From: a virus
DNA: 63,714 bases
IMG/VR virus record: IMGVR_UViG_3300025096_000015
Coordinates: 1 to 63,714 of that record
Reading direction: 5' to 3' (one strand)
Positions 1 through 63,714 of the stretch are shown piece after piece. The position numbers were made by a program, and so were the translations under genes. The number at the start of each line of letters is the position of its first letter. Positions within the stretch are counted from its first letter, which is position 1. The notes below the pieces were generated by a model. That model did not search any database and had not been told where the DNA came from. It saw only the letters and a program-made list of their open reading frames with translations.

Positions 1-896
1 TTATTAACGAGCTTGATATTGATATCATTTCTAGGCCGAATGTTAAAACAATCGAAGTACCATATTTTTCTTGTTCAACCAGGTTGATGGATAGTCCTCC
101 AGTACCTCCAAATGTGAATATTATTCCATATAAAAATGTTAATAATAAAATTAAAATTAATTTAAGTAGTAACACGGGAGAAGTTAAACAAGAGCCAATA
201 ATTATTCAAACTGAAAATGGAGATAAAGAATCTTTAAAAAATGTTTACGAAGCACAAGAATTAGTACAAGGTTCTATTATAGAGTTTCAAAGTGATGATC
301 CACCTCAGACTTTTCAAGTGTTTAGGTTGAATACTGAGCCCACCAGTTATGAAGACTTCAAAGATACCATGAGGGAATATGATGTGACAGGATTTTCTTC
401 TTTTTCTTTAGATGATCGTTTGGTACCCAATACAAAATATTATTATACTTTTAGAGTTAAAGATATACATGGCCATGTCTCTAACCCTAGTGAAGTTTAT
501 AAAGTAGAACTTATTGATAATTCTGGTGCAGTTTATTTATTAGTTGATATTTTTGAATTCAAACCAAAAGTTCTTAAAAATAAAAAATCTATGAAAAGAT
601 ATCTTTCAATCATTCCTAAAGCAGAGCAAAGATTTATTAATGAAGAAAAAACACAAATAGAATTTGACGATACCAATATTGGTAAAACAGCAGTTGGCCT
701 AGAACCGGTGCTTGGGCAGGCTGAAGAAACTATTTTCAATCGTGGTCCAGAAAAATATTTTAAAATTAGACTTATTTCAAAAAAGACTGGTAGAAAACTA
801 GATATTAATGTCGCTTTTGAAACTAAGCATATGAATAAGGAAGTAAAAAAGAAAGAAGATATTAAGGATTCTGATTCTGGAACGACGGCTTATTAA
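1..896 (+). CDS. Virion structural protein with fibronectin III-like segment (5' partial)
   Basis: The reading frame is open from base 3, so the true start lies upstream; the TTG at 84 is only the first start-like codon inside the window. The visible 298 or so residues are hydrophilic. A stretch with YYYTFRVKDIHGHVSNPSE resembles the last strands of a fibronectin type III domain, common in phage tail and baseplate proteins. The C-terminus is lysine and acid rich. It is followed by three virion-type genes, which supports a structural role, probably a baseplate or tail appendage. The exact function is not recognised. Confidence 0.55.
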   Translation, partial: INELDIDIISRPNVKTIEVPYFSCSTRLMDSPPVPPNVNIIPYKNVNNKIKINLSSNTGEVKQEPIIIQTENGDKESLKNVYEAQELVQGSIIEFQSDDPPQTFQVFRLNTEPTSYEDFKDTMREYDVTGFSSFSLDDRLVPNTKYYYTFRVKDIHGHVSNPSEVYKVELIDNSGAVYLLVDIFEFKPKVLKNKKSMKRYLSIIPKAEQRFINEEKTQIEFDDTNIGKTAVGLEPVLGQAEETIFNRGPEKYFKIRLISKKTGRKLDINVAFETKHMNKEVKKKEDIKDSDSGTTAY

Positions 897-932
897 AGGG
901 ATATTTAAAATTAACTTTTTTATAAAAAAAGA

Positions 933-947
933 ACTACTTATAGTATA
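933..947 (+). promoter_or_regulatory. Putative late promoter motif, copy 1
   Basis: The sequence ACTACTTATAGTATA ends 15 bases before the ATG at 963, with a ribosome binding site (AAAGGAG) between. Similar motifs precede five other virion genes at 24686, 27696, 30432, 33512 and 35128. The role is inferred from this distribution. Confidence 0.5.
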
Positions 948-962
948 AAAAGGAGTGAATCT

Positions 963-2003
963 ATGGCTTTTCTTGACAATAGCGGCGACATTATTCTTGA
1001 TGCCGTATTAACCGACACAGGAAGGATGAGGCTTGCAAAAGGAGACGGCACTTTTAAAATTACAAAATTTGCCTTGGGTGATGATGAAATTAATTATAAT
1101 AATTATAACAGCAATCATGCATCAGGAAGCGCTTATTATGACTTGACTGTTTTGCAAACTCCTGTTTTAGAAGCTTTTACAAATAACACATCTTTGATGA
1201 AAAGTAAACTGCTTTCAATTCCAAGAACGAATCTTTTATATCTTCCAGTCCTGCTCTTAAACCAATCAAATACCAGACGCAGACTAAATAACACTTATGG
1301 TAAAAAAGATGGCACACACTATGTTGTAACCGTTGATGAAAGAACATCAAGGACAACATTAAGCAATACTGACAATCCTCAACCAGGCCTCATTCCTGCA
1401 GACGTGGACAACGATCCAGATGGCGTTATGAACGGTTTTGAACCGGGTGTTAATGAAGAAGTATATATTCGTATTGATCAAGGGCTGAACACTGATGAAA
1501 TTCACCCAAAACATAGATTATCGAGTGACTTGATTGAGACCCAATATATAATTGAGATGGACAATAGATTGGGAACGATTGTTACAGCAGGAGATATATC
1601 CGCGATGCCCGGGCAACCAGGCACACCAGCTGCAGTTTCTTTCATAGATGACGACAACATTGCTAGTTATTTTCTGTCATTAGGAACTGACCCGGGTTTT
1701 GTTAAAGATATTACTGGTTGGACTGCGCCCACGACAACAAGTCTTGAGAACAGTCAGTTAAAAGGTCCGCGCGGCACTACTTTGAGATTTAAAGTTGCTG
1801 CATCAACAGAGCTACAAACAAGCAATTTCTTATTTCAAAGATTGGGCACAACCAGCTTTACGACCTGGGCATTGCCTACTACCAGCAATGGCGGAGCTGG
1901 CAACGCAACAGTACATTATATTGATTCAACAATTAGAATTACAGGCGCCACAACTGGATATAGAATAGATATTCCAGTCAGGTTTGCCAAACGAGTAGAT
2001 TAA
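963..2003 (+). CDS. Virion structural protein, tail fibre/appendage type
   Basis: This 346-residue protein opens with MAFLDNSGDIILDAVLTDTG followed by GRMRLAKGDG and ITKFALGDDEI. That N-terminal block recurs in structural proteins of large marine myoviruses and looks like a virion-attachment module. The rest is a beta-rich, Thr/Ser/Asn-rich sequence without catalytic motifs. AAAGGAG lies at a good distance from the ATG, and a motif shared with other virion genes lies just upstream. The next two genes are appendage-type proteins, so the group probably forms fibres or baseplate decorations. The exact position in the particle is unknown. Confidence 0.6.
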   Translation: MAFLDNSGDIILDAVLTDTGRMRLAKGDGTFKITKFALGDDEINYNNYNSNHASGSAYYDLTVLQTPVLEAFTNNTSLMKSKLLSIPRTNLLYLPVLLLNQSNTRRRLNNTYGKKDGTHYVVTVDERTSRTTLSNTDNPQPGLIPADVDNDPDGVMNGFEPGVNEEVYIRIDQGLNTDEIHPKHRLSSDLIETQYIIEMDNRLGTIVTAGDISAMPGQPGTPAAVSFIDDDNIASYFLSLGTDPGFVKDITGWTAPTTTSLENSQLKGPRGTTLRFKVAASTELQTSNFLFQRLGTTSFTTWALPTTSNGGAGNATVHYIDSTIRITGATTGYRIDIPVRFAKRVD

Positions 2004-2014
2004 AGGTAAAAAAC

Positions 2015-3208
2015 ATGGCTACAACATTTAAAACTTACGCGAATAACGATATTACAACAACTAGAACATTGCTTCACGAAGCAATTCCCATCACGGGAAC
2101 GATTGTTTCTGGTACATATGGGGCTAGTACTATTGAACTTGGGTCCGAAAACAATATTAAAAACTATTCTCATGGAATGTTTCAATCTGTTTATGATTAT
2201 CCATATCTAAGTTCATCTGCAAATCATATTTTTGATATTACTTGTGGATATCATTCTAGTTCAAGATGGCATATGAATCGTACTCACGACGGCCACCCTT
2301 ATGGCGATGGCTCAGCCAATTATCAAAATAGTGACAAATTAAATCTCTATAACCAAATGGCTCAAATTCTTATGGGTCACAATACTGATGGGACAATTAA
2401 GAAATTTAAAATTCCTGGCGGGCAAGATATTCTTCAAGCTTATTTTTTCAGCTTCTCTCGTTTGTTAGTGAAAGACGAAATCAAAAAAGGCTCCTTTAAT
2501 CTTTACATGGGCACTGGTTCTGTTGCCTCGCCGGGTTCGGCTGATGGATTTGTGTGGGAAGAAATCACCAGAATTCACGACGACCAGAGTACCGGATCAT
2601 ATTATACTGATTCTCCAGCTGGAGAATATGGTGTTGTATCAGCGTCTATAATTGCTGGCGTTACAAGCCCAGATCTGCGTCACCACACTGGTCCAGGTGT
2701 AGGCGGCTCCGGTGTCTCCGGTTTGCTGTTTTATCAAGCAGGCATACTTGTTCTTTCTGCTTCTGATGGCTTTCTTAATGAAATTACGGCTTCACGAGCA
2801 GACTATCCAGCACCGCTTCCCATCCAAAAAGATGGCGCCGATGGTGTCGCCAGAGGAGGAATCGCTACCTTTGGAGCGGTATTAACAGGCTCCGCAATTT
2901 CAGCCTCTGCTGATGCATTTAGAAACAGAATCCAAAGCATTTCTTTTAACAACACGACAGAGTTAAATTCAACAATTTATTTCTGTAGAGCAAATCATAA
3001 TGAATTTAACTATAGCGCAAACCCAACTTATTTGAGCGCTAGTAAAATTCAAGTTAAAAATACTTCATTAGATCAGCCTGTGTCATATATTACTACAGTT
3101 GGACTATATTCTGCTGATAATGAATTGTTAGCAGTTGCCAAGCTCTCTGAGCCTCTGAAAAAAACGCCCGATACAGAGCTGACAATGAGGGTGCGTCTGG
3201 ATTATTAA
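2015..3208 (+). CDS. Virion appendage protein, paralogue A
   Basis: This is a 397-residue protein rich in Ser, Thr, Gly and Asn, as in phage fibres and baseplate decorations. Its C-terminus (VSYITTVGLYSADNELLAV, then LSEPLKKTPDTELTMRVRLDY in part) closely parallels the end of the next gene, so the two are diverged duplicates. The middle carries a segment on substrate-like loops (GGSGVSGLLFYQAGILVLSA) that is also matched in the neighbour (VAGVVLYNEGFLILTG). No catalytic motif is visible. It starts 11 bases after the preceding gene, so the genes are probably cotranscribed. The name is by composition and context only. Confidence 0.55.
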   Translation: MATTFKTYANNDITTTRTLLHEAIPITGTIVSGTYGASTIELGSENNIKNYSHGMFQSVYDYPYLSSSANHIFDITCGYHSSSRWHMNRTHDGHPYGDGSANYQNSDKLNLYNQMAQILMGHNTDGTIKKFKIPGGQDILQAYFFSFSRLLVKDEIKKGSFNLYMGTGSVASPGSADGFVWEEITRIHDDQSTGSYYTDSPAGEYGVVSASIIAGVTSPDLRHHTGPGVGGSGVSGLLFYQAGILVLSASDGFLNEITASRADYPAPLPIQKDGADGVARGGIATFGAVLTGSAISASADAFRNRIQSISFNNTTELNSTIYFCRANHNEFNYSANPTYLSASKIQVKNTSLDQPVSYITTVGLYSADNELLAVAKLSEPLKKTPDTELTMRVRLDY

Positions 3209-3211
3209 AAA

Positions 3212-4411
3212 ATGCCATACTATAAGTTTGGACCAACTGATATATTTCATAATAGAATAAAAACTCATCCCAAAAATGAATTTGTTATCTACGATGGTCA
3301 AGTATATTATAACAGTAATCCAAGATTTGCAAGAATAAATACAGATGGCACAGATGATCTTTTAAATCATGTTCCATATGGATATGTTAGTTTGTATGAA
3401 TTAAATGTTGATAGGGCAAGTGGTGAATTAATATACCCCTTTATAACTAAGCAAGGAAGTTTAACATCGTTTAAGACAGTTGCAACTAGTCAATTTAACA
3501 CTGACTTTGCATATGGAGATCAAATGAGCAGTACTTATCCTTTGTCTGCTTCTATATCGTTTTCACATTCTGCTTTAGATAATCCAAGAGACTATATTAA
3601 CGCTCTTCAAAATACTTTAGATTATTATAAAATAAACAGCCCTCATTATGCATATTCTTCTTCCGCCATCCCGGGATGTGAAAAAAACTCACAAAAATTA
3701 AGCTTAATAAGTATTCCTTCTATTTTTTATGGCTCCTCCATAAGGAAAGGTTCTGTTCGCTTAAAATATTATGTATCTGGAACCTTATTAGCAGAACTAC
3801 ATGACATAGGTAAAAATGGAGAATTAATTGAAGTTACCAGTTCGGTTCATGTTACCGGAAATGTAGCTGGAGTCGTATTGTATAACGAAGGGTTTCTTAT
3901 TTTGACAGGAACTTGGGATTTGCACGAAGGCGCTTTCGTTGATAAATACCACAAAGGAGATACTGCGGCTGGCAATCAAAACCCGGCATGGATTTTCTTC
4001 GCTAATGGTGCGAATGATACTACATATGTTACTGGTGATGCATACTCTTCCAGTTATTCAATGGAATTTGAGGGAGTCAATTATGTCCCAACATTAACAA
4101 TGTTGGCGCATGCTCCAAAGGGGTTGTTAAATCATTCTAACAATCCAACATATAGAAAATCTGGCTCAGGTGGTGAAACTGCCGTCATCACAGCTAGCAT
4201 AACAAAGTATTCCGAAGATGATAAGATGTCAATCAAAAATATAGTTACCAGCTCTCATGATCATAGCGCAAGTTTTAAAAAACAAACTTATATTTCTCAA
4301 ATTGGTCTCTATGACGATGATAAAAATCTTATAGGAATAGCAAAGTTGGCAACACCAGTTAAAAAGACTGAAGATCGAGACTTTACCTTTAAACTTAAGT
4401 TAGATTTCTAG
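3212..4411 (+). CDS. Virion appendage protein, paralogue B
   Basis: This 399-residue protein begins MPYYKFGPTDIFHNRIKTHP, a different N-terminus from its upstream neighbour. The two share their central and C-terminal parts: FLILTGTWDLHEG corresponds to the ILVLSASDGFLNE segment, and ISQIGLYDDDKNLIGIAKL corresponds to ITTVGLYSADNELLAVAKL. The pattern is a common shaft or tip domain joined to different attachment ends. It starts 3 bases after the previous stop. Tail fibre or baseplate decoration is likely, but no receptor-binding feature can be identified from sequence alone. Confidence 0.55.
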   Translation: MPYYKFGPTDIFHNRIKTHPKNEFVIYDGQVYYNSNPRFARINTDGTDDLLNHVPYGYVSLYELNVDRASGELIYPFITKQGSLTSFKTVATSQFNTDFAYGDQMSSTYPLSASISFSHSALDNPRDYINALQNTLDYYKINSPHYAYSSSAIPGCEKNSQKLSLISIPSIFYGSSIRKGSVRLKYYVSGTLLAELHDIGKNGELIEVTSSVHVTGNVAGVVLYNEGFLILTGTWDLHEGAFVDKYHKGDTAAGNQNPAWIFFANGANDTTYVTGDAYSSSYSMEFEGVNYVPTLTMLAHAPKGLLNHSNNPTYRKSGSGGETAVITASITKYSEDDKMSIKNIVTSSHDHSASFKKQTYISQIGLYDDDKNLIGIAKLATPVKKTEDRDFTFKLKLDF

Positions 4412-4423
4412 TATAATATAATA

Positions 4424-4963
4424 GTGATTTTGGGACTCGACATATCTACATCAATAACTGGTGCGACCATTATCGATGATATTGGCCAGGTACTGTACTG
4501 CGAAGCTTGGGATACGAGAAATAAAAATCACTTTCCAGACTTATGGAGTAAGGCAAATCTTGTAAAAGGTCGATTATTGGATTTAAGAGGAATGTTTGCT
4601 ATCAAGCATATCTTTATCGAACAATCTTTACAAGCATTTAGACCCGGATTTTCTTCAGCAAAAACTTTATTGACATTGGCAAGCTTTAATGGTATAGTAT
4701 CATATATATGTCAGGATGAGTTGGGGATTAAACCAGAATATATTGGCGCCTCAACTGCTAGAAAATTAAATGGAATTAAAGTTCCTCGCGGAGAAAAAGC
4801 AAAAAAAGTTGTTCTTCAATATATTCTTGACAATGAGCCAGATTTTGTGGTAGAATATACAAAGCAAGAAAATCCAAAGCCCGGCTCTTATGATCGGGCA
4901 GACAGTTTAATTATTGCGAAAGCAGGTTATAATTTATGGAAGGAGAAAAACTCCAACTATTAA
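4424..4963 (+). CDS. RuvC-like Holliday junction resolvase
   Basis: This 179-residue protein has the RNase H-like fold signature of RuvC. The first strand LGLDISTSITG carries the first catalytic Asp, IEQSLQAF carries the Glu, and DRADSLIIAKAGY near the C-terminus carries the last acidic residues. Its expected role is to cut four-way junctions formed during recombination-dependent replication and before packaging, replacing T4 endonuclease VII. The start is a GTG with no visible ribosome binding site. Two overlapping TATAAT boxes at 4412-4422 lie directly before it, so initiation may be unusual. The last 28 bases overlap the primase gene. Confidence 0.75.
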   Translation: MILGLDISTSITGATIIDDIGQVLYCEAWDTRNKNHFPDLWSKANLVKGRLLDLRGMFAIKHIFIEQSLQAFRPGFSSAKTLLTLASFNGIVSYICQDELGIKPEYIGASTARKLNGIKVPRGEKAKKVVLQYILDNEPDFVVEYTKQENPKPGSYDRADSLIIAKAGYNLWKEKNSNY

Positions 4964-5877
4964 AAAGTATTTTTGGAAAGTTTCATCATTCTAATGATGA
5001 GCATTTATTTTATTGTCCAAAATGCAAACATCACAAACGCAAGTTTTCTATAAATTTAGATAAGAACGTTTATAAATGTTGGATTTGTGATTACTATGGC
5101 CGATCTATTCGTCGACTCATAAGAAAATATGGCGACTTCCGGGCTCTGCAAAAGTGGGATAAATTAAATGGACGAGAAGATGTAACAAAATTTGACGACA
5201 TATTCTCAGATAATATTGAAATTGAGCAAATACAAAGACTTGATTTGCCACAAGAATTTATATCTCTCGCAAACAAAGAACTTCCATTAACCACAGAGCC
5301 AGCTTTAAATTATTTAGAAAACAGGGGAATAATAAAAGGGGATATTATTCGATGGAAAATCGGTTGTTGTATGAATGGGAAATATAATAATAGAATAATT
5401 ATTCCTTCTTTTGATGAAGAAGGTTATGTGAATTATTTTGTTGCGAGAACGTTTAATGGGGCTTGGAAAAAATACTTAAATCCTCAAGCGTCAAAGGATA
5501 TAATATTTAATGAATTATATTTGGACTTTGATGAAGAGCTTATAATCGTTGAGGGTATCTTTGATGCAATAATTGCCGGCCCAAATGCTGTTCCAATTCT
5601 TGGTTCTACTTTGCGCGAGAATTCAAAGTTATTTCAGATGATTGTGAAAAACGATACACCGACTTATATTGGTTTAGATATTGATGCCGAGAATAAATCA
5701 AAGAAGATAATAAAGGACTTATTAAATTATGGGATCGAGGTCTATAAAATAGATACATCTGGTTATGATGATATTGGTTCAATGACAAAAGAAGAATTTT
5801 CTAAACGTAAAAATGAAGCGTCATTATACGATTCTAATGACTATTTATTATACGAAGCGATAGGAGAAATAAAATAA
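4936..5877 (+). CDS. DNA primase (zinc finger plus TOPRIM)
   Basis: This 313-residue DnaG-like primase would synthesise RNA primers for lagging-strand replication with the helicase at 50460. The N-terminus has a CHC2-type zinc ribbon: FYCPKCKHH, then VYKCWICDYYG. The TOPRIM domain begins near residue 200 with IIVEGIFDAIIAG (the metal-binding Glu), followed by YIGLDIDAENKSKK (the DxD pair). It is shorter than cellular DnaG and similar in size to T4 gp61. The start lies inside the RuvC-like gene, preceded by GGAG-like sequence. It ends in a TAATG overlap with the next small gene. Confidence 0.85.
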   Translation: MEGEKLQLLKSIFGKFHHSNDEHLFYCPKCKHHKRKFSINLDKNVYKCWICDYYGRSIRRLIRKYGDFRALQKWDKLNGREDVTKFDDIFSDNIEIEQIQRLDLPQEFISLANKELPLTTEPALNYLENRGIIKGDIIRWKIGCCMNGKYNNRIIIPSFDEEGYVNYFVARTFNGAWKKYLNPQASKDIIFNELYLDFDEELIIVEGIFDAIIAGPNAVPILGSTLRENSKLFQMIVKNDTPTYIGLDIDAENKSKKIIKDLLNYGIEVYKIDTSGYDDIGSMTKEEFSKRKNEASLYDSNDYLLYEAIGEIK

Positions 5878-6014
5878 TGCTAGGTTTACTTCACAGATTA
5901 AAAAACCTTTTAAACCCAAATCATTACTGTTGTTGTTGCGGATGTTGCGAATGTCCCGGCTGCAGAGGTAGGTGTCACGCCAGATCCCGCAGAGGGAGAC
6001 CCAAAAAGAAATGA
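5877..6014 (+). CDS. Cysteine-rich microprotein
   Basis: This is a 45-residue reading frame starting at an ATG overlapping the primase stop (TAATG) and ending in an ATGA overlap with the next gene. After a short amphipathic start (MLGLLHRLKNLL) it has nine cysteines in 16 residues (HYCCCCGCCECPGCRGRCHA) and a basic tail ending GRPKKK. The pattern could bind zinc or another metal, or form disulfides, and the tail could bind nucleic acid. Its tight fit between two coupled genes argues that it is real. I do not recognise a family. Confidence 0.55.
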   Translation: MLGLLHRLKNLLNPNHYCCCCGCCECPGCRGRCHARSRRGRPKKK

Positions 6015-6205
6015 AATTAAACACAACAGATAATTTAAGTGAAGGCGATAGAAGAGCGATTGTAGATCATTTTGCAAAAGAAGTTGTTAACATAACTCTT
6101 AAAAATACAAATGGCGATTATAGCTTGGCAAAGAGCATCTTTTTTAAAGCCGCTTCTCATATCCAGAAACAAATAAAAGAGATGGAAAATGAAGATCTCG
6201 ATTGA
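6011..6205 (+). CDS. Small helical protein of unknown function
   Basis: This 64-residue protein starts at the ATG that overlaps the stop of the cysteine-rich gene (ATGA). A GGGAG lies about a dozen bases upstream, within the preceding gene. A longer frame from a GTG at 5972 is open but has no better support. The sequence is largely helical and ends in acidic residues (IKEMENEDLD). No family is recognised. Its coupling to primase and the cysteine-rich protein suggests a shared expression unit. Confidence 0.6.
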   Translation: MKLNTTDNLSEGDRRAIVDHFAKEVVNITLKNTNGDYSLAKSIFFKAASHIQKQIKEMENEDLD

Positions 6206-6431
6206 AAGATTAAAACAAATCATTAAAGAAGAGCTAGCATCTGAAGACCATCAAGAATACCAACGAATGGGTGCAGAGAATGAGGCAACGGAACTTCTCC
6301 AGATTTATAATGATTTTCTCGATACGATTCGAGAAGATGTTACATGGCATAGTATGGTAACGGACCTTGACGAGAAAATTAGATACAAAATACAAGAAAT
6401 TGAAGAAAAGTTGAACGAGCCGACAAAATAA
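6189..6431 (+). CDS. Small protein with LKQIIKEEL N-terminal helix
   Basis: This 80-residue protein overlaps the preceding gene by 17 bases. It begins MKISIERLKQIIKEELASED. The same N-terminal helix is seen in the otherwise unrelated protein at 58225 (MKLNKQQLKQIIKEELGEVL). The rest is acidic and helical. In large marine phages this kind of start recurs on several small proteins and may be a shared docking element; that is inference. Specific function unknown. A strong promoter begins 3 bases after the stop. Confidence 0.6.
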   Translation: MKISIERLKQIIKEELASEDHQEYQRMGAENEATELLQIYNDFLDTIREDVTWHSMVTDLDEKIRYKIQEIEEKLNEPTK

Positions 6432-6434
6432 TTC

Positions 6435-6463
6435 TTGACAAGTAAAATACTTTGTGTTATAGT
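6435..6463 (+). promoter_or_regulatory. Consensus sigma70-type promoter (TTGACA-17-TATAGT)
   Basis: TTGACA at 6435 and TATAGT at 6458 are separated by 17 bases. The -10 is preceded by TGTGT, as in the copies at 45678 and 58693. A transcript would start near 6470, about 20 bases before the ATG at 6490, with AGGAGA between. It should drive the recombination nuclease. Confidence 0.8.
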
Positions 6464-6489
6464 AACAAGAGAGGCAAAATAGGAGACCA

Positions 6490-9400
6490 ATGAAGTTCGC
6501 CCATCTTGCGGATACGCATATTCGCAACTTAAAATACCACTATGAATATCGTGCGATATTCGATCAAATATATGATAAACTACGAGAAGAGAAAGTTGAT
6601 TGTATTGTTCACTGCGGGGATCTAGCCCACACAAAGACTCAATTGAGTCCTGAATACTTTGAGATGGCATCAAACTTTCTCAAGAATTTAGCGGACATTG
6701 CACCCACTTATATCATACCAGGAAACCACGATGGGAACCTTAGAAACTCCAGTAGGCAGGATGCTATTACTCCAATCGTTGAGGCGCTAGAACACCCAAA
6801 TCTGTGCCTCCTGAAGGATTCTGGTGAGGTACAGTTGAGCAACGAGTTCACTTTAAATGTGCTTTCAGTTTTCGATGAAGACAATTGGGCTGCCCCGAGT
6901 GAAGAAAACAAAATTAATATCGCTCTTTATCATGGTTCTATTTCTGGAGTAAAGACAGATCTTGGTTGGACTATGGAACATGGTGAAAACGATGTATCAA
7001 TTTTTGATGAGTTTGATTTTGCCTTTCTTGGAGACATTCACAAGACAAATCAGATATTAGATCATGATGGAACAATTCGTTATCCTGGATCAACAATACA
7101 ACAAAATCATGGAGAGTCTAATGACAAAGGCCTGTTGATCTGGGACATTCGAGATCGTGATGATTTTGATGTTAAGCATGCTTCATTTGTAAATCCAAAA
7201 CCTTTTATCACAGTCAATCTTACTCCTAAAGGAAGAATTCCTAATAAAATAAATATTCCAGAAGGCGCACGTCTCCGTCTGGTTTCTAACAATAATCTTT
7301 CATTAGATGTGTTAAAGAAATCTGTTGACGTCGCAAAAGCTAGATTTAAGCCAGAAAGTGTGACTTTTTTAAATAGAGCTTCTGGAGATAGAACAGATAT
7401 CTCCGATTCAATTAATAATATATTTCAAGAAAACTTACGAGATTCAGCAGTCCAAAAGCGTCTTATTAAAGATTACTTGAAAGACTATGATCCTACAGAT
7501 GATATAATAGAAAACGTACTGGAACTTAATAAAAAATATAGTTCTGTTGTTGAAGAAGATGAAGAAGTAGCAAGAAACATCAATTGGAAACTCAAGAGTG
7601 TTGAATGGGATAATCTATTCAATTATGGTGAAAAGAATAAAATTAATTTTGAAAATTTAAATGGTGTTGTTGGTATCTTTGGAAAGAATTTTTCAGGCAA
7701 GTCAAGCATTATCGACAGCTTGTTATATACAGTTTACAATTCTACTTCAAAAAACAATCGTAAGAATCTTCATTTGATTAATCAAACAAAAGACGATTGC
7801 AGAGGGAAAGCAGAGATCGTTATTGGTCACAATGTTTATGAGATAGAAAGAACGTCAGAAAAATATGAAAAGAAACTTCATGGCAACACGACAATTGAAG
7901 CGAAAACAGATATTGAATTCTCTAGACATGATAAGGTTGTTGGAGAGAACATAAGTTTAAATGGCTTGTCTAGAAATGACACAGATAAAAACATAAGAAA
8001 GATGTTTGGAACAATTGATGATTTTCTTTTTACATCAATGGCTTCGCAGCTTGGTTCTCTTATGTTTATTAGTGAAGGGTCTACAAGAAGAAAAGAGATC
8101 CTTGCTAAATTCCTTGATTTGGAAATGTTTGAGCGCAAGTTTAAACTAGCGAAAGATGACGCTGCAGATCTGCGAGGAATGCTTAAAAGATTAGAAGGTA
8201 CAGAATTTGATGAGCAAATCGAAGAAGTCAATGAAAAGCTTGCTGGCGTTGAGAGCGAAATTAAGAAACAGGAAATTTCTTGCGAAGAGATAACAGAAAA
8301 AATGGATGTGTTTCAATCACAGGTTGATGATATCAATGAAAGGATAAATATTATTCCAGTTGAAATAATCAACATAGAAGAGATAGAAAGAAATTTAGAA
8401 AACAATAAGAAGGAAAAAGATCTATTAACTGGAAGAAACAAAAAGTTTTCTGACAATATTAAAAACAATAATGAGCTTTTAAATAAGATTCAGATTTTCT
8501 TAAATGAAGATTTTGACATCGAAGAGATTGAAAATAATAAATCAATTGTTGTTGAAAAGCAAAATCAATTAAATTTAATTTGCAACGATATTAAAGTTCA
8601 TGAAACTAAACTCAAAATTAAAGAAGGAAAGGCTGCTCTTTTGGGAGAGGTCCCATGTGGAGAAGAGTTTTCACATTGTAAATTTATCAAAGATGCTTAT
8701 GGCGCATTAAAACAGCTTGATGAAGTTAAAAAAGAAATCGATAACTTGAGAACTTCAGAAGTAAAAACATCTAATGAAATTAATGATCTGGATCCAAACA
8801 AGATTGAAGAGCATATTGAGAAACACAATAAGCTTCTTGAGAAGAAGAGTGAATTAAATTCTGAAAACTCTTCATACGAACTTGAGATCCAAAAAAACAA
8901 AACAAAAATTGTTGGATATAAGAAAGAAGCTGAACAACTAAATGAAAAAGTAGTAGAATATAATAAGAACAAGTTAGCAATTGAAAATCTAGAAGCATTA
9001 AACTTTGAGAAAGATAATTTTTTGAGAGCTATAGTAAAAGAAAAAGAAAATTTTTCAATATGTCAAAATCGTCTTATTGAACTTTCAAAAGAGCACGGCT
9101 CTATCGAACAAATGCTTAAAAATCTTGAAGATGACAAACAGGAACTTCACTCGCTCCGCGAAGAATTTGCTGCTTATGATTTGTTTATGAGATGCATGCA
9201 TTCGAATGGCATCGCTTATGATATTATCAAAAAGAGACTTCCGATCATTAATATAGAAGTAGCAAAGATCTTAGCAAACATTGTGGACTTTGAAATCTTC
9301 TTCGAAGCGGAAGACAAGAAACTTGAAATCTTTATCAAACATCCAAGATTTGATGCGAGACCAATTGAATTAGGTTCTGGCTCAGAAAAGACAATTGCTG

Positions 9401-9645
9401 CGATGGCAATACGATTGGCATTGTTAAATGTGTCAAGTTTGCCAAAGCCAGATCTATTTATATTAGATGAGCCAGCAACGGCTTTGGATGAAGAAAATAT
9501 GGAAGGGTTTATTAGAATCTTAGATATGGTTAAATCATATTTTAAAACTGTTCTTCTCATTTCCCATTTGGACACTCTAAAAGATTGTGCAGACATGACA
9601 ATTGAGATTGAGAAGAAAGGTAACTTTGCTTATGTTAATTATTAA
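6490..9645 (+). CDS. Fused Mre11/SbcD-Rad50/SbcC recombination nuclease (gp47-gp46 fusion)
   Basis: This single 1051-residue protein combines what T4 encodes as gp47 and gp46. Residues 1-340 are a metallophosphoesterase: LADTH (8-10), HCGDLAH (about 41-47), PGNHDG (77-82) and FLGDIHK. An SMC-like ATPase follows: Walker A GKNFSGKS near residue 398, long coiled coils, a possible hook with Cys723 and Cys730, signature LGSGSEK near 961, Walker B FILDEPATALDEE near 990 and H-loop LISHLD near 1023. The complex resects DNA ends for recombination-dependent replication and degrades host DNA. It has its own promoter, and a small gene follows closely. Confidence 0.9.
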   Translation: MKFAHLADTHIRNLKYHYEYRAIFDQIYDKLREEKVDCIVHCGDLAHTKTQLSPEYFEMASNFLKNLADIAPTYIIPGNHDGNLRNSSRQDAITPIVEALEHPNLCLLKDSGEVQLSNEFTLNVLSVFDEDNWAAPSEENKINIALYHGSISGVKTDLGWTMEHGENDVSIFDEFDFAFLGDIHKTNQILDHDGTIRYPGSTIQQNHGESNDKGLLIWDIRDRDDFDVKHASFVNPKPFITVNLTPKGRIPNKINIPEGARLRLVSNNNLSLDVLKKSVDVAKARFKPESVTFLNRASGDRTDISDSINNIFQENLRDSAVQKRLIKDYLKDYDPTDDIIENVLELNKKYSSVVEEDEEVARNINWKLKSVEWDNLFNYGEKNKINFENLNGVVGIFGKNFSGKSSIIDSLLYTVYNSTSKNNRKNLHLINQTKDDCRGKAEIVIGHNVYEIERTSEKYEKKLHGNTTIEAKTDIEFSRHDKVVGENISLNGLSRNDTDKNIRKMFGTIDDFLFTSMASQLGSLMFISEGSTRRKEILAKFLDLEMFERKFKLAKDDAADLRGMLKRLEGTEFDEQIEEVNEKLAGVESEIKKQEISCEEITEKMDVFQSQVDDINERINIIPVEIINIEEIERNLENNKKEKDLLTGRNKKFSDNIKNNNELLNKIQIFLNEDFDIEEIENNKSIVVEKQNQLNLICNDIKVHETKLKIKEGKAALLGEVPCGEEFSHCKFIKDAYGALKQLDEVKKEIDNLRTSEVKTSNEINDLDPNKIEEHIEKHNKLLEKKSELNSENSSYELEIQKNKTKIVGYKKEAEQLNEKVVEYNKNKLAIENLEALNFEKDNFLRAIVKEKENFSICQNRLIELSKEHGSIEQMLKNLEDDKQELHSLREEFAAYDLFMRCMHSNGIAYDIIKKRLPIINIEVAKILANIVDFEIFFEAEDKKLEIFIKHPRFDARPIELGSGSEKTIAAMAIRLALLNVSSLPKPDLFILDEPATALDEENMEGFIRILDMVKSYFKTVLLISHLDTLKDCADMTIEIEKKGNFAYVNY

Positions 9646-9659
9646 GGAGGAAATATATA

Positions 9660-9860
9660 ATGCAAACAGCTGAAAAAATTGCCACTAACGGGTTAGAAGA
9701 ACTTTTGAGAAAAGTTGCTAAACTAGAAAGGGTTGCCGAGTTGGCAGCTCAGCTTAGAGAAACGTATGGTGATAAGTTTTCTTCATATAACGAAAAACAA
9801 TATGTTCTTGAGAAGCTTGATGAGAGCTTACAAGAATATGAGTTGTTTTTAAATAATTAA
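9660..9860 (+). CDS. Small helical protein of unknown function
   Basis: This 66-residue, charged and helical protein (ELLRKVAKLERVAELAAQL) probably forms a short coiled coil. AAGGAGG gives a strong ribosome binding site, and the gene lies 14 bases after the recombination nuclease, so the two are likely cotranscribed. No family is recognised. It could be a partner of the nuclease, but only position suggests this. Confidence 0.6.
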   Translation: MQTAEKIATNGLEELLRKVAKLERVAELAAQLRETYGDKFSSYNEKQYVLEKLDESLQEYELFLNN

Positions 9861-9894
9861 GACTAGATAATATAATATTAAAAGGAGAAATATT

Positions 9895-10095
9895 ATGGCT
9901 AAAATGAAAGCTTTTATGGACAAGCATGTCGAGAGATTTATAAGTAGGAAATTTTTGGCGTGGATGACAGCAACCGGACTGGCTATTCACGGCTCAGTAA
10001 CCAGTGATAACTGGGTTGCTGTTACTCTAGCTTATATCGGGACCCAAGCGTTAGTTGATATGGCAACAGCTTGGAAACATGGATTTAAAGAGTAA
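9895..10095 (+). CDS. Small two-helix membrane protein, possible holin
   Basis: This 66-residue protein has a basic, cytoplasmic-looking N-terminus and two hydrophobic segments: FLAWMTATGLAIHGSV (about 19-34) and NWVAVTLAYIGTQALV (about 39-54). The two-helix hairpin and small size fit a holin. It heads a run of membrane proteins, as lysis cassettes often do. AAAGGAG precedes the ATG. It ends by overlapping the next start (TAATG). No specific holin family is recognised, so another small membrane function is possible. Confidence 0.5.
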   Translation: MAKMKAFMDKHVERFISRKFLAWMTATGLAIHGSVTSDNWVAVTLAYIGTQALVDMATAWKHGFKE

Positions 10096-10499
10096 TGAGT
10101 TGGCTAACATTTAAACTCTCTGTTAAGAAGAGTTTCCTTTGGTTAAAAACTTATTGGTATTTTCCAGTTGTACTGGTCTATACTTTCGTTCTTTGGCTTG
10201 TTTTTAGGAAAAACGTTTCTGCTGCTGTTGGAGTTTTAGAGATAAGAAGCGATAGTTATAAAAAGCAAATTGATGTTATCAACGAATCTCATGCAGCCGA
10301 GAAAAAAGAAAAAGAACATTTAAATAAAGTTTTTGACGAAACAATTAAAAAAGTTGAGACAGAATTAAAGAAGAAGAACGAAGTTCTCGACAAGGATAAA
10401 AAGAAAAGAATTAAAGAAATTGTTGAAAAACATTCTGACGAACCACAGGAGCTGGCCTATTTAGTTAAGGAGGCTTTTGGTTTTGAAGTTGTTGAATAA
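10095..10499 (+). CDS. N-terminally anchored coiled-coil protein, possible inner-membrane spanin
   Basis: This 134-residue protein has one transmembrane helix (YFPVVLVYTFVLWLVF, about 22-37) followed by a long, highly charged coiled coil rich in Lys and Glu. The topology, with a short cytoplasmic end and a periplasmic coiled coil, is that of an inner-membrane spanin subunit of phages infecting Gram-negative hosts. The preceding holin-like gene and TAATG coupling support a lysis cassette. No lipoprotein partner lies directly downstream; the nearest candidate is at 48205. Function is inferred from topology only. Confidence 0.5.
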   Translation: MSWLTFKLSVKKSFLWLKTYWYFPVVLVYTFVLWLVFRKNVSAAVGVLEIRSDSYKKQIDVINESHAAEKKEKEHLNKVFDETIKKVETELKKKNEVLDKDKKKRIKEIVEKHSDEPQELAYLVKEAFGFEVVE

Positions 10500-10938
10500 A
10501 ATAGTAGCAATTGTCTTACTTATATCTTTTCCATTGTTGGCATTTGCCGATGATACTCCAAAAATCAAGCCAATGAACAAAGGTGAAGTTGCCCCTTTCG
10601 CAGGAGTCCTCTTTAATTCTACTGCTATTGCTCAAACTATTGCAGAAAAAGAATACAATGCTGAGCAATGTAGATTGAGAACTGAACATTTGGAGCAAAA
10701 AGAAAAAGCAAAATGTGATCTTTTAGTTTCAACAGTGAGAGTGGAAGTTGATTTTCTGCAGAAGAAATATGATTCAATTTTAAAAATTAAAGATGAAGAA
10801 GTCAATAGGCTTCAAAAATTTGCTTTAGAAAAACCAAATAAAAACTCTCATTGGTGGCTCGCCGGCGGAATGGTTGCAGGCATTGTGACATCAGTTGTGA
10901 TTTTTTATGCGGCAGTAGAAATAGGAGAGAGAGACTAA
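10477..10938 (+). CDS. Exported protein with C-terminal membrane anchor
   Basis: The protein is about 150 residues. A signal-peptide-like start (LNKIVAIVLLISFPLLAFA) probably cleaves near LAFA-DD. A charged coiled-coil-like middle contains two cysteines (EQCRLRTEH, KAKCDLL). A C-terminal transmembrane helix follows (WWLAGGMVAGIVTSVVIFYA). The start is a non-ATG codon inside the preceding gene: AAGGAGG at 10467-10473 places it at TTG 10477 or, with better spacing, TTG 10483. The mature protein would lie in the periplasm tethered at its end. Role unknown; it belongs to the same membrane cassette. Confidence 0.55.
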   Translation: MVLKLLNKIVAIVLLISFPLLAFADDTPKIKPMNKGEVAPFAGVLFNSTAIAQTIAEKEYNAEQCRLRTEHLEQKEKAKCDLLVSTVRVEVDFLQKKYDSILKIKDEEVNRLQKFALEKPNKNSHWWLAGGMVAGIVTSVVIFYAAVEIGERD

Positions 10939-11102
10939 TGTGTTTGATATGTATTGAATATAATAAAAACAAATTGACTTTAAATGAAGCATGGAGAAAT
11001 CTTCATGAGATGACAGAACAAATTGGTGAAGAACATGTTTGGGAAGTTATTAACAAACTTTGGGAAGAAGAGTTAAAAAGAGAAGAAGAAAATGAGTCGT
11101 AG
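10938..11102 (+). CDS. Small cytoplasmic protein of unknown function
   Basis: This 54-residue protein starts at the ATG overlapping the previous stop (TAATG), with AGGAGA 10-15 bases upstream. It begins MCLICIEYNKNKLTLNEAWR and ends in a Glu/Lys-rich tail. The CLIC pair could be metal-binding but lacks a second pair. It is translationally coupled to the membrane cassette. A longer frame from 10851 is open but less likely given the overlap and ribosome binding site. Confidence 0.55.
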   Translation: MCLICIEYNKNKLTLNEAWRNLHEMTEQIGEEHVWEVINKLWEEELKREEENES

Positions 11103-11616
11103 AGGCGGTGTCGGCGTTGGCAATTGGACAATACAAAGAATATGGAAATCCGTACAGAATTATTTAGATAGGCATCCCACGTTTACTGGAGGCCTCACAG
11201 TGGCTGCAGCAGGCATCACTGCCACAAAAACAGCGGCAGCCCTACTTAACAACTCAGCCGGAGCTGCCGTTACCCCATCGGCCTTTGGCGGCGACGCTGC
11301 AGCCCTTACAATGAACAGTATTAGATCTGGTACGGTCACAATTACTCTTGGAGGCAATTTCACAAATTCAGGCGGCGAAGCGCTTGGAGTCACTGTTAAC
11401 TGTGATCAAGTAACTGCGAATGATGTCATCGTCTGCAGTATGGGACAATCAGGCGCTAGCACTGCAGCGGCTAATATCGCGTATATGAACGTGGCTGCGA
11501 ATCATGTTCGCGACACCGCCGCCATGACCTTCTGGGTTAGCTTTGGATATGGCACTTACGATTACGATGCTGGCAATGGCTCTGAGGTGATTTTGTTGAA
11601 TTGGGCATTGCTATAA
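11092..11616 (+). CDS. Probable small virion protein, beta-rich
   Basis: This 174-residue protein overlaps the previous gene by 11 bases. The N-terminus is basic (MSRRGGVGVGNWTIQRIWK), followed by an Ala/Thr-rich, mildly hydrophobic stretch. The C-terminal 100 residues are beta-rich (TVTITLGGNFTNSGGE, AMTFWVSFGYGTYDY), as in small fibre knobs or decoration domains. The base composition is more GC-rich than neighbouring genes, which may mark recent acquisition or a high-expression protein. No specific family is recognised. Confidence 0.45.
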   Translation: MSRRGGVGVGNWTIQRIWKSVQNYLDRHPTFTGGLTVAAAGITATKTAAALLNNSAGAAVTPSAFGGDAAALTMNSIRSGTVTITLGGNFTNSGGEALGVTVNCDQVTANDVIVCSMGQSGASTAAANIAYMNVAANHVRDTAAMTFWVSFGYGTYDYDAGNGSEVILLNWALL

Positions 11617-11640
11617 TAAATGACCGTCCAGAATAAAAAC

Positions 11641-11668
11641 TTAACAAACCTTCATAATTTGCTATAAT
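11641..11668 (+). promoter_or_regulatory. Sigma70-type promoter with extended -10 (TTAACA-16-TATAAT)
   Basis: TTAACA at 11641 and TATAAT at 11663 are separated by 16 bases, and TGC directly before TATAAT makes an extended -10. A transcript would begin near 11675, before the AGGAG ribosome binding site of the gene at 11704. It would drive the packaging operon and lacks the TGTGT context of the other sigma70-type sites. Confidence 0.65.
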
Positions 11669-11703
11669 TATGAGTATGTTTGTACAAATAGGAGATTTAT
11701 AAC

Positions 11704-11910
11704 ATGGCAGACAAGCAAGAACAGCAAATAGAAACTGCTAATCAAGCTCTTAGTATGCTAGTACAAGGTGTTGAACTAGCTCAAAAAAGAAGTGCTTATA
11801 ACTTAGAAGAAGCTGCGCTTCTTTCCCAGGCGGTTAAACTATTTTCTGATAGATCCCCCTCACAGGATGAACCTGTTCAGGAAACTGAAGAAACTGAAGA
11901 CAAAAGCTAA
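11704..11910 (+). CDS. Small acidic protein at head of packaging operon
   Basis: This 68-residue protein is helical in its first two thirds (ALSMLVQGVELAQKRSAY) and ends in a very acidic tail. ATAGGAGA is well placed before the ATG. It is the first gene after a clear promoter and precedes the terminase by three genes. Small acidic helical proteins sit in this position in several T4-like phages, but I cannot assign it as the small terminase subunit. Confidence 0.55.
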   Translation: MADKQEQQIETANQALSMLVQGVELAQKRSAYNLEEAALLSQAVKLFSDRSPSQDEPVQETEETEDKS

Positions 11911-11928
11911 TAAAGCTTTGTTATAATA

Positions 11929-12323
11929 ATGAAAAAAAAAACAAAGATCCCAACTACGTAGCAAAAGTTGAACAAGCCATTGAAAAAAAATATGGCAAGG
12001 AAGCAGTAAGTCATCCACGAAGCAATTGGAACGATGAAAAAGAAAAGAAATATATTGAACAAGCTGAAGAATTTGCAAAAAAACAACGCAAGAGCAAAGA
12101 CAAAGCTGAAAAGATAGAAAAAGACGGGTTTTTGATCAGCAAGAAACTAATTACAAAGAGTAGTAATAGAACTTGTCCAGTTTGTGATATTTACTCTTTC
12201 AACATTAAGGATGACATATACATGAATAAATATGATTGTTGTTTTAAATGTTTTCTTCAATATGTTGATGAAAGAGAAGAACGTTGGAAATCTGGCTGGA
12301 GACCAAATATAGGAGATAAATAA
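11929..12323 (+). CDS. Zinc-ribbon protein interrupted by a -1 frameshift at a ten-A run
   Basis: Starting from ATG 11929, the frame reads into TAG after ten codons. If one extra A is read in the run at 11932-11941 (a -1 shift), the frame continues to 12323 with sequence that looks fully protein-like: NKDPNYVAKVEQAIEKKYG, SHPRSNWNDEKEKKYIEQ, then CPVCDIYSFNIKDD and YDCCFKCFLQYVDE, a four-Cys zinc ribbon. No normal start exists in this second frame before a weak TTG at 12132. Either a base is missing from the assembly, or slippage on poly-A makes the full protein of about 130 residues. Function unknown; it is coupled to the gene ahead of terminase. Confidence 0.6.
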
Positions 12324-12871
12324 TGGCCACTATTTTAGACATAATTCAAGGTATTTCGCAAGCCGCAGCAAATGCTTATGATGGTTCTCACATTGAAGAA
12401 TATTCTCATGATGGCAAGGCTAGAAAAGTGGGACTTAAGAGAGAAGAAGGAAACCCCATTCTTGATTCAAGAGTTATGGACGGCTTTAATGTTAAATATT
12501 ATGGCGATTCGCTTTGTATTGAATATCATGGAGAGACCAAATTAAAAGAAGTCCACAACAGAAACAAATTTGAAGGTGAAATTAACACGATGCTCAACAA
12601 TATTAAAAAGTATTTGCAAAAAGAGTACAAATCAATAACAAGCAACTCTTTAACTCTTACAAAAGAGGGTGAATCAGATATTTTGGTCCAACATATGAGT
12701 AATATTAGGTCCTGGGTACAGGCGAAACAATATTATAAAATTGGTGGTCTCAAAGGAGTCGAACCGCTCAACACCAAAAGCGATAAAAACCGTTTAGACG
12801 ATGCAGTTAAGAATTGGATTTCTCTCGGTAATGGACCAAAGCCGAAAAACGTTACCAGAAAGAAAGAGTAA
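12323..12871 (+). CDS. Conserved-looking protein upstream of terminase
   Basis: This 182-residue protein starts by TAATG overlap, with AGGAGA upstream. It reads as a compact alpha/beta protein (FNVKYYGDSLCIEYHGETK) with a basic C-terminus (KPKNVTRKKE). It lies 13 bases before the large terminase. The location suggests a packaging or head-completion role, possibly a terminase partner, but no signature supports a specific name. Confidence 0.5.
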   Translation: MATILDIIQGISQAAANAYDGSHIEEYSHDGKARKVGLKREEGNPILDSRVMDGFNVKYYGDSLCIEYHGETKLKEVHNRNKFEGEINTMLNNIKKYLQKEYKSITSNSLTLTKEGESDILVQHMSNIRSWVQAKQYYKIGGLKGVEPLNTKSDKNRLDDAVKNWISLGNGPKPKNVTRKKE

Positions 12872-12884
12872 TGATAAGGAATGA

Positions 12885-14471
12885 ATGTCTTATCAGCTAA
12901 CAAAAAAAGAAATCACAAAAGAGGTCCTCAGAAGTGGAAAGGATCCAGTTTATTTTATAAACAACTATTGTAAGATTTCACACCCAATGAAAGGTTTGAT
13001 TCCTTTCAAATTGTATGATTATCAAGAAGATCTTATTAATGATTTTAATGATTATCGTTTTAATGTTATTCTCAAAGCACGACAGCTTGGTATCTCAACA
13101 ATTACAGCAGCCTATGTTGTTTGGTTAATGATGTTCCATCGAGATAAAAACATTCTTGTTATGGCTACAAAATTTAGCACAGCAGGCAATCTTGTAAAAA
13201 AAGTTAAATCTATTATTAAACGTCTTCCAAACTGGATGCAAATAACTAAAGTTATTGTTGATAACAGAACAAGTTTTGAATTAAGTAACGGATCGCAGAT
13301 TAAAGCATCTTCAACTTCTGGTGATGCCGGTCGTTCAGAAGCGCTATCTCTATTGGTTATAGATGAGGCCGCTCACGTTGAAGGTCTTGAAGACTTGTGG
13401 ACAGGTCTTTATCCTACAATCTCTACTGGTGGACGCTGTATTTCATTAAGTACTCCAAATGGCGTCGGAGGATGGTTCTATAAAACATATATTGATGCCG
13501 AGGCTAGAAGAAATGATTTCCATCCTATAAGATTAATGTGGGATGTCCACCCAGATCGTGATCAAAATTGGTTTGATAAAGAAACTAAGAATATGTCTAT
13601 CAGACAGATCGCACAAGAGCTGGAATGCAACTTTAACACTTCAGGTGAGACTGTCTTACATCCGGATGATATAAAATTTATTGAACAAAATATAAAAGAG
13701 CCAAAATACAGAACTGGCTTTGATAGAAATTTCTGGATTTGGGAAGAATATAAACCAGAACACACATACATGATCGCTGCCGATGTTGCTCGTGGAGATG
13801 GACAAGACTTTTCAGTTTTTCATGTGTTTAAATTAGAAACAGCTGAAGTTGTTGCAGAGTATCAGGGGAAAGTAGCTCCGGATATATTTGCAAATATACT
13901 TTCTGATGCAGGAAAAGAATATGGTTCTTGTTTGTTGGTAGTCGAAAATAATTCAGTTGGTTTTGCTGTTCTAGAAAAGCTTAAAGATACAGACTATCCA
14001 AATATTTATTATTCAATTAAATCTACTCATGAGTATATAGACCAGTTGACTGCAGAATACAAATCTAATAGTGTCGCAGGGTTTACCACTTCTTTAAAAA
14101 CAAGACCAATCATTATTTCAAAAATGGAAGAATTTGTAAGGAACAAGCTAATTACAACGTACTCGTCTAGACTTTATAATGAGTTTAAGACTTTTGTTTG
14201 GAACAATGGGAAAGCACAAGCTATGAGAACTGGAAATGACGATTTAATTATGTCTTTTGCAATGGGATGCTGGATTAAAGATACTGTATTTGTGGAGAAC
14301 CAAAAGAAAATAGATTATCAAAAAGCATGTGTAAGTTCAATGTTTAAATCTGACAACGTTATAAACACAACCATTCCAGGAATGCAAGGATATAAACCAA
14401 TAAAGCGATCTAAAGAAATGCAAGAAAGTATAGATCAGCAAAAAGAATTTGTATGGCTTCTTAAAGGATAA
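12885..14471 (+). CDS. gp17: Terminase large subunit (gp17-like packaging ATPase/nuclease)
   Basis: The 528-residue motor pumps DNA into the prohead and cuts the concatemer. The ATPase domain has a deviant Walker A (KARQLGIST, 64-72), Walker B with catalytic Glu (LLVIDEAAH, 156-164) and coupling motif STPNG (189-193). The RNase H-like nuclease has AADVARGDG (Asp300), LVVENNSVG (Glu354) and GNDDLIMSFAMG (Asp452/453). It is somewhat shorter than T4 gp17 (610). AAGGA lies 4 bases before the ATG; an out-of-frame ATG at 12881 was ignored. Portal follows 9 bases later. Confidence 0.93.
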   Translation: MSYQLTKKEITKEVLRSGKDPVYFINNYCKISHPMKGLIPFKLYDYQEDLINDFNDYRFNVILKARQLGISTITAAYVVWLMMFHRDKNILVMATKFSTAGNLVKKVKSIIKRLPNWMQITKVIVDNRTSFELSNGSQIKASSTSGDAGRSEALSLLVIDEAAHVEGLEDLWTGLYPTISTGGRCISLSTPNGVGGWFYKTYIDAEARRNDFHPIRLMWDVHPDRDQNWFDKETKNMSIRQIAQELECNFNTSGETVLHPDDIKFIEQNIKEPKYRTGFDRNFWIWEEYKPEHTYMIAADVARGDGQDFSVFHVFKLETAEVVAEYQGKVAPDIFANILSDAGKEYGSCLLVVENNSVGFAVLEKLKDTDYPNIYYSIKSTHEYIDQLTAEYKSNSVAGFTTSLKTRPIIISKMEEFVRNKLITTYSSRLYNEFKTFVWNNGKAQAMRTGNDDLIMSFAMGCWIKDTVFVENQKKIDYQKACVSSMFKSDNVINTTIPGMQGYKPIKRSKEMQESIDQQKEFVWLLKG

Positions 14472-14480
14472 GGAAAAAGT

Positions 14481-16466
14481 ATGGCTAAAAAAACAACAAA
14501 CCCTCGTAATCCAGAATCAGGTTTATTTAAAAGACTGACGAGATTATTATCAGGTCCAATTATTAATTATCGTAGAGAATCTCCGAAAAAGGATAAGAGA
14601 AGAAATCTAGATAAATACAAATTTCAATCAGCCAGCGGCAGACAATTTAAAAAGACTTCGTATGATCCCTTTGAAAATCTTACCGCCAATATTATGGCTA
14701 ATCAGAATCGTGTTGAAAGATATGCAGACTTCGAACAGATGGAATACGAACCGATTATTGCATCTGCAATGGACGTGTATGCTGATGAGATGACAACTTC
14801 AAGTGACCTCCAATCCCTTTTGACGATAAAGTGTCCAAACGAAGAAATAAAAAATATTCTTGATAGTCTTTATCGAAAAACTCTCAATATTGAATTCAAT
14901 CTTTTTGGATGGGCTAGAACCATGTGTAAGTTTGGAGACTATCTTCTGTACCTAGATATAGATGAAGAACTCGGAGTTAGAAATGCAATTGGAATTCCTA
15001 ATTCAGAAGTAGAAAGACTAGAAGGTTTAGATCCTGAGAATCCAAATTACGTCCAATACCAGTGGAATTCTGCGGGACTAACTTTGGAAAACTGGCAAGT
15101 TGCTCATTTTCGTATTCTCGGGAATGATAAGTATGCTCCGTATGGAACAAGCGTTTTGGAACCAGCGAGAAGAATTTGGCGTCAACTGATCCTTCTGGAA
15201 GATGCTATGATGGCATACAGAATTGTTAGAGCGCCAGAAAGAAGAGCTTTTTATATTGATGTTGGAAGTATACCGGCACAAGATGTTGAACAATTTATGC
15301 AAAAAGCAATGACTCAGATGAAACGTAACCAGGTTGTTGATTCAGGAACTGGTCGTGTTGACTTACGTTATAACCCGCTAAGTATAGAAGAAGACTATTT
15401 TATCCCTGTTCGAGGAGGTGAGACAGGTACAAGGATCGAAACAGTTGCAGGCGGATCTTATACTGGAGATATTGATGACGTCAAATATTTAAAAGATAAA
15501 TTGTTTGCGGCACTTAAAATTCCGCAAGCATATCTTTTTAGAGGCGAAGGAGCAGAAGAAGACAAAACAACTCTTGCTCAAAAAGATATTCGCTTCGCAA
15601 GAACAATACAGAGGCTTCAAAGATCGGTTGTTTCAGAACTTGAGAAAATTGGCATTGTTCATTTGTTTACTTTAGGCTTTAGAAATGAGGATTTGATTTC
15701 TTTCAAACTTAGTTTAAATAATCCATCTAAAATTGCTGAACTTCAAGAGCTTGAAAACTGGAAAACAAAATTTGATACAGCTAATTCTGCTACAGAAGGA
15801 TTTTTTAGTAAGCGATGGATTGCTAAGAATGTATTTAATCTTTCTGATGAGGAATTCCAGAGAAATCAGCGTGAACTATTTTATGATCGCAAATTTGAAT
15901 CTGCTATTGAGGGTGTCGGAGAAGAGGCATCCGGAGAAGAAGCTGGCTTAGGAGGAGAACTCGGAGGAGAACTCGGAGGAGAATTAGGCGGCGAAGAGCT
16001 TGGAGGTGATGAACTCGGAGGAGAATTAGGCGGCGAAGAGCTTGGAGGTGAAGAGGAACTTGGCGGTACTGAGGATGCTGGCGCAGAAGCAGAGACAGCT
16101 CTTTTAACTCCTCCAGCTAAACGAGATGAAGATTGGTATAAAACTAAGAGAAGAAATGATGGAAAGACTACAACTTCTAAATCAAAAGGAAAGTGGTACA
16201 CACCCGTTACTTATGATGGTAGAAAAAACACAGCTAGAAAGAGTAATATGAGATCTCAATTTGCTTATGAAACTGGCAAGAATACAAAGAGAAACGTATT
16301 TAAAGGAATGTCAGATATATTAGCATTAGGAAGAGGGTTAACTGAGGAAAAAGATACTACTTATAATGAGGAAGTGAAACTATTTGAAGTTAATCACCAA
16401 GTTAGAAGTTTGATTGCAGAATTGGAGTTAAAGGATGACGAAACTAAAACACAACAAGAAGCGTAA
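14481..16466 (+). CDS. gp20: Portal protein (gp20-like)
   Basis: This 661-residue protein forms the dodecameric vertex through which DNA enters and leaves. The core (about 55-470) has T4 portal-like segments such as YEPIIASAMDVYADE, APYGTSVLEPARRIWRQL, YRIVRAPERRAFYIDVG and KYLKDKLFAALKIPQAYL. Residues about 489-530 are a Gly-Gly-Glu-Leu repeat encoded by a near-perfect tandem duplication, followed by a basic tail. The low-complexity part is probably a flexible extension inside or above the portal. It overlaps the next gene by 32 bases. Confidence 0.9.
   Translation: MAKKTTNPRNPESGLFKRLTRLLSGPIINYRRESPKKDKRRNLDKYKFQSASGRQFKKTSYDPFENLTANIMANQNRVERYADFEQMEYEPIIASAMDVYADEMTTSSDLQSLLTIKCPNEEIKNILDSLYRKTLNIEFNLFGWARTMCKFGDYLLYLDIDEELGVRNAIGIPNSEVERLEGLDPENPNYVQYQWNSAGLTLENWQVAHFRILGNDKYAPYGTSVLEPARRIWRQLILLEDAMMAYRIVRAPERRAFYIDVGSIPAQDVEQFMQKAMTQMKRNQVVDSGTGRVDLRYNPLSIEEDYFIPVRGGETGTRIETVAGGSYTGDIDDVKYLKDKLFAALKIPQAYLFRGEGAEEDKTTLAQKDIRFARTIQRLQRSVVSELEKIGIVHLFTLGFRNEDLISFKLSLNNPSKIAELQELENWKTKFDTANSATEGFFSKRWIAKNVFNLSDEEFQRNQRELFYDRKFESAIEGVGEEASGEEAGLGGELGGELGGELGGEELGGDELGGELGGEELGGEEELGGTEDAGAEAETALLTPPAKRDEDWYKTKRRNDGKTTTSKSKGKWYTPVTYDGRKNTARKSNMRSQFAYETGKNTKRNVFKGMSDILALGRGLTEEKDTTYNEEVKLFEVNHQVRSLIAELELKDDETKTQQEA
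15969..16052 (+). repeat. Tandem 42-bp duplication in the portal gene
   Basis: Two 42-base copies, 15969-16010 and 16011-16052, differ only in the last base. They encode ELGGELGGEELGGD and ELGGELGGEELGGE. Partial shorter units of the same kind precede them from about 15947. In-frame repeat expansion or contraction is expected here. Confidence 0.9.
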
Positions 16467-17256
16467 TACGGCTTTTCTTTACGAGTCTTTAATAAGAGAA
16501 TTAACAAAATCTATTATTAATAAAGATGATGAAAGAAAAGACAAGATTATTTCAGTCATTAAAGAGCACTTTAGTGAGGATACTCTTCTTTATCGTGAAT
16601 TAAAACTTTATGGCGCTTTAAACGAGACATATAGTCTGTCACCAAATATGGCAGAGAAATTAATTTTTGAAGTTAAAAAAGAACACTCTATTATTGATAA
16701 GAAGAAATTGTTCGTTGAGCAAACTAAGTTAATTAATAAAATTAATAAAGTGATATCAAAATCGATTTTTTCAAATTTCGTGCCAAACTATAAAGATTTG
16801 GCAACAATTTATCAAGTTTTTAATACTAGCTCAATTAAGAAGAAAGTTCTGCTCGAGCAAAACATATTTGGAAAATTAACTTATAGAAATAAAAGTGATG
16901 ACACAAATATGAAAACCATGGATACTTTGGTTTATAAGTCTTTTGTCAAGAGATTTAACGGCAAATATTCAGAAAAACTATTAGAAGAACAGAAGGAGCT
17001 TTTGAACAAATACATAACTTCCTTCTTGGATAATGGTATAGAACTAAAAGTTTATTTGAATGAGGAAATAGTTAGACTTAAAGAAAACGTTTCTGATGCT
17101 TTAAGTTTAAAAGAGATTAAAGAAGACTCAGATATGCTAATGAAAACGAAAGAAGTCATGAATATCCTTGAAAACTTTAAAAAAGAAAAAATTGATAAAG
17201 TTTTAATAAACAAAGTTTTGAAAATCCAAAATTTAGTAAAAGAGATTAAAAGTTAA
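16435..17256 (+). CDS. Head-region helical protein of unknown function
   Basis: This 273-residue protein is very rich in Lys, Ile and Leu and largely helical. It starts inside the portal gene at an ATG preceded by TTAAAGG. The opening TKLKHNKKRNTAFLYESLIR is basic. No motif is recognised. The 32-base overlap with portal and the position between portal and protease suggest a head-assembly protein. Confidence 0.55.
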   Translation: MTKLKHNKKRNTAFLYESLIRELTKSIINKDDERKDKIISVIKEHFSEDTLLYRELKLYGALNETYSLSPNMAEKLIFEVKKEHSIIDKKKLFVEQTKLINKINKVISKSIFSNFVPNYKDLATIYQVFNTSSIKKKVLLEQNIFGKLTYRNKSDDTNMKTMDTLVYKSFVKRFNGKYSEKLLEEQKELLNKYITSFLDNGIELKVYLNEEIVRLKENVSDALSLKEIKEDSDMLMKTKEVMNILENFKKEKIDKVLINKVLKIQNLVKEIKS

Positions 17257-17258
17257 TA

Positions 17259-17807
17259 ATGCCCATTACTATTAAAATAAACAAGTTAGGCCCTGATCAG
17301 GAACCTATACAAGAAACTATCAGTTTAAACGCCAGAAAAAGTCTAGATGGCAATATAATGATTTTCGATCACAAAGAAATAGATATTGTTGTTATGCCAA
17401 AGGCTCAAAAAGTCTTGGCACTAGCCAAAGACAATTTTTCAGATCAAGTATATGATGCTCAAGAAAGATTATTTTCTTTTCTAAGGAAACAAGGAATTGT
17501 AGAGATTGCAAATATCCAGGGCGGTAATGTTTATGGTTCACTAGAAGCCAAACTTGCTACACCGATTAATGAAAAGGTAAGTGCTGTAGAATCTGCATTA
17601 TATAATATATCGAAATATCTAAAAGAAGAAGAAGAATTTTATATGATGTATGAGTACGACGAAGAGGAAGAGATGGAACAATTAACAGATCCAAGCTCAG
17701 AGGACTCGACAGAACTAGGAGAAGTTCCACATGAAGAAAGAAAAGGATCTCTTATCCCTGGTTACATTCGCGGGCCATATGGCATGACATCATTTTATAG
17801 GTATTAA
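17259..17807 (+). CDS. Head-region protein of unknown function
   Basis: This 182-residue protein has an N-terminal alpha/beta part and an acidic stretch (EYDEEEEMEQLTD, about 130-142) before a conserved-looking end, GYIRGPYGMTSFYRY. It starts 3 bases after the previous gene. A Glu-rich tail is common on proteins of the phage prohead core, which fits the location, but the family is not recognised. Confidence 0.55.
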   Translation: MPITIKINKLGPDQEPIQETISLNARKSLDGNIMIFDHKEIDIVVMPKAQKVLALAKDNFSDQVYDAQERLFSFLRKQGIVEIANIQGGNVYGSLEAKLATPINEKVSAVESALYNISKYLKEEEEFYMMYEYDEEEEMEQLTDPSSEDSTELGEVPHEERKGSLIPGYIRGPYGMTSFYRY

Positions 17808-17808
17808 A

Positions 17809-18105
17809 GTGGGGTTATTGTACTTTATTCTTTGCGCCTATGGTTTAACGCAAATTTTGGTGTATGGTTCAGTATTCAACAAAATAAGGCCGGAACATCA
17901 TTTCTTTCATTGTCCCATGTGTGTGGGGTTTTGGGTTGGTGTATTTTTAGTTGGCGTAAACAGGTATACAGAACTATTTATATTTGATAATAATATTGTT
18001 AATTATTTTTTGCTGGGATGCTTAAGTTCTGGCACATCTTATATTTTATGCACATTATTTGGAGATAACGGAGTTAAATATGAACACAGATATTTGGACA
18101 GCTAA
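17809..18105 (+). CDS. Small membrane protein with HCPMCVGFW motif
   Basis: This 98-residue protein has three hydrophobic segments (GLLYFILCAYGLTQILV, FWVGVFLVGV, VNYFLLGCLSSGTSYIL) and the motif FFHCPMCVGFWVG at about 33-45. The motif resembles DUF1360-like small membrane proteins; that is a family-level resemblance only. It starts with GTG one base after the preceding stop, with TAGG upstream. A membrane protein in the middle of head genes is unexpected; it might anchor assembly at the membrane or block superinfection. Confidence 0.55.
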   Translation: MGLLYFILCAYGLTQILVYGSVFNKIRPEHHFFHCPMCVGFWVGVFLVGVNRYTELFIFDNNIVNYFLLGCLSSGTSYILCTLFGDNGVKYEHRYLDS

Positions 18106-18148
18106 GTGGAGATTGCAACCAGTGAGGCGTTGCTGTAAAGGATCGTGA
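18080..18148 (+). CDS. Possible 22-residue peptide
   Basis: An ATG at 18080, six bases after GGAG, opens a 22-codon frame (MNTDIWTAKWRLQPVRRCCK and two more residues). It ends 2 bases before the protease start, overlapping the membrane gene in front. It could be a real basic peptide or only a translational-coupling device. Too short to judge by composition. Confidence 0.25.
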   Translation: MNTDIWTAKWRLQPVRRCCKGS

Positions 18149-18150
18149 AT

Positions 18151-18762
18151 ATGTCAAAATTATTGCTAAGAGAGTACTATGAACTTTGTGAAGGTGGCGT
18201 TTGCCAAGACTTCTTAACTGAAGCTGAAAAGAAAATGGTTAAAGAAGGTCATGTGTTCCTTAGTGGTATTATGCAAAGAGCTGACACAAGAAATGGCAAT
18301 GGTCGTATTTATCCCGGCGCCATTCTTGAAAGAGAGATGAACAATTACTCAAAACTTGTAAAAGAAAGGCGAGCATTGGGCGAATTAGATCATCCAGATG
18401 ATTCAGTCATTAATTTAAAGAACGCTTCTCATCTTGTAACTGATATTTGGTGGGACCAAGGCGCCGTTATGGGGAAAATTCAAGTTCTTAATACTCCTTC
18501 TGGCCAAGTATTAAAAGAACTTGTAAACGCTGGAGTAAAACTTGGCATTTCTTCGAGAGGGATGGGCTCAGTTCACGAATCTGAAGGAAATACAATGGTT
18601 GAAGATGACTTTCAATTGATTTGCTTTGATATGGTTTCAGAACCTTCAACAACCGGTGCTTATATGACACCAAGACAGCTTCAAGAAAATATTGCAAAAG
18701 ATGTTTTCACAAAAGCTGATAGGATTAATAGAGTATTAAACAATATACTGAGGAAAACTTAG
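18151..18762 (+). CDS. gp21: Prohead protease (gp21-like, peptidase U9/S77 type)
   Basis: This 203-residue serine protease matures the prohead by cutting scaffold, core and capsid proteins. Visible catalytic-region motifs are GELDHPDD (His) and LGISSRGMGS (nucleophile Ser), with RNGNGRIYP in the N-terminal half. The ATG at 18151 has AAAGGA at 8 bases, better than the GTG at 18145. The gene is followed 2 bases later by a very large internal-protein candidate, which would be among its substrates. Confidence 0.88.
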   Translation: MSKLLLREYYELCEGGVCQDFLTEAEKKMVKEGHVFLSGIMQRADTRNGNGRIYPGAILEREMNNYSKLVKERRALGELDHPDDSVINLKNASHLVTDIWWDQGAVMGKIQVLNTPSGQVLKELVNAGVKLGISSRGMGSVHESEGNTMVEDDFQLICFDMVSEPSTTGAYMTPRQLQENIAKDVFTKADRINRVLNNILRKT

Positions 18763-18764
18763 AA

Positions 18765-21700
18765 ATGAAGAACGATAAGCCTGGAAGAGACCTGAAAGAA
18801 TCCATCAAAGAAGAAATCGAATCTTTTTTTGAGGAAAAAAGGGTTTTAGAAGAGGAAGCTAAAGAGCTTCAAGAAATGCTTGACGAATATGATGCCTTTA
18901 TTGTAGAAGTAGGACGAATGCAGAAGAATACGCTTGAGGAAGCTGAACTTCAAGAAATTTCTCCATCATTTTACGGAAAAAAGAAATGGGCTCAACTAGC
19001 TGATGAGCCTGACGAACCAGAAGCTGCCGGCAAAGCTGAGCCCGGCGCTATTACAAAAGCAGTAGGATGGGCAGGAGAAAAAATGGCGCAAAGAGCGGCT
19101 AAAAAGGCAGGAAAAGAAGCTGAAAAGCAAAGCGCCGCCCGCGAGAAGGCGAAAGCAAAGGCAGGCCCAGATTGTGGAGGCGCCCAACGTGAAGAAGAAT
19201 TAAAATTAGCCGCAGAAAAAGCTCGTAGCCTCTGGACTAAGTTTAAACATTTCATGTCTCGGAATATGGTGACCGGCGGCTCCTTGGAAAAAGGTGGTAA
19301 AATTATTGGTAGAGAGAAGATAGCATCTCAGGCTGGTGAACAGATGAGAAAAATTATGAAAAATACCACCAATGTAACATTTCAAGAGTTTGTCAAGCAA
19401 ATAGATAATTGTTACCCAGATTTTCCAAACATGCCAGACAATGACAACTTTATGGAAGCCATAGAAACTATAAGAATGTCTTATGACTCAGTTAAAGCTG
19501 CAGCCGCAAAATATAAACCGGGTGTACCACCAGATAAACAGCCGGAAGGATATTTGGATCCTCATAGCGCACAAATGGTTGTTCAATCTATGCGCAAATA
19601 TGTGGATCATGTACTTAATTATAAATTAGCAGACACATACAAGCACCTTAAAGAAAATATGGAATATTGCTCTGAAGAAGAAATATCGGAAGCTCAAGAG
19701 TTAATTGATAAAATCCTTCTTGAGGTGAGCGAGAAAGACGTTGCAGCAGCATATGGTACGGAAGGAGAAGAATGGGACACGGAAGACCCAGACGCAGAAA
19801 CAGAAGGTGAGGAAGAAGGCCCTCTTTCTGGTGAATATATGGCAAAAGGCGGTGTACAGAAAGGCCTAGAAAGTCATGTTTTGCCAACTGTTTTAGGTAT
19901 GTTAGGCGGCTCTTTCACTATGGGGCATTTTATTGCAGCTGCAGCTTTAAAGGATGCGGCGAAGTGGTTCCCATTAGATGCTGCAGATAGAGCTACGTTT
20001 GAAAATGATATTGAAATTGGTTTTGAAGAAGGAATAGGTCCAGAGCTTGCAGCATGGGAAGCCGATCCTGAAGGTTACATGCGCGCAATGGCTAAACGCG
20101 CCGGCACCGAGGATTGGCGAGATTTGGCCGGGAATATCGATAAAATTGTAAACGAAGACCCGCGCGTTAATTCTCCAGCTGATATTTTTAGAATGTGGGC
20201 GTCATCCGATCCTAGGCATAGCGAAAAAGATATTATTAACGCCATAATAGCACAAGAGACAAATTATGAATGGTCCAAACAGGGTGGCCATCCAAGTATT
20301 TGGAATCGAAGCGGAGCAATAACTGATAAAGACTATTTGAAACTGGCCGATACAGTAGCAGAAAAGCACGGCCTTGAGCCTGGAGCGGGAAGCGATCTTC
20401 TCGGTGCTGTTGTGGGTACCGGTAAGCCTTCAGGCTTCCCTGGCGGCATCAAAATGGAGTTTACGAACCCGAATGGAGATCTTCCCCCGGGCAGCGGCGG
20501 AGGCGCCACACGCGGCCCGTATGGGATGTATCCTTCACCTAACCAACCAAATTCTGCTGGTTTAAACCCGGGTTCCTCCGAATCAGTTAACCAGCTTTGG
20601 AAAGATTTCGACGCAGCTGCAGGAGCAAATGCTGATAAATTTGCCAATATGAGTCCTGAAGCTTATGAAGCTTATGCATCTAAAAAACAATCTGTAAATG
20701 CAATTCAAGGATTATTGAGTTTGCCCAATGGAACTTTGATTGCTCTAGCAACAAAAACAATAGTACCGATAATAGTTTTGGTAGCTACTAGAAGGTTTGT
20801 TGTCCAGGCCGGCGGAAAAGCGGTTGCCATGGCAGGCCTAGGAGTTAACCCACTGCTTATGTATGCCGGCATCGCAGGTATCGCTTCAGGCCTCGGCGTC
20901 GCAGCCGCTCGAGCAAAGGGTCGAAAATCATCTAGAGCGAAACAACTCATGGATTTCCAAGCTTACCTAAAAGATATTCCTGTTCCGGAGGGTCTCGAGG
21001 TAGAACTTTGTCCAGATGGAATAACAGTGAAAGATGTGGAAAAGTGGCCAGAGACAAACGGTTGCCCACCAGAAGACATTAAAGATCCAGGTACTATAAT
21101 GCAACCCACAATAATAAGTCTTGATAATGATAGGGTGAAATATTGGCATAGTACTGCGAAACAATCAGGTGCGATTGCGAAGCACGCGATGAAATTCAAA
21201 AGAATACAAGATCAGGTAATTATCGGGAGGACCTCTAAAGAAACATCGGACGCGCTCGACCGCGCTCTTGGGGGCTCTAAGGGATCTCCCGGTATCGAAG
21301 AACAGGAGTTTCGAGGACCGGTCCAAACGACCGCGCTTCCAAAAGCAGCCAAAGGAGGCAAAGGATCCGGGCGGAAAAACACCGGCCTTCCGGGCGGAAA
21401 GCACAAAAGTTACGACGCCATCGTAAAAGCCGCTCAATATGGCGAACGCCGCGTCCTACCATTTTTTGTAATCGATGCCAGTATTTATGGCGATGTAGCG
21501 GAAGTTTTTGCCACTAATGCGCCCAAGCTAAAGAAGGTTGGCGAAAATGAAAGTCTTGTGAAAAAAATTGCCACAGTGTTGTTGGGGACTATGGTCAAAA
21601 ACAAGAAAAAAGTTACAGCCGAAGAAACTTTGAAAGTCATTGCAGCAGTATATAAAGGTGAACTTGGCGACGCGGCCACATCTCCTGCCGCTCTAGAACT

Positions 21701-21932
21701 TTTTAAAGAAATAGCTATTAAGTTTCAAGCTATCGGTGTAGTTGAAAGTGATGAATTTCCCGAGACGAAGCCACCACCAGTTCCAGCAGGAGCTGGCGGC
21801 GAGGCTCCGCTTTCTCCTGAAAAGAAGCCAGGTGCAACTCCTGCAGGGGATCCAAAACAATTAGAGCTTCCACTTCAAGAGTCCAAAACATTTGATCGCT
21901 GGAAAAAGATGGCTGGAATTTTAAAAGGTTAA
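18765..21932 (+). CDS. Large prohead core / internal virion protein
   Basis: The 1055-residue protein is unrecognised. Its N-terminus is strongly charged and helical (LKESIKEEIESFFEEKR). Ala/Lys/Glu-rich low-complexity follows, with a hydrophobic block near residues 655-715 (LIALATKTIVPIIVLVATRR, VNPLLMYAGIAGIASGLGVA). The C-terminus reads FDRWKKMAGILKG, almost the same as the end of the scaffold. Lying between protease and core genes, it is probably packed in the prohead and perhaps ejected with DNA; the hydrophobic helices could then act at the host membrane. The 21200-21450 part is distinctly GC-rich. Confidence 0.5.
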   Translation: MKNDKPGRDLKESIKEEIESFFEEKRVLEEEAKELQEMLDEYDAFIVEVGRMQKNTLEEAELQEISPSFYGKKKWAQLADEPDEPEAAGKAEPGAITKAVGWAGEKMAQRAAKKAGKEAEKQSAAREKAKAKAGPDCGGAQREEELKLAAEKARSLWTKFKHFMSRNMVTGGSLEKGGKIIGREKIASQAGEQMRKIMKNTTNVTFQEFVKQIDNCYPDFPNMPDNDNFMEAIETIRMSYDSVKAAAAKYKPGVPPDKQPEGYLDPHSAQMVVQSMRKYVDHVLNYKLADTYKHLKENMEYCSEEEISEAQELIDKILLEVSEKDVAAAYGTEGEEWDTEDPDAETEGEEEGPLSGEYMAKGGVQKGLESHVLPTVLGMLGGSFTMGHFIAAAALKDAAKWFPLDAADRATFENDIEIGFEEGIGPELAAWEADPEGYMRAMAKRAGTEDWRDLAGNIDKIVNEDPRVNSPADIFRMWASSDPRHSEKDIINAIIAQETNYEWSKQGGHPSIWNRSGAITDKDYLKLADTVAEKHGLEPGAGSDLLGAVVGTGKPSGFPGGIKMEFTNPNGDLPPGSGGGATRGPYGMYPSPNQPNSAGLNPGSSESVNQLWKDFDAAAGANADKFANMSPEAYEAYASKKQSVNAIQGLLSLPNGTLIALATKTIVPIIVLVATRRFVVQAGGKAVAMAGLGVNPLLMYAGIAGIASGLGVAAARAKGRKSSRAKQLMDFQAYLKDIPVPEGLEVELCPDGITVKDVEKWPETNGCPPEDIKDPGTIMQPTIISLDNDRVKYWHSTAKQSGAIAKHAMKFKRIQDQVIIGRTSKETSDALDRALGGSKGSPGIEEQEFRGPVQTTALPKAAKGGKGSGRKNTGLPGGKHKSYDAIVKAAQYGERRVLPFFVIDASIYGDVAEVFATNAPKLKKVGENESLVKKIATVLLGTMVKNKKKVTAEETLKVIAAVYKGELGDAATSPAALELFKEIAIKFQAIGVVESDEFPETKPPPVPAGAGGEAPLSPEKKPGATPAGDPKQLELPLQESKTFDRWKKMAGILKG

Positions 21933-21935
21933 GTA

Positions 21936-22370
21936 ATGAAAAAAACAGATCTTAAAAAAGTGCTAAAACCACTTATTAAAGAATGCGTAAAAGAAACTCT
22001 TTTCGAAGAAGGCATTTTATCTAGTGTCATCGCAGAAGTTGTAAAGGGACTTGGAACAACACAACAATTAGTTGTTGAGCAGGAACAAAATAACGAAGAT
22101 GAGATTAAAAAAATGCAGTTGCAAGAGAGACAAAAGAGATCTCAAAAGATAAATGAGACAAGAAAAAAGATGTTAGATGCCATTGGCAAAAGCTCTTATA
22201 ATGGAGTCGATTTGTTCGAAGGTACAGCTCCAATAGCAAGTGCCGGCAACCCAGGCGAGTCGACTTCGCCACAAGGTGCTCTTACTGGCGTCGACCCGGG
22301 AGATCCTGGAGTTGACATATCAGGTCTTATGAAAAATGCCGGTGTATGGAAAACACTAGCGAAAGGATAA
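21936..22370 (+). CDS. Prohead core-like small protein
   Basis: This 144-residue protein opens MKKTDLKKVLKPLIKECVKE, a helix of the LKxxIKEEL type, and has a Gln/Glu/Lys-rich coiled middle (KKMQLQERQKRSQKINETRK). It ends in a flexible Gly/Pro region and VWKTLAKG, a variant of the RWKxLAG ending on the scaffold and the large internal protein. It starts 3 bases after that large gene. It fills the place of the small core proteins of T4 (gp67/gp68), but homology cannot be claimed. Confidence 0.5.
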   Translation: MKKTDLKKVLKPLIKECVKETLFEEGILSSVIAEVVKGLGTTQQLVVEQEQNNEDEIKKMQLQERQKRSQKINETRKKMLDAIGKSSYNGVDLFEGTAPIASAGNPGESTSPQGALTGVDPGDPGVDISGLMKNAGVWKTLAKG

Positions 22371-22375
22371 GAAAA

Positions 22376-22588
22376 ATGAAATCAATCAATGTAGAAACAG
22401 TTGTTAGAAAAGGCGAAAATATCGAAAGAGCGATAAAAAGATTTACAAAAAAGGTGAAGAAAGAAACTATTATAGAAGATACTAGAGAAAGACAATATTA
22501 TGAAAAGCCATCTGAAATTAAAAGACGGCTCAAAAAGAGAAGAAAAGCTACTCTAGACAAGTTGAAAGCGAAACAAGAAACTAATTAG
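22376..22588 (+). CDS. rpsU: Ribosomal protein bS21 homologue
   Basis: This 70-residue basic protein aligns by eye with bacterial bS21. GENIERAIKRFTKKVKKETI matches the first helix region, DTRERQYYEKPSEIKRR matches the diagnostic RRREFYEKP motif, and a Lys/Arg-rich tail follows. Length is typical for the family. ATG 22376 has AAAGGA at 8 bases; a longer frame from 22346 has no binding site. bS21 is the loosely held small-subunit protein near the anti-Shine-Dalgarno site, and phage copies are known from marine phages. It could replace the host protein and bias initiation to phage mRNAs. Its location inside the head operon implies late expression. Confidence 0.85.
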   Translation: MKSINVETVVRKGENIERAIKRFTKKVKKETIIEDTRERQYYEKPSEIKRRLKKRRKATLDKLKAKQETN

Positions 22589-22615
22589 TAAAAGAACTGC
22601 GACTAGGAGAAAAAT

Positions 22616-23077
22616 ATGCCACATAATTATCAATCAGGGTTAGGAAATTCAGCTGCCTATATGGTTTCTGGTCAACCATTCATAACCGGGTCATCGGATG
22701 TTGGTAAGCATCAAGAAGTTAAAGTTGAGTTTCCAAGAGTGACAAACAACTTTACAATTGTCGCTTCCGGTTCAGGTGCCACCCCAAAAATAAGAGTACA
22801 TTTTAATTCTACTAGTTCTGCTGCAACAATTGGAAACCATGGGTTTGTTCACGGACCAGGTTCAGCAAATGTTATTAAGGCTCATCATTATATTCAATTA
22901 GATGGCGATGAAGAATCGATGAACTTTCCCGTTAAATGCAAAGAAGTTTACATTACTGCTTTAAACGATGGTTCTGGCTTCCAGTTGTTTGCATCGCTAA
23001 CCGGCATTGATGCTGGTTCAATGTATGATCTTACAGGATCTGGTCTAACAACTGATCTTGATAATGGAACAACTTAA
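22616..23077 (+). CDS. Virion protein, possible capsid decoration
   Basis: This 153-residue beta-rich protein begins MPHNYQSGLGNSAAYMVSG, a start that recurs in large marine phages on structural proteins. Strands such as TNNFTIVASGSGATPKIRVH and GFQLFASLTGIDAGSMYDLT suggest a jelly-roll or Ig-like fold. CTAGGAGA precedes the ATG. It sits between bS21 and a fibre gene and ahead of the scaffold and capsid, which favours a head decoration or head-fibre attachment protein. Confidence 0.5.
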   Translation: MPHNYQSGLGNSAAYMVSGQPFITGSSDVGKHQEVKVEFPRVTNNFTIVASGSGATPKIRVHFNSTSSAATIGNHGFVHGPGSANVIKAHHYIQLDGDEESMNFPVKCKEVYITALNDGSGFQLFASLTGIDAGSMYDLTGSGLTTDLDNGTT

Positions 23078-23097
23078 TTTAAGGAGAATGTGTTAAT

Positions 23098-24654
23098 ATG
23101 CCTAGTAATTTTGGTTCAAGTGGAGGATCATTCGAATCCAGTCCGGTCGATCAGCCAATCGATACTTCCGGAGTAGTCTCTGGTTCAGGCGGTCTTGAAA
23201 TCGCAGGAGCTGTTCACTTTAGTAATACTTTGGGTGTTAGCGGGTCTCTAACCGGTTCTACTATAACAACTACTGGCTCAATATATATACAAGATGGCGA
23301 TCTTAATATTAGAACTAATAGTACTACCGATTCACATGCTGCGGACATTAATTTCTATAAAAGTGGACATAATACTGACGGCGGACATACTGTAGTTGCA
23401 GCCGATGAACGTTTGGCAAATATCGCATTTCATGGTTCTGATGGAACAGATTTTGCAGAAGCTGCAAAAATTTATGTTGAAGTAGATGGAACACCTGGAA
23501 ATAATGATATGCCAGGACGGTTGGTTTTTGCGGTTACTGATGATGGCCAGCAGTATGTGGCCGAGGCTGCGAGAATCGACAAAACAGGCAGTTTTGTTAT
23601 TGGGCAAGAGTACGCTGCAGGGGCACTGGGTATTAATGTGTCTCCTTATTCAGGATCAAATTTTGGTGAAGGCCAAAAATATCCAACAATACATGCTAGT
23701 GGAGGTTTTGGAAGTCTTATTGTTTATGATCGTCAAATTAACGTTGGCAGCATGTTCGATGATCGTCAATACAATCCAAATTCAAATTATGCAGGATCGC
23801 AAACTGGCCATGTAAGTGAAATGGTCATTCGCCCCTCTGGCAGTACTAGATCCACTCTTGTTGGAGCAACAAACGAAACTCCGGTGGATCTAGCCCTTAT
23901 GGCACACACTAATAGTCTCGGATACCACGGCAACATTCAGTTTTATACGAGCCCGGGCTCAGATCTTCCTTTCGCCACTATGACTCACAACCTTGCCCAT
24001 GGGCAATCATGTCTCTTCTTAAGTCAATCTGCAGGATACAAACAAATTGTTTCTGGATCGGGAATGCATGGCGTTTCTTTGGATGTCAACGGAACGACCG
24101 TTCTGTCTGGAGGCTACGGCAGGGCTCTAGTAGCCAATGTCCTAGACGTCTACGCCGCTGCTAGTTTTTATAATTGGGGCGGCGCCGCTGGGAATAAAGG
24201 TATAGAAATAGCAGCTGGAAAAGGATCATCAATTTCGCAGGGTGATTGCAAATACATAGAGTTCTACAGTGGTTGGTTCGCCGCCCATGGAGGGATTCAG
24301 AACGGATCTACAGCTGCAAATCCTGAATTTTTTAATGGTTCAGATCGCAGAATTAAACGTGATATTGCGCCAACACAAGTTAATGGGTTAGAGATAATTA
24401 ATAACTTAGAGTTGATTGAGTTCAAGTGGGAGCCTAAATTCAGTACATATCAAGAAACAAACAAAATTGGTTTTCTTGCCCAAAATTGTGAAAACGTATA
24501 TCCAGAAATGGTTTCTGAAAATGAACATAAAGATTATGATTTTGATATAAAGAATGTGATGAAAGGAGAGCTTATACCAGTGTTGGTTAAAGCTATGCAA
24601 GAACAGCAAAAAATCATTGAAGATCTACAAGCAAGACTTGAGAAATTGGAATAA
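23098..24654 (+). CDS. Fibre protein with C-terminal S74 chaperone domain
   Basis: This 518-residue protein has a Gly/Ser/Thr-rich N-terminus and beta-rich shaft. Its C-terminal 105 residues read as a peptidase S74 intramolecular chaperone: NGSDRRIKRDIAPTQVNGLE (Ser-Asp dyad and Lys), KIGFLAQNCENVYPEMV and a final trimeric coiled coil (MQEQQKIIEDLQARLEKLE). The domain trimerises the fibre and cuts itself off. Cleavage is expected just before the SDRR serine, near residue 416. Taken with its place next to the scaffold, it may be a head fibre rather than a tail fibre. AAGGAG precedes the ATG. Confidence 0.75.
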   Translation: MPSNFGSSGGSFESSPVDQPIDTSGVVSGSGGLEIAGAVHFSNTLGVSGSLTGSTITTTGSIYIQDGDLNIRTNSTTDSHAADINFYKSGHNTDGGHTVVAADERLANIAFHGSDGTDFAEAAKIYVEVDGTPGNNDMPGRLVFAVTDDGQQYVAEAARIDKTGSFVIGQEYAAGALGINVSPYSGSNFGEGQKYPTIHASGGFGSLIVYDRQINVGSMFDDRQYNPNSNYAGSQTGHVSEMVIRPSGSTRSTLVGATNETPVDLALMAHTNSLGYHGNIQFYTSPGSDLPFATMTHNLAHGQSCLFLSQSAGYKQIVSGSGMHGVSLDVNGTTVLSGGYGRALVANVLDVYAAASFYNWGGAAGNKGIEIAAGKGSSISQGDCKYIEFYSGWFAAHGGIQNGSTAANPEFFNGSDRRIKRDIAPTQVNGLEIINNLELIEFKWEPKFSTYQETNKIGFLAQNCENVYPEMVSENEHKDYDFDIKNVMKGELIPVLVKAMQEQQKIIEDLQARLEKLE

Positions 24655-24685
24655 TAATATAAAATGTCATTTACTGTTAAAACAA

Positions 24686-24700
24686 ACTATTTATTTATGC
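24686..24700 (+). promoter_or_regulatory. Putative late promoter motif, copy 2
   Basis: ACTATTTATTTATGC lies 23 bases before the scaffold ATG, in a 69-base gap. It matches the motif before other virion genes over ACTATTTAT. Confidence 0.5.
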
Positions 24701-24723
24701 ATATTTCCCTAGGAGTAAACTAA

Positions 24724-25749
24724 ATGTCCGATATGTTAGAAAAGGCAATTGTTGATGCCGAAGCTTTAAAAGAAGCTGCTTTAAAAAACGCAGAAGCAGC
24801 GATTGTTGAGAAGTATTCTCATGAGATTAAAGAGGCTGTTAGTTCTCTACTAGAGCAACCTGAAGAAGATCCTTTTGCAGAGGAGGAAATGGGCGGCATG
24901 GAAGATCTCGGCGCCGAAGGCGAGGAGCCTACCGAAGAAGAAGCCCCCGACATGCCAGATGCGGCTACAGAAGGGGGCGATTTATGCCCTTGTCCTGAAT
25001 CTGGAGAGGTGGTAGATATCAATTTGACAAAATTAGCAGAAGAACTTGAAGGTGAAGATATGAATCCTGATGAATTAATCGATAGAGAAGAACTGGCTGA
25101 TGAATTAGCCGAAGAAGTTGAAGACGATTCTGAAGAAGGCACCGAAATCGATTTAAGCGAAGAAGAATTAAATGACATTTTGGAAGCTTTAACAGTTGAT
25201 ATTAAACAGGTCCCATCCGGTGTTCCAGGCGGTGGTTCCAACAGCATTAGAAATAAAGAAAATGCAGATATTGCTCTCGCGCAAGAAGCTGAAGAGGAAG
25301 AATTGGAAGAAGAAGAAAATCCGCTTCCAATGGCACGAGAAAAAGAATATCAAAAAAGAGTTGAATCTTTAGCTTCAAAAAATAATAAACTTTTAGAGAA
25401 AAATGAAAAATATAAGAATTTGCTTATGCAGTTGAAGGATAAACTTGAAGAAGTCAATCTTTCAAATGCTAAGCTTTTGTACACGAATCGTGTTTTGGGT
25501 AGCACCTCCCTGAATGAGCGACAAAGAAAGAAAATTGTCGAAGCTCTGTCTAAGGCTGATTCGGTTGAAGAAGCGAAAGTTATTTATGAAACACTTCAAA
25601 GCGCTGTGGGTGTCTTGCGTAAGCGAGCACCAAAATCACTAAGCGAAGCAGTTCAGCGCTCTTCAACAACTTTGCCTCGTCGTAATAGCGAGACAAAGAA
25701 AGCGGATCCAGTTAAAGATCGTTGGAAGACTTTAGCTGGTCTATCTTAA
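24724..25749 (+). CDS. gp22: Prohead scaffold (gp22-like core protein)
   Basis: The 341-residue protein is very acidic and helical: an N-terminal helix, an Asp/Glu-rich middle (about 45-150, repeating EE-P and GAEGEE types), a coiled coil (KRVESLASKNNKLLEKNEKY) and a basic end closing with DRWKTLAGLS. This composition, and its place directly before the capsid gene, are typical of the T4 gp22 scaffold that nucleates the prohead and is then digested by the protease. CCTAGGAG precedes the ATG. The ending is shared with the large internal protein at 18765. Confidence 0.8.
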   Translation: MSDMLEKAIVDAEALKEAALKNAEAAIVEKYSHEIKEAVSSLLEQPEEDPFAEEEMGGMEDLGAEGEEPTEEEAPDMPDAATEGGDLCPCPESGEVVDINLTKLAEELEGEDMNPDELIDREELADELAEEVEDDSEEGTEIDLSEEELNDILEALTVDIKQVPSGVPGGGSNSIRNKENADIALAQEAEEEELEEEENPLPMAREKEYQKRVESLASKNNKLLEKNEKYKNLLMQLKDKLEEVNLSNAKLLYTNRVLGSTSLNERQRKKIVEALSKADSVEEAKVIYETLQSAVGVLRKRAPKSLSEAVQRSSTTLPRRNSETKKADPVKDRWKTLAGLS

Positions 25750-25774
25750 AAACAGTTTAAAAGGAGGAAAAATT

Positions 25775-27592
25775 ATGTCTGTTTTAGAAACCCTTACTGA
25801 GGGTATTGTTAATAGGGACCTCCAGAAAGAAGGTGCTACTCTGCTTGAGAAGTGGGAAAGAACCGGACTTCTAGAAGGTCTTACTGAGGACTCCACGCGT
25901 AATGGCATGGCTCGTCTTCTTGAAAACCAGGCCAAGGAGCTTCTTCGCGAAGCTTCTACTATGGGCGCTGGTGGTGACGTGGAAGGCTTTGCAGCCGTCG
26001 CGTTTCCGATTGTCCGCCGAGTTTTTGGTGGGCTCATTGCTAATGATCTTGTATCTGTGCAACCAATGAGTCTCCCGTCTGGACTCATTTTCTTTCTAGA
26101 CTTTCAGTTTAATAAAAATCGTCTAGATCTCGTAGCTAACGAGTCACTTTTTGGCGGCGGTAAAGTTGGTCAGCAAATCACTGGGGGTATGAACCTTGAT
26201 GATGAGAACGCTGAAGATGGCTTTTATTCCTTGAATAATGGTTATTCTTCCCCAACTGGTAGTGCGTCTAGTGTAGTAGTGACGGTTGTTGCTTCTGGTA
26301 CCGCTGGAATTGGCGAGGCAACGTCAAATTCGGGTCTAGCTTCCACCCAGGAAGACATTAGTGCCACTTATACTGCTCTTGCTGATAAGCTGGTACAGTT
26401 TGATCCAGATCTTTCTGGCTCTTCATATGTAGCGGCAACAGTTCCGCTCTCGTCCTTGGTAGATAGCACCAATAGTACCAGAATCAATAAGCACAATCTT
26501 GTTGCGCTTAGTGCTTCTGATTATGAGCCTGGAGCTACCAAATCTGGCTATCTGGTACGTCGTTTGACGCGTCTTGATCCTACTCAAACAGCAGGAGAAG
26601 AGACGAAGGTGCTTATTATCTTTGCCAATAGTGGTTCTACCGTAACTGAGGCAGCTGGAGCGATTCCAGTGGCCTCCGCCGGTTCTATCGCTAACGTGTC
26701 AAGCTCAGTTGGCTATACACACAACTTCTCTTTCCCGATTGTTGACAACTTCGAGGGAACTGTTGCTGCTTCCGCTGGAAACACAATTGGTTCTATCGTT
26801 GGTCAAGATCAATGGGGACTTGAAGCTGATGCTGAAATCCCTGAGATTGACATCAAGGTCGATAGCGTGTCCGTGACGGCGATGACCAAGAAACTGAAGG
26901 CCAAATGGTCTCCGGAACTCGGTCAGGACCTTAATGCGTATCACAACCTCGATGCAGAGGTTGAGCTTACTGGTATCCTTTCAGAGCAGATTGCTCTTGA
27001 AATTGATCGCGAGATTCTTGAGGATCTTGTGAAGGGTGCTACTGCTGGTACGTACTATTGGTCACGCCATGCTGGTAAGTTTGTTGCCCGCTTGACCGGT
27101 AAAGAAGTAGGCGCTGCTACTGCAGCACCTGATTTCACCGGTACTGTGTCTGAATGGTATGAGACTCTTGTCGAGACCATTAACGATGTGTCTGCTCAGA
27201 TCCATCGTAAGACGCTTCGCGGTGGGGCTAACTTTATCGTAGTGAGTCCCGAGGTTGCTAATATTCTTGAATTCACAGCTGGCTTCCGCGCCGATGTAAC
27301 AGGTGATGCTGACAGAGGTACGGTTGGTACTGTCAAGACTGGTAGCCTTAGCAAGAAGTGGGACGTATACGTTGATCCTTACTTTACTAGGAATCTTGTT
27401 CTTGTTGGACGCAAGGGCGGATCATTCCTTGAAAGTGGGTATGTGTATGCTCCATATGTACCACTTCAAGTCACTCCTACAATCTTCGGTGTAGAAGACT
27501 TCGTGCCCCGCAAGGGTGTCATGACGCGTTACGCCAAGAAGATGGTTCGTGCAGATATGTACGGTCTTGTTGTTGTGACTGATCTAGTCTAA
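25775..27592 (+). CDS. gp23: Major capsid protein (gp23-like)
   Basis: This 605-residue HK97-fold capsid protein builds the icosahedral head. The N-terminus includes LLENQAKELLREAST and VEGFAAVAFPIVRRVFGGLI; later segments such as WSPELGQDLNAYHNLDAEVE, LSEQIALEIDREILEDL and YVDPYFTRNLVLVGRKGG are T4 gp23-like. An LxE site (LRE-A, residues 57-60) is a likely prohead-protease cut, releasing about 59 residues. Bases are visibly more GC-rich and codons more C-ended (ggt, ctt, cgc) than neighbours, as expected for the most abundant protein. AAAGGAGG precedes the ATG; a strong terminator follows. Confidence 0.93.
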   Translation: MSVLETLTEGIVNRDLQKEGATLLEKWERTGLLEGLTEDSTRNGMARLLENQAKELLREASTMGAGGDVEGFAAVAFPIVRRVFGGLIANDLVSVQPMSLPSGLIFFLDFQFNKNRLDLVANESLFGGGKVGQQITGGMNLDDENAEDGFYSLNNGYSSPTGSASSVVVTVVASGTAGIGEATSNSGLASTQEDISATYTALADKLVQFDPDLSGSSYVAATVPLSSLVDSTNSTRINKHNLVALSASDYEPGATKSGYLVRRLTRLDPTQTAGEETKVLIIFANSGSTVTEAAGAIPVASAGSIANVSSSVGYTHNFSFPIVDNFEGTVAASAGNTIGSIVGQDQWGLEADAEIPEIDIKVDSVSVTAMTKKLKAKWSPELGQDLNAYHNLDAEVELTGILSEQIALEIDREILEDLVKGATAGTYYWSRHAGKFVARLTGKEVGAATAAPDFTGTVSEWYETLVETINDVSAQIHRKTLRGGANFIVVSPEVANILEFTAGFRADVTGDADRGTVGTVKTGSLSKKWDVYVDPYFTRNLVLVGRKGGSFLESGYVYAPYVPLQVTPTIFGVEDFVPRKGVMTRYAKKMVRADMYGLVVVTDLV

Positions 27593-27595
27593 AAT

Positions 27596-27653
27596 AACTT
27601 TTTTCGAAAAGTTAGACTAATCTAAGCCCCGGGGTTCGCCCCGGGGCTTTTTT
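27596..27653 (+). terminator. Twin hairpins with rho-independent terminator after capsid gene
   Basis: The first hairpin, 27596-27613, has a perfect 7-bp stem (AACTTTT/AAAAGTT) around TTCG. The second, 27624-27649, has a perfect 11-bp stem (AAGCCCCGGGG/CCCCGGGGCTT) around a TTCG tetraloop, and its run of T reaches 27653. Both loops are the very stable UUCG type. The second is a classic intrinsic terminator isolating the head operon from the neck/tail operon; the first may protect the mRNA 3' end. Confidence 0.95.
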
Positions 27654-27695
27654 ATATAAGAATAATTCATATCAAGGGTTTTACTTTGGTGCGAA

Positions 27696-27710
27696 ACTAT
27701 TTAGTGTGTA
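27696..27710 (+). promoter_or_regulatory. Putative late promoter motif, copy 3
   Basis: ACTATTTAGTGTGTA lies 14 bases before the ATG at 27725 and 42 bases after the capsid terminator. A promoter is needed here, which supports the functional reading of this motif. Confidence 0.55.
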
Positions 27711-27724
27711 GGAGAATCTAATGA

Positions 27725-29044
27725 ATGGCAGTCCCAACTTTAACCCCATCAAGTACGACAAGCGCAGTAAGGCTTCCAGCCACTGGTACTGCCGGTCACG
27801 TAGCTTCAGTAGTGCCTTTTGGCATGTACACCGGTTCTGCTGAATTTCTACAAGGCGCAGCTGCCCAAGTCGCATATACTTATAAAAAATTAGGTGGAGA
27901 TGTATTAGATATTGAATTATCATCTTCAAACGTATATGCTGCATATGAAGAATCTGTTTTAGAGTATTCTTATATTGTTAATATACACCAAACAAAGAAT
28001 GTTCTAGGAAGTGTATTAGGAGATACAACAGGGTCTTTTGATTATCGTGGGCAATTAAAAAACAACTCAACTCTTTCTTCTAGTTTATCCTCTGGACAAG
28101 TAGAAGATGGAGAGTTTGTACATGCAGGGGCGGGAGCAGCATTAAAATATCCTAGATTTAGACTCTCATACGAGAAACGAGTTGGTCATGGAGTTGGGAA
28201 CGAGATTGGACTAGGAGGAGATAAGTTTGAATATTCAGCTTCATTTTCTACTCTCAATGGTCAACAAGATTATGATTTGCAGGCTATTATATATTCTGCA
28301 TCAGTCGATTCTGACAATTCTTATTTCCCATTTTACAATAAGGCAGACAAAAGAAAACTTACAGTTAGACAAGTTTATTATAAAACACCGCATGCAATGT
28401 GGAGGTTTTATGGCTACTATGGTGGTCTAAATACAATTGGCAATCTACAAACTTATGGCCAATGGGCAGATGATTCACAGTTTCAAATTGTCCCAGTGTG
28501 GCAAAACAAACTACAGTCTAAAGCTTTTGAAAGTGCAATATATACAAGAAATTCACACTATTCTTATGAAATAAAAAACAATCAACTTAGACTTTTCCCA
28601 CCTTCAGCCGTTGTAGGACCTACTAAAATATGGGTTAAGTTCACAATAGATGAAGATGCGTGGGGTGATGCAGATCATGATAGAACTATTGGCACTGATG
28701 GTATTAATAATATGAACACGGTACCGTTTGCTAATATTCCATATTCTAGTATTAATTCTATTGGTAAACAATGGATTCGCAGATTTGCCCTATCTATAAC
28801 AAAAGAAATGTTGGCTCAAGTTAGAGGAAAGTTTCAGACTATTCCGATACCAGGGGAGTCTGTAACATTAAACGCGAGTGATTTGTTGTCGCAAGCAAAA
28901 GAAGAACAAGAAAAGTTAAGGGAGGAGCTGAAGACTACGCTTGATGAGTTAACCTATAGCAAGCTAGCAGAGGCAGATGCTGCTATTCTGGAGTCAACAA
29001 GAAACGTTCAGCAGAAAATTCCAATGACAATATTTGTAGGATAA
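27725..29044 (+). CDS. Virion protein, probable neck or head-completion protein
   Basis: This 439-residue protein starts MAVPTLTPSSTTSAVRLPAT after GGAG. It has beta-rich parts with aromatic residues (HAMWRFYGYYGGLNTIGN) and a C-terminal coiled coil (SQAKEEQEKLREELKTTLDE). It is the first gene after the capsid terminator and precedes neck-type and sheath genes, where T4-like cyanophages carry neck genes. Its size is close to that of T4 gp13 plus an extension, but homology cannot be shown by eye. Confidence 0.5.
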   Translation: MAVPTLTPSSTTSAVRLPATGTAGHVASVVPFGMYTGSAEFLQGAAAQVAYTYKKLGGDVLDIELSSSNVYAAYEESVLEYSYIVNIHQTKNVLGSVLGDTTGSFDYRGQLKNNSTLSSSLSSGQVEDGEFVHAGAGAALKYPRFRLSYEKRVGHGVGNEIGLGGDKFEYSASFSTLNGQQDYDLQAIIYSASVDSDNSYFPFYNKADKRKLTVRQVYYKTPHAMWRFYGYYGGLNTIGNLQTYGQWADDSQFQIVPVWQNKLQSKAFESAIYTRNSHYSYEIKNNQLRLFPPSAVVGPTKIWVKFTIDEDAWGDADHDRTIGTDGINNMNTVPFANIPYSSINSIGKQWIRRFALSITKEMLAQVRGKFQTIPIPGESVTLNASDLLSQAKEEQEKLREELKTTLDELTYSKLAEADAAILESTRNVQQKIPMTIFVG

Positions 29045-29053
29045 ATTTAGAAA

Positions 29054-29542
29054 ATGGCTCACGAAGAAAATAAATGGTCTCAACCAACGCAGCCTCCTCC
29101 ACCATTATTTGTTGGAAAGAAAGAGCGCAATTTGGTAAAGCAGGTTAATGATGAGTTGATCGAGAGAGTTATAGGCCAACAAGTTTTGTACTATCCCATA
29201 AGTATAGAACACACTAATTTTCATTCATTATATGGAGAAGCAATTGACAAAACATTTTTACCTCCAGTAAGAGTTTATGCTCTAGTAGAATGGGAAAACT
29301 TAGAAACATCTTGGATGCCTAGCGTTGGTGTTGATAAACAAAGTTCAATAATCGTTCATTTTCATAAGAGAAGATTGACCGAGGACCAAAATTTATTTGT
29401 GAGAGAGGGAGATTTTGTTCTATATGGCGAGATTTATTATGAGATTGTTTCTTTGAACGAGCCAAAACAACTATTTGGCCAAATTAACAATAGAATGGAA
29501 ATAACTGCTAAATGCATACGCGCTCGACAGGGGCTTTTCTAA
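29054..29542 (+). CDS. Neck protein, gp14-like
   Basis: This 162-residue protein has a C-terminal part, FVREGDFVLYGEIYYEIVSL, EPKQLFGQ, that resembles the T4 gp14 neck protein pattern of an acidic GD turn, a strand and an EI strand before an F-x-x-G segment. Neck proteins join the packed head to the tail. It begins 9 bases after the previous stop and ends in a TAATG overlap with the next gene. Assignment rests on this short resemblance and on gene order. Confidence 0.5.
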   Translation: MAHEENKWSQPTQPPPPLFVGKKERNLVKQVNDELIERVIGQQVLYYPISIEHTNFHSLYGEAIDKTFLPPVRVYALVEWENLETSWMPSVGVDKQSSIIVHFHKRRLTEDQNLFVREGDFVLYGEIYYEIVSLNEPKQLFGQINNRMEITAKCIRARQGLF

Positions 29543-30408
29543 TGCCAACTAGACATAAACATACAGGTATTGAAGATCCTAACATAGTTGAAGAAAGGAT
29601 AATTACACCATCTACTCTAGAAACTATTGATACGGCGATGTACGAGCATATTGATAAAAATTTAAATATATATGCCACAACAAACAAAGGCTGGAAAAAA
29701 ACAGAAGTAATTTGGGTAGCGTCAGAAAGAGTACATCAGACAAAAAATAGATCAGAAATAAGGAGTATGTCTGGTTCTATTATATTGCCAGTGATTACTG
29801 TGGAGAGAGCTTCTGTAGTTAAGGACCCATCTAGAAAGGGTATTTTTTACGGACATGTCCCTCCAGTTTCTGATGAGAAAGGCGGTTCAATAACAATTGC
29901 TAAAAGAATAAACCAAGACAAAACAAAGAACTTTGCTAACGCGGATGCGTTCAGAACAAAAGGGCAAAATACTTTTCCTACGAAAAATAAGAAAGTTGTT
30001 TACCAATCAATTTCAATACCAATGCCTGTTTATGTTGACATAACTTATACTGTTACATTGAGAACAGAATATCAGCAGCAAATGAATGAGATGGTTACTC
30101 CTTTTATTACGAAAACTGGAGGCATAAATTATTTTCTTCTTAAGAAAGATGACCACAGATATGAAAGTTTTATACAACAAGACTTCACGCAGGATAATAA
30201 TATATCTTCCATGGATACTGATGAAAGAATGTATCAGACAAAAGTTGACATTAAGGTATTAGGCTATCTTATCGGAGAAGGCAAGAATCAAGAGCAACCA
30301 AAAGTGGTTATAAGAGAAAATGCAGTAGAGGTCAAAATGCCCAGAGAACGAGTTATTATGGGAGATATTCCAGAGCATGTTGACAAGCGTGGATTTTATC
30401 GAGATTAA
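29542..30408 (+). CDS. Probable tail terminator / sheath stabiliser (gp15-like)
   Basis: The protein is 288 residues if it starts at the ATG overlapping the previous stop; AGGGG lies 10 bases upstream. A 30-bp longer frame from 29512 is open but less likely. The segment ISIPMPVYVDITYTVTLRTE followed by YQQQMNEMVTPFIT resembles tail terminator proteins, which cap the tube and sheath. VDIKVLGYLIGEGKNQEQP continues that fold. It lies just before the sheath gene, as expected. Confidence is moderate because the family is divergent. Confidence 0.5.
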   Translation: MPTRHKHTGIEDPNIVEERIITPSTLETIDTAMYEHIDKNLNIYATTNKGWKKTEVIWVASERVHQTKNRSEIRSMSGSIILPVITVERASVVKDPSRKGIFYGHVPPVSDEKGGSITIAKRINQDKTKNFANADAFRTKGQNTFPTKNKKVVYQSISIPMPVYVDITYTVTLRTEYQQQMNEMVTPFITKTGGINYFLLKKDDHRYESFIQQDFTQDNNISSMDTDERMYQTKVDIKVLGYLIGEGKNQEQPKVVIRENAVEVKMPRERVIMGDIPEHVDKRGFYRD

Positions 30409-30431
30409 GATGGATTTTCAGTCTTCCACAA

Positions 30432-30446
30432 ACTATTTATTAGAGA
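30432..30446 (+). promoter_or_regulatory. Putative late promoter motif, copy 4
   Basis: ACTATTTATTAGAGA lies in the 77-base gap before the sheath gene, 39 bases from its ATG. AGAGGAGAG provides the ribosome binding site downstream. Confidence 0.5.
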
Positions 30447-30485
30447 ATTCACTTTACATTTGTGTCCTAGAGGAGAGCATAAAAC

Positions 30486-33400
30486 ATGACAGCTAAGAAA
30501 TTTAAGTTCGTTTCACCAGGCGTCTTTATTGACGAGATTGATAACACACGACGTACAAATATCGGAGGCGATATTGGTCCAGTCGTTATTGGGCGGTTAC
30601 AACGCGGCCCCGCATTGCGCCCAGTACAGGTAAATTCATTTTCAGAATTTGTTGAAATTTTTGGAGAGCCAGTCCCGGGAGGAGAAGGCGGAGATGTTTG
30701 GAGGGATGGAAACAAAACTGCACCCACATATGCTGCATATGCTGCACAAGCCTGGTTAAGAAACAACGCTCCGTTAAATGTTGTGAGACTACTCGGCGTA
30801 CAGGATTCTTCACCGACAAGCACCGGTTACGCTGGGTGGAACATGGGCACAGTTGCTACAGATAAGACAGTTGGTACCAACAATGGTGCATATGGCTTGT
30901 TTCTTTTCGACTCCTGGTCACATCCTTTAAGCGGTGCTGCGGCGAATGCAGCGACTGGTCATTCAACTGGTTCCTTGGTCGCGGTTTGGTATTTGAATGA
31001 CCAAGCAAGCATTCAACTTTCGGGTACTTCACCTTTCAGTGGCTCAATAGCAAACACAGGAAGTGGAGTGATGATCGGCACGGGCTCCAACGGCAATGAT
31101 GAGTTTACTGCCCTTATTAGAAGCGGCTCCGCCAAACACGCGGATGTCGGAGAAAAAATTACATTTAATTTCAATAGAGACAGTGAAAGATATATTAGAA
31201 AAGTGTTCAATACAAATCCAACACTTATCAATGATAATATTACAACAAGCACAAAAGGATATTTCCTAGGAGAGACATTCGATCAACACAGAGAAGAATT
31301 ATTTGCTTCTGGTTTGACTAGTGAAGGTGTCATTTTAGGATTAGCTTCCAGAGATTCTGAACATCAATGGGCAAACCACCAGCAAGCAAATGCTAATGGC
31401 GAAACAGGCTGGTTCATTTCACAAGATTTGGGTGATGCTGCTTCATATCAGCCTGAAAACATGCAAAAGCTTTTTAGGCTCAAGGGTCTCGAAGGTGGAG
31501 AATGGCTTCAGAATAACCTCAAAATTTCAATTCAAGATATCAAGCCTGCTACAAGTAATGCCAGTCAATACGGTTCATTCACGGTCGCTATTCGAAAGTT
31601 AGAAGACAACGATAATGCACCAAAATTTGTTGAGGTATTTTCAAATTGTAACTTGAATCCTAATTCTCCCAGTTATGTTGCTAGAAAGATTGGTAATCAA
31701 TATAGAGAATGGGATACTGACGATAGAAGATGGAAAAGATATGGTGCCTATCCCAACATGTCTAAATTTGTTTATGTCGATATGAATACAGATGTAGATC
31801 GCGCTGCAACAGATCCGTCATTTATTCCAGTTGGAGTTTATGGCCATAAGAGAGCGTTGTCATCCGGTAATCTTAGTGGTACTGCAGCAGGCGCAGCCAC
31901 GGGACAGATAGCAGCAACTGCTATCGCAACTACACATAATAATTTTGGCACTATATTTGCTAAAGGCGCCGCCGATCACATTCTTATGTCGGGAACCATC
32001 GGCGCCGGCAACGAAGCCGGCGGAGCGACAAATGCCGCAGCCGCTTCAATTTGGATCTATAACTTAACCGGCGCAGTCAGTTTCGCCGGCGACGCCACGC
32101 TGAAGTGGGATCCCAATCCTGGGGTACATTGGACAGGATCAATTACCTTCCCCAAAGCAAAATTACGTCATAGCGGTCTCGAAGGCGGTCTGTCTTCACC
32201 GAGGCAGGCCTATTGGGGAGTCGACACAAATCAGAGTGGAACAACTGTCTTCGACCAAAGCATAAAGGATGTTATTAGAGCACTTCCAGGCGCGATGGCC
32301 ACCAGTAATGCGACATATCTTGAAGATGCATTTGTTTTCACTCTTGAAGACTTAAGTGGTAGTTCCACTCATACTACCCACGGTGCGCATTATATCTCAG
32401 GCAGTCGCACAGCTGAAACATCTATTACTGCTAAAAACGATCTCAGCACTCTTCTTGAAACTAATCGCTTCAACAGGTTTACCACGTTGTTTGCTCATGG
32501 TTTCGATGGTTTAGATATTACAGAAAAGGAACCGTTCAGAAATTCTGGACTGGATAGCAAAACTGAATCTAACAGTTATGCATTTCACACAGTACATCGC
32601 GCTGTCGACACGCTCAGGGATCCTGAAGTTGTTGAATTCAATTTGGCGACAATGCCTGGTATCACAAACACTTCTCTTACAGAGCATTTGATGCTTACAT
32701 GTGAGAACAGAGGCGATGCATTGGCAATTATTGATATAGAAAAGGATCACATTGCCGATTCAGAGGGTACCGCTGCAGAAAATACTCGACGCGGAAACGT
32801 CGACCAAGCCGTGACAGAGATGAAAAAAAGAAATTTGAACACCAGTTACGGTTGCGCTTACTATCCATGGGTACAGGTCAGAGATTCTCTTTCAAGTGCC
32901 ATCTTGTGGATGCCGCCTTCTGTTGTCGCCCTGGGCGTTATGTCCTTCAGCGAGGCAGAGAGAGAATTATGGTTTGCTCCTGCTGGTTTCACAAGAGGCG
33001 GCTTATCTATGGGAGCTTCTGGCCTCAATGTTGTCGGAGTACGTCAACAACTTACTTCGCAAGATAGAGATAGGCTTTATTCTGCAAACGTCAATCCAAT
33101 TGCTTCATTCCCAGCGGAAGGCATTGTGATATTTGGACAGAAGACACTTCAAGTCACTCCGTCAGCTTTGGATAGAATTAATGTTCGTAGATTGTTGATT
33201 CATACCAAGAAACAAGTTTCCAGAATTGCTGCGACAACACTGTTCGAGCAGAATGTTCGCTCAACTTGGAATAAGTTTAGCGCACAGGTTGAATCCTTCC
33301 TTAATGATATTAAAGCTGGATTTGGTCTTACTGATTACAAGGTAGTACTTGATGAAACTACAACGACGCCAGAAATGGTTGATAGAAATATTCTATACGC

Positions 33401-33488
33401 TAAGGTGTTCTTGAAGCCTGCAAGAGCTATTGAGTTCATTGCTCTTGATTTCATTATTACTGATACTGGAGCCTCATTTGACGATTAA
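30486..33488 (+). CDS. gp18: Tail sheath protein (gp18-like, enlarged)
   Basis: This 1000-residue contractile sheath protein starts with KFVSPGVFIDEIDNTRRTN, the conserved sheath N-terminus, and ends with a core of LQVTPSALDRINVRRLLIHT, RSTWNKFSAQVESFLNDIKA and ARAIEFIALDFII. It is far longer than T4 gp18 (659); the additional sequence lies in the middle. A GC-rich, Ala/Gly-rich block encoded around 31860-32130 interrupts the domain that faces outward in other sheaths. This suggests large surface insertions on the tail. Its own putative promoter lies upstream. Confidence 0.92.
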   Translation: MTAKKFKFVSPGVFIDEIDNTRRTNIGGDIGPVVIGRLQRGPALRPVQVNSFSEFVEIFGEPVPGGEGGDVWRDGNKTAPTYAAYAAQAWLRNNAPLNVVRLLGVQDSSPTSTGYAGWNMGTVATDKTVGTNNGAYGLFLFDSWSHPLSGAAANAATGHSTGSLVAVWYLNDQASIQLSGTSPFSGSIANTGSGVMIGTGSNGNDEFTALIRSGSAKHADVGEKITFNFNRDSERYIRKVFNTNPTLINDNITTSTKGYFLGETFDQHREELFASGLTSEGVILGLASRDSEHQWANHQQANANGETGWFISQDLGDAASYQPENMQKLFRLKGLEGGEWLQNNLKISIQDIKPATSNASQYGSFTVAIRKLEDNDNAPKFVEVFSNCNLNPNSPSYVARKIGNQYREWDTDDRRWKRYGAYPNMSKFVYVDMNTDVDRAATDPSFIPVGVYGHKRALSSGNLSGTAAGAATGQIAATAIATTHNNFGTIFAKGAADHILMSGTIGAGNEAGGATNAAAASIWIYNLTGAVSFAGDATLKWDPNPGVHWTGSITFPKAKLRHSGLEGGLSSPRQAYWGVDTNQSGTTVFDQSIKDVIRALPGAMATSNATYLEDAFVFTLEDLSGSSTHTTHGAHYISGSRTAETSITAKNDLSTLLETNRFNRFTTLFAHGFDGLDITEKEPFRNSGLDSKTESNSYAFHTVHRAVDTLRDPEVVEFNLATMPGITNTSLTEHLMLTCENRGDALAIIDIEKDHIADSEGTAAENTRRGNVDQAVTEMKKRNLNTSYGCAYYPWVQVRDSLSSAILWMPPSVVALGVMSFSEAERELWFAPAGFTRGGLSMGASGLNVVGVRQQLTSQDRDRLYSANVNPIASFPAEGIVIFGQKTLQVTPSALDRINVRRLLIHTKKQVSRIAATTLFEQNVRSTWNKFSAQVESFLNDIKAGFGLTDYKVVLDETTTTPEMVDRNILYAKVFLKPARAIEFIALDFIITDTGASFDD

Positions 33489-33511
33489 AAAAATTATTTT
33501 TTAATCATTTC

Positions 33512-33526
33512 ACTACTTATATTATA
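33512..33526 (+). promoter_or_regulatory. Putative late promoter motif, copy 5
   Basis: ACTACTTATATTATA lies 19 bases before the tube ATG in a 57-base gap. It is nearly identical to copy 1 at 933. Confidence 0.55.
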
Positions 33527-33545
33527 GAGGGAGAATAATAAGAAA

Positions 33546-34058
33546 ATGGCAGAAAAATTTTGGGCAAATAGTGCTTTAGAACCAAAAAGAAAACATAGAT
33601 GGCTCTTGTATTTAGGGGGTTTGGACATTCCCGTTTATGTTGTAAAGACAGTAGGCAAACCTTCGTTCTCAGTCAACGCAGCAGAACATATGTTTTTTGG
33701 ACATAAGTTTTATTATCCCGGTATCGTTACTTGGGATCCTGTTGATGTAACTTTAGTTGATCCAATCGACCCTTATGTAGGAAAAGAATTATATAAGGCT
33801 CTGACCAGAGGTGGATATAAAACTCCCGATAACACTACTGGCGGCGCCGCATTTACCTTGTCAAAGGCAAACGCTACCAATGTTTTGCAGGGTCAAGTTA
33901 GACTGGAACAGCTAGGTCCAGAAAATGAAGAAATTGAGACTTTTAAACTTTGGAATCCGTGGGTACAATCTGTTAAGTACGGAGATTTAGATTATACTAG
34001 TGATGATATGGTAGAACTTACCTTAACATTACAGTATGACTATGCTACAATACACTAA
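33546..34058 (+). CDS. gp19: Tail tube protein (gp19-like)
   Basis: This 170-residue protein forms the inner tube through which DNA passes. Features are KHRWLLYLGGLDIPVYVVKT, KPSFSVNAAEHMFFGHKFYY, VTWDPVDVTLVDPID and the ending YTSDDMVELTLTLQYDYATI, matching the T4 gp19/Hcp-like fold. Length is near that of gp19 (163). It has its own upstream motif, consistent with very high output, and follows the sheath as in T4. Confidence 0.9.
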   Translation: MAEKFWANSALEPKRKHRWLLYLGGLDIPVYVVKTVGKPSFSVNAAEHMFFGHKFYYPGIVTWDPVDVTLVDPIDPYVGKELYKALTRGGYKTPDNTTGGAAFTLSKANATNVLQGQVRLEQLGPENEEIETFKLWNPWVQSVKYGDLDYTSDDMVELTLTLQYDYATIH

Positions 34059-34072
34059 AAGAAGAGGTATAA

Positions 34073-34930
34073 ATGTCAGCTAGAAATAATGAAGCGCGCC
34101 TCGGGGTCTCTAACCCCGATGCAGACGCTCCTATAGAACAACTAGACAAATCAGATGGTTTCTCCTTCGTGACGCCAACTGAATTTGTTGATTTACCAAC
34201 GGGAGGAGCTTTTTATCCCGAAGGTCACCCATTACAAAATCAAGACTCAATTGAGATTCGTTACATGACAGCGAAAGACGAGGATATATTAACTTCTCAG
34301 ACTCTTTTGAAAAAAGGAGTCGCCATTGATCGTCTTCTACAAAATGTAATAGTCGATAAGTCAGTTAGAGTCGACGACTTATATGTAGGAGATAAAAATG
34401 CATTGGTTGTCGCTGCCAGAATTACAGGTTATGGAGAAGATTATGACGTATCAATATCATGTCCTACCTGTGGAGAGCCAAATTCACATGTAGTTGATTT
34501 ATCTGACTTAAAAATTAACAAACTCGATGAAACTCTGTTAGAGGACTTAAATGTTGAAAAGACACAGGGTGGCACATTTATTATTAATTTACCACGTTCT
34601 AAAGTTAATGTTGAAGTAAAATTATTAACAGGAAGAGATGAAAGAAACTTCTTGGTTTCAAGTGAAAATAAAAAGAAACATAATTTACCAGAATCTGTTT
34701 TGACAGACCAAATGAAGTTATTTATTACATCAGTGAATGGGGATGAGAAGAAGGATGTTGTTAGCTCTTTTGTAAATAACATGCCAGCATATGATTCCAG
34801 GTACTTAAGAAAGGTTTATTCAGAAATAACACCAAATGTTAAAATGGAGTGTGACTTCGTTTGCCCAGAATGCAACGCATCCTCGGCTATCGATGTTCCG
34901 TTTACAACTGCGTTTTTTTGGCCTAAGTGA
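34073..34930 (+). CDS. Baseplate hub assembly / tail chaperone, gp26-like
   Basis: This 285-residue protein matches the T4 gp26-type baseplate family: FVDLPTGGAFYPEGHPL near the start, ISCPTCGEPN and FVCPECNASS forming a zinc finger pair, and the ending FFWPK. In T4 the protein acts in hub assembly. Here it lies between tube and tape measure, the place of tail assembly chaperones in other phages. The stop is preceded by a TTTTTTTGG run, where a shift to the following frame would add the gp51-like domain. Confidence 0.7.
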   Translation: MSARNNEARLGVSNPDADAPIEQLDKSDGFSFVTPTEFVDLPTGGAFYPEGHPLQNQDSIEIRYMTAKDEDILTSQTLLKKGVAIDRLLQNVIVDKSVRVDDLYVGDKNALVVAARITGYGEDYDVSISCPTCGEPNSHVVDLSDLKINKLDETLLEDLNVEKTQGGTFIINLPRSKVNVEVKLLTGRDERNFLVSSENKKKHNLPESVLTDQMKLFITSVNGDEKKDVVSSFVNNMPAYDSRYLRKVYSEITPNVKMECDFVCPECNASSAIDVPFTTAFFWPK

Positions 34931-35102
34931 AGAATACATAGGACAAGTCTATGAAATGTTCTTCTTTTTAAAATATCATGGTGGCTGGAGCTTTACTGAG
35001 GCATACAACTTGCCCGTTAAAATACGAAATTGGTTCGCCAAGAGACTTTTGAAACAAATTGAAAACGAACAGGCTCAAATGCAAAAGTCTCGTAAGCGTT
35101 AA
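34911..35102 (+). CDS. gp51-like chaperone domain, overlapping frame without clear start
   Basis: The frame +1 (or -2) relative to the preceding gene reads RFFGLSEEYIGQVYEMFFFL, KYHGGWSFTEAYNLPVKIRN and WFAKRLLKQIENEQ. It is a compact, conserved-looking domain of about 60 residues. It has no ATG with a ribosome binding site near its beginning: ATG 34836 lies far inside the other gene, and ATG 34959 would lose the first part. The coordinate given is where the frame leaves the seven-T run. It is probably made as a frameshift extension of the gp26-like protein, or by coupling. Similarity to T4 gp51 is by position and pattern only. Confidence 0.5.
   Translation, partial: RFFGLSEEYIGQVYEMFFFLKYHGGWSFTEAYNLPVKIRNWFAKRLLKQIENEQAQMQKSRKR
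34913..34919 (+). other. Seven-T run, candidate frameshift site
   Basis: The sequence GCG TTT TTT TGG CCT AAG TGA ends the gp26-like gene. Skipping one T, or slipping back two, moves the ribosome into the gp51-like frame (GGC CTA AGT). Tail chaperone pairs before tape measure genes are often made this way. The direction differs from the usual -1. Confidence 0.4.
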
Positions 35103-35127
35103 TTTATTTCAAATTTCGTTTTAGAGG

Positions 35128-35142
35128 ACTATTTATAATATC
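35128..35142 (+). promoter_or_regulatory. Putative late promoter motif, copy 6
   Basis: ACTATTTATAATATC lies 17 bases before the ATG at 35160. It contains TATTTATA, the reverse complement of the T4 late -10 element TATAAATA. Confidence 0.5.
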
Positions 35143-35159
35143 AATTGAGGAGTGTATCA

Positions 35160-35486
35160 ATGGATCTTCAAGATAAAGTATTGGATTTAAATGCTGCAAA
35201 AAATGGTCAATTAAACGAAGGATTATTATTGCATTATGGCGCCTTAATCAAACACGCTTTGGAAAGGTTATTTGCGCCAGGAATTTTTGGTAATACTTTA
35301 AGAGTTCGTGGAGAACGTTCTCAAATTGAAGCATTCATGAATGCACTCGGTTCAGAAAAAAAATACATGCAATCATACATGAAAAATGGTTTAAACGATC
35401 CTACGACTTTTTCTTCAAAGCACGCTTTAGATAGTGCAGTAAGAAAGTTTGAGGTTTCATCTGGCTTGAAATGGCCATTTAAATAG
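35160..35486 (+). CDS. Small tail-region protein of unknown function
   Basis: This 108-residue protein starts at ATG 35160, 7 bases after GAGGAG; a TTG at 35145 in the same frame is disfavoured because it overlaps that site. The sequence includes LLLHYGALIKHALERLFAPG and FKVSSGL-like ends and is mostly helical. It lies directly before the tape measure. No family recognised; a tail or baseplate assembly role is likely from position. Confidence 0.6.
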   Translation: MDLQDKVLDLNAAKNGQLNEGLLLHYGALIKHALERLFAPGIFGNTLRVRGERSQIEAFMNALGSEKKYMQSYMKNGLNDPTTFSSKHALDSAVRKFEVSSGLKWPFK

Positions 35487-35498
35487 GAGATAATTTAA

Positions 35499-37751
35499 AT
35501 GGCTAAAGAAGAAACTCCAGAACAAAGACTAAAAAGACAGCTTGAGGAGATAAAGCTCAAGGAACGTCTTGCAAACGCTACTATGAACCACGAAGCCGCC
35601 ATGGCCAGCGAGGCTGTCGCGCTCGAGAGATACATAAATCAGTCGCGCGCCTATGGCGATGTCTCTGAAGAGAAGATACAACAATTAGAAAAAGAATTAA
35701 AGTTAAGATATGAATTGGTCAGCGCCGAGCATGACGCATTACAGGAACTCATCAACGGCACTCAGGCTCAAAAGGCAGATCTTGAAGCCAGATTAGAGCG
35801 CATTGATGCACTTGAAAAAGAAATAGGTCTATTACGAACCGGCGCTGGGGAGTTCGACAACTGGGCTAATAAAACTGCAGCACTAGCTGGAATTGGTATG
35901 AAGTTTACTCAAACCTGGTCAGGTGGTCTCTTCAATATAGGTTCAAAAATAAAGATAGTTCAGAAAGAATTTGCACTGATGAAGGCCCGAGGCGTCAAAA
36001 CAGGCGATGCCGTCTCCAAAGCCATGGCAAGCATCGGTGATTCCATGGCGGGTTGGATGGTTGAATGGATGGAAACCATTATCAGTCAACAAGATCAGTT
36101 GACGGCTGGTTTTTATAAAGCTACACAAGCTAGCGACGAAATGGCAAGTTCAGCACTGAGAGCTAGCGAAGCCTTAAGGGCTCAAGGTCTCGGCATGGAA
36201 GCGAGTTACACAGCTATACAGGCTTTGATTACATCCTCAGTGGCATTTAAGAATTCTACTGGAGATTATCGAGATGAAATAATAGATACGGTTGCGAAAC
36301 TTGAGATAGCAGGAGTAAGTGCAAACACTACAGCTGCAGCCTTTGACGTTTTTACTAAAGTTCTAGGCAAAAAAGGTACGGCAGAATTAAAGAAATTTGC
36401 AACGGTAGCAGAGACATTAGACGTTCCTCTGAATGAATTCTATTCAGAGTTTGTTACGGCTTCAAAACAACTAGCATCACGCGGCCCACAAATGGAGAAA
36501 GTGTTTATCAACTTACAAGCTCAAGTTCGAGCCACTGGCGCATCAATGGATACACTTTTGCAAGTGGCAAATAGGTTTGATACATTTGATAGTTCTGCCG
36601 AGGCTGTTGCAAGGCTAAATGGTATATTGGGTGGACCATATTTGAACAGTATTGAAATGGTCATGATGAAAGAGGACGAAAGAATAGAGGCAGTTAGAGC
36701 TAGCCTTAAGCAGTCCGGAACAGTGTTTAAAAACTTAGGTCATCATGCACAAATGAGTATTATGGCTGCAGCAGGAATCACTGACCAGGCAGAAGCGAAT
36801 AAATTACTTGGTTCATCCGCATCAGAATATAAAAAGATACAAAAAGAAGCAGAAATAGCAGCAGAGAAAGAAAAGAATCTAGCTGAGATGACAGAGAAGG
36901 CAATGACGATGGCAAATGAAATCAAATTCGCCTTTATGTCACTCGTTATAGAAATGCAGCCGATGATTGAATCAGTGAAGAACGCCATCACTTCATTCAC
37001 AGAATTTGTTCGCGGGATGGACGACGGCGCACAATCGACTTTCTTTTGGTCAATGATCATGGGCGGTCTGGCACTCAAATTTGCGGGTGTAATTTCAGGG
37101 GTGTGGAAGCTGTCCACTGTTATGGTCACCGCCCTCGCCCCAGCCTTCACTACGGTAGGCATCGCTATGAAACTTGCAGGCTTCGGCGTACTCTTGACCA
37201 TTCTTGCGGGCGTAATTTGGGCCGTGACAGAGTTGGGCAAACTCTGGGGTTGGTGGGGAAATGAAGCTGAAGAAGCTGGTAAAAAAGCAAATGCATCTCT
37301 TAACTCTTTTGACTCTCTGGGCGCATCGGAGAAGGTATCAAAGAAACAGTTCGACGAGCGCTGGAAATCTATGCATGACGGAGGCCCTGTAGAAGAAGAT
37401 GGTCTTCACAATCTGCAAAAAGGTGAATATGTTGTTTCAGCTGATAAAGTTAAAAGCGCGACAAACACTACAATGGATAAAGGAATAGTGGAGGGAATGG
37501 GGAAAGCCGCTAAAGGCGATAAAGCACTCCTCTCGAGCATTGTGGAGCCATTGCTCACCAGAATTTCCGCCGTCACCGGGAATGATTGGAATAAGCAGAG
37601 ACCCGGTGGTAACACACCGATGCAAATAGTGCTGAAACTTAATGGAAGAGACTTAGGAAGTGTACTTTTTGATTACCCAAATGGAGTAATGTATAGCAAT
37701 AACGATACTGGCAAAGCGCTGGACCTGGCATTATCTAGAATAACAAAGTAG
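35499..37751 (+). CDS. Tail tape measure protein
   Basis: This 750-residue protein has a charged coiled-coil N-terminus and a long helical body. A hydrophobic stretch near residues 510-585 includes FFWSMIMGGLALKFAGVISG and FGVLLTILAGVIWAVTELGK. The C-terminal motif is MHDGGPVEEDGLHNLQKGEY, then VVSADKVKS, which is typical of tape measure proteins. It sets tail length and is ejected during infection. At about 1.5 Angstrom per residue the length predicts a tail of roughly 110 nm. GC-rich patches encode the Ala-rich parts. It takes the place of T4 gp29. Confidence 0.82.
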   Translation: MAKEETPEQRLKRQLEEIKLKERLANATMNHEAAMASEAVALERYINQSRAYGDVSEEKIQQLEKELKLRYELVSAEHDALQELINGTQAQKADLEARLERIDALEKEIGLLRTGAGEFDNWANKTAALAGIGMKFTQTWSGGLFNIGSKIKIVQKEFALMKARGVKTGDAVSKAMASIGDSMAGWMVEWMETIISQQDQLTAGFYKATQASDEMASSALRASEALRAQGLGMEASYTAIQALITSSVAFKNSTGDYRDEIIDTVAKLEIAGVSANTTAAAFDVFTKVLGKKGTAELKKFATVAETLDVPLNEFYSEFVTASKQLASRGPQMEKVFINLQAQVRATGASMDTLLQVANRFDTFDSSAEAVARLNGILGGPYLNSIEMVMMKEDERIEAVRASLKQSGTVFKNLGHHAQMSIMAAAGITDQAEANKLLGSSASEYKKIQKEAEIAAEKEKNLAEMTEKAMTMANEIKFAFMSLVIEMQPMIESVKNAITSFTEFVRGMDDGAQSTFFWSMIMGGLALKFAGVISGVWKLSTVMVTALAPAFTTVGIAMKLAGFGVLLTILAGVIWAVTELGKLWGWWGNEAEEAGKKANASLNSFDSLGASEKVSKKQFDERWKSMHDGGPVEEDGLHNLQKGEYVVSADKVKSATNTTMDKGIVEGMGKAAKGDKALLSSIVEPLLTRISAVTGNDWNKQRPGGNTPMQIVLKLNGRDLGSVLFDYPNGVMYSNNDTGKALDLALSRITK

Positions 37752-37763
37752 GAGACTAAAAAA

Positions 37764-38510
37764 ATGACAGACGTCACAACTGGGTTTGCAGAAACAAATA
37801 AATTGTACCTTGACATTCATCACGTTAACAGTGGGAAGAGTGTTGTGTTTAAAGCCTTTCTGCAAAATTACAGTGAACAATTCAATACAGCCTATGACGA
37901 ACAATATTTTGTTATGAATCAGCAGCCAGTTAGAAAGCTTAAGAGTACGGTGAGATCAATAAACCTTTCCTGGATTATGCCAGCTGCAGATTTTGGCGAA
38001 GCTCATATTAATATGGGAAAAATATCTCTTTTATCTAATATGCTGTATCCGGAACAGGTAAAATCTGGAGGAGGCTTTTATGCAAAAGTGGGTGGCAGTC
38101 CAATATTTAAGTTGAGACTTGTTAATTTTATGGTCGGTGCCTCACATTCGAAGGTACATACTTATTCTGCGGCTACAGAAAGCGGTTTATTGGGATACAT
38201 CGATGGGTTTAATTATAGCTTTATGTTCGATGAAGGATTCTTTCTTAATTCCGGTCAAACACTGCCAAAAAATATTGAAGCCAGTTTTACTTATCACCCC
38301 GTTAATGAAAAGAGCCCAGCTTGGATCAATAAAGAATTCAACTATAAAGGATATCCGTATAAAGAGGGAATACAGGCACATGGGGAAAAGATCTCTGGTC
38401 AAATTCCTGTTAAAGGCCTTGTGGCTGAACAGGCTGGTGCTCCGCACGACCCCAACGATCCCATATCTAAAAACGCTGCAGCTAAATTAACGGAGGGGCA
38501 ACCGCGATGA
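37764..38510 (+). CDS. Baseplate protein, possible tube cap/junction (gp48/gp54-like)
   Basis: This 248-residue protein includes VVFKAFLQNYSEQFNTAYDE, RKLKSTVRSINLSWIMPAAD, ISLLSNMLYPEQ and SFTYHPVNEKSP. The tube-like beta segments and location after the tape measure suit the baseplate-tube junction protein that starts tube growth. Proline and lysine-rich residues end the protein. AGGAGA precedes the ATG. It overlaps the next gene by ATGA. Direct homology to T4 gp48 or gp54 is not established. Confidence 0.5.
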   Translation: MTDVTTGFAETNKLYLDIHHVNSGKSVVFKAFLQNYSEQFNTAYDEQYFVMNQQPVRKLKSTVRSINLSWIMPAADFGEAHINMGKISLLSNMLYPEQVKSGGGFYAKVGGSPIFKLRLVNFMVGASHSKVHTYSAATESGLLGYIDGFNYSFMFDEGFFLNSGQTLPKNIEASFTYHPVNEKSPAWINKEFNYKGYPYKEGIQAHGEKISGQIPVKGLVAEQAGAPHDPNDPISKNAAAKLTEGQPR

Positions 38511-38842
38511 GAAACGATAGCAGGATATCAATGTTAAACAGATCTAGATTATATAAAGATCAATTTTTTGCTAGAAAAGTTCGTAGAATTACTCAGTTTA
38601 CTACACCGATAATTAGATATCCTACGGATGAAGAAATGCATGATTTTACTATTTTATCTCACGTTTGGACTTTGGGAGATAGATTTTATAAGTTATCTAA
38701 TACATATTATGGCAGTGTAGATTATTGGTGGGTTATTCCATGGTTTAACAAGAAGCCTCTGGAATCAGATTTTAATCTTGGTGATACTATCCATGTACCA
38801 CGTCCATTAGAATTAGCATTAACTTACTTTAATATTGGATAA
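38507..38842 (+). CDS. gp53: Baseplate wedge protein, gp53-like
   Basis: This 111-residue protein has the signature of short gp53/LysM-like wedge proteins: FTTPIIRYPTDEEMHDF, VWTLGDRFYKLSNTYYGSVD, YWWVIPWFNKKPLESDFNLG and DTIHVPRPLELALT. The W-x-x-G-D-R-F and GD-x-I-x-VP pattern is a LysM-type fold. T4 gp53 is longer (196). It starts by ATGA overlap with the tube-cap candidate. Confidence 0.65.
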   Translation: MRNDSRISMLNRSRLYKDQFFARKVRRITQFTTPIIRYPTDEEMHDFTILSHVWTLGDRFYKLSNTYYGSVDYWWVIPWFNKKPLESDFNLGDTIHVPRPLELALTYFNIG

Positions 38843-38850
38843 TTTTTTAG

Positions 38851-41800
38851 ATGTCAGATACTCACATATTACACGAATCTCGGACAAAACTGCCTGATTT
38901 TGCAGAGGCGTGCTTCTTCGCTGAAAATATTGATCATTATGCGAATCTAAAAGGAACAGATATTCCTCAAAAATATGAGTACTTGGCTATAACAGATCCA
39001 AACACAGTTGATTCAACCACCATATTAAATGGCCTTCGCGGTCATGGTGCAGCAGGGCAAAATTTTTTCCAAGATGTACCCAAATCTATAGCTGGCGATT
39101 TTCAACCATGGATTAAGATATATAAGACTATACCTGGCACTTCAAAGAAAGATCATGATAGCGATATAGTTATTCCCTTGAAATTTAACAATCTTAAAAA
39201 TTTGAGTATAATGGATTCTCACAAGCTCGGCGTCGCCTTCCGCTCGTTTAGTTTTGATTTTGAAGGTATCAGGCCAGTTGAGGTTGATTCATATCTCCGT
39301 TGCAGTTTGAAACTTTATTTTGAATCCCCTAGAGCGCTTTTTAAAAATTATACGCACAAAGGTAAAAACGATACTTATACTTACTCATTTGCAGATTTAA
39401 TTAGAAGATCTGTCCGGGCTGGAAATTTGCCAATGGATAAACAACATTTGGTATATGACGGAACATCATTTAGAATCAGGGTAGATGTGGGTTACACTCC
39501 TCCTTCCATTGAGAGATTAACTGAGGCATATAGAGAAGCTGGGTTCGATAACCCAAAGGCAAAAGCTAGAAATTTAAGATCTGCATTGCTCTCCAACAAG
39601 CTACAACTTTATTTAAATCTCTTAAAACATAGCATTAATCCAATCTACGACGCCCCGGACGGTGGATTTGAATTGACGGCGGATTATGTTGGAGCTATTG
39701 AAACATCTTTTAAATCTAAAAAATCTGATATACTATTTACTCCTACAGATCATAATGCTAGAAAAAAAGAAATGGCGCTGAGAGAAATGGAGAGCGAACT
39801 CCGAAATCAACTTCTTGAAGGAATAAACGAAACTGCAAGAAACAAGATTAATGCATTTGCTGACAACAAGAGCAGCTTTAAAAAAGCTGTAACCGATATT
39901 GTAAAACAGTATGCATGGGAGCCTGTCACCTCTCCGAGGACCAAGGAAGCCGGCGCCCCGGGTCGGGTTTCCAGTGGAACGGCGAGAGACCTCACTGGCC
40001 TGAGTCCTGAACTCACGGGGCAATCCGCCACGGAAGTCACGGGGTTCTTCGCAAAACAGGTAACTGTAAATAATAGATTTTTCTATGAGAATTCAGAACC
40101 GGCGACTGAGTTAGAAAAAGCACGAGTTATAAGGTATTTAGAATACCTTGATGAAAAAAATTCTAGAGATGTAGGGCAAACAATTGTAAAAGCCAAAAAA
40201 ATGTCTAGAATGTATAGTCAAATATTAGATAGATTAACAGAAAAAAATCAACTGCACTTCATTCAGATTAAGGAATCGGTTCTTTACACCTGGTTTGGTG
40301 CGAGAAAGGTAAAAGAAGCGGCGAAAGAAGACAAGGATAGATTACAAGAAGTCAATGATGAAATAGCAGAACTTGAAACAGAAACTGGAAATAACTCAGC
40401 GGATAAGTTAGCAGATTTAAAACAAGAAAAAAGACTTCTTGAAGAAAGTGTTGCTGCAGCAGCAAGGGCTCCCAAAACAACCGGAGAACCACCAGCAGTA
40501 GGAACATCAACTGCGGACAGCGAGAGTTACGCAGACTCTGAACAAGCTGTTGACAATGCAGCTAAAACCAAAGCGCTTGAAACGGCGACAGCTGAAGGCG
40601 CAATACAAGAAGAAAAACCTGTCAACGAGAAGATACCTCATACTGAAATGGAACAGCCTGCTAAGGTTGAAGATAGAAATATATATTTCTTTTATTATGG
40701 TGATCTTTTGGATGTAGTTCTAGAAATGTTATATCAACATAAAGACGACATGGACCTAGACTGGTGGAGTATCAAAAATAAAACAGGAAATATAAAATTT
40801 TTATTAGGGGAAGTAGAGTTCAAACATCCTCAAACAGGGGCATTGGTAAAAGAAAATCTAGCTAGAATTCCAATCACTCTTAAAGTTTGGCAGGAGTTTT
40901 GGATTGAGAATGTTATTGATCAATGGAGAACAGAATATCTTTTCGATTCGTTTCTTAATGACACATTATCTCAATTAGTAGTAGAAGCAATAACGGGTAG
41001 ATGTAAAGAAGAAGGAAATATTAATGTTAATGTACTTGGCTATCCTTCGTATATAACAATACCTAATATAAGCAACAAAATATCTTTTTCGAAAAATAGG
41101 GTAGGAAATCCCAAAAAAAACGAGAGGGATGAGGCGTATTATTATTCTTATGGTCAAGCCCCTGAATCTCCTCACAGAGGAGGGGCTTCAAATGATGCAA
41201 AAAAATTAAGGACAGGAGAGCTTGTTTATGTACAAGCTGCATCAAATTCTGGCCTGTGGTTCAAAGATAAAGCAACTGATATAAGACGGGGTGTTTACCA
41301 TATTGAACTTGGAAGAGAAAATTCTACGATTCTAAATTTTACAATGAATAGATCAAATCAACCACATTATCTAGAAGCGAAACTAGAATCTCAAGGAATT
41401 AACGACGTCCATGCTTTTGGCGAGCCGTATAATTACGATATTACCATGTATGGAAACTCACTTCTGCTTCCGGGAAAACATTTAAAGGTTTCTTTTCCAT
41501 ATACGTGGTTCAATAAGAAGGAACAAAACAGTCTAGGCATCGGCGGTTACTGCTTGGTCTTAAAAACGAAGAACGAGGTCAAAGCCACCGAAGCCAGATT
41601 GGATTGGACAACAAATATGCAGTGTATATGGCAATCTTTTGGAGGTGGTTCCCCACCAATCGCGCAATCTGGATTTGGAACCAAGCCGTTTCCTGGAGCT
41701 GCTTATTCCGGTGTCGGCGCCATCTCCGACAAGTTTGATAATCCTGATACAATTACGGTCACGGATCAGCACGGCAATGTCATACACGAGGGAAAAGATC

Positions 41801-42090
41801 CTGTCACTGGACTGACGCCAACGGAGACCCGGGCTAGCCTTGCCGAAGGCGCACGCCTCGAAGCTCAGATGCCTATTCAAGTGAAAGGGATGTCTGATGA
41901 AGACTACGCTATAGCGATTCAAAAATGGAGCGATAAACAGGCAAATATACAAGCTAAAGCGGCTAGTCAGAAAGAAAACCAAAAAGAGCCGCCACCCCCG
42001 GCACCGCCAGCGCCACCATCGGCTCCCGCCCAAGCAGGGCAAACCGGACAAACTACAGAGCAGGTGCAACACATACCGGTAAAGAAGTAA
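38851..42090 (+). CDS. Large baseplate/tail structural protein
   Basis: This 1079-residue protein is unrecognised as a family. It starts SDTHILHESRTKLPDFAEAC and has an N-terminal beta-rich domain, a helical middle with a coiled coil near 490-550 (ELETETGNNSADKLADLKQE), and a domain with YIYFFYYGDLLDVVLEML-like hydrophobic strands. The C-terminal tail is proline-rich (PPPPAPPAPPSAPAQ). Two GC-rich inserts (about 39930-40040 and 41690-41870) stand out. Similar large proteins occur in the baseplates of jumbo marine myoviruses; a wedge or hub platform role is likely. Confidence 0.55.
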   Translation: MSDTHILHESRTKLPDFAEACFFAENIDHYANLKGTDIPQKYEYLAITDPNTVDSTTILNGLRGHGAAGQNFFQDVPKSIAGDFQPWIKIYKTIPGTSKKDHDSDIVIPLKFNNLKNLSIMDSHKLGVAFRSFSFDFEGIRPVEVDSYLRCSLKLYFESPRALFKNYTHKGKNDTYTYSFADLIRRSVRAGNLPMDKQHLVYDGTSFRIRVDVGYTPPSIERLTEAYREAGFDNPKAKARNLRSALLSNKLQLYLNLLKHSINPIYDAPDGGFELTADYVGAIETSFKSKKSDILFTPTDHNARKKEMALREMESELRNQLLEGINETARNKINAFADNKSSFKKAVTDIVKQYAWEPVTSPRTKEAGAPGRVSSGTARDLTGLSPELTGQSATEVTGFFAKQVTVNNRFFYENSEPATELEKARVIRYLEYLDEKNSRDVGQTIVKAKKMSRMYSQILDRLTEKNQLHFIQIKESVLYTWFGARKVKEAAKEDKDRLQEVNDEIAELETETGNNSADKLADLKQEKRLLEESVAAAARAPKTTGEPPAVGTSTADSESYADSEQAVDNAAKTKALETATAEGAIQEEKPVNEKIPHTEMEQPAKVEDRNIYFFYYGDLLDVVLEMLYQHKDDMDLDWWSIKNKTGNIKFLLGEVEFKHPQTGALVKENLARIPITLKVWQEFWIENVIDQWRTEYLFDSFLNDTLSQLVVEAITGRCKEEGNINVNVLGYPSYITIPNISNKISFSKNRVGNPKKNERDEAYYYSYGQAPESPHRGGASNDAKKLRTGELVYVQAASNSGLWFKDKATDIRRGVYHIELGRENSTILNFTMNRSNQPHYLEAKLESQGINDVHAFGEPYNYDITMYGNSLLLPGKHLKVSFPYTWFNKKEQNSLGIGGYCLVLKTKNEVKATEARLDWTTNMQCIWQSFGGGSPPIAQSGFGTKPFPGAAYSGVGAISDKFDNPDTITVTDQHGNVIHEGKDPVTGLTPTETRASLAEGARLEAQMPIQVKGMSDEDYAIAIQKWSDKQANIQAKAASQKENQKEPPPPAPPAPPSAPAQAGQTGQTTEQVQHIPVKK

Positions 42091-42118
42091 CACATCAAAA
42101 AAGGAAAATTTATAAAAA

Positions 42119-43570
42119 ATGGCAACGAAAGATTCTTTCAATAATAGGTTAAGATATGATTTATCTGGATACCCACCTAAGTTTGCCAACCCACTGGACA
42201 TGTGGTATGATAGAGTTCTATATGGTAAAGTTGATCAACAAGGTAATGTGGTTCATCCGAGTCGTGAAGCGATAAGGAACGGAATGAAGGTTGTACAACC
42301 GGTGGGTGCTTTTGCAGAATCAGCTTCAGATGTATTGTTAATAGATTTTGTAGCACACGCTTTTAAAAATTTTCAGGGAGCTTTTGTTAGAGCAGACGCT
42401 ACGGGCAAAACTATACGTTCTGGAGTTGTAAGACAGGCAATACAAAAGCCGGCTGGCGGTTATGTTGATGTCGATGTTTTATACAAGAGATATTCGCAGA
42501 GCATATACTCTACTTTTTCTGATATTTATCTTAAAACTTCTGTGAAGACTAGAATTGTTCAAAATTTTGATGACTATCTAAGATTATTTTTAGTTTTTGC
42601 TAGAGAATATGCTGCAGATCAACCTGTCACCAAAACATTTTTTATCAAACACAATATGTGTACTCCTTTAATTAGTGGCCTAATGGTGCAGCTCACAAAC
42701 AACAACCATGATGATGATTCCACTAGACAACTGTGGTTGAACGATCCAAATTTTGCACTTTTTGCCAATACTGCCAACCAGTATGGTTTCTTGATAAATA
42801 AAAATGCTCCATGGAGGCTAACAGCGAACATAGCATCTCCAAACATGGTGAAGAACTGGGTTATGTCAGTAAGGGAGAAACTAATTGTCTCCCCAGGCGC
42901 CGAGGTTCTAATGACCCAGTTGATTCCTGGCTGCATGGAAAAAGAGGAAACTTTTAAGGAATTTATCAATAGACCAAACAACATAATCATGCGAGATATC
43001 ATATTTCCTGAGACTTCAAGACATTTTTTCGAATCTTATTACACCAAGTCTTGTTTTAGTGATATTAACGAATTGAAAACCAACTTGGTTAATGGCTATA
43101 ATAGTTTTGTTGAAAAAAACCCAAGAGTGAGAATGGTTGATGCTAAAAAATGTCAATATGGACTAAAGGCTGATAAAATAACCCAAAAAATTGTGACCAG
43201 GGAACCGGTTGACATGTCAATCATCGATAAAAAATACGGTATGGATCACTGGCTAGAGGTTTACTTCAATATAAGATCGGTCGAAGAAAAAGTGTTTTTT
43301 AGATCACCAAAATTTATACGCATATTAAAAAGTGCTCAAAGAATTGCAAAAACAGTTGACAATTCCAGCGCAGTGATGTATATTAATAGAGCACTAAGAG
43401 GATTCCCAGAAACAAATTCAATCGTCATGACTAAACCCCGGGGCGAAGTGAATCCGAGAGAGCCAGATCTATCCAGAAGTTATTATGACTCGCCACAGGA
43501 GGCAGAGAAAGCTCATCACCAACGCCGCGAAAGAGAAAGAAAGGAAGCCTACAACGCTTCCGGAGATTAA
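42119..43570 (+). CDS. Virion structural protein, baseplate region
   Basis: This 483-residue protein starts MATKDSFNNRLRYDLSGYPP. It is alpha/beta with few repeats and no catalytic motif; segments include QPVTKTFFIKHNMCTPLISG and DKKYGMDHWLEVYFNIRSVE. The C-terminus is basic and charged (HHQRRERERKEAYNASGD). It starts 28 bases after the large baseplate gene and is the last virion gene of the block. A baseplate or tail role is inferred from position. Confidence 0.5.
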   Translation: MATKDSFNNRLRYDLSGYPPKFANPLDMWYDRVLYGKVDQQGNVVHPSREAIRNGMKVVQPVGAFAESASDVLLIDFVAHAFKNFQGAFVRADATGKTIRSGVVRQAIQKPAGGYVDVDVLYKRYSQSIYSTFSDIYLKTSVKTRIVQNFDDYLRLFLVFAREYAADQPVTKTFFIKHNMCTPLISGLMVQLTNNNHDDDSTRQLWLNDPNFALFANTANQYGFLINKNAPWRLTANIASPNMVKNWVMSVREKLIVSPGAEVLMTQLIPGCMEKEETFKEFINRPNNIIMRDIIFPETSRHFFESYYTKSCFSDINELKTNLVNGYNSFVEKNPRVRMVDAKKCQYGLKADKITQKIVTREPVDMSIIDKKYGMDHWLEVYFNIRSVEEKVFFRSPKFIRILKSAQRIAKTVDNSSAVMYINRALRGFPETNSIVMTKPRGEVNPREPDLSRSYYDSPQEAEKAHHQRRERERKEAYNASGD

Positions 43571-43582
43571 TCAGGTTAATTA

Positions 43583-44782
43583 ATGTTATTTCAGACATTG
43601 GACAGTAAACATGAATGCGTAGGAGTATATTATGACGGAGAACTTTATTTTGATCATGAGCTTCCTGACAGAGTTAGTGAAACATGGTCTTACGCATCTT
43701 TTCTCAGGGATAGAGAAGTTAGATACGGCCATTTGCAATGTGGTGGTAAGACTCTTGACGATGTTTGTCCCGACTCTTTAAAAGAAGACTGGGATAGTAT
43801 TAATAATAAATTAAAAGCATTTCTGAAATCTTTTCACTTTTCAAAAGTGTCCCTTGATGACAATTGTTTTTATGACTTGGTGCCGAAGAAGTTCTTACTT
43901 GAATTCTGTGAAATCAAAAACCGAATTACAAAGCACGTTTTCGAAAATTTTTTGCCGCCCAAAAATTTGAGATTTTTAACTTTATTATCAAGAGTAGTCG
44001 AGGATATAAATCAGCAAAAATTAAATATTGATATTGACGGATTTAAACCGCATCTCGCTGAATATAAAGCGAGACAATGGAGAAAGAAAATTCAAGGTAT
44101 TTCTCCTTATATAAAATATGATATTTTTGGTACCAAAACAGGAAGACTGACAACAAAGAAATATAGTTTTCCAATTCTCACCTTCCCGAAGAAATATCGG
44201 TCCATTCTCAAACCAAATAATGATATATTTGTTGAACTGGATTACAATGGAGCGGAGTTGAGAACTCTGATGGCGTTGTCAGACAAAAACCAGCCGACAA
44301 TGGATATTCATGAATGGAACAGAAGACATTTATCTAACAACAAGGTTATGTCTAGACAAGAAGTTAAAAATTCCATCTTTGCGTGGTTGTATAACTCGAA
44401 AAAACATCCAAATGAGACCGCACTAAGAAAGATGTTTGATAAGGATAAAGTCTTGAGTGAGTATTGGGATGGCGAGACTGTAAAAACCTGTTTCAATAGA
44501 GAGATACCAGCTGATAAGCATCATGCTCTGAACTATATTATCCAGAGCACATGTGCTGATCTTATTTTGCAAAAAATGATTAAAATTTATGATATACTAG
44601 ATGGTAGGAAATCAAATGTTGCTTTTTGCGTACATGATAGTATAGTTATTGATTTGCATTCAGAGGACAAACATTTAATGAAAGATATAATAAGTGAATT
44701 TTCGAATACGAGATTTGGAAAGTTTAAAACCAGTGTAAAGACTGGAAAAGACTTCGGGAACCTCGAGGAGCTTGTGATATAA
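43583..44782 (+). CDS. Short family A (PolI-like) DNA polymerase
   Basis: This 399-residue protein holds a palm-fingers polymerase core but no exonuclease domain. FGTKTGRLTTK and FPILTFPKKYRSIL precede motif A FVELDYNGAELRTL (about 216-229). Motif B is RQEVKNSIFAWLY with the R-x3-K-x3-F-x3-Y spacing of PolI. Motif C is FCVHDSIVID (350-353 VHDS), where the usual VHDE has Ser for Glu. The retained Asp pair suggests activity, but the E-to-S change is unusual. With DnaE and a flap nuclease in the same genome, gap filling or primer replacement is a likely job. It is TAATG-coupled to the tubulin-like gene. Confidence 0.8.
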   Translation: MLFQTLDSKHECVGVYYDGELYFDHELPDRVSETWSYASFLRDREVRYGHLQCGGKTLDDVCPDSLKEDWDSINNKLKAFLKSFHFSKVSLDDNCFYDLVPKKFLLEFCEIKNRITKHVFENFLPPKNLRFLTLLSRVVEDINQQKLNIDIDGFKPHLAEYKARQWRKKIQGISPYIKYDIFGTKTGRLTTKKYSFPILTFPKKYRSILKPNNDIFVELDYNGAELRTLMALSDKNQPTMDIHEWNRRHLSNNKVMSRQEVKNSIFAWLYNSKKHPNETALRKMFDKDKVLSEYWDGETVKTCFNREIPADKHHALNYIIQSTCADLILQKMIKIYDILDGRKSNVAFCVHDSIVIDLHSEDKHLMKDIISEFSNTRFGKFKTSVKTGKDFGNLEELVI

Positions 44783-45681
44783 TGGATACCGTTATTGGAT
44801 TAGGTCAGGCCGGATGTAATATTGCTGATGAGTTTGCGAAATACGGTCAGTACAAAATTTATAAAATTGACGCCGGCGACAACATCGAACGAGCAGATTG
44901 GTCATGGGCTTCATATGGAATTAGTGGAGAAATCAATGAAAATGAAGAAGGCGGTAAATATGAAATTCCTCGTTTAAATAGTCCGGAAGAATATGAAGAA
45001 AAATGTCCAGATATGAGAGCGACCTTTAGGGAACTCAAGGGAGAGGTACTTTTTGTTGTAGGAGGTTCTGGAGATATTTCTGGTGCCTCCTTAAGAGTTT
45101 TGGAGTACTTGAGCCACTGCGATATAAGCGTTTTATATATAAGGCCGGATCTAGAATTGCTTTCATTGAGTAAAAGTCAACATGAGTGGACTACATTTAA
45201 TATTTTACAAGAGTATGCCAGATCAGGAGTATTCAAGAGAATTTACCTCGTCAGCAATTCAGAAGTTGAAAAGCACTTAGGAGAGATACCAGTTATTGGG
45301 TATTATGATAAGTTGAACGAAATGATCGTTTCAACATTTCACATGGTTAACGTTTATAATCATAATAAAGCTGTAGCTTCTAATTTTTCAGACCCTGATA
45401 ATATCAATAGAATTTCTACGATTGGAATTGCCAACAGTGATGATGGCGAAAAGAAATTATTTTATTCACTTGACAAAGTAGAAGAATTAAGGTATTATTA
45501 TGCTATAAACAAAAAAAAATTAGAAGAAGAGGGAGACTTGTTCAAAAAGATCAGAGAGCAAATTAAAAGCGATATAAAAACCAGTTATGGAATATTCGCA
45601 ACGAGCTATGAACAGAATTATGTTTATACTGTCGCTCACACGTCAGAAATTCAACGACAAAAAAATGAAAAAAACACTTGA
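44782..45681 (+). CDS. Divergent FtsZ/tubulin-like protein
   Basis: This 299-residue protein starts with a nucleotide-loop pattern of the tubulin superfamily: TVIGLGQAGCNIADEF (compare GVGGAGNNAVN of FtsZ). A second strand and turn follow (YKIDAGDN), then VLFVVGGSGDISGASLRVLE (residues 89-108), which fits the tubulin signature loop GGGTGTG with changes. IYLVSNSEVEK near 158 is placed like the T6 loop, followed by a core helix. The signature is degenerate, so GTP binding is not certain. Tubulin relatives in jumbo phages (PhuZ) move or centre phage DNA. It lies between polymerase and ssDNA-binding genes. Confidence 0.6.
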   Translation: MDTVIGLGQAGCNIADEFAKYGQYKIYKIDAGDNIERADWSWASYGISGEINENEEGGKYEIPRLNSPEEYEEKCPDMRATFRELKGEVLFVVGGSGDISGASLRVLEYLSHCDISVLYIRPDLELLSLSKSQHEWTTFNILQEYARSGVFKRIYLVSNSEVEKHLGEIPVIGYYDKLNEMIVSTFHMVNVYNHNKAVASNFSDPDNINRISTIGIANSDDGEKKLFYSLDKVEELRYYYAINKKKLEEEGDLFKKIREQIKSDIKTSYGIFATSYEQNYVYTVAHTSEIQRQKNEKNT

Positions 45682-45706
45682 CAAATGAATTTAGTTGTGT
45701 TACTAT
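45678..45706 (+). promoter_or_regulatory. Consensus sigma70-type promoter (TTGACA-17-TACTAT)
   Basis: TTGACA at 45678 overlaps the stop codon of the tubulin-like gene; TACTAT lies at 45701 after 17 bases, with TTGTGT before it, as at 6435 and 58693. It should transcribe the ssDNA-binding gene and probably the isomerase and UvsX. Confidence 0.8.
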
Positions 45707-45764
45707 AAAGACAGCAGAATGAGAGATTAGTCATTCTGACTTTAACCCAAAAAGGAGAAATAAT

Positions 45765-46505
45765 ATGGGTATTGATATGGAAAAAATGCGCTCACGCCGC
45801 GCCGACCTCGACAATAGAAATGGCAATAATCGAGAGTCCTTTTGGAAGCCGCAAGATGGAGAAACGACGATTCGAATCGTTCCCACTCCTGATGGCGATC
45901 CTTTCAAGGATTATTGGTTCCACTATAATGTTGGTGTCAACTCAGGGTTCCTGAGTCCAAAGAAGAACTTTGGAGAAGACGATGCGCTTGATGCATTCGT
46001 TCGTAAACTCTATAAGGAGGGCACGGAGGACAGTATTAAGATGGCAAAGTCTCTGTCAGCTAGGCAACGCTTTTTTGCTCCCGTGGTAGTTCGCGGCGAG
46101 GAAGAAAAGGGCGTGCGTATTTGGGGCTTTGGCAAGATGGCTTACGAAAAGCTACTCAATCTTGTCCTTAATCCTGAATATGGCGACATTACAGATTCTG
46201 AAACTGGAACGGATCTTGTAATTCGCTACGGGAAGCCCGCAGGGGCATCCTTTCCTCAAACGGAGATTACTCCACGCCGGCGCCCTTCGCCGTTGTGCGA
46301 GGATGAAGCTCAATGTGCTGAATGGCTGGATACTATTCCGGACCTTAGTAAGCTCTTTGATCGTAAAACTCCGGAAGAAGTTGAAACCATTCTTGACGAA
46401 TATTTGTCGGGGAATGTCGATGATGCCTCTTCTGATAACGTAGAGAAGTATAATACTGAGTCAGGCGACTCGGTGGATAAAGCTTTTAGTGAGCTTCTTT
46501 CATAA
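45765..46505 (+). CDS. gp32: Single-stranded DNA-binding protein (gp32-like)
   Basis: This 246-residue protein coats ssDNA during replication and recombination. Its N-terminal part, ESFWKPQDGETTIRIVPTPD, DPFKDYWFHYNVG and ARQRFFAPVVVRGEEEKGVR, then IWGFGKMAYEKLLNLV, matches T4-type gp32. It ends in an acidic tail, used in gp32 to recruit partners. A Cys-rich zinc site as in T4 gp32 is not evident. Codon use is GC-richer than neighbours, as in the capsid gene, fitting high expression. AAAGGAGA precedes the ATG. Confidence 0.85.
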   Translation: MGIDMEKMRSRRADLDNRNGNNRESFWKPQDGETTIRIVPTPDGDPFKDYWFHYNVGVNSGFLSPKKNFGEDDALDAFVRKLYKEGTEDSIKMAKSLSARQRFFAPVVVRGEEEKGVRIWGFGKMAYEKLLNLVLNPEYGDITDSETGTDLVIRYGKPAGASFPQTEITPRRRPSPLCEDEAQCAEWLDTIPDLSKLFDRKTPEEVETILDEYLSGNVDDASSDNVEKYNTESGDSVDKAFSELLS

Positions 46506-46523
46506 ATCTCTCTCACCCGCAGG

Positions 46524-46547
46524 GAGGCACGGGGTTACAGGTGCCTC
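46524..46547 (+). other. Hairpin between ssDNA-binding and isomerase genes
   Basis: A perfect 7-bp stem, GAGGCAC/GTGCCTC, encloses a 10-base loop (GGGGTTACAG). No T run follows, so it is not a standard terminator. It may be an RNA stabiliser, processing site or attenuator between a highly and a weakly expressed gene. Confidence 0.6.
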
Positions 46548-46574
46548 AAATTTAACAAAAAGGGGTGAATTATA

Positions 46575-47075
46575 ATGAGTAAGAAAAAAAGTAAGAAAAA
46601 AGTAAAGGAAAAGGTAGAAAGCGTAAAGGTACAAAGTGGTCAACTTGTAAATGTGCATTACGTTGGAACGTTTGAGGACGGTACTGAATTTGACAGTTCT
46701 CGTGAACGAGAAGAATCTATTTCTGTTCAAGTTGGTTCTGGTAATCTTATTGCCGGCTTTGATGCGGCTTTACATGGTATGACCATCGGAGAAGTCAAAA
46801 AAGTTACATTGGAGCCTTCAGAGGCTTATGGAGAAGTAGACCCAGAGTTTGTTCAATCAGTCCCTCTTCAATCATTTCCTCCAGATTTTGATTTTAAGGA
46901 AGGAGCGATGGTTCAAGGTCAGAACCCCGATGGAAATTCGGTGACTGCTAGGATTGATTCCGTTAGTGATGATTCTGTTGTACTGAACTTTAATCATCCG
47001 TTGGCAGGGAAGAAGTTGAATTTTGAAATTGAACTTTTGAGTGTCGAAGATCAAGTCGCAGAGCAAGAGGAGTAA
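46575..47075 (+). CDS. SlyD-like FKBP-type peptidyl-prolyl isomerase
   Basis: This 166-residue protein has a Lys-rich start, then a SlyD/FKBP domain: VNVHYVGTFEDGTEFDSS, VQVGSGNLIAGFDAALHGMT and GEVKKVTLEPSEAYGEVDPE. An insert-in-flap region follows (FVQSVPLQSFPPDF, VTARIDSVSDDSVVLNFNHP), then LAGKKLNFEIELLSV. Prolyl isomerisation and chaperone activity are expected. It lacks the His/Cys-rich metal tail of cellular SlyD and ends in an acidic one. Its place between ssDNA-binding protein and UvsX suggests it helps these or other phage proteins fold. AAAGGGG precedes the ATG. Confidence 0.85.
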   Translation: MSKKKSKKKVKEKVESVKVQSGQLVNVHYVGTFEDGTEFDSSREREESISVQVGSGNLIAGFDAALHGMTIGEVKKVTLEPSEAYGEVDPEFVQSVPLQSFPPDFDFKEGAMVQGQNPDGNSVTARIDSVSDDSVVLNFNHPLAGKKLNFEIELLSVEDQVAEQEE

Positions 47076-47086
47076 AAGATTTAATT

Positions 47087-48202
47087 ATGGCGAGAAAAGC
47101 TAAAACTAAAGCAGGAAAACTTTCCATGTCAGACATGCGAAATCTTATTAATAGAAAGGCTGGCATGTCTGTTGCACATGATTTAACAAGTGCTAATCCA
47201 ACCGAGGTAAAAGATTGGATTCCAACAGGCTCTCGCTGGTTGGACTCAATTGTTTGTCGCGGGAAATTAACTGGCATACCAGTAGGTAAGGTTGTTGAAA
47301 TTGCTGGTTTAGAATCAACTGGCAAGTCTTATATGGCTGCTCAGATTGCCGCCAATGCTCAGAACATGGGCATTGATGTAATCTATTTTGATTCTGAGTC
47401 TGCGATTGATCCAACTTTTCTGGAGCGCACAGGCTGTAATCTGGAAAACTTGCTTTATATTCAAGCACAGAGTGTAGAGTTCGTACTTGAGACAATTGAG
47501 GATCTTCTCGCCAATAATGAAAATCGTATGCTCTTTATTTGGGACAGTCTTGCTCTGACCCCATCTGTTAGTGATGTTGAAGGCGATTTCAATCCTCTCT
47601 CTTCAATGGCTGTAAAAGCCAGAATACTCGCCAAAGGCATGTCCAAATTGACTGTTCCCATAGCGAACAGCCAATCGACATTTCTCGTTCTTAATCAACT
47701 TAAGACAAACATCACTAGAAGCCCTTCTGAAGCAATGGTAGAGCCTTATATGACGCCTGGTGGAAAAGCTATGATATACGCATATTCTTTACGCGTATGG
47801 CTTACAGGAAGAAAAGCAAAGGCTAGCTATGTGCTAGACGAAAGAGGGTTTAGGGTGGGGTCAGAGGTCAAGGCTACTCTCAAAAAGAGTCGCTTTGGCA
47901 CCCAAGGTAGACAAGCAAGTTTTAAAATTTTATGGGGAGATAATATTGGTGTTCAGGATGAAGAGAGTTGGTTCGAAGCAATCAAAGGTTCAGAACACCT
48001 CAAGCAGAGCGGAGCATGGTATTCGCTACAGTATAAAGATGGCACAGAAGAAAAGTTTCAGCCATCAAAATGGAAAAATATGTTGACAAATAAGAAATTT
48101 CGTGATAGAGTGTTAGATATAATGGATGAAGAAGTTATCTTAAAGTTCGACAAACGACAAGGCGAAGCATCGGACTTTTATGATATTGAACAAGAAGAGT
48201 AA
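47087..48202 (+). CDS. uvsX: UvsX/RecA-like recombinase
   Basis: This 371-residue strand-exchange ATPase has Walker A GLESTGKS (74-81), a catalytic Glu segment YFDSESAIDPTF, Walker B MLFIWDSLA (about 148-156), DNA-binding-loop region LNQLKTNITRSPSEAMVEPY and TPGGKAMIYAYSLRVWLT. Length is close to T4 UvsX (391). It pairs with the resection nuclease at 6490 and the ssDNA-binding protein to run recombination-dependent replication. Starts 11 bases after the isomerase; the same operon is likely. Confidence 0.9.
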   Translation: MARKAKTKAGKLSMSDMRNLINRKAGMSVAHDLTSANPTEVKDWIPTGSRWLDSIVCRGKLTGIPVGKVVEIAGLESTGKSYMAAQIAANAQNMGIDVIYFDSESAIDPTFLERTGCNLENLLYIQAQSVEFVLETIEDLLANNENRMLFIWDSLALTPSVSDVEGDFNPLSSMAVKARILAKGMSKLTVPIANSQSTFLVLNQLKTNITRSPSEAMVEPYMTPGGKAMIYAYSLRVWLTGRKAKASYVLDERGFRVGSEVKATLKKSRFGTQGRQASFKILWGDNIGVQDEESWFEAIKGSEHLKQSGAWYSLQYKDGTEEKFQPSKWKNMLTNKKFRDRVLDIMDEEVILKFDKRQGEASDFYDIEQEE

Positions 48203-48204
48203 AG

Positions 48205-48558
48205 ATGAAAAAGCTAGTCCTTTTGCTGCCGTTGTTTCTCAGTGTCAGCTGTGTTAGATATGTAGAAGAAATACCTTCGGCAAAATATTGTGAAATAGAG
48301 TACGTTGAAACCAAATATAATGGGTTGGTTCTACCCTGTTTTGACGATCAAAAATGGTACAGAGATGTGGTGCCGTGTAACAAAGTAGCTGGTTATCGAC
48401 GTGTGAGCCCCGTCGTCTACTTTATTTCATGGCATGGAATGTACAATCCAAATCGTATATATCTCCGCCGCATCCCCCGTCCTCACCCACGCCGCATTCG
48501 TAAAACTGCGAAGCGTGAAAAATCCTTTACAAAGCCAAGACATTACGGTGGGCAATGA
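48205..48558 (+). CDS. Small secreted protein or lipoprotein
   Basis: This 117-residue protein has a signal peptide (MKKLVLLLPLFLSVSCVRY). Cys16 could be lipid-modified, though the box LSVSC is weak. The mature part has three further cysteines and an Arg/His/Pro-rich basic tail. It starts 2 bases after UvsX and overlaps the deaminase by ATGA. An outer-membrane spanin or an envelope-directed exclusion protein is conceivable; no family is recognised. Confidence 0.5.
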   Translation: MKKLVLLLPLFLSVSCVRYVEEIPSAKYCEIEYVETKYNGLVLPCFDDQKWYRDVVPCNKVAGYRRVSPVVYFISWHGMYNPNRIYLRRIPRPHPRRIRKTAKREKSFTKPRHYGGQ

Positions 48559-48950
48559 AAATCACGAACAAAACTCAGCGTTATCTATCTGTAGCCAAAA
48601 GAGTAGCCCAACAAGGCGCCTGCGAGAAAACTAGTCACGGCGCAGTGTTGGTGAAGGGCGGCAACGTTATAAACGCTGCTCGAAACAAGTGGACTTATTC
48701 TTCTTTTGGTAAAAGATTTCGCGAGAGAGGTAAAGGAATATCAACTCTTCATGCAGAGCTAGCAGTCGTTCTCAATTTAGATAGATCTATAACGCGAGGA
48801 ACGGACATTTATGTTGTCAGAGTTAATAAGAAGGGAGACTTTAAAATGAGCAAGCCATGCAGTATGTGTGAAACTGCTCTTAAACACGTTGGAATAAAGA
48901 GAGTATATTACACGACAGATGATGGGACTATTGAATACTACAAATTATGA
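48555..48950 (+). CDS. Cytidine/deoxycytidylate deaminase family protein
   Basis: This 131-residue protein has the zinc-dependent deaminase signature: LHAELAVV (His66, Glu68) and KPCSMCETALKHVG (Cys102, Cys105). The likely substrate is a free cytidine or dCMP, feeding dUMP for dTTP synthesis together with the dUTPase at 63614. It is shorter than T4 Cd (193) and lacks its extra zinc site, so base editing of nucleic acid cannot be excluded. Overlaps the neighbouring genes at both ends. Confidence 0.75.
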   Translation: MKITNKTQRYLSVAKRVAQQGACEKTSHGAVLVKGGNVINAARNKWTYSSFGKRFRERGKGISTLHAELAVVLNLDRSITRGTDIYVVRVNKKGDFKMSKPCSMCETALKHVGIKRVYYTTDDGTIEYYKL

Positions 48951-49215
48951 TTCTAATGATAGCATGGAAGAGAGATTTTTGGAAGAACTAAGAGAGTCTT
49001 TTCCAAAAATGAAATTCACTCTTATCAATTTGGAACTTCCGAGTCCGTTGTTTGATTGTGGGGAACGACAAACTCTCAAGGCCGGCAGAAAGAAACTTAA
49101 ATCATCATGGACTCCTCCATTGTCAGAAATTAAAGAGGAAGAGTTTTACCAGCGTTTGTTGGGTGAGTGCATAGATGAAATTAACAAGTTATATCCAAAA
49201 AGAAGGTGGTTTTGA
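48919..49215 (+). CDS. Small protein of unknown function
   Basis: This frame encodes up to 98 residues; a shorter start at ATG 48964 (MEERFLEELRESFPKMKFTL) gives 83. Neither has a clear ribosome binding site, and the 48919 start would overlap the deaminase by 32 bases. The C-terminus reads CIDEINKLYPKRRWF. It is coupled to the next gene, whose start lies inside its end. No family recognised. Confidence 0.5.
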   Translation: MMGLLNTTNYDSNDSMEERFLEELRESFPKMKFTLINLELPSPLFDCGERQTLKAGRKKLKSSWTPPLSEIKEEEFYQRLLGECIDEINKLYPKRRWF

Positions 49216-50177
49216 AAAGAGTACTAATAATTGATGCCCTTAATATTTATTTGAGAGCTTATATATCCAACCCTTCAATTGCTTCGAATGGTCAGCCAAT
49301 TGGAGGAGCATTTGGCTTCCTTAAATCTTTACAGAAATACTGTAGAGAGATGAAGCCAGATCATATTGTTGTTTGTTGGGATGGTCCTGATGGAAGCAGA
49401 AAAAGAAAGACAATGCACAAAGGCTATAAACAAGGCAGAAAGCCCATTCGTCTTAATCGTAATGTACGTATCATGTCTGAAGAGGAAGAGCAAAACAATA
49501 AAGTTTGGCAGCAACAAAGATTGATAACATACCTTAACTGTCTTCCTGTTTCTCAGATCATGATTGAAAAAATTGAAGCAGATGACATCATTAGTTATGT
49601 TGCACAAATGCCTCATTTCAAAGACGCCCAGAAAGTTATCATTTCCAGCGATAAGGATTTTTATCAACTTTGTAATGATAAAACAGTGGTATACAGACCG
49701 GTCCAAATTGAGTTCATAAACGTCAAAAGGTTGGTTGAGACGTTCGGTATACATCCAAACAACTTCGCCCTCGCAAGGGCTATTTGCGGCGATAAGAGCG
49801 ACAACCTAGACGGTGTTGGCGGCGCAGGGTTAAAGACCGTTGCTAAGCGGTTTCCGTTCCTCTCAGAGGCAAATACACACGAGATAGGGACGCTCCTGAA
49901 GGCGTGTGAAGAAGTTGAAAACCCTCTAAAAGTTCATCATAATATTTTGAGTGGAGAGAAGAAAATAATAAGAAATTATAAGATGATGCAGTTGTATACT
50001 CCTCTTATTTCAGTGCAAGCTAGTCAAAAGATTAAGTACGCTATCAAGGATATGACACCAGAATTAAACAAAACTCAATGCATCGGCTTGATGATTGAAG
50101 ATGGTATCGGTGCATACGATTGGTCAGAAATGTTTGCGACAATGAAAAGAATTTGCTTGACACCGATTGAAAAATGA
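49212..50177 (+). CDS. 5'-3' exonuclease / flap endonuclease (T4 RNase H-like)
   Basis: This protein of about 321 residues has the FEN/PIN acid cluster: VLIIDALNIYLRA, HIVVCWDGPDGSRKR, KIEADDIISYV, IISSDKDFYQL and GDKSDNLDGVGGAG, the last also being the helix-hairpin-helix. It removes RNA primers and flaps on the lagging strand. The start is TTG 49212 with AAGAAGG at 5 bases, or GTG 49206; neither is ATG. It supplies the nuclease that the PolI-like gene at 43583 lacks. A GC-rich patch covers the helix-hairpin-helix part (49760-49900). Confidence 0.85.
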   Translation: MKRVLIIDALNIYLRAYISNPSIASNGQPIGGAFGFLKSLQKYCREMKPDHIVVCWDGPDGSRKRKTMHKGYKQGRKPIRLNRNVRIMSEEEEQNNKVWQQQRLITYLNCLPVSQIMIEKIEADDIISYVAQMPHFKDAQKVIISSDKDFYQLCNDKTVVYRPVQIEFINVKRLVETFGIHPNNFALARAICGDKSDNLDGVGGAGLKTVAKRFPFLSEANTHEIGTLLKACEEVENPLKVHHNILSGEKKIIRNYKMMQLYTPLISVQASQKIKYAIKDMTPELNKTQCIGLMIEDGIGAYDWSEMFATMKRICLTPIEK

Positions 50178-50185
50178 GTTATAGT
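50157..50185 (+). promoter_or_regulatory. Consensus sigma70-type promoter overlapping gene end (TTGACA-17-TATAGT)
   Basis: TTGACA at 50157 lies in the last codons of the flap nuclease gene; TATAGT at 50180 follows after 17 bases. Transcription would begin near 50192, inside the first codons of the small gene at 50174, and would cover the tRNA, helicase and NrdJ. Confidence 0.65.
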
Positions 50186-50365
50186 AGTAAAATGATTCAT
50201 GACAAAGACAGAAAGATGGAAGAGATTATTTTAGAAGTACTTGAAGATTTTAATAGTTATTCAACAAACATCTCTTCAGAAATTTCTAGGAGAATGATTG
50301 CAAAGGCGGTTATTAAGAAAATCAAGAAGATATACAACTACGATGTAAAGTATTTTTATAGTTAA
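50174..50365 (+). CDS. Small protein of unknown function
   Basis: This 63-residue frame starts by ATGA overlap with the flap nuclease. It is Lys/Ile-rich and helical (SRRMIAKAVIKKIKKIYNY). A promoter overlaps its start, so transcripts from that promoter would only allow later starts such as ATG 50192 or 50216. No family recognised. Confidence 0.5.
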   Translation: MSYSSKMIHDKDRKMEEIILEVLEDFNSYSTNISSEISRRMIAKAVIKKIKKIYNYDVKYFYS

Positions 50366-50370
50366 AATTT

Positions 50371-50444
50371 ACGCCCGTAGTTTAGTAGGTTAGAGCGCCA
50401 CTCTTATAAGGTGGAAGTCCCTGGTTCAAGTCCAGGCGGGCGTA
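50371..50444 (+). tRNA. tRNA-Ile (anticodon UAU)
   Basis: The cloverleaf is complete: acceptor ACGCCCG/CGGGCGT with discriminator A, D-arm GTTT/GAGC, anticodon stem CCACT/GGTGG with loop CTTATAA (anticodon TAT), variable AAGTC and T-arm CCTGG/CCAGG with loop TTCAAGT. CCA is not encoded. It reads AUA directly, a codon common in this AT-rich genome and rare in many hosts. It lies in the gap before the helicase. Confidence 0.92.
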
Positions 50445-50459
50445 CTAAAAAAGGTTATT

Positions 50460-51869
50460 ATGACAAAAGAAGAGAGAGTAGATTTTTCAAAATATGGCAA
50501 GGATTTTCAAGAAAAATTATGTCAACTGATCCTACAAGACAGAATTTTTTGCGATCAAATTGAAGAGGTGTTAGATATACAGTTCTTGGAACTAAAGTAT
50601 CTACGCGTCTTCATTGAAAAGGTTTTTTCTTACAGAGAGAAGTACAAAGTTCACCCAACAATCCGCATCATGTTAACGATAATGCGTTCTGAGTTGGATG
50701 ATGAAAATGACGCTACGCAAAAACAAGTGAGAGATTATTTTTCCAGAATTCATAAGTGTGATATGGAAGTTGAAGGAGAAGAGTATATTAAGGACACTGC
50801 TCTTGATTTTTGTAGGAAACAAGTGCTGAAGGAGGCTATGCTCAAGAGTGTTGGTCTTCTCAAGAGTTCATCATTTGATGAAATTGCATGTACTATTAAT
50901 GATGCCCTTAAATTAGGATGTGATAATAATTTTGGATACGATTACCTGAAAGATTTTGAAAAAAGATTTCAAATTAAATCTAGAAATCCCATAACGACTG
51001 GATGGGACTATGTTGACGATATAACGAAAGGCGGGCTTGGCAAGGGAGAGCTTGGAGTGGTTGTCGCTCCTACCGGGGCAGGAAAATCAATGGTTTTGGT
51101 TCATTTAGGAGCACAAGCAATAAAAGAAGGAAAAAATGTTGTTCATTACACTTTAGAATTATCCGATACTGTGGTAGCATCAAGATATGACAGTTGTATA
51201 ACAGGAGTTCCTCTAAAAGACTTGTTTGTATTTAAAGAACAAATTTACGAAAGTGTTCAAGATCTTGAAGGTGGTCTTATTGTTAAAGAATATCCAACAA
51301 AATCTGCTTCTACGAAAACTTTGGAAAATCATCTTGAAAAGTTACGACAAAGAGATTTTAAGGTCGATATGATTCTTGTTGATTATGGAGATCTTTTGAA
51401 ACCAAACGTTATTCGTAAAGAGAAAAGAATGGAGTTGGAATCTATTTATGAAGAGTTAAGAGCAATTGCTCAAAAGAATAATTGTCCTGTTTGGACAGCT
51501 TCGCAAACTAATAGGTCCGGATTGAATGCTGAAGTTATAACAATGGAATCTATTTCCGAAGCCTTTAACAAGTGTTTCGTCGCAGATTTTATTTTTTCCA
51601 TTTCTAGGACAATCGAACACAAAAATACAAACACTGGAAAATTGTTTGTTGCTAAGAATAGATTTGGTCCTGATGGATTGATACATCCCATATTTATGGA
51701 CACCTCAAACGTCAGTATTAAAGTGTTTGAGTCTGTTGATGAATCTATCGACGACATCAACGCTAAAGCAGCCCGAGACAGGGCGGTGAAGGAAACTAAA
51801 GAGCAGGAAATTATATTGAAAGAAAAGTATAAACAATTTAAAAACGGGAGGAACAAGAAAAATGTATAG
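50460..51869 (+). CDS. gp41: Replicative DNA helicase (gp41/DnaB-like)
   Basis: The 469-residue ring helicase unwinds the fork and works with the primase at 4936. The N-terminal domain (1-160) is helical; the RecA-like domain has Walker A APTGAGKS (203-210), Walker B MILVDYGDLL, the arginine/Gln segment WTASQTNRSG and a C-terminal charged helix. Length matches T4 gp41 (475). AAAAGG precedes the ATG. It overlaps the NrdJ gene by 8 bases. Confidence 0.9.
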   Translation: MTKEERVDFSKYGKDFQEKLCQLILQDRIFCDQIEEVLDIQFLELKYLRVFIEKVFSYREKYKVHPTIRIMLTIMRSELDDENDATQKQVRDYFSRIHKCDMEVEGEEYIKDTALDFCRKQVLKEAMLKSVGLLKSSSFDEIACTINDALKLGCDNNFGYDYLKDFEKRFQIKSRNPITTGWDYVDDITKGGLGKGELGVVVAPTGAGKSMVLVHLGAQAIKEGKNVVHYTLELSDTVVASRYDSCITGVPLKDLFVFKEQIYESVQDLEGGLIVKEYPTKSASTKTLENHLEKLRQRDFKVDMILVDYGDLLKPNVIRKEKRMELESIYEELRAIAQKNNCPVWTASQTNRSGLNAEVITMESISEAFNKCFVADFIFSISRTIEHKNTNTGKLFVAKNRFGPDGLIHPIFMDTSNVSIKVFESVDESIDDINAKAARDRAVKETKEQEIILKEKYKQFKNGRNKKNV

Positions 51870-54276
51870 TAAGGAACATGTGCGAGAAAGTGCATTAAAA
51901 TATTTTAATGGTGATCAGTTAGCTGCTAACGTTTGGGTGACTAAGTATGCCTTAAAAAACAAGAAGGGTGATTTTACAGAAGAGAGCCCTGATGATATGC
52001 ATGTTCGGATGGCGAAAGAGTTCGCTAGAATGGAAGAAAAGTTTGGTGGGAAAACCGCGCTTTCACAGAATGATATCTATGAACTGTTAAAAAACTTCAA
52101 GTACATCGTCCCTCAAGGATCTCCAATGATGGGCATTGGAAACAACTACGTTAACGTTTCTTTGTCAAATTGTGTTGTTGTCGACTCTCCAAAGGATAAT
52201 ATTTCTTCAATTGTTGATTCAGGCAAATATCTCGCCAACTTGTTTAAGCGTCGTTGCGGTGTAGGGCTCGACATTTCTGAACTGCGTCCCGAAAATGCCC
52301 CCGTTAACAATTCTGCAGGTACTACAACTGGAGCTTGGTCTTTTGCGGACTTCTATTCTTACGTATGTCGTATGATCGGGCAAAATGGAAGACGCGGCGC
52401 ACTTATGATCACGATGGATATAAAGCATCCAGATATTGAACAATTTGTGGCAATGAAAAACGACTTAACTAAAGTAACTGGCGCAAATGTATCTGTAAAG
52501 ATAAGTGACGAGTTTATGAAAGCGGTAGAAGACAAACAACCGTTCACTTTACAGTTTCCTGTTGACTCTAACAACCCAGACATAACGAAAGAGATACAAG
52601 CAGAAGATTTGTGGAATCTTATTGTAGAATCAGCCACTAAAACAGCTGAACCCGGCTTAATGATGTGGGACAATATTATTAATAACCTGCCGGCAGAGAA
52701 TTATGCCGATGTTGGGTTCAAAACATTAACGACTAATCCCTGCGGAGAGATTCCTCTCTCTGCTTACGACAGTTGCAGGTTGATATCAATTAATTTAAAG
52801 AACTTTGTCGTCAACCCGTTTAAGAGTCCAAAATTTGATTTCCATAAATTTTATGAAGTGGCAACGCAAGCCATGAGGCTCTCAGACGATCTGGTTGAGC
52901 TTGAAATCGAAAAGCTTGAAAAGATTATCAAGACATGCGATACAAAAGATGAAAAAGCGTTATGGAAAAATCTTTTAAAAGCTTGTCGCGACGGCAGAAG
53001 GACAGGCCTTGGCACGCACGGGTTGGCTGATGCGATTGCTTGTTTGAATCTTCGATACGATTCTGATGAAGCTTTAAAAGTAATAGAAAAGATTTATGAA
53101 ACCTTGAGAGATGCTGCATATACCGAAAGTATTAACCTTGCCAAGGAACGAGGCATGTTCCCAGTGTTCGATTGGGACAAAGAGAAAACGAATTCCTATA
53201 TCTCGAGATTGCCGAAAATTTTGCGGGAAAAAATTTCTAGATTTGGAAGGCGCAATATTTCTATTCTAACGAACGCTCCTACCGGTTCTGTTTCTATTAT
53301 GTCTCAGACTAGTTCTGGCATTGAACCCGTTTTTAGGAATTCTTACAGACGTAGAAGAAAGCTTTCTCACAATGAAAAAGATGTCACACCGGACTACATT
53401 GATGAACTCGGAGACAAGTGGTTAGAGTATGGTGTATTTCATCATAATCTGCAAGAATATCTTGATTTAATGAAAACAGAAAAAATTCCAGACTTTTTTG
53501 TCGAGAGCGATCAAATTGATTGGCCAAGAAGAGTCGATATTCAAGCTGCGATTCAAAAAAGTATAGATCATTCGATTAGCTCAACGATTAATCTTCCAAA
53601 GGGAACAGATCCGAGTGTTGTTGGGGATCTTTATTTTGAAGGGTGGAAAAAGGGGCTTAAGGGAATTACAGTATATGTTGATGGGAGTAGAAGTGGAGTA
53701 CTGGTTACAGACAATGCAGATGCCTCATTCCCGCAAAATGGAGCACCGAAACGACCAGATGAACTTTTATGCGATATCCACCACACCACAATCCAGGGTG
53801 AAAAGTGGACAATTCTTATTGGACTATATGATAATAAGCCTTACGAAGTATTGGGGGGTCTTTCAAATTTGATCGAAATTCCAAAAAAGCATAATCGAGG
53901 AATACTGACGAAGCATAGTTTCAAAACCAGAAACAACAGGTATGATCTACAGATTGGGGAAGGAGAAGACGCTATTTTTATTAAAGGTGTTGTAACAGTG
54001 TTTGACAATCCTACGAATTCTGCTTTTACACGAATGATCTCTCTTGCCCTCCGCCATGGCGCCCGACCAAGTTTCTTGGTTGAACAATTACACAAAGATC
54101 GTGATAGTGATATGTTCAGTTTTTCGAGATGCATTGCGAGAATTCTTAAGAATTATATTCAGAATGGCGAACAAGTGGCAAGTGATAAAGTATGTGAAGC
54201 TTGTGAAAGCGAAGGATTGATTTATCAAGATGGATGCGTAACTTGCGAAACTTGCGGTTATGCAAAATGTGGTTGA
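51862..54276 (+). CDS. nrdJ: Class II (B12-dependent) ribonucleotide reductase
   Basis: This 804-residue single-chain enzyme reduces ribonucleotides using adenosylcobalamin. Visible are the first active-site Cys in LSNCVVVDSP (Cys104), the loop GRRGALMITMDIKHPDIEQF, the radical cysteine motif NPCGEIPL (Cys294, Glu296) and LTNAPTGSVSIM. The C-terminal TSCPD-type region ends in a Cys-rich tail (CEACESEG, CVTCETCGYAKCG) that recharges the active site. It needs no oxygen or second subunit, but does need host B12, which implies a B12-making or importing host. It overlaps the helicase gene; the promoter at 54273 overlaps its stop. Confidence 0.9.
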   Translation: MYSKEHVRESALKYFNGDQLAANVWVTKYALKNKKGDFTEESPDDMHVRMAKEFARMEEKFGGKTALSQNDIYELLKNFKYIVPQGSPMMGIGNNYVNVSLSNCVVVDSPKDNISSIVDSGKYLANLFKRRCGVGLDISELRPENAPVNNSAGTTTGAWSFADFYSYVCRMIGQNGRRGALMITMDIKHPDIEQFVAMKNDLTKVTGANVSVKISDEFMKAVEDKQPFTLQFPVDSNNPDITKEIQAEDLWNLIVESATKTAEPGLMMWDNIINNLPAENYADVGFKTLTTNPCGEIPLSAYDSCRLISINLKNFVVNPFKSPKFDFHKFYEVATQAMRLSDDLVELEIEKLEKIIKTCDTKDEKALWKNLLKACRDGRRTGLGTHGLADAIACLNLRYDSDEALKVIEKIYETLRDAAYTESINLAKERGMFPVFDWDKEKTNSYISRLPKILREKISRFGRRNISILTNAPTGSVSIMSQTSSGIEPVFRNSYRRRRKLSHNEKDVTPDYIDELGDKWLEYGVFHHNLQEYLDLMKTEKIPDFFVESDQIDWPRRVDIQAAIQKSIDHSISSTINLPKGTDPSVVGDLYFEGWKKGLKGITVYVDGSRSGVLVTDNADASFPQNGAPKRPDELLCDIHHTTIQGEKWTILIGLYDNKPYEVLGGLSNLIEIPKKHNRGILTKHSFKTRNNRYDLQIGEGEDAIFIKGVVTVFDNPTNSAFTRMISLALRHGARPSFLVEQLHKDRDSDMFSFSRCIARILKNYIQNGEQVASDKVCEACESEGLIYQDGCVTCETCGYAKCG

Positions 54277-54301
54277 CATTTGTTTTAAAAAGTTTTATAA
54301 T
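54273..54301 (+). promoter_or_regulatory. Perfect consensus sigma70 promoter (TTGACA-17-TATAAT)
   Basis: TTGACA at 54273, overlapping the NrdJ stop, and TATAAT at 54296 are separated by exactly 17 bases, a full match to consensus. AAGGAGG follows at 54307. It drives the small zinc protein, the GroES-like gene, the transglycosylase and perhaps the ParB-like gene. Confidence 0.92.
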
Positions 54302-54318
54302 AAATAAAGGAGGATAAA

Positions 54319-54546
54319 ATGAAACTTAATTATCTATTACCAGAAAAAGAGGCAAACGAACTTTGCGATGGTTCCAGAACTAGAATGAGAAAACATGCAT
54401 GGTCCCCAGGTGGACAATTACGCAAATCCGTCGACGGTTCGGTTGGAACTGAATTTTTTTGTAAAAGGTGCGAGAGGAGATATTGGCACTTTTTTACGTC
54501 AGAACAATACGAAACATACAAAAATCTTTTAGGAGAAGTAGCATGA
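54319..54546 (+). CDS. Small zinc-ribbon-like protein
   Basis: This 75-residue protein follows a perfect promoter and an AAGGAGG site, so it should be strongly expressed early. It contains FFCKRCERRYWHFFTSEQYE, half of a zinc ribbon, with Cys16 and His26 (DGSRTRMRKHAWSPGG) as possible further ligands. It might bind DNA or a host protein. It ends in an ATGA overlap with the GroES-like gene. No family recognised. Confidence 0.6.
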   Translation: MKLNYLLPEKEANELCDGSRTRMRKHAWSPGGQLRKSVDGSVGTEFFCKRCERRYWHFFTSEQYETYKNLLGEVA

Positions 54547-54815
54547 AATTTGAACCAAGAAATAGACACTTGTTAGTGGAAAAGATTGAAAACGAAGAAG
54601 AGAAATCAAATGTTTTATTACCAGAGGGGTACAAAAAAGTTGAAGAATACTCACTATTGCGTGTACTGTCTGCAAGTCCAGATTGCTCTGTGATGGCTAG
54701 AAAAGGTGAAAAAATTATTGTTCCTACACATTTAATTCAAGAAATCAGGGTGGAGCAAGAAGAATTTTCTATTATTCTTGAAAATCATATATGCGGGGTG
54801 GTGTTCAATAAATGA
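54543..54815 (+). CDS. GroES-like co-chaperonin (functional analogue of T4 gp31)
   Basis: The protein is 90 residues from ATG 54543, with AGGAG at 7 bases. The order of segments follows GroES: KFEPRNRHLLVEKIENEE (first strands), SNVLLPEGYKKVEEYSL (mobile loop and strand), LRVLSASPD, ARKGEKIIVPTHLIQEIRVE and ILENHICGVV at the end. T4 gp31 replaces GroES to fold its capsid protein in GroEL; the same role is inferred here. No GroEL is in the window. Sequence identity to GroES is low, so structural confirmation would be useful. Confidence 0.65.
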   Translation: MKFEPRNRHLLVEKIENEEEKSNVLLPEGYKKVEEYSLLRVLSASPDCSVMARKGEKIIVPTHLIQEIRVEQEEFSIILENHICGVVFNK

Positions 54816-55309
54816 TGATGACTTATGCTGAATTAATCTGTGCCGCCGTGTTATCAATTAGTATGCCGAACGCAGAGTTTGCATGTAAGCACATGGACTC
54901 GGTTGTAAAATATTCGGATAAATATGATATCGATCCAGTTATTCTGACTGCACTAATCCATGCCGAAAGCAGATGGAATCCTAAAGTAGAGAGTAAAGCG
55001 GGAGCCTGCGGACTAACCCAAATTATTCCAAAGTGGTCGAGGAAGTTTGGATACATCGGATGCAAACGATTAAAAAATGATCCTGAAATGTCTATAAGAA
55101 AGGGAGCCCAGGTATTAAGTTACTGGGTCCACAATTACGGGAAGGGCAGCTACAGGCTAGGTTTATGCGGATATAATGCCGGATATCGTTGCCGAGGAAA
55201 GAGTAAGATTTTAGACAAGAACGGACACACCAGATATACTCGGAGAATAATGAAGACGTATAGAAAAATAGAATTGGAAATGATACCAGGCTGTATGCAT
55301 CGTGAATAA
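54812..55309 (+). CDS. Secreted lytic transglycosylase (SLT family), probable endolysin
   Basis: This 165-residue protein has a signal-like N-terminus (LICAAVLSISMPNAEFA) and an SLT domain: ILTALIHAESRWNP (catalytic Glu52), AGACGLTQIIPKWSRKFGY and LGLCGYNAGYRC. It cleaves the glycan strands of peptidoglycan. Export through the host Sec system would make it a signal-dependent endolysin; alternatively it could help entry. It follows the GroES-like gene by overlap, away from the membrane cassette at 9895. Confidence 0.8.
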   Translation: MMMTYAELICAAVLSISMPNAEFACKHMDSVVKYSDKYDIDPVILTALIHAESRWNPKVESKAGACGLTQIIPKWSRKFGYIGCKRLKNDPEMSIRKGAQVLSYWVHNYGKGSYRLGLCGYNAGYRCRGKSKILDKNGHTRYTRRIMKTYRKIELEMIPGCMHRE

Positions 55310-55324
55310 AAAAGGAGTAATAAC

Positions 55325-56383
55325 ATGAATGAAGCTACATATTTAAAAAAATTAGTATATGATCCCAATTGGGACAAGAAAAACGTTGAAATTGTCAGTC
55401 TAGATGACATTGTGGCAGGACCACATCAAGTCAATAATGCTGCGAGAGCAAATGGTTTAAATCCGTTTAAACTTGAACAACTTATGTACGAAATTGAAAC
55501 CGATGGTCAATTGGTTCCAGTTAGCGCAAGTAAACTCAGAAATGGGAAGTGGGAATTAAATGATGGTGGCCACAGGTTTAGGGCACTAACGGATCTCAGA
55601 CTTCAGCATCCAAAAAACAAGAAGTATAGCACTATTCGGCTAATTGCGGAGAGTCACCCCAGCGCAGAAGAACGTAATCTTCGTATGCTCAACGACAACC
55701 GAAGATACACATCTAATGAGGCGACGGATGATGATGTGATCTTTCTTATCCATCGTAACATTGCAGATTTAAAAGCTCTTGGAACGGATATCGATGCGAT
55801 AACGATAGAAAAAGTGAGAGAATACGTGAAAGAAAATATTTTCCCTACACCTCATGGAAACAAGGTAAACAGCTTGTCCAGAAAGGTTTATGCAAAACTT
55901 GATAATCCATCTTCAAAGTTTATTGCTCCAGTGAATGATAAGGAAACAATGGATCAGTTTAATGACAACAATCCATGGGGTATGCAATTGCCAACTTCAG
56001 GTCTAAATGATAAAGGCAAATATAATTGGGGTTCTGTTGTCGATGATGACAAAGGCCAATCTTGGGCTGTCTATAATTGTAATCAAGAAACGTGGGTGCG
56101 ACAAAATGTTTCGCATTACTCACTGAAAAAGAAGTTACAACGCGACTGCCCCAAAATTTTAGTTATTGCCTATAACAACAATCTTCGCGCAGGTGATTCG
56201 GATGAATGTCCGGTGCAAAGCTATCGAAAAAACGTTCAAAAACACAAAGATTATTGGAACAGCCATCGTCTGATCACTGAACCACTTATTGACAGGTTGG
56301 TGTTTTTGCCACAAGTGGTAACGGGTCCGAACAAAGAAGATATGCGTCACCTGTACACAGCTAAAGGCAAGAAAATTGTATAA
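55325..56383 (+). CDS. ParB/Srx-like nuclease-domain protein
   Basis: This 352-residue protein has an N-terminal ParB-type domain: EIVSLDDIVAGPHQVNN, ETDGQLVPVSASKLRNGKWE and LNDGGHRFRALTDLRL (GGHR at 81-84). The remaining 230 residues carry no recognisable motif. ParB-fold domains in phages act as DNA-binding or nicking proteins, CTP switches or modification enzymes. There is no ParA or helix-turn-helix visible, so partition is unlikely. AAAAGGAG precedes the ATG. It heads a group with a Rossmann-like and a nucleotidyltransferase-like gene. Confidence 0.7.
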   Translation: MNEATYLKKLVYDPNWDKKNVEIVSLDDIVAGPHQVNNAARANGLNPFKLEQLMYEIETDGQLVPVSASKLRNGKWELNDGGHRFRALTDLRLQHPKNKKYSTIRLIAESHPSAEERNLRMLNDNRRYTSNEATDDDVIFLIHRNIADLKALGTDIDAITIEKVREYVKENIFPTPHGNKVNSLSRKVYAKLDNPSSKFIAPVNDKETMDQFNDNNPWGMQLPTSGLNDKGKYNWGSVVDDDKGQSWAVYNCNQETWVRQNVSHYSLKKKLQRDCPKILVIAYNNNLRAGDSDECPVQSYRKNVQKHKDYWNSHRLITEPLIDRLVFLPQVVTGPNKEDMRHLYTAKGKKIV

Positions 56384-56388
56384 GATGT

Positions 56389-57303
56389 ATGCATACCGTG
56401 AGTGATTTAAGCCGTCACATATATAAAGTCGATGAGCTGGTTGTTGGTAATAGTTTAGAAGCAGTAAGTTATGCATATTTGAATCAAAAACATATCATAT
56501 TGAATGATATAGAAAAACCTCACTTTTTTGATTTTTATGACACAGAAGACGAACTGGATAAATATCTTATTGACGATATAAAATATGAACTGGCGTCCAC
56601 TGATGGGCCAAAAATTGTTGGGATATCTAAACTCGAAGTTTGGGAGAAATTAGTTTTTTGTTTATCCCTTGCCGGGCTCCTCCCAGTGTCAGACAAAGTT
56701 TATTCAATGAGGATCGAGGACGACAACATCTTTAAAATTACAACTAACAATTCAAGAGTCTTGAGATTTAAGTTTAATAAATTGAGAATATTTGACAGTA
56801 AAAACATTAGTGGTTTGGAGAGTCCAAAAGAAGTTGATACTTTTAGAGTTGTTGACTGGATAGATGTTCGTTCTGGAATGAAGCACGAATATGACTATTT
56901 TGGAACTGAGGAAAATTTTGTGAAGGATGTCTATTTTTATCCATCGCCTAGAACCGGAGGTAAACAGAGAAAAGATCTCGTCGCCGTGTCTTACATGACA
57001 AGTAAACAATTAGAAGATTTTGAATATTCAGATACATACGTAAAATTTAAAGTTTTAGATTTGATGAAGAAGGCTGGCATCCGAGGCGCAAGAAATGGAA
57101 GAAGACCCGATGATCCAGAGAAGTATAGTTACTACTCGGTAAAAATTGAACCATCCCGCAGAGAGATTCAAAAAAACGAAAAACCAATGTACGAGGACAA
57201 AGGATCAATTGTGTTCGATTACAGGAAAGAAAGAGAAATCTATTCTCAGTCTGATGGTCGTGAAGGGTATTTAAATAGAGTAGGCGAAGTATTAAGTGCT
57301 TGA
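56389..57303 (+). CDS. Protein with dinucleotide-binding-like start, function unknown
   Basis: This 304-residue protein has VDELVVGNSLEAVSYAYLNQ, HIILND near its start, resembling the strand-loop-helix of Rossmann FAD/NAD enzymes but with VGNS in place of a normal GxGxxG. The middle carries YFYPSPRTGGKQRKDLVAVS and the end is charged. T4-like marine phages carry similar unknown proteins. Its start overlaps no neighbour, and its end overlaps the next gene, suggesting coexpression. The fold assignment is tentative. Confidence 0.5.
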   Translation: MHTVSDLSRHIYKVDELVVGNSLEAVSYAYLNQKHIILNDIEKPHFFDFYDTEDELDKYLIDDIKYELASTDGPKIVGISKLEVWEKLVFCLSLAGLLPVSDKVYSMRIEDDNIFKITTNNSRVLRFKFNKLRIFDSKNISGLESPKEVDTFRVVDWIDVRSGMKHEYDYFGTEENFVKDVYFYPSPRTGGKQRKDLVAVSYMTSKQLEDFEYSDTYVKFKVLDLMKKAGIRGARNGRRPDDPEKYSYYSVKIEPSRREIQKNEKPMYEDKGSIVFDYRKEREIYSQSDGREGYLNRVGEVLSA

Positions 57304-58192
57304 AAGTGGAACAAACATACAACATGCCTTTCACCTGGCTGGTGTTATACCTGTTGCAGGGCAGCCATTAGATTTCAAGTTCCCTTGGCATGATTCCTGT
57401 GTGCCTATTGCTTCTAACTATCTAGCTGTCGAGAGAGCTGTTGTTGAATGTGCATACGCTGGATGTGAAACAATTTGGATTGTCTGTCATGATGATATGC
57501 AGCCCCTCATTCGTCATCGAATAGGCGAAATGATTGAGGACCCTGTGTGGCTCGGAAGAAATATGGATCCTAGACCATCAGAAACAAGAAAACAAATTCC
57601 AATTTATTACGTCCCGATCCACCCAAAAGACAGAGACAAAAGAGATTGTTTGGGTTGGAGTGTATTATACGGAGCATTGGTTGCTTACAGTATTAGTAAA
57701 AAAATAAGTACTTATGTTACACCTAATAGATATTACACAGCGTTTCCATATGGCGTATATCCTCCAGAAATATTGAGAGCATATAGAAAACAAATATCCA
57801 GCGAAAGGCAATTTGTTTTATCTTTTCTGAACACGACAATAAAAGATGGCGAGTACCTGGGATTTACGTTTGATGCAGAAGACTTTAAAAACTGTAGACG
57901 AGAGCTTAGAAAGGAAGGAACTGGTAGATATGCGCCAGGAGAAGGTATGACAGAGAAGATGCTCCCAGTTGAGGAGAGATGGTCAGCTAGAAACTTTCCC
58001 TTAGAGCAAGTGTTTGGCTCCTTATCCTTCAAAGGTGCCTTAGATGTGGAAGTTGACTGGTATTTTAAAATTGATAATTGGGAAGGTTATTGTGAATATA
58101 TGGGCTCAGAGATGAGAAAAGGCATGAAAAGACCGTCAAAAGCGATGTTTGACTACCGTGAATGGAACCCAATTGGCGAGGACAATTTATAA
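57296..58192 (+). CDS. Nucleotidyltransferase-like (GT-A fold) protein
   Basis: This 298-residue protein starts with GTG inside the end of the previous gene. GVIPVAGQPLDFKFPWHDSC, VPIASNYLAVERAVVECAYA and GCETIWIVCHDDMQPLIRHR have the layout of sugar-nucleotide transferases: a loop-rich first strand, a conserved helix and a strand ending before an HDD. The normal GGxGTRL loop is not preserved, so nucleotide choice and activity are uncertain. Together with the upstream gene it may make or attach an unusual modification; that is inference. Confidence 0.5.
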   Translation: MLESGTNIQHAFHLAGVIPVAGQPLDFKFPWHDSCVPIASNYLAVERAVVECAYAGCETIWIVCHDDMQPLIRHRIGEMIEDPVWLGRNMDPRPSETRKQIPIYYVPIHPKDRDKRDCLGWSVLYGALVAYSISKKISTYVTPNRYYTAFPYGVYPPEILRAYRKQISSERQFVLSFLNTTIKDGEYLGFTFDAEDFKNCRRELRKEGTGRYAPGEGMTEKMLPVEERWSARNFPLEQVFGSLSFKGALDVEVDWYFKIDNWEGYCEYMGSEMRKGMKRPSKAMFDYREWNPIGEDNL

Positions 58193-58224
58193 GCTTTTTT
58201 GAATTAACAGGACTAATTAGTAGT

Positions 58225-58581
58225 ATGAAATTAAACAAACAACAACTCAAACAAATCATCAAAGAAGAGCTTGGAGAGGTTTTAAACGAATGGGGACTCT
58301 CTCGAACTATACCAGCTGTTAACGGAGACCAGGCTTTGGGCGAGGTATTTGCGGAACACAAACTTGGCGCCAAAAGCTTAAATCACCCTTTGGCAAAAAT
58401 ATTTTTAAATGCAGACAAGAATCTTATAGAAAATTACGCCGGTTTGATCAGCCAAGTCGGAGGAGCACGAGTTGGCGAACAAAAGGAAGGCCCCGGATTT
58501 GGAGAAGGCGAACCAGCAAAAGACGAGCTTTCAAAGAAAAGAGAAGTTTACCTTGAAGAAGAAGACATCGAGGAAACCTAA
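58225..58581 (+). CDS. Small protein with LKQIIKEEL N-terminal helix
   Basis: The protein has 118 residues from the ATG that opens MKLNKQQLKQIIKEELGEVL. A longer frame from 58162 overlaps the previous gene and lacks this natural start. The N-terminus matches the protein at 6189 and is likely a common docking helix. The tail is charged with KREVYLEEEDIEET at the end. Function unknown. Confidence 0.55.
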   Translation: MKLNKQQLKQIIKEELGEVLNEWGLSRTIPAVNGDQALGEVFAEHKLGAKSLNHPLAKIFLNADKNLIENYAGLISQVGGARVGEQKEGPGFGEGEPAKDELSKKREVYLEEEDIEET

Positions 58582-58597
58582 AAGAGAAAGATAAGAA

Positions 58598-58681
58598 ATG
58601 ATTAAAACAATAGAAGTTGTCTCAATATTAATAGGGGCGCTCGGCATTATTGCCAGCGCTTCTTTTTTGTTATTCATGTAA
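58598..58681 (+). CDS. 27-residue membrane peptide
   Basis: ATG 58598 opens 27 codons: MIKTIEVVSILIGALGIIAS and ASFLLFM. It is a single hydrophobic helix of about 20 residues with one Lys at the start. The gene ends 11 bases before a promoter. A GAGAAAG element lies a little upstream. Such peptides can act as membrane regulators; it could also be a chance frame. Confidence 0.4.
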   Translation: MIKTIEVVSILIGALGIIASASFLLFM

Positions 58682-58692
58682 AAATAAAATGC

Positions 58693-58721
58693 TTGACACG
58701 AAGAGGTAGTTGTGTTATATT
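58693..58721 (+). promoter_or_regulatory. Consensus sigma70-type promoter (TTGACA-17-TATATT)
   Basis: TTGACA at 58693 and TATATT at 58716 are 17 bases apart, again with TTGTGT before the -10. AGAGG lies before the ATG at 58740. It should drive the small gene and the replicative polymerase. Confidence 0.85.
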
Positions 58722-58739
58722 ATCTGCAGAGGTAAAAAA

Positions 58740-59009
58740 ATGAAAACTATTGTTCACGTCAATCAACATATTATTCGCAAGAACACAAAAACTGGTGAGA
58801 GTAAGCCATGTTTAACTGTCAAGACGTATAAAGAAAACAGGTATGCTCACGAAGCTATAATTCGTGATGAGAATGGCAACGAAGTTGCAAAAATTGTGTA
58901 TAGTCCTCATAAACCATTATCTTGTGGTGCAAGATGCTGGATTGAAACTAAATATGATGTAGACACTGTGATACACGAGGATCCTACATCTTTAATGAGC
59001 ATGGAATAG
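58740..59009 (+). CDS. Small conserved-type protein before the polymerase
   Basis: The protein is 89 residues from ATG 58740, with GAGG at 8 bases; an earlier in-frame ATG at 58710 would lie inside the promoter. Segments include VKTYKENRYAHEAIIRDENG, VAKIVYSPHKPLSCGARCWI and ETKYDV. Similar small proteins occur in cyanophage-like myoviruses without known function. It starts the operon with DnaE, so it may be a replication accessory. Confidence 0.6.
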   Translation: MKTIVHVNQHIIRKNTKTGESKPCLTVKTYKENRYAHEAIIRDENGNEVAKIVYSPHKPLSCGARCWIETKYDVDTVIHEDPTSLMSME

Positions 59010-59021
59010 GAGATAAAATTA

Positions 59022-62000
59022 ATGGCTAAAATTCCATTTGTTGGATTACACGCCCACAGCGGCTTAAGTTTGAATGATGGTCTGGGATACCCGCAAGATC
59101 ACATGGATTTCGCTTATGAGAACGACGGAAACGCCCTTGCATTGACCGATCATGGTCACATGAACGGGTTGCCTTATCAAGTGCTTCATGCGCGCAAAAT
59201 GCAGGCTAGTGGGAAGAATTTCAAGCCAATCTTCGGCGTCGAAGCTTACTTCAATCCATCTTTAGGACAATGGAGAGAAGAATACGAAAAAGCAAAACAA
59301 GAAAAGAAAAAAGGAATCAAGAACGAAATTGAACTATCTATTGAAGATGAGAGGGCTTCAAAACAGAAAGTTGTAGATATACTCAAAAAGAGAAATCACC
59401 TCATTCTGATCGCGCAGAATCAAGCAGGTTTGAATAATATATTTAAACTTGTGTCGGAGAGCTATAAAGATGAAAACTTTTATCGTTACCCTAGAATTGA
59501 TTATAAGCTTCTTGATCTATATGGTGACGGAATTATTGCCTCTAGTGCTTGTCTTGGCGGTGTTTATGCTGGTGATTATTGGGATTTTCGCGACCTTGGT
59601 AGTGACGCTATTTTAAAAGCTATGCGCCAAACTACAGAGCGCATGAAAAACATATTTGGAGACAGATGGTATGGAGAACTCCAATGGAATAACATTCCAG
59701 AGCAGCATGAACTTAATCAATACATCATCCAGATCTGTCGTGAGTATGATGTAAAATTAATCTCTACAGCTGATAGTCACTATCCTAATCCTGACGCTTG
59801 GAAGGACAGGGAACTATATAAAAGGATCGGATGGTTGGGTAAAGGTGGCTTGCCAGACTATATGTCTTCTGAACTTCCTTCTGGCGTTGAGGAGGTTGGA
59901 TACGAGTTATATCCAAAGAATGGCGATCAGATGTGGGAATCATATCATAACTATTCTAAGTTGGTTGGTTTTGATTACGATGATGATCTTGTGTTGGACT
60001 CAATCAAAAGGACAGAATATATTGCTCACGACTTGATAGAAGATTTCATGCCCGATAATGAAGTTAGACTTCCAAGTTTCGTTGTTCCTGCTGGTAAAAC
60101 AGATATTCAGGCTTTGACACAAGATTGTCTCGAGGGTCTAAAAGAAAAAGATCTTAACAATAAAGATGAATATGTTGACAGGCTTAAAGAAGAACTCTTC
60201 GTTATTCGTGACCGAGGGTTTGCCAAGTACTTCTTAACAATGAAAGCTATTGCAGATAAAGCATCCTCAGTTCAGTTAACAGGGCCAGGCAGAGGCTCGG
60301 CAGCTGGCTCTCTTGTTGCTTACGTTTTAGATATCACACAGGTTGATCCAATTAGACACGGACTTCTGTTTTCAAGGTTTTTGCGTAAAGACGCAACGGA
60401 CTATCCTGATATTGATTATGACGTGAGTGACCCGATGGAAGTGAAGGAGATGTTGATCGAGGAATGGGGCGCTGACACAGTTGCGCCTATTTCAAATTAT
60501 AATACTCTTCAGCTGCGCTCTCTAATCAAAGACGTATCAAAGTTTTATGATGTTCCTTTTGTTGAGGTCAATAACGTAACTGGCAAAATGATCTTCGAAG
60601 CAACTCCGATTGCCAAGAAAGTTCATGGGATCAAATCAGGAGTGTACGCCCCAACTTTTGAAGAAGTAATGGAATACTCAGAGACTTTGAAGAAGTTTCT
60701 TAATAAGTATCCCCATATCAAGACTCACATTGAGGCTCTTCTAGGGCAGGTTAGGAGCGTCTCCAGGCATGCAGGCGGTGTTGTTGTAGGCGAGAACCTA
60801 GACAAGTGGATGCCGCTCGTTAATAGCGGTGGTGTGAGGCAGACTCCTTGGTCAGAGGGTCAGAACGTAAGACATCTTGAACCTCTCGGCTTCATTAAGT
60901 TTGATATTCTTGGACTGGCTTCTTTAAGAATGATCGAAGGATCAATCCGACATGTTCTTAAAAGGCATCACGGCATCGAGGAGCCAACATTCGAGGATGT
61001 GAAGAAATTCTATAATGAGAAGCTGCACCCTGATGTTATAAATTTTAATGACCAGAATGTCTATAAGAATGTTTTCCAGAAAGGTAAGTGGACAGGTATA
61101 TTCCAATTCACAGAACAGGGAGCACAGGAATTTTGTAAGAAGGCAAAGCCAAAAAACTTGATTGATATTTCTGCTATCACTTCAATCTATCGCCCAGGTC
61201 CACTCGGTGCAGATGTAGATAAGTCTTACGTAGATGCAAAGCGAGATCCTGGAAGCGTGAATTATGTTCACAAGCTTGTAAAGGATGTGACAAAAGAAAC
61301 TTATGGATTTCTTATCTTTCAGGAGCAAATCGCTTTGCTGGCTCACAAACTTGGCAAAAACATTTCCCTTGATGAAGGTAACGCTCTGCGAAAGTATTTG
61401 ACAAAGAAAGGAACTGGAGATGAATCAAAGAAGAAAGAGAAGATTTATAATAAATTCGTTGAAGGCTGTATAGAAAAGAAGTTATCAATGTCGCAGGCTG
61501 ATCAACTTTGGCAGACATTTGAATACTTTTCTGGCTATGGCTTCAACAAATCCCACGCAGTAAGTTATAGTATTCTTAGCTTTCAGTGCGCATGGTTACT
61601 GAATTATTATCCTGTAGAGTGGACTGCCGCTTTCCTCGACAAAGAACCCGAAAGCAGAAAAGAAAAAGCAATTAACATTGCTAAGTCAATGGGGTTTAAG
61701 ATTCAACCACTTAATATAAATTCTTCAGGGACAGTTTGGGAAATTACTGAAGATGGTAAGACTCTCATTCAGCCACTGACTTCCGTTAAAGGCTTAGGGG
61801 ATAAAGCTATTGAACAGATCACGCAGCATCGCCCGTTTAATACTATTGAAGAATTATTGTTTAATGAAGATATCATTTATAGTAAGTTAAACAAGAAAGC
61901 TTTGGACGTTCTTGTACGGAGTGGAGCGGTTGAAGGTCTGATAGATGACAGGTTTTCTGGAGTGAAACACTTTTGGTCCGCTGCTGTTGTTGATCGTCCA

Positions 62001-62429
62001 AAAAAGGAAAAACAATTACACGACAATATTGAACTTTACAGACCAGAAGGAGACTTCACAGTTGAAGAAAAGATTGCTAACAAAGCGAATTTGACTGGTG
62101 TTTTCCCAATTGATCTTGTACTAACTGAGCGTGTGAAAAGCAAACTCGAAGAATATTTTGTTCCACCGATTGCTGAATATGACCCAGAGCTTCAGGTTGT
62201 CTGGTTTATCCCGAGAGAAATCATAAGAAGAAAAACAAAAAACGGCAAAGAATATTGGATTGTCAATGTAATCGATTCAACAAGTAACCAAACTACAATT
62301 AGATGTTGGGGAGTTCGAGAAAAAGACATAATCCATGTTAATCGACCTTACATGTGTAAAATTGATTACAACGAACAATGGGGATTTTCTTCTAGATCTG
62401 TAAGGCATAATTGGAGGCTATTAGGATGA
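59022..62429 (+). CDS. dnaE: DNA polymerase III alpha subunit (DnaE-type, family C)
   Basis: This 1135-residue replicative polymerase has a PHP domain at the N-terminus (VGLHAHSGLSLNDGLGYP, ALALTDHGHMNG, FKPIFGVEAYF), then the polymerase core with GPGRGSAAGSLVAYVLDIT and FRKDATDYPDIDYDVSDPME-like catalytic acids (PDIDYD at about 463-468). It continues with RHAGGVVVGENLD, SIYRPGPLGAD, IFQEQIALLAHKLG and GYGFNKSHAVSYS. A helix-hairpin-helix region (GLGDKAIEQITQHRPF) and an OB-like end follow. T4 relatives normally have family B (gp43) instead. Proofreading is not obvious unless PHP provides it. Confidence 0.93.
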   Translation: MAKIPFVGLHAHSGLSLNDGLGYPQDHMDFAYENDGNALALTDHGHMNGLPYQVLHARKMQASGKNFKPIFGVEAYFNPSLGQWREEYEKAKQEKKKGIKNEIELSIEDERASKQKVVDILKKRNHLILIAQNQAGLNNIFKLVSESYKDENFYRYPRIDYKLLDLYGDGIIASSACLGGVYAGDYWDFRDLGSDAILKAMRQTTERMKNIFGDRWYGELQWNNIPEQHELNQYIIQICREYDVKLISTADSHYPNPDAWKDRELYKRIGWLGKGGLPDYMSSELPSGVEEVGYELYPKNGDQMWESYHNYSKLVGFDYDDDLVLDSIKRTEYIAHDLIEDFMPDNEVRLPSFVVPAGKTDIQALTQDCLEGLKEKDLNNKDEYVDRLKEELFVIRDRGFAKYFLTMKAIADKASSVQLTGPGRGSAAGSLVAYVLDITQVDPIRHGLLFSRFLRKDATDYPDIDYDVSDPMEVKEMLIEEWGADTVAPISNYNTLQLRSLIKDVSKFYDVPFVEVNNVTGKMIFEATPIAKKVHGIKSGVYAPTFEEVMEYSETLKKFLNKYPHIKTHIEALLGQVRSVSRHAGGVVVGENLDKWMPLVNSGGVRQTPWSEGQNVRHLEPLGFIKFDILGLASLRMIEGSIRHVLKRHHGIEEPTFEDVKKFYNEKLHPDVINFNDQNVYKNVFQKGKWTGIFQFTEQGAQEFCKKAKPKNLIDISAITSIYRPGPLGADVDKSYVDAKRDPGSVNYVHKLVKDVTKETYGFLIFQEQIALLAHKLGKNISLDEGNALRKYLTKKGTGDESKKKEKIYNKFVEGCIEKKLSMSQADQLWQTFEYFSGYGFNKSHAVSYSILSFQCAWLLNYYPVEWTAAFLDKEPESRKEKAINIAKSMGFKIQPLNINSSGTVWEITEDGKTLIQPLTSVKGLGDKAIEQITQHRPFNTIEELLFNEDIIYSKLNKKALDVLVRSGAVEGLIDDRFSGVKHFWSAAVVDRPKKEKQLHDNIELYRPEGDFTVEEKIANKANLTGVFPIDLVLTERVKSKLEEYFVPPIAEYDPELQVVWFIPREIIRRKTKNGKEYWIVNVIDSTSNQTTIRCWGVREKDIIHVNRPYMCKIDYNEQWGFSSRSVRHNWRLLG

Positions 62430-62878
62430 AAAAAATATGCAGTAAATGCAAAGTAAAACAACAAACAACTGAGTTTTACAAAAAAAGTGGTAGAGGAGGC
62501 GGTCTAACCTCCCAGTGTAGGACTTGTATCCTTGCAAATCTTGCTCGATACCACGCAAAAATAATAGAAAATGTGATTTATATGGTGGTTTGTCCAAAAG
62601 GTGAATTTTATATTGGTTCGACTAAGCAAGGCATACTTAGATTAAAAGAACATTTTAAAACCCGCGAATCTAACACGAAGGGCAAAACTCTGGCACAATT
62701 TCTTAAAAAAAATAATTATAAAAGAAAAGATATAGAATGGAAAGTTCTCGAAAAGTTCCCGCCAGGTCAAGAGAAGAAAATGAGAGCGAGAGAATGCGAA
62801 GTCATCAAAGAACATATCGACAATCCTCTGTGTATAAATAAAGAAAACACGTTGTATAGCGGGGAATGGGCAGATTGA
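62426..62878 (+). CDS. GIY-YIG endonuclease with N-terminal zinc finger
   Basis: The protein is 150 residues from the ATGA overlapping the polymerase stop, with GGAGG at 9 bases. The N-terminal finger is CSKCKVKQQTTEFYKKSGRG ... CRTC. The catalytic domain starts VIYMVVCPKGEFYIGSTKQG, with RLKEHF after it, matching the GIY-YIG fold (Tyr pair, Gly, then His). Such genes are free-standing homing endonucleases in T4-like phages, often placed beside DNA polymerase. No intron is visible. Confidence 0.75.
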   Translation: MKKICSKCKVKQQTTEFYKKSGRGGGLTSQCRTCILANLARYHAKIIENVIYMVVCPKGEFYIGSTKQGILRLKEHFKTRESNTKGKTLAQFLKKNNYKRKDIEWKVLEKFPPGQEKKMRARECEVIKEHIDNPLCINKENTLYSGEWAD

Positions 62879-63582
62879 AGACTTGGATTTTTGATGTAGA
62901 TGCAACACTGACTCCTCCTAGAGATAAAATAGACAATGACTTCGAGGAGTTCTTTTATAATTGGATATTAGATAACGACACTTACTTGTGTTCAGGAAGC
63001 GACATCGACAAACTAAAAGAACAGTTGACACCCAGAATTCTCAACAATGTCAAAGGTGTGTTTACATGCATGGCAAATGCCTATTATGAAGGTGGAGAGG
63101 AAATATATAGAAAAGACTTCGAACCACCAGTGGGTTTAGAAGAAGACTTAAAATACTTTTTGTTCTCTTCGCTCTATGAGAACAGAACAGGAAACCACAT
63201 TGAAAAGAGAATTGGCATATGGAATTTTTCTATTGTTGGCAGGAATGCGGATAAGGAAGAAAGAGAGCACTTTAAAAATTGGGACAAAGAACATGGCTCA
63301 AGAAAAACAATCTCTTCATATTTGAACAGCAGATACAGAGACACAGTTGAGACAAGCATTGGCGGTGATATCTCAATTGACATATGCAATTTAGAACGAG
63401 ACAAGAGACAAGTGGTCGAACATTTGTCTGATTTAGATTTTTCAAATATTGTTTTTATTGGTGATAGGATTTACCCTGGCGGCAATGACTATGCACTGGC
63501 AAAAGCTGTTGAAAAGCGAGGCGGAAAATCTATAAATGTAGATGGCTGGGAAGAAACGAGAAATATTTTATTAAAAACTTGA
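62866..63582 (+). CDS. HAD-family protein related to eukaryotic-type phosphomannomutase
   Basis: This 238-residue protein has WIFDVDATLTPPRD (nucleophile Asp10, Asp12), SIVGRNADKEEREHFKNW (substrate arginine segment), SIGGDISIDICNLERDKRQV and IVFIGDRIYPGGNDYALAKA. This series is that of alpha-PMM (PMM2-like HAD) enzymes, where GGQISFDV and GDKTMPGGND are matching features. It could interconvert sugar phosphates for glycosylation, but mutase and phosphatase cannot be told apart. Start is ATG 62866 or TTG 62875, which overlaps the previous stop. Confidence 0.75.
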   Translation: MGRLKTWIFDVDATLTPPRDKIDNDFEEFFYNWILDNDTYLCSGSDIDKLKEQLTPRILNNVKGVFTCMANAYYEGGEEIYRKDFEPPVGLEEDLKYFLFSSLYENRTGNHIEKRIGIWNFSIVGRNADKEEREHFKNWDKEHGSRKTISSYLNSRYRDTVETSIGGDISIDICNLERDKRQVVEHLSDLDFSNIVFIGDRIYPGGNDYALAKAVEKRGGKSINVDGWEETRNILLKT

Positions 63583-63607
63583 CAAATAATAAATTTGATG
63601 TTATAAA
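63579..63607 (+). promoter_or_regulatory. Consensus sigma70-type promoter (TTGACA-17-TATAAA)
   Basis: TTGACA at 63579 overlaps the stop of the HAD gene, and TATAAA at 63602 lies 17 bases on. AAGGAGG overlaps the -10 and continues to 63612. It drives the dUTPase. Confidence 0.75.
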
Positions 63608-63613
63608 GGAGGT

Positions 63614-63714
63614 ATGATGAATATTAAATTTTACAAAATCAGAAAGGATGCTAAAATGCCCGTAAGGGCACACTCGATAGATGCTGGTATGGACTTGTTT
63701 TATTGTCCAAGCCC
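63614..63714 (+). CDS. dut: dUTPase (trimeric type), 3' partial
   Basis: The frame begins MMNIKFYKIRKDAKMPVRAH and continues SIDAGMDLFYCPSP to the window end. P-x-R-A-x-x-x-D-A-G-x-D-L is motif 1 of homotrimeric dUTPases, which turn dUTP into dUMP to keep uracil out of DNA and to feed dTTP synthesis. Start is the first or second of two adjacent ATGs (63614, 63617); AAGGAGG ends at 63612, which favours the second. Only about a fifth of the protein lies in the window. Confidence 0.85.
   Translation, partial: MMNIKFYKIRKDAKMPVRAHSIDAGMDLFYCPS

Follow-up and report, generated by a model that had tools for sequence, protein, structure and literature searches.

A ribosomal protein bS21 gene held in the head block of a marine T4-like phage lineage

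Why should a phage keep a gene for a ribosomal protein among the genes that build its head, and what could the product do to the ribosomes of its host? The locus that raises this question lies in an IMG/VR record, linear and 63,714 bp long (the window, meaning the whole stretch of DNA analysed here), which is from a marine T4-like phage. The general idea that a phage bS21 replaces that of the host late in infection is already published (2019-2022). A 2019 study described viral bS21 and showed that the protein of Pelagibacter phage HTVC008M becomes a stable part of E. coli 70S ribosomes (PMC6375957), and bS21 was reported in huge phages in 2020 (PMC7162821). In 2022, work that surveyed 900 published bS21 phages described Bacteroidetes lake phages in which bS21 lies in a head-gene neighbourhood and is co-transcribed with head genes late, leading to a hijacking hypothesis (PMC9723584). 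In pelagimyophages S21 has been called a core protein, but one outside any gene cluster (PMC7029224).

As judged by its sequence and its predicted two-helix fold, the window gene encodes a genuine bS21. The open reading frame runs from an ATG at 22376 to a stop codon at 22586-22588, and the product, which carries the RQYYEKPSEIKRR motif, scored above the curated cut-offs of two family models: 59.6 bits (E=2.5e-16, cut-off 27) for PF01165 Ribosomal_S21, the profile against which the original prediction had proposed to check it, and 55.1 bits (E=4.7e-15, cut-off 28.95) for TIGR00030 S21p. It also matched phrog_21469 'ribosomal protein S21' (E=5.7e-12) and solved bS21 chains (best E=1.4e-9). Reading frame, motif and profile scores thus agree with the 70-residue bS21 that had been predicted here. 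The start codon is supported by the relatives L005 and L006, which lack any upstream start close to the position matching 22376, and by the lack of a Shine-Dalgarno (SD) sequence at the alternative in-frame ATG at 22346; the SD of the chosen start sits inside the final codons of the upstream 144-aa gene (Table 1). An AlphaFold2 model made from ten phage relatives has two helices (16-42 and 45-69, mean pLDDT 82.9) with the central EKPS (YEKPS) turn between them, as in bS21 architecture; its pTM is only 0.43, and the relative placing of the helices is uncertain.

Placement of the gene in a head operon, also part of the original prediction, is borne out by its neighbours, as bS21 is found between the prohead protease and the major capsid protein, all on the + strand. 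Between about 12.3 and 42 kb, the + strand holds terminase, portal, prohead protease, bS21, tail-fibre-like, major capsid, head-tail adaptor and tail sheath genes, and the block from the terminase large subunit (TerL) to the capsid gene is on this single strand throughout. The hairpin directly 3' of the capsid gene is clearly the strongest terminator-like site in a scan of 12-30 kb and is the probable end of the transcription unit that holds bS21, so that bS21 is plausibly on the capsid-gene transcript. Neither the 144-aa gene (g144) directly 5' of bS21 nor the 153-aa gene 3' of it matched any family in Pfam and PHROG profile searches. Between the protease and g144 there is a 1055-aa protein of no assigned family (18765-21932); close relatives either lack it or show just a short match. 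Members of the lineage also differ in the distance from protease to bS21, which ranges between about 360 and 3100 bases, so that this part of the head block is a hot spot for insertions.

Table 1. Features of the head block and of the bS21 locus, with the evidence for each.
Feature	Position	Strand	Evidence
Terminase large subunit (TerL)	12885..14471	+	PF03237, phrog_2
T4-like portal protein gp20	14481..16466	+	PF07230 E=8e-76
Prohead core serine protease (Peptidase_S77)	18151..18762	+	PF03420 E=1e-31
144-aa conserved gene (g144), directly 5' of bS21 in the lineage	21936..22370	+	tblastn synteny in ~40 contigs; protease-based sample
Shine-Dalgarno AAGGA, 8 nt 5' of the bS21 ATG	22363..22367	+	sequence, SD scan, duplex energy -4.7 kcal/mol
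bS21 (rpsU-like) CDS, 70 aa	22376..22588	+	PF01165, TIGR00030, phrog_21469, PDB bS21 chains
153-aa gene 3' of bS21, fast evolving	22616..23077	+	median dN/dS 0.36
Major capsid protein (gp23-like)	25775..27592	+	phrog_138 E=1.5e-70
Terminator-like hairpin 3' of the capsid gene; stem of 11 pairs (9 GC), T tail	27624..27649	+	pattern scan, consensus match only

Replication genes follow from 42 kb onward, for example those for DNA polymerase, RecA, 5'-3' exonuclease, DnaB helicase and ribonucleotide reductase. There are two separate DNA polymerase matches, one at 43583-44782 (399 aa, matching family A over its C-terminal part only) and one at 59022-62429 (1135 aa, a phage DNA polymerase PHROG). 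A tRNA-Ile with anticodon TAT is encoded at 50371-50445; this anticodon is unusual, since AUA is normally read in bacteria by a CAT tRNA that has been modified. AUA makes up 27% of the Ile codons of the phage.

A scan of viral contigs with a bS21 query returned 80 loci, and in about 40 marine contigs among these the head block of the window is collinear, with bS21 straight after g144. Relatives were re-fetched by protease rather than by bS21 as a guard against circularity, the sample being the best 80 loci by protease similarity of a larger number. Within these nearest 80, a bS21 HMM match was present in 50 of the 54 loci with at least 2.5 kb 3' of the protease (48 strong matches and two at E of about 0.002-0.003), and bS21 was present in all 17 protease-fetched loci that extend to the capsid gene. 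As for the four loci that gave no HMM match, L264 has a displaced, diverged bS21-like ORF, the L213 contig stops just 3' of the 144-aa gene, L266 has about 630 bases remaining after that gene and no bS21, and L253 is a rearranged locus. The L264 ORF (6685-6948) and its counterpart in L260 (6096-6359) encode diverged 87-aa bS21-like proteins in which the first helix is kept and the YEKPS motif is lost, possibly a bS21 derivative with altered function.

The protein has also evolved in step with its neighbours. Distances between bS21 proteins correlated with those between TerL proteins (r=0.83, 18 phages) and portal proteins (r=0.81, 24 phages), values that resemble those of neighbouring core genes and that were reached in 0 of 2000 permutations. 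Among the nearest phages, the median pairwise dN/dS of bS21 was 0.12, compared to 0.06-0.09 for TerL and portal and to the much higher value of the next gene (Table 1). Given this purifying selection, co-inheritance and near-universal retention, bS21 has been long held and selected rather than recently acquired, and is a fixed part of this lineage's head block, passed on by vertical descent. Most members of the window group share a lineage-specific N-terminal helix (RFTKKVKKE). In a bS21 tree built on few columns and with weak deep support, to which an E. coli row was added as an extra leaf only, the window protein falls outside the sampled cellular bS21 clades and nests in none of them.

The original prediction also held that most late messages of this phage have strong SD sites, and that bS21 could rebuild host ribosomes for those messages. 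Strong sites are indeed common, with 65% of predicted gene starts pairing with the anti-SD at -4 kcal/mol or below versus 22% of in-gene controls. The proposed comparison of ribosome binding site strength between gene classes, made with hand-picked start codons and with classes assigned in this analysis, gave no difference: mean SD strength was -6.29 kcal/mol for structural genes (n=25) and -5.81 for replication genes (n=25; Mann-Whitney p=0.87). A late-gene SD bias was thus not found, and SD strength gives no sign that late genes are preferred over early ones. Equal strength across the classes implies that the SDs mark an SD-using phage rather than a late-gene programme, and strong SDs throughout the phage are what is expected with an SD-using host.

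In Flavobacterium johnsoniae, Tyr54 of bS21 stacks on the 3' tail of 16S rRNA and aids anti-SD sequestration (PMC9723584, PMC9976891), and loss of bS21 or a change to its C-terminus alters mRNA selection, Y54A being one of the mutants tested (PMC9976891). When aligned to the F. johnsoniae chain, the window bS21 and its closest relatives have Ala in the Tyr54 column, and a window bS21 without this anti-SD-sequestering aromatic fits the strong SD usage of the phage. Across 64 phage rows an aromatic residue at position 54 was found in 0 of 43 SD-rich and 20 of 21 SD-poor phages, where the labels reflect mean SD strength at the locus and some SD-rich rows (e.g. L056, L065) are only mildly above control. 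The sole SD-poor exception, LR756508, has Met at this position; the locus (LR756508.1 138000-178000, L170) is from an uncultured phage of 484 kb, which has bS21, a head block related to that of the window and strongly SD-depleted starts. The tree places nearly all of the contrast on one branch, giving one independent pair, so we do not count the association as statistically independent evidence. With about one evolutionary change, and a set gathered by two kinds of query, the pattern is consistent but does not prove a coupling. One reading would nevertheless make phage bS21 a lineage-fixed, late 'initiation-mode' part, whose C-terminus facing the 16S tail matches the start-site grammar of the phage (anti-SD-sequestering if SD-less, anti-SD-freeing if SD-rich), so that rebuilt late ribosomes would read phage starts by the matching mode; we consider this unlikely. 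Among cellular bS21s, those of Opitutales and relatives (Verrucomicrobiota genomes L085, L087, L091, L104 and L113) have a C-terminus that resembles the Bacteroidia one (KVAAF or similar) and contains an aromatic residue, and these loci show no obvious SD before rpsU, which suggests that anti-SD sequestration may reach beyond Bacteroidota.

Comparison with named phages sets the window phage apart from the published Bacteroidetes bS21 phages. The Bacteroidetes phages of Chen et al. 2022 (PMC9723584) likewise carry bS21 among their genes for terminase, portal, protease and capsid, together with the late-expression hypothesis. However, their bS21 is on the strand opposite the head genes, keeps the aromatic residue 54 and groups with Bacteroidota bS21, and their genes are SD-less. 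Six of our loci (L191-L195 and L198) look like members of this group, and the two such putative members L191 and L198 are SD-poor. The window phage differs in all four respects and, with its same-strand, non-aromatic bS21 and SD-rich genes, is on a different branch. Closer in organization is the isolated Microcystis phage Mel-JY01 (PP395634), in which the gene is already annotated 'RpsU ribosomal protein S21'. Like the window, it has TerL, portal, small genes, protease, a hypothetical gene, bS21, others and capsid on the same strand, SD-rich genes and no aromatic at bS21 position 54, although its TerL is only 44% identical, its bS21 is too diverged for a BLAST match and its host is a cyanobacterium. 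HTVC008M (PMC6375957) shares the bS21 family, SD-richness and a non-aromatic residue 54 but belongs to a different phage lineage, with bS21 outside the head block, beside CobS and Hsp20. Flavobacterium phage immuto (MW353176), which terminase (44%) and capsid comparisons place with the nearest named relatives, has the same head gene order yet no bS21 anywhere in its genome and no SD sites.

No close TerL was found in about 1500 genomes (395 Bacteroidota, 387 Verrucomicrobiota, 245 Neomarinimicrobiota, 294 Planctomycetota and 197 from the class to which a Lentisphaera genome belongs). These searches returned distant terminases only, at 24-30% identity for the loci compared (the Planctomycetota loci L280-L282 fall outside the comparison). 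One genome scan with bS21 returned cellular proteins of the family, 34-57% identical, from Lentisphaerota, Verrucomicrobiota, Neomarinimicrobiota and others, and several bS21 queries of viral contigs returned few loci. IMG record 2684622992, which may be a single-cell genome, is the source of the relative L006. We considered a Bacteroidia host whose SD-blind ribosomes are switched to SD use by a bS21 lacking Tyr54, and set it aside as nothing places the host in Bacteroidia; an SD-using host fits better, since SDs are found phage-wide, replication genes included.

We favor, as a fairly likely explanation, the possibility that phage bS21 takes the bS21 site of the host 30S subunit and either tunes initiation towards phage messages or sustains it when host bS21 is limiting. 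To judge from gene position, bS21 would be made late alongside the head proteins; if it behaves as HTVC008M bS21 does in E. coli, it would then occupy the site adjoining the 16S 3' tail, whereupon initiation might shift in favour of phage messages or continue when host bS21 is short. Rebuilding of host ribosomes by bS21 is plausible in view of the HTVC008M result and of the late co-expression of bS21 with head genes in Bacteroidetes phages (PMC9723584), and the window protein probably enters host ribosomes late in infection. A rather less probable scenario is that bS21 only tops up general translation, host bS21 being limiting or lost from ribosomes, with no preference for phage mRNA. Early and late genes are not separated by SD strength or class, and the residue-54 class is as expected for the phage's own SD mode, with no obvious selector trait, all of which would suit such a role; the lineage-specific N-terminal helix and the position of the protein outside the sampled cellular clades, the latter on weak tree support, hint instead at a changed function.

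The linkage of bS21 to protease/g144 and capsid genes throughout the lineage raises a further scenario, namely that this small, basic, two-helix protein acts away from the ribosome, in the capsid or in head assembly, perhaps being injected for the next infection. Packaging of bS21 has been suggested for the lake phages (PMC9723584), and the L260 and L264 versions have diverged with loss of YEKPS. We consider this improbable, as most members retain the ribosome-binding family signature, HTVC008M keeps its bS21 away from head genes, and the homologous head block of immuto does without any bS21. Least probable by far is that the gene is a non-functional passenger recently captured from a host: all that speaks for it is that phages are known to take up host genes, and it is contradicted by the purifying selection on the gene, by its inheritance together with TerL and by its near-universal retention. 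The nearest cellular bS21 is only about 55% identical.

Phage bS21 is the commonest viral ribosomal protein. In the large marine lineage described here, it belongs to the core genes of the head block, near-universal and not an occasional auxiliary gene, and it is without the anti-SD-sequestering residue. This SD-rich lineage and the SD-less lineage together provide a clean pair for asking whether phage bS21 sets the mode of initiation.

Follow-up and report, generated by a model that had tools for sequence, protein, structure and literature searches.

We analyzed a 63,714-nucleotide stretch of viral DNA (positions 1 to 63,714 of IMG/VR record IMGVR_UViG_3300025096_000015; hereafter, the window), in which the gene for a 299-amino-acid protein, here called Z1, directly follows that for a small family-A DNA polymerase. 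Our best explanation, which we hold tentatively, is that Z1 is a tubulin-fold protein without a conventional GTPase and that its dedicated partner is the polymerase encoded next to it.

Z1 is a conserved gene of uncultured T4-like phages

The Z1 gene, translated from ATG, occupies positions 44,782–45,681 on the plus strand. This open reading frame is not a product of chance, because Z1 has at least 551 homologues in IMG/VR (alignment-based search) and 17 columns are invariant in an alignment of 48 Z1 sequences. When the window protein alone served as the query, 78 loci were matched directly. Through a 203-kb contig, we reached a divergent subfamily, Z1b, comprising 44 loci with about 32% identity to the window protein. 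Exactly one Z1 gene was present per contig in all long Z1 contigs (15 out of 15), and Z1 is a single-copy, strongly conserved gene of a large clade of uncultured T4-like phages.

The window represents part of a T4-like myovirus genome and encodes a terminase, portal, major head protein, sheath and baseplate hub, together with a primase, UvsX, a DnaB-type helicase and RNR. It also carries a separate gene for DNA polymerase III alpha (59,022–62,429, plus strand), with PHP, alpha NTPase, finger and HHH domains; this enzyme, which is present with its PHP domain in 11 of the 15 long Z1 relatives, is probably the main replicase. Elsewhere in the window, a 1,051-amino-acid open reading frame (6,490–9,645) appears to be an SbcD–SbcC fusion, being SbcD-like over residues 1–366 and SbcC-like over residues 287–1,051. 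Positions 55,325–56,383 encode a ParB-like protein (phrog_4715, E = 1.1e-5), and positions 62,866–63,582 match a Pfam family named "eukaryotic phosphomannomutase" (E = 2.5e-28).

No Z1 homologue was detected among 50,697 annotated phage records, whether the E value was relaxed to 10 or more distant members were used as queries; Rhodothermus phage RM378, tested as a relation, also had none. Searches of Pfam, NCBIfam, PHROGs and PDB sequences with the Z1 family gave nothing above the cut-offs, and NCBIfam had no match to the window protein, in agreement with the preliminary description of this DNA, made from the sequence alone, which had suggested a new, divergent branch of its superfamily. The PHROGs family phrog_24038, a short family of unknown function, matched Z1 with an E value of 7e-5. 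Weak matches to DUF7522, TrkA_N and Lycopene_cycl were dismissed as Rossmann-loop or chance similarities. A PADLOC search for defense genes returned no match for the window protein, and a Cas6b match to a divergent Z1 relative (E = 0.0026) was judged to be due to chance.

Among 84,980 species genomes, the sole match was in a WOR-3 metagenome-assembled genome (CP070664.1, 2,241,228–2,262,046). We rejected this match as evidence for a host or prophage: it is a 5-kb phage piece flanked by runs of N within bacterial genes. The piece consists of polymerase, Z1, ssb and uvsX genes and is likely a viral contig mis-scaffolded into the chromosome record.

Z1 has a predicted tubulin fold

The AlphaFold2 model of the window protein, built with 48 homologues, had a pLDDT of 89.1 and a pTM of 0.87. 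Its elements follow the order S1-H1-S2-...-S4-H4-S5-H5-S6-H6-H7, and then comes a second domain. A Foldseek search of the PDB with this model returned TubZ, FtsZ, CetZ or tubulin structures as all of the best 50 matches, with TM-scores (query) of 0.59–0.68; the top single match was TubZ 4ei7_B, which had the best E value (2.3e-12). Among the viral models in BFVD, a phage FtsZ was the best match, and PhuZ was also among the top matches. A separate AlphaFold2 model of a Z1b protein had a pLDDT of 92 and a pTM of 0.90, and its best 50 PDB matches were all FtsZ or TubZ (E values down to 1.3e-13). For both models, the TM-scores (query) lay mostly between 0.6 and 0.7. A Rossmann-like N-terminal domain, a central helix H7 and a second alpha/beta domain were present in both of these divergent models. 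The models thus support a two-domain tubulin/FtsZ fold with a central helix H7. The preliminary description had assigned Z1 to the tubulin/FtsZ superfamily and proposed structure prediction, a structure search and profile comparison as checks; the two independent models and their Foldseek matches back that assignment.

Sequence similarity alone barely places Z1 in the superfamily. The identity between Z1 and FtsZ is 10–15%, and the Pfam Tubulin profile (PF00091) scored only 12.2 bits over 17 positions, short of its gathering cut-off of 33, but pairwise hhalign of Z1 with FtsZ (E = 0.01) put T4, T6 and H7 in register. In addition, FtsZ and Z2, a second tubulin-like protein considered below, ranked higher in hhalign against Z1 than did seven decoy families taken from these phages. 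Similarity this weak would also be expected of an unrelated Rossmann-type protein resembling tubulins in architecture alone. We regard such an origin as highly improbable: in two separate models, both domains and H7 match only tubulins among the best 50, and the Z1 loops are in register with those of FtsZ and, more weakly, with those of Z2.

The GTPase loops of Z1 are degenerate

In FtsZ, the T4 loop reads GGGTGTG and the T7 loop NxDFAD; T4, the T7 acids and helix H8 serve tubulins in phosphate binding and in activating the hydrolysis of GTP by the neighboring subunit. We examined the equivalent positions in 198 Z1 sequences. The T1 equivalent, GLGQAGCNIAD (residues 6–16; 44,797–44,829, plus strand), was recognized by its conservation: G6 and G8 are near invariant, and G11 and C12 are retained except in the divergent subfamily. 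The T4 equivalent, GGSGDISGASL (residues 94–104; 45,061–45,093, plus strand), was located by its in-register alignment to FtsZ and by conservation. Its main-family pattern, G-[SAC]-G-x-[IV]-S-[GA], fits neither the GGGTGTG signature nor the SAG variant, and the aligned stretch (residues 95–101) is two residues shorter than that of FtsZ. In Z1b, the loop reads GSS[MFYL]SSNYxL, and therefore the phosphate-binding glycines are gone in that subfamily. All three stretches singled out in the preliminary description were found where it had put them (GLGQAGCNIAD at residues 6–16, GGSGDISGAS at 94–103 and SNSEVEK at 158–164). It was right that the T4 signature is altered, but its mention of an Asp-Ile replacement understated the change, as family members show a much stronger degeneration of this loop.

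The position of T7 and H8 corresponds to residues 194–210 (45,361–45,411, plus strand), as judged from the AlphaFold2 models and from conservation, with R210 conserved. No acidic column exceeds 65% within residues 193–213, and in neither model is there a helix between H7 and S7. As far as alignments and models can tell, Z1 is without the conventional GTPase machinery: T4 is eroded, and the T7 acids and H8 are lost. These same features do not support the earlier designation of Z1 as a cytoskeletal GTPase.

By contrast with these losses, the guanine side of the pocket appears to be kept. N159 (45,256–45,258, plus strand), which aligns with the guanine-contacting Asn of the FtsZ T6 loop, and N179 are each conserved at 97%, position 175 (Y175 in the window protein) is mostly aromatic, and T6 and H7 are in register with FtsZ; from their positions, we infer that N159, N179 and Y175 retain their role. 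Helix H7 (residues 174–193; 45,301–45,360, plus strand), defined by predicted secondary structure and conservation, carries Y175 and N179 on the base side, along with an invariant H187 and a near-invariant N190. The motif QEYARS (residues 143–148; 45,208–45,225, plus strand), identified by conservation, closes helix H5 and contains Q143, R147 and S148, which are identical in 198 out of 198 sequences. The newly invariant residues of Z1 are thus Y24, Q143, R147, S148 and H187, with N190 and R210 near invariant. Reasoning from topology, most of them should face the T7 side.

Z1 is closely tied to the polymerase gene

The polymerase gene (43,583–44,782, plus strand; 399 amino acids) matches Pfam DNA_pol_A with an E value of 8.6e-15 and overlaps the start of the Z1 gene by a single base. 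Downstream of Z1, after a gap of 83 nt, lies the gene for a single-stranded DNA-binding protein (ssb; 45,765–46,505, plus strand; phrog_1192, E = 7.5e-26). These two matches confirm the location between polymerase and single-stranded DNA-binding genes that the preliminary description had given. The polymerase has no exonuclease domain, and its motifs A (D220), B (R258, K262, F266 and Y270) and C (H351 and D352) are conserved in 148 relatives.

This arrangement is widespread. In a first set of loci, the next recognized upstream gene was the polymerase in 126 out of 128 loci with room for one, and ssb lay downstream in 132 out of 132 loci with room. In a larger set, the polymerase was located no more than 400 nt upstream of Z1 in 156 out of 175 loci, and ssb was downstream in 190 out of 190 loci with room. 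The commonest spacings between polymerase and Z1 were –1, –4 and –13 nt, which suggests translational coupling. We searched for polymerase–Z1 fusions and found none.

A sigma70-type promoter sequence (TTGACA-17-TACTAT; 45,678–45,706, plus strand) is located directly after Z1 and ahead of ssb. Promoter scores of at least 10 out of 12 were obtained for 61 out of 116 homologous Z1–ssb intergenic regions, compared with 4% of shuffles. This conserved promoter indicates that ssb opens a new transcription unit and that the polymerase–Z1 pair closes the previous one. Promoter-like sites were also enriched immediately 5' of the polymerase gene; the T4 late-promoter motif TATAAATA showed no enrichment.

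Pairwise distances between Z1 proteins correlated with those between polymerases (r = 0.80) more strongly than did distances for polymerase and ssb (0.71) or for ssb and uvsX (0.60), a Z1–polymerase correlation that linkage and shared inheritance alone can produce. The preliminary description had proposed that Z1 organizes phage DNA or a replication center. This proposal is supported only in part: Z1 is very strongly tied to the replication genes, but the polymerase shows the closest tie, and this points to a partner within the replisome no less than to a cytoskeletal element.

The main rival to the polymerase-partner reading is a non-hydrolyzing filament. Z1 would then be a true cytoskeletal phage tubulin, akin to PhuZ or TubZ, that binds GTP, hydrolyzes it very slowly or not at all and forms static filaments positioning or organizing the replicating DNA. 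We consider this unlikely, even though the predicted fold with both domains and H7, the kept guanine-side Asn pair, Tyr and T1 glycines, and the surrounding replication genes would all accord with it. Catalytically dead PhuZ D190A still polymerizes when given GTP and shows greater stability (PMC4244570); therefore, loss of the T7 acids does not by itself exclude filaments. However, T4 is eroded in Z1 and lost in the divergent subfamily, and the T7/H8 segment of the longitudinal interface is missing. An FtsZ of Nitrosopumilus that is without both the GTP-binding and T7 motifs did not polymerize even when GGGTGTG was restored (PMC3684127). Furthermore, no adaptor gene or iteron array was seen near Z1: the adjoining genes are polymerase and ssb, neither identified as a DNA-binding adaptor, and no iteron array was found at positions 43,500–47,100. 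On the basis of these neighboring genes and the missing iterons, we rejected a TubZRC partition system as the identity of the locus, although an adaptor might be encoded farther away.

Comparison with known tubulin-fold proteins

Z1 shares with FtsZ the predicted two-domain fold (TM-score up to about 0.7), the central H7, the T6 Asn position and the T1 glycines. Unlike FtsZ, it has GGGTGTG replaced, NxDFAD and H8 missing, and neither a linker nor a C-terminal tail, and it is phage encoded, beside a polymerase. PhuZ of phiKZ-like phages is likewise phage encoded and compact with a tubulin fold, as the BFVD matches indicate, but it is an active, spindle-forming GTPase, whereas the Z1 phages are T4-like. 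We rejected identity with PhuZ: hhalign to phiKZ gp39 gave an E value of 0.092 out of register, and the TM-score was only about 0.5. TubZ, known from type III partition systems of plasmids and some phages, provides the top PDB fold match (4ei7_B), but the catalytic loops are absent from Z1. The Nitrosopumilus protein (Nmar_1262; PMC3684127) resembles Z1 in being degenerate, having lost the GTP-binding motif (which reads AGKAGSA) and the T7 motif; it is a cellular archaeal protein, and we take its degeneration as a parallel only.

Some relatives encode a second tubulin, and others have no Z1

Z2 is encoded elsewhere in the genome in 2 of the 15 long Z1 contigs, G061 and G064. G061 is a 165-kb contig with a Z1 74% identical to that of the window and a Z2 about 80 kb from Z1. 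Unlike Z1, Z2 keeps T4 (GGGGGTGS) and, as its T7-like pair, an invariant FDSKD; it aligns with FtsZ over its full length (hhalign probability 97.9, E = 6.6e-13). It has at least 107 relatives in IMG/VR and is absent from the phage record collection. Examples lie on the minus strand at positions 5,390–6,481 of L261 (IMG/VR contig of L003, 165,872 b) and 5,308–6,345 of L262; in L261, a gene that looks sigma-factor-like by eye adjoins Z2. The hhalign match between Z1 and Z2 is weak (E = 0.068), covering residues 4–204 with T1, T4 and T6 in order, and Z1 may be a degenerate relative of a Z2-like protein.

Z1 could also be a pseudo-tubulin regulator that caps or modulates the phage Z2 or inhibits the FtsZ of the host, thereby blocking cell division. 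Such a role would suit the phages of G061 and G064, which encode an intact Z2, and Z1 is co-encoded in 6 out of 20 Z2 contigs. We find it improbable, however: Z2 was not seen in 13 of the 15 long Z1 contigs (several are 150–190 kb, though possibly incomplete), Z1 is linked to the polymerase and not to the distant Z2, and the face of Z1 that would contact a tubulin neighbor is altered.

In Z2 contigs without Z1, other genes fill the interval between polymerase and ssb, including one for a protein of about 180 amino acids. Five of eight such contigs (L345–L352) have a protein of 282–296 amino acids there; the four that we read through are DnaQ-like by eye, with a DEDDh pattern (VIDVETTGL...HNASFD...DVDATL). 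PF00929 matched two of the interval proteins from Z1-less contigs and had no match in the window. In two of the eight, the interval holds a protein judged by eye to be HD-domain-like. These sister phages retain a related small polymerase; Z1 is therefore not a constant requirement of this polymerase type.

That a DEDDh 3'–5' exonuclease occupies the Z1 slot in several sister phages, with no PF00929 match in the window, raises the question of whether Z1 is a new enzyme on the tubulin fold, acting for instance on nucleotides or DNA ends, with Q143, R147, S148, H187, N190 and R210 as its active site. The residues of this cluster are polar, and virtually every Z1 member has the same ones. By contrast, Z1 has no known catalytic or metal-binding motif, few of its invariant residues are acidic, and the slot is variable, as the HD-domain-like proteins illustrate. 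We therefore judge an enzymatic role quite improbable.

A proposed role for Z1

A polymerase partner is favored by the near-fixed adjacency of polymerase and Z1, the distance correlation of 0.80, the placement of ssb in a separate transcription unit and the intact polymerase motifs. Against it stand the failure to find a polymerase–Z1 fusion, the related small polymerases of sister phages without Z1, and the guanine-side residues and T1 glycines, which are kept, so that GTP-dependent assembly may still occur. As a partner, Z1 could, for instance, be an accessory subunit or a tether that keeps the polymerase at a site of replication or recombination, and translational coupling would match its synthesis to that of the polymerase. 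Y24, Q143, R147–S148, H187, N190 and R210 would form a partner-binding or otherwise new functional face at the usual place of T7, and Z1 might still bind a nucleotide, for a structural or sensing purpose.

Proteins of unrelated folds are known as polymerase accessory factors: thioredoxin serves the T7 polymerase, and the accessory factor of mitochondrial polymerase gamma has an aminoacyl-tRNA-synthetase fold. Mechanistically, a partner role would thus be nothing unusual, although for tubulin it would be a new one. To our knowledge, no tubulin fold has a polymerase-subunit role. In the open-licence literature that we searched, phage tubulins are assigned to the PhuZ or the TubZ type, and no degenerate tubulin beside a phage polymerase was found. 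A bolder version, about which we are more doubtful, is that a member of the tubulin superfamily has become non-cytoskeletal and an obligate subunit of a viral DNA polymerase, with a second, catalytically intact tubulin persisting in some of these viruses.

Implications

The known phage tubulins, PhuZ and TubZ, form filaments that use GTP to move DNA. In the very abundant group of uncultured phages described here, a conserved tubulin fold at the replication locus appears to have lost its GTPase apparatus and to be tied to a polymerase. Because some relatives encode an intact Z2, it becomes possible to test how an active tubulin and an inactive one co-evolve within a single virus. If our reading is correct, the tubulin fold would have been reused inside the replication machinery, Z1 would offer a naturally occurring example with which to ask what in that fold matters beyond GTP hydrolysis, and it would be a marker gene for a large clade missing from isolate collections.
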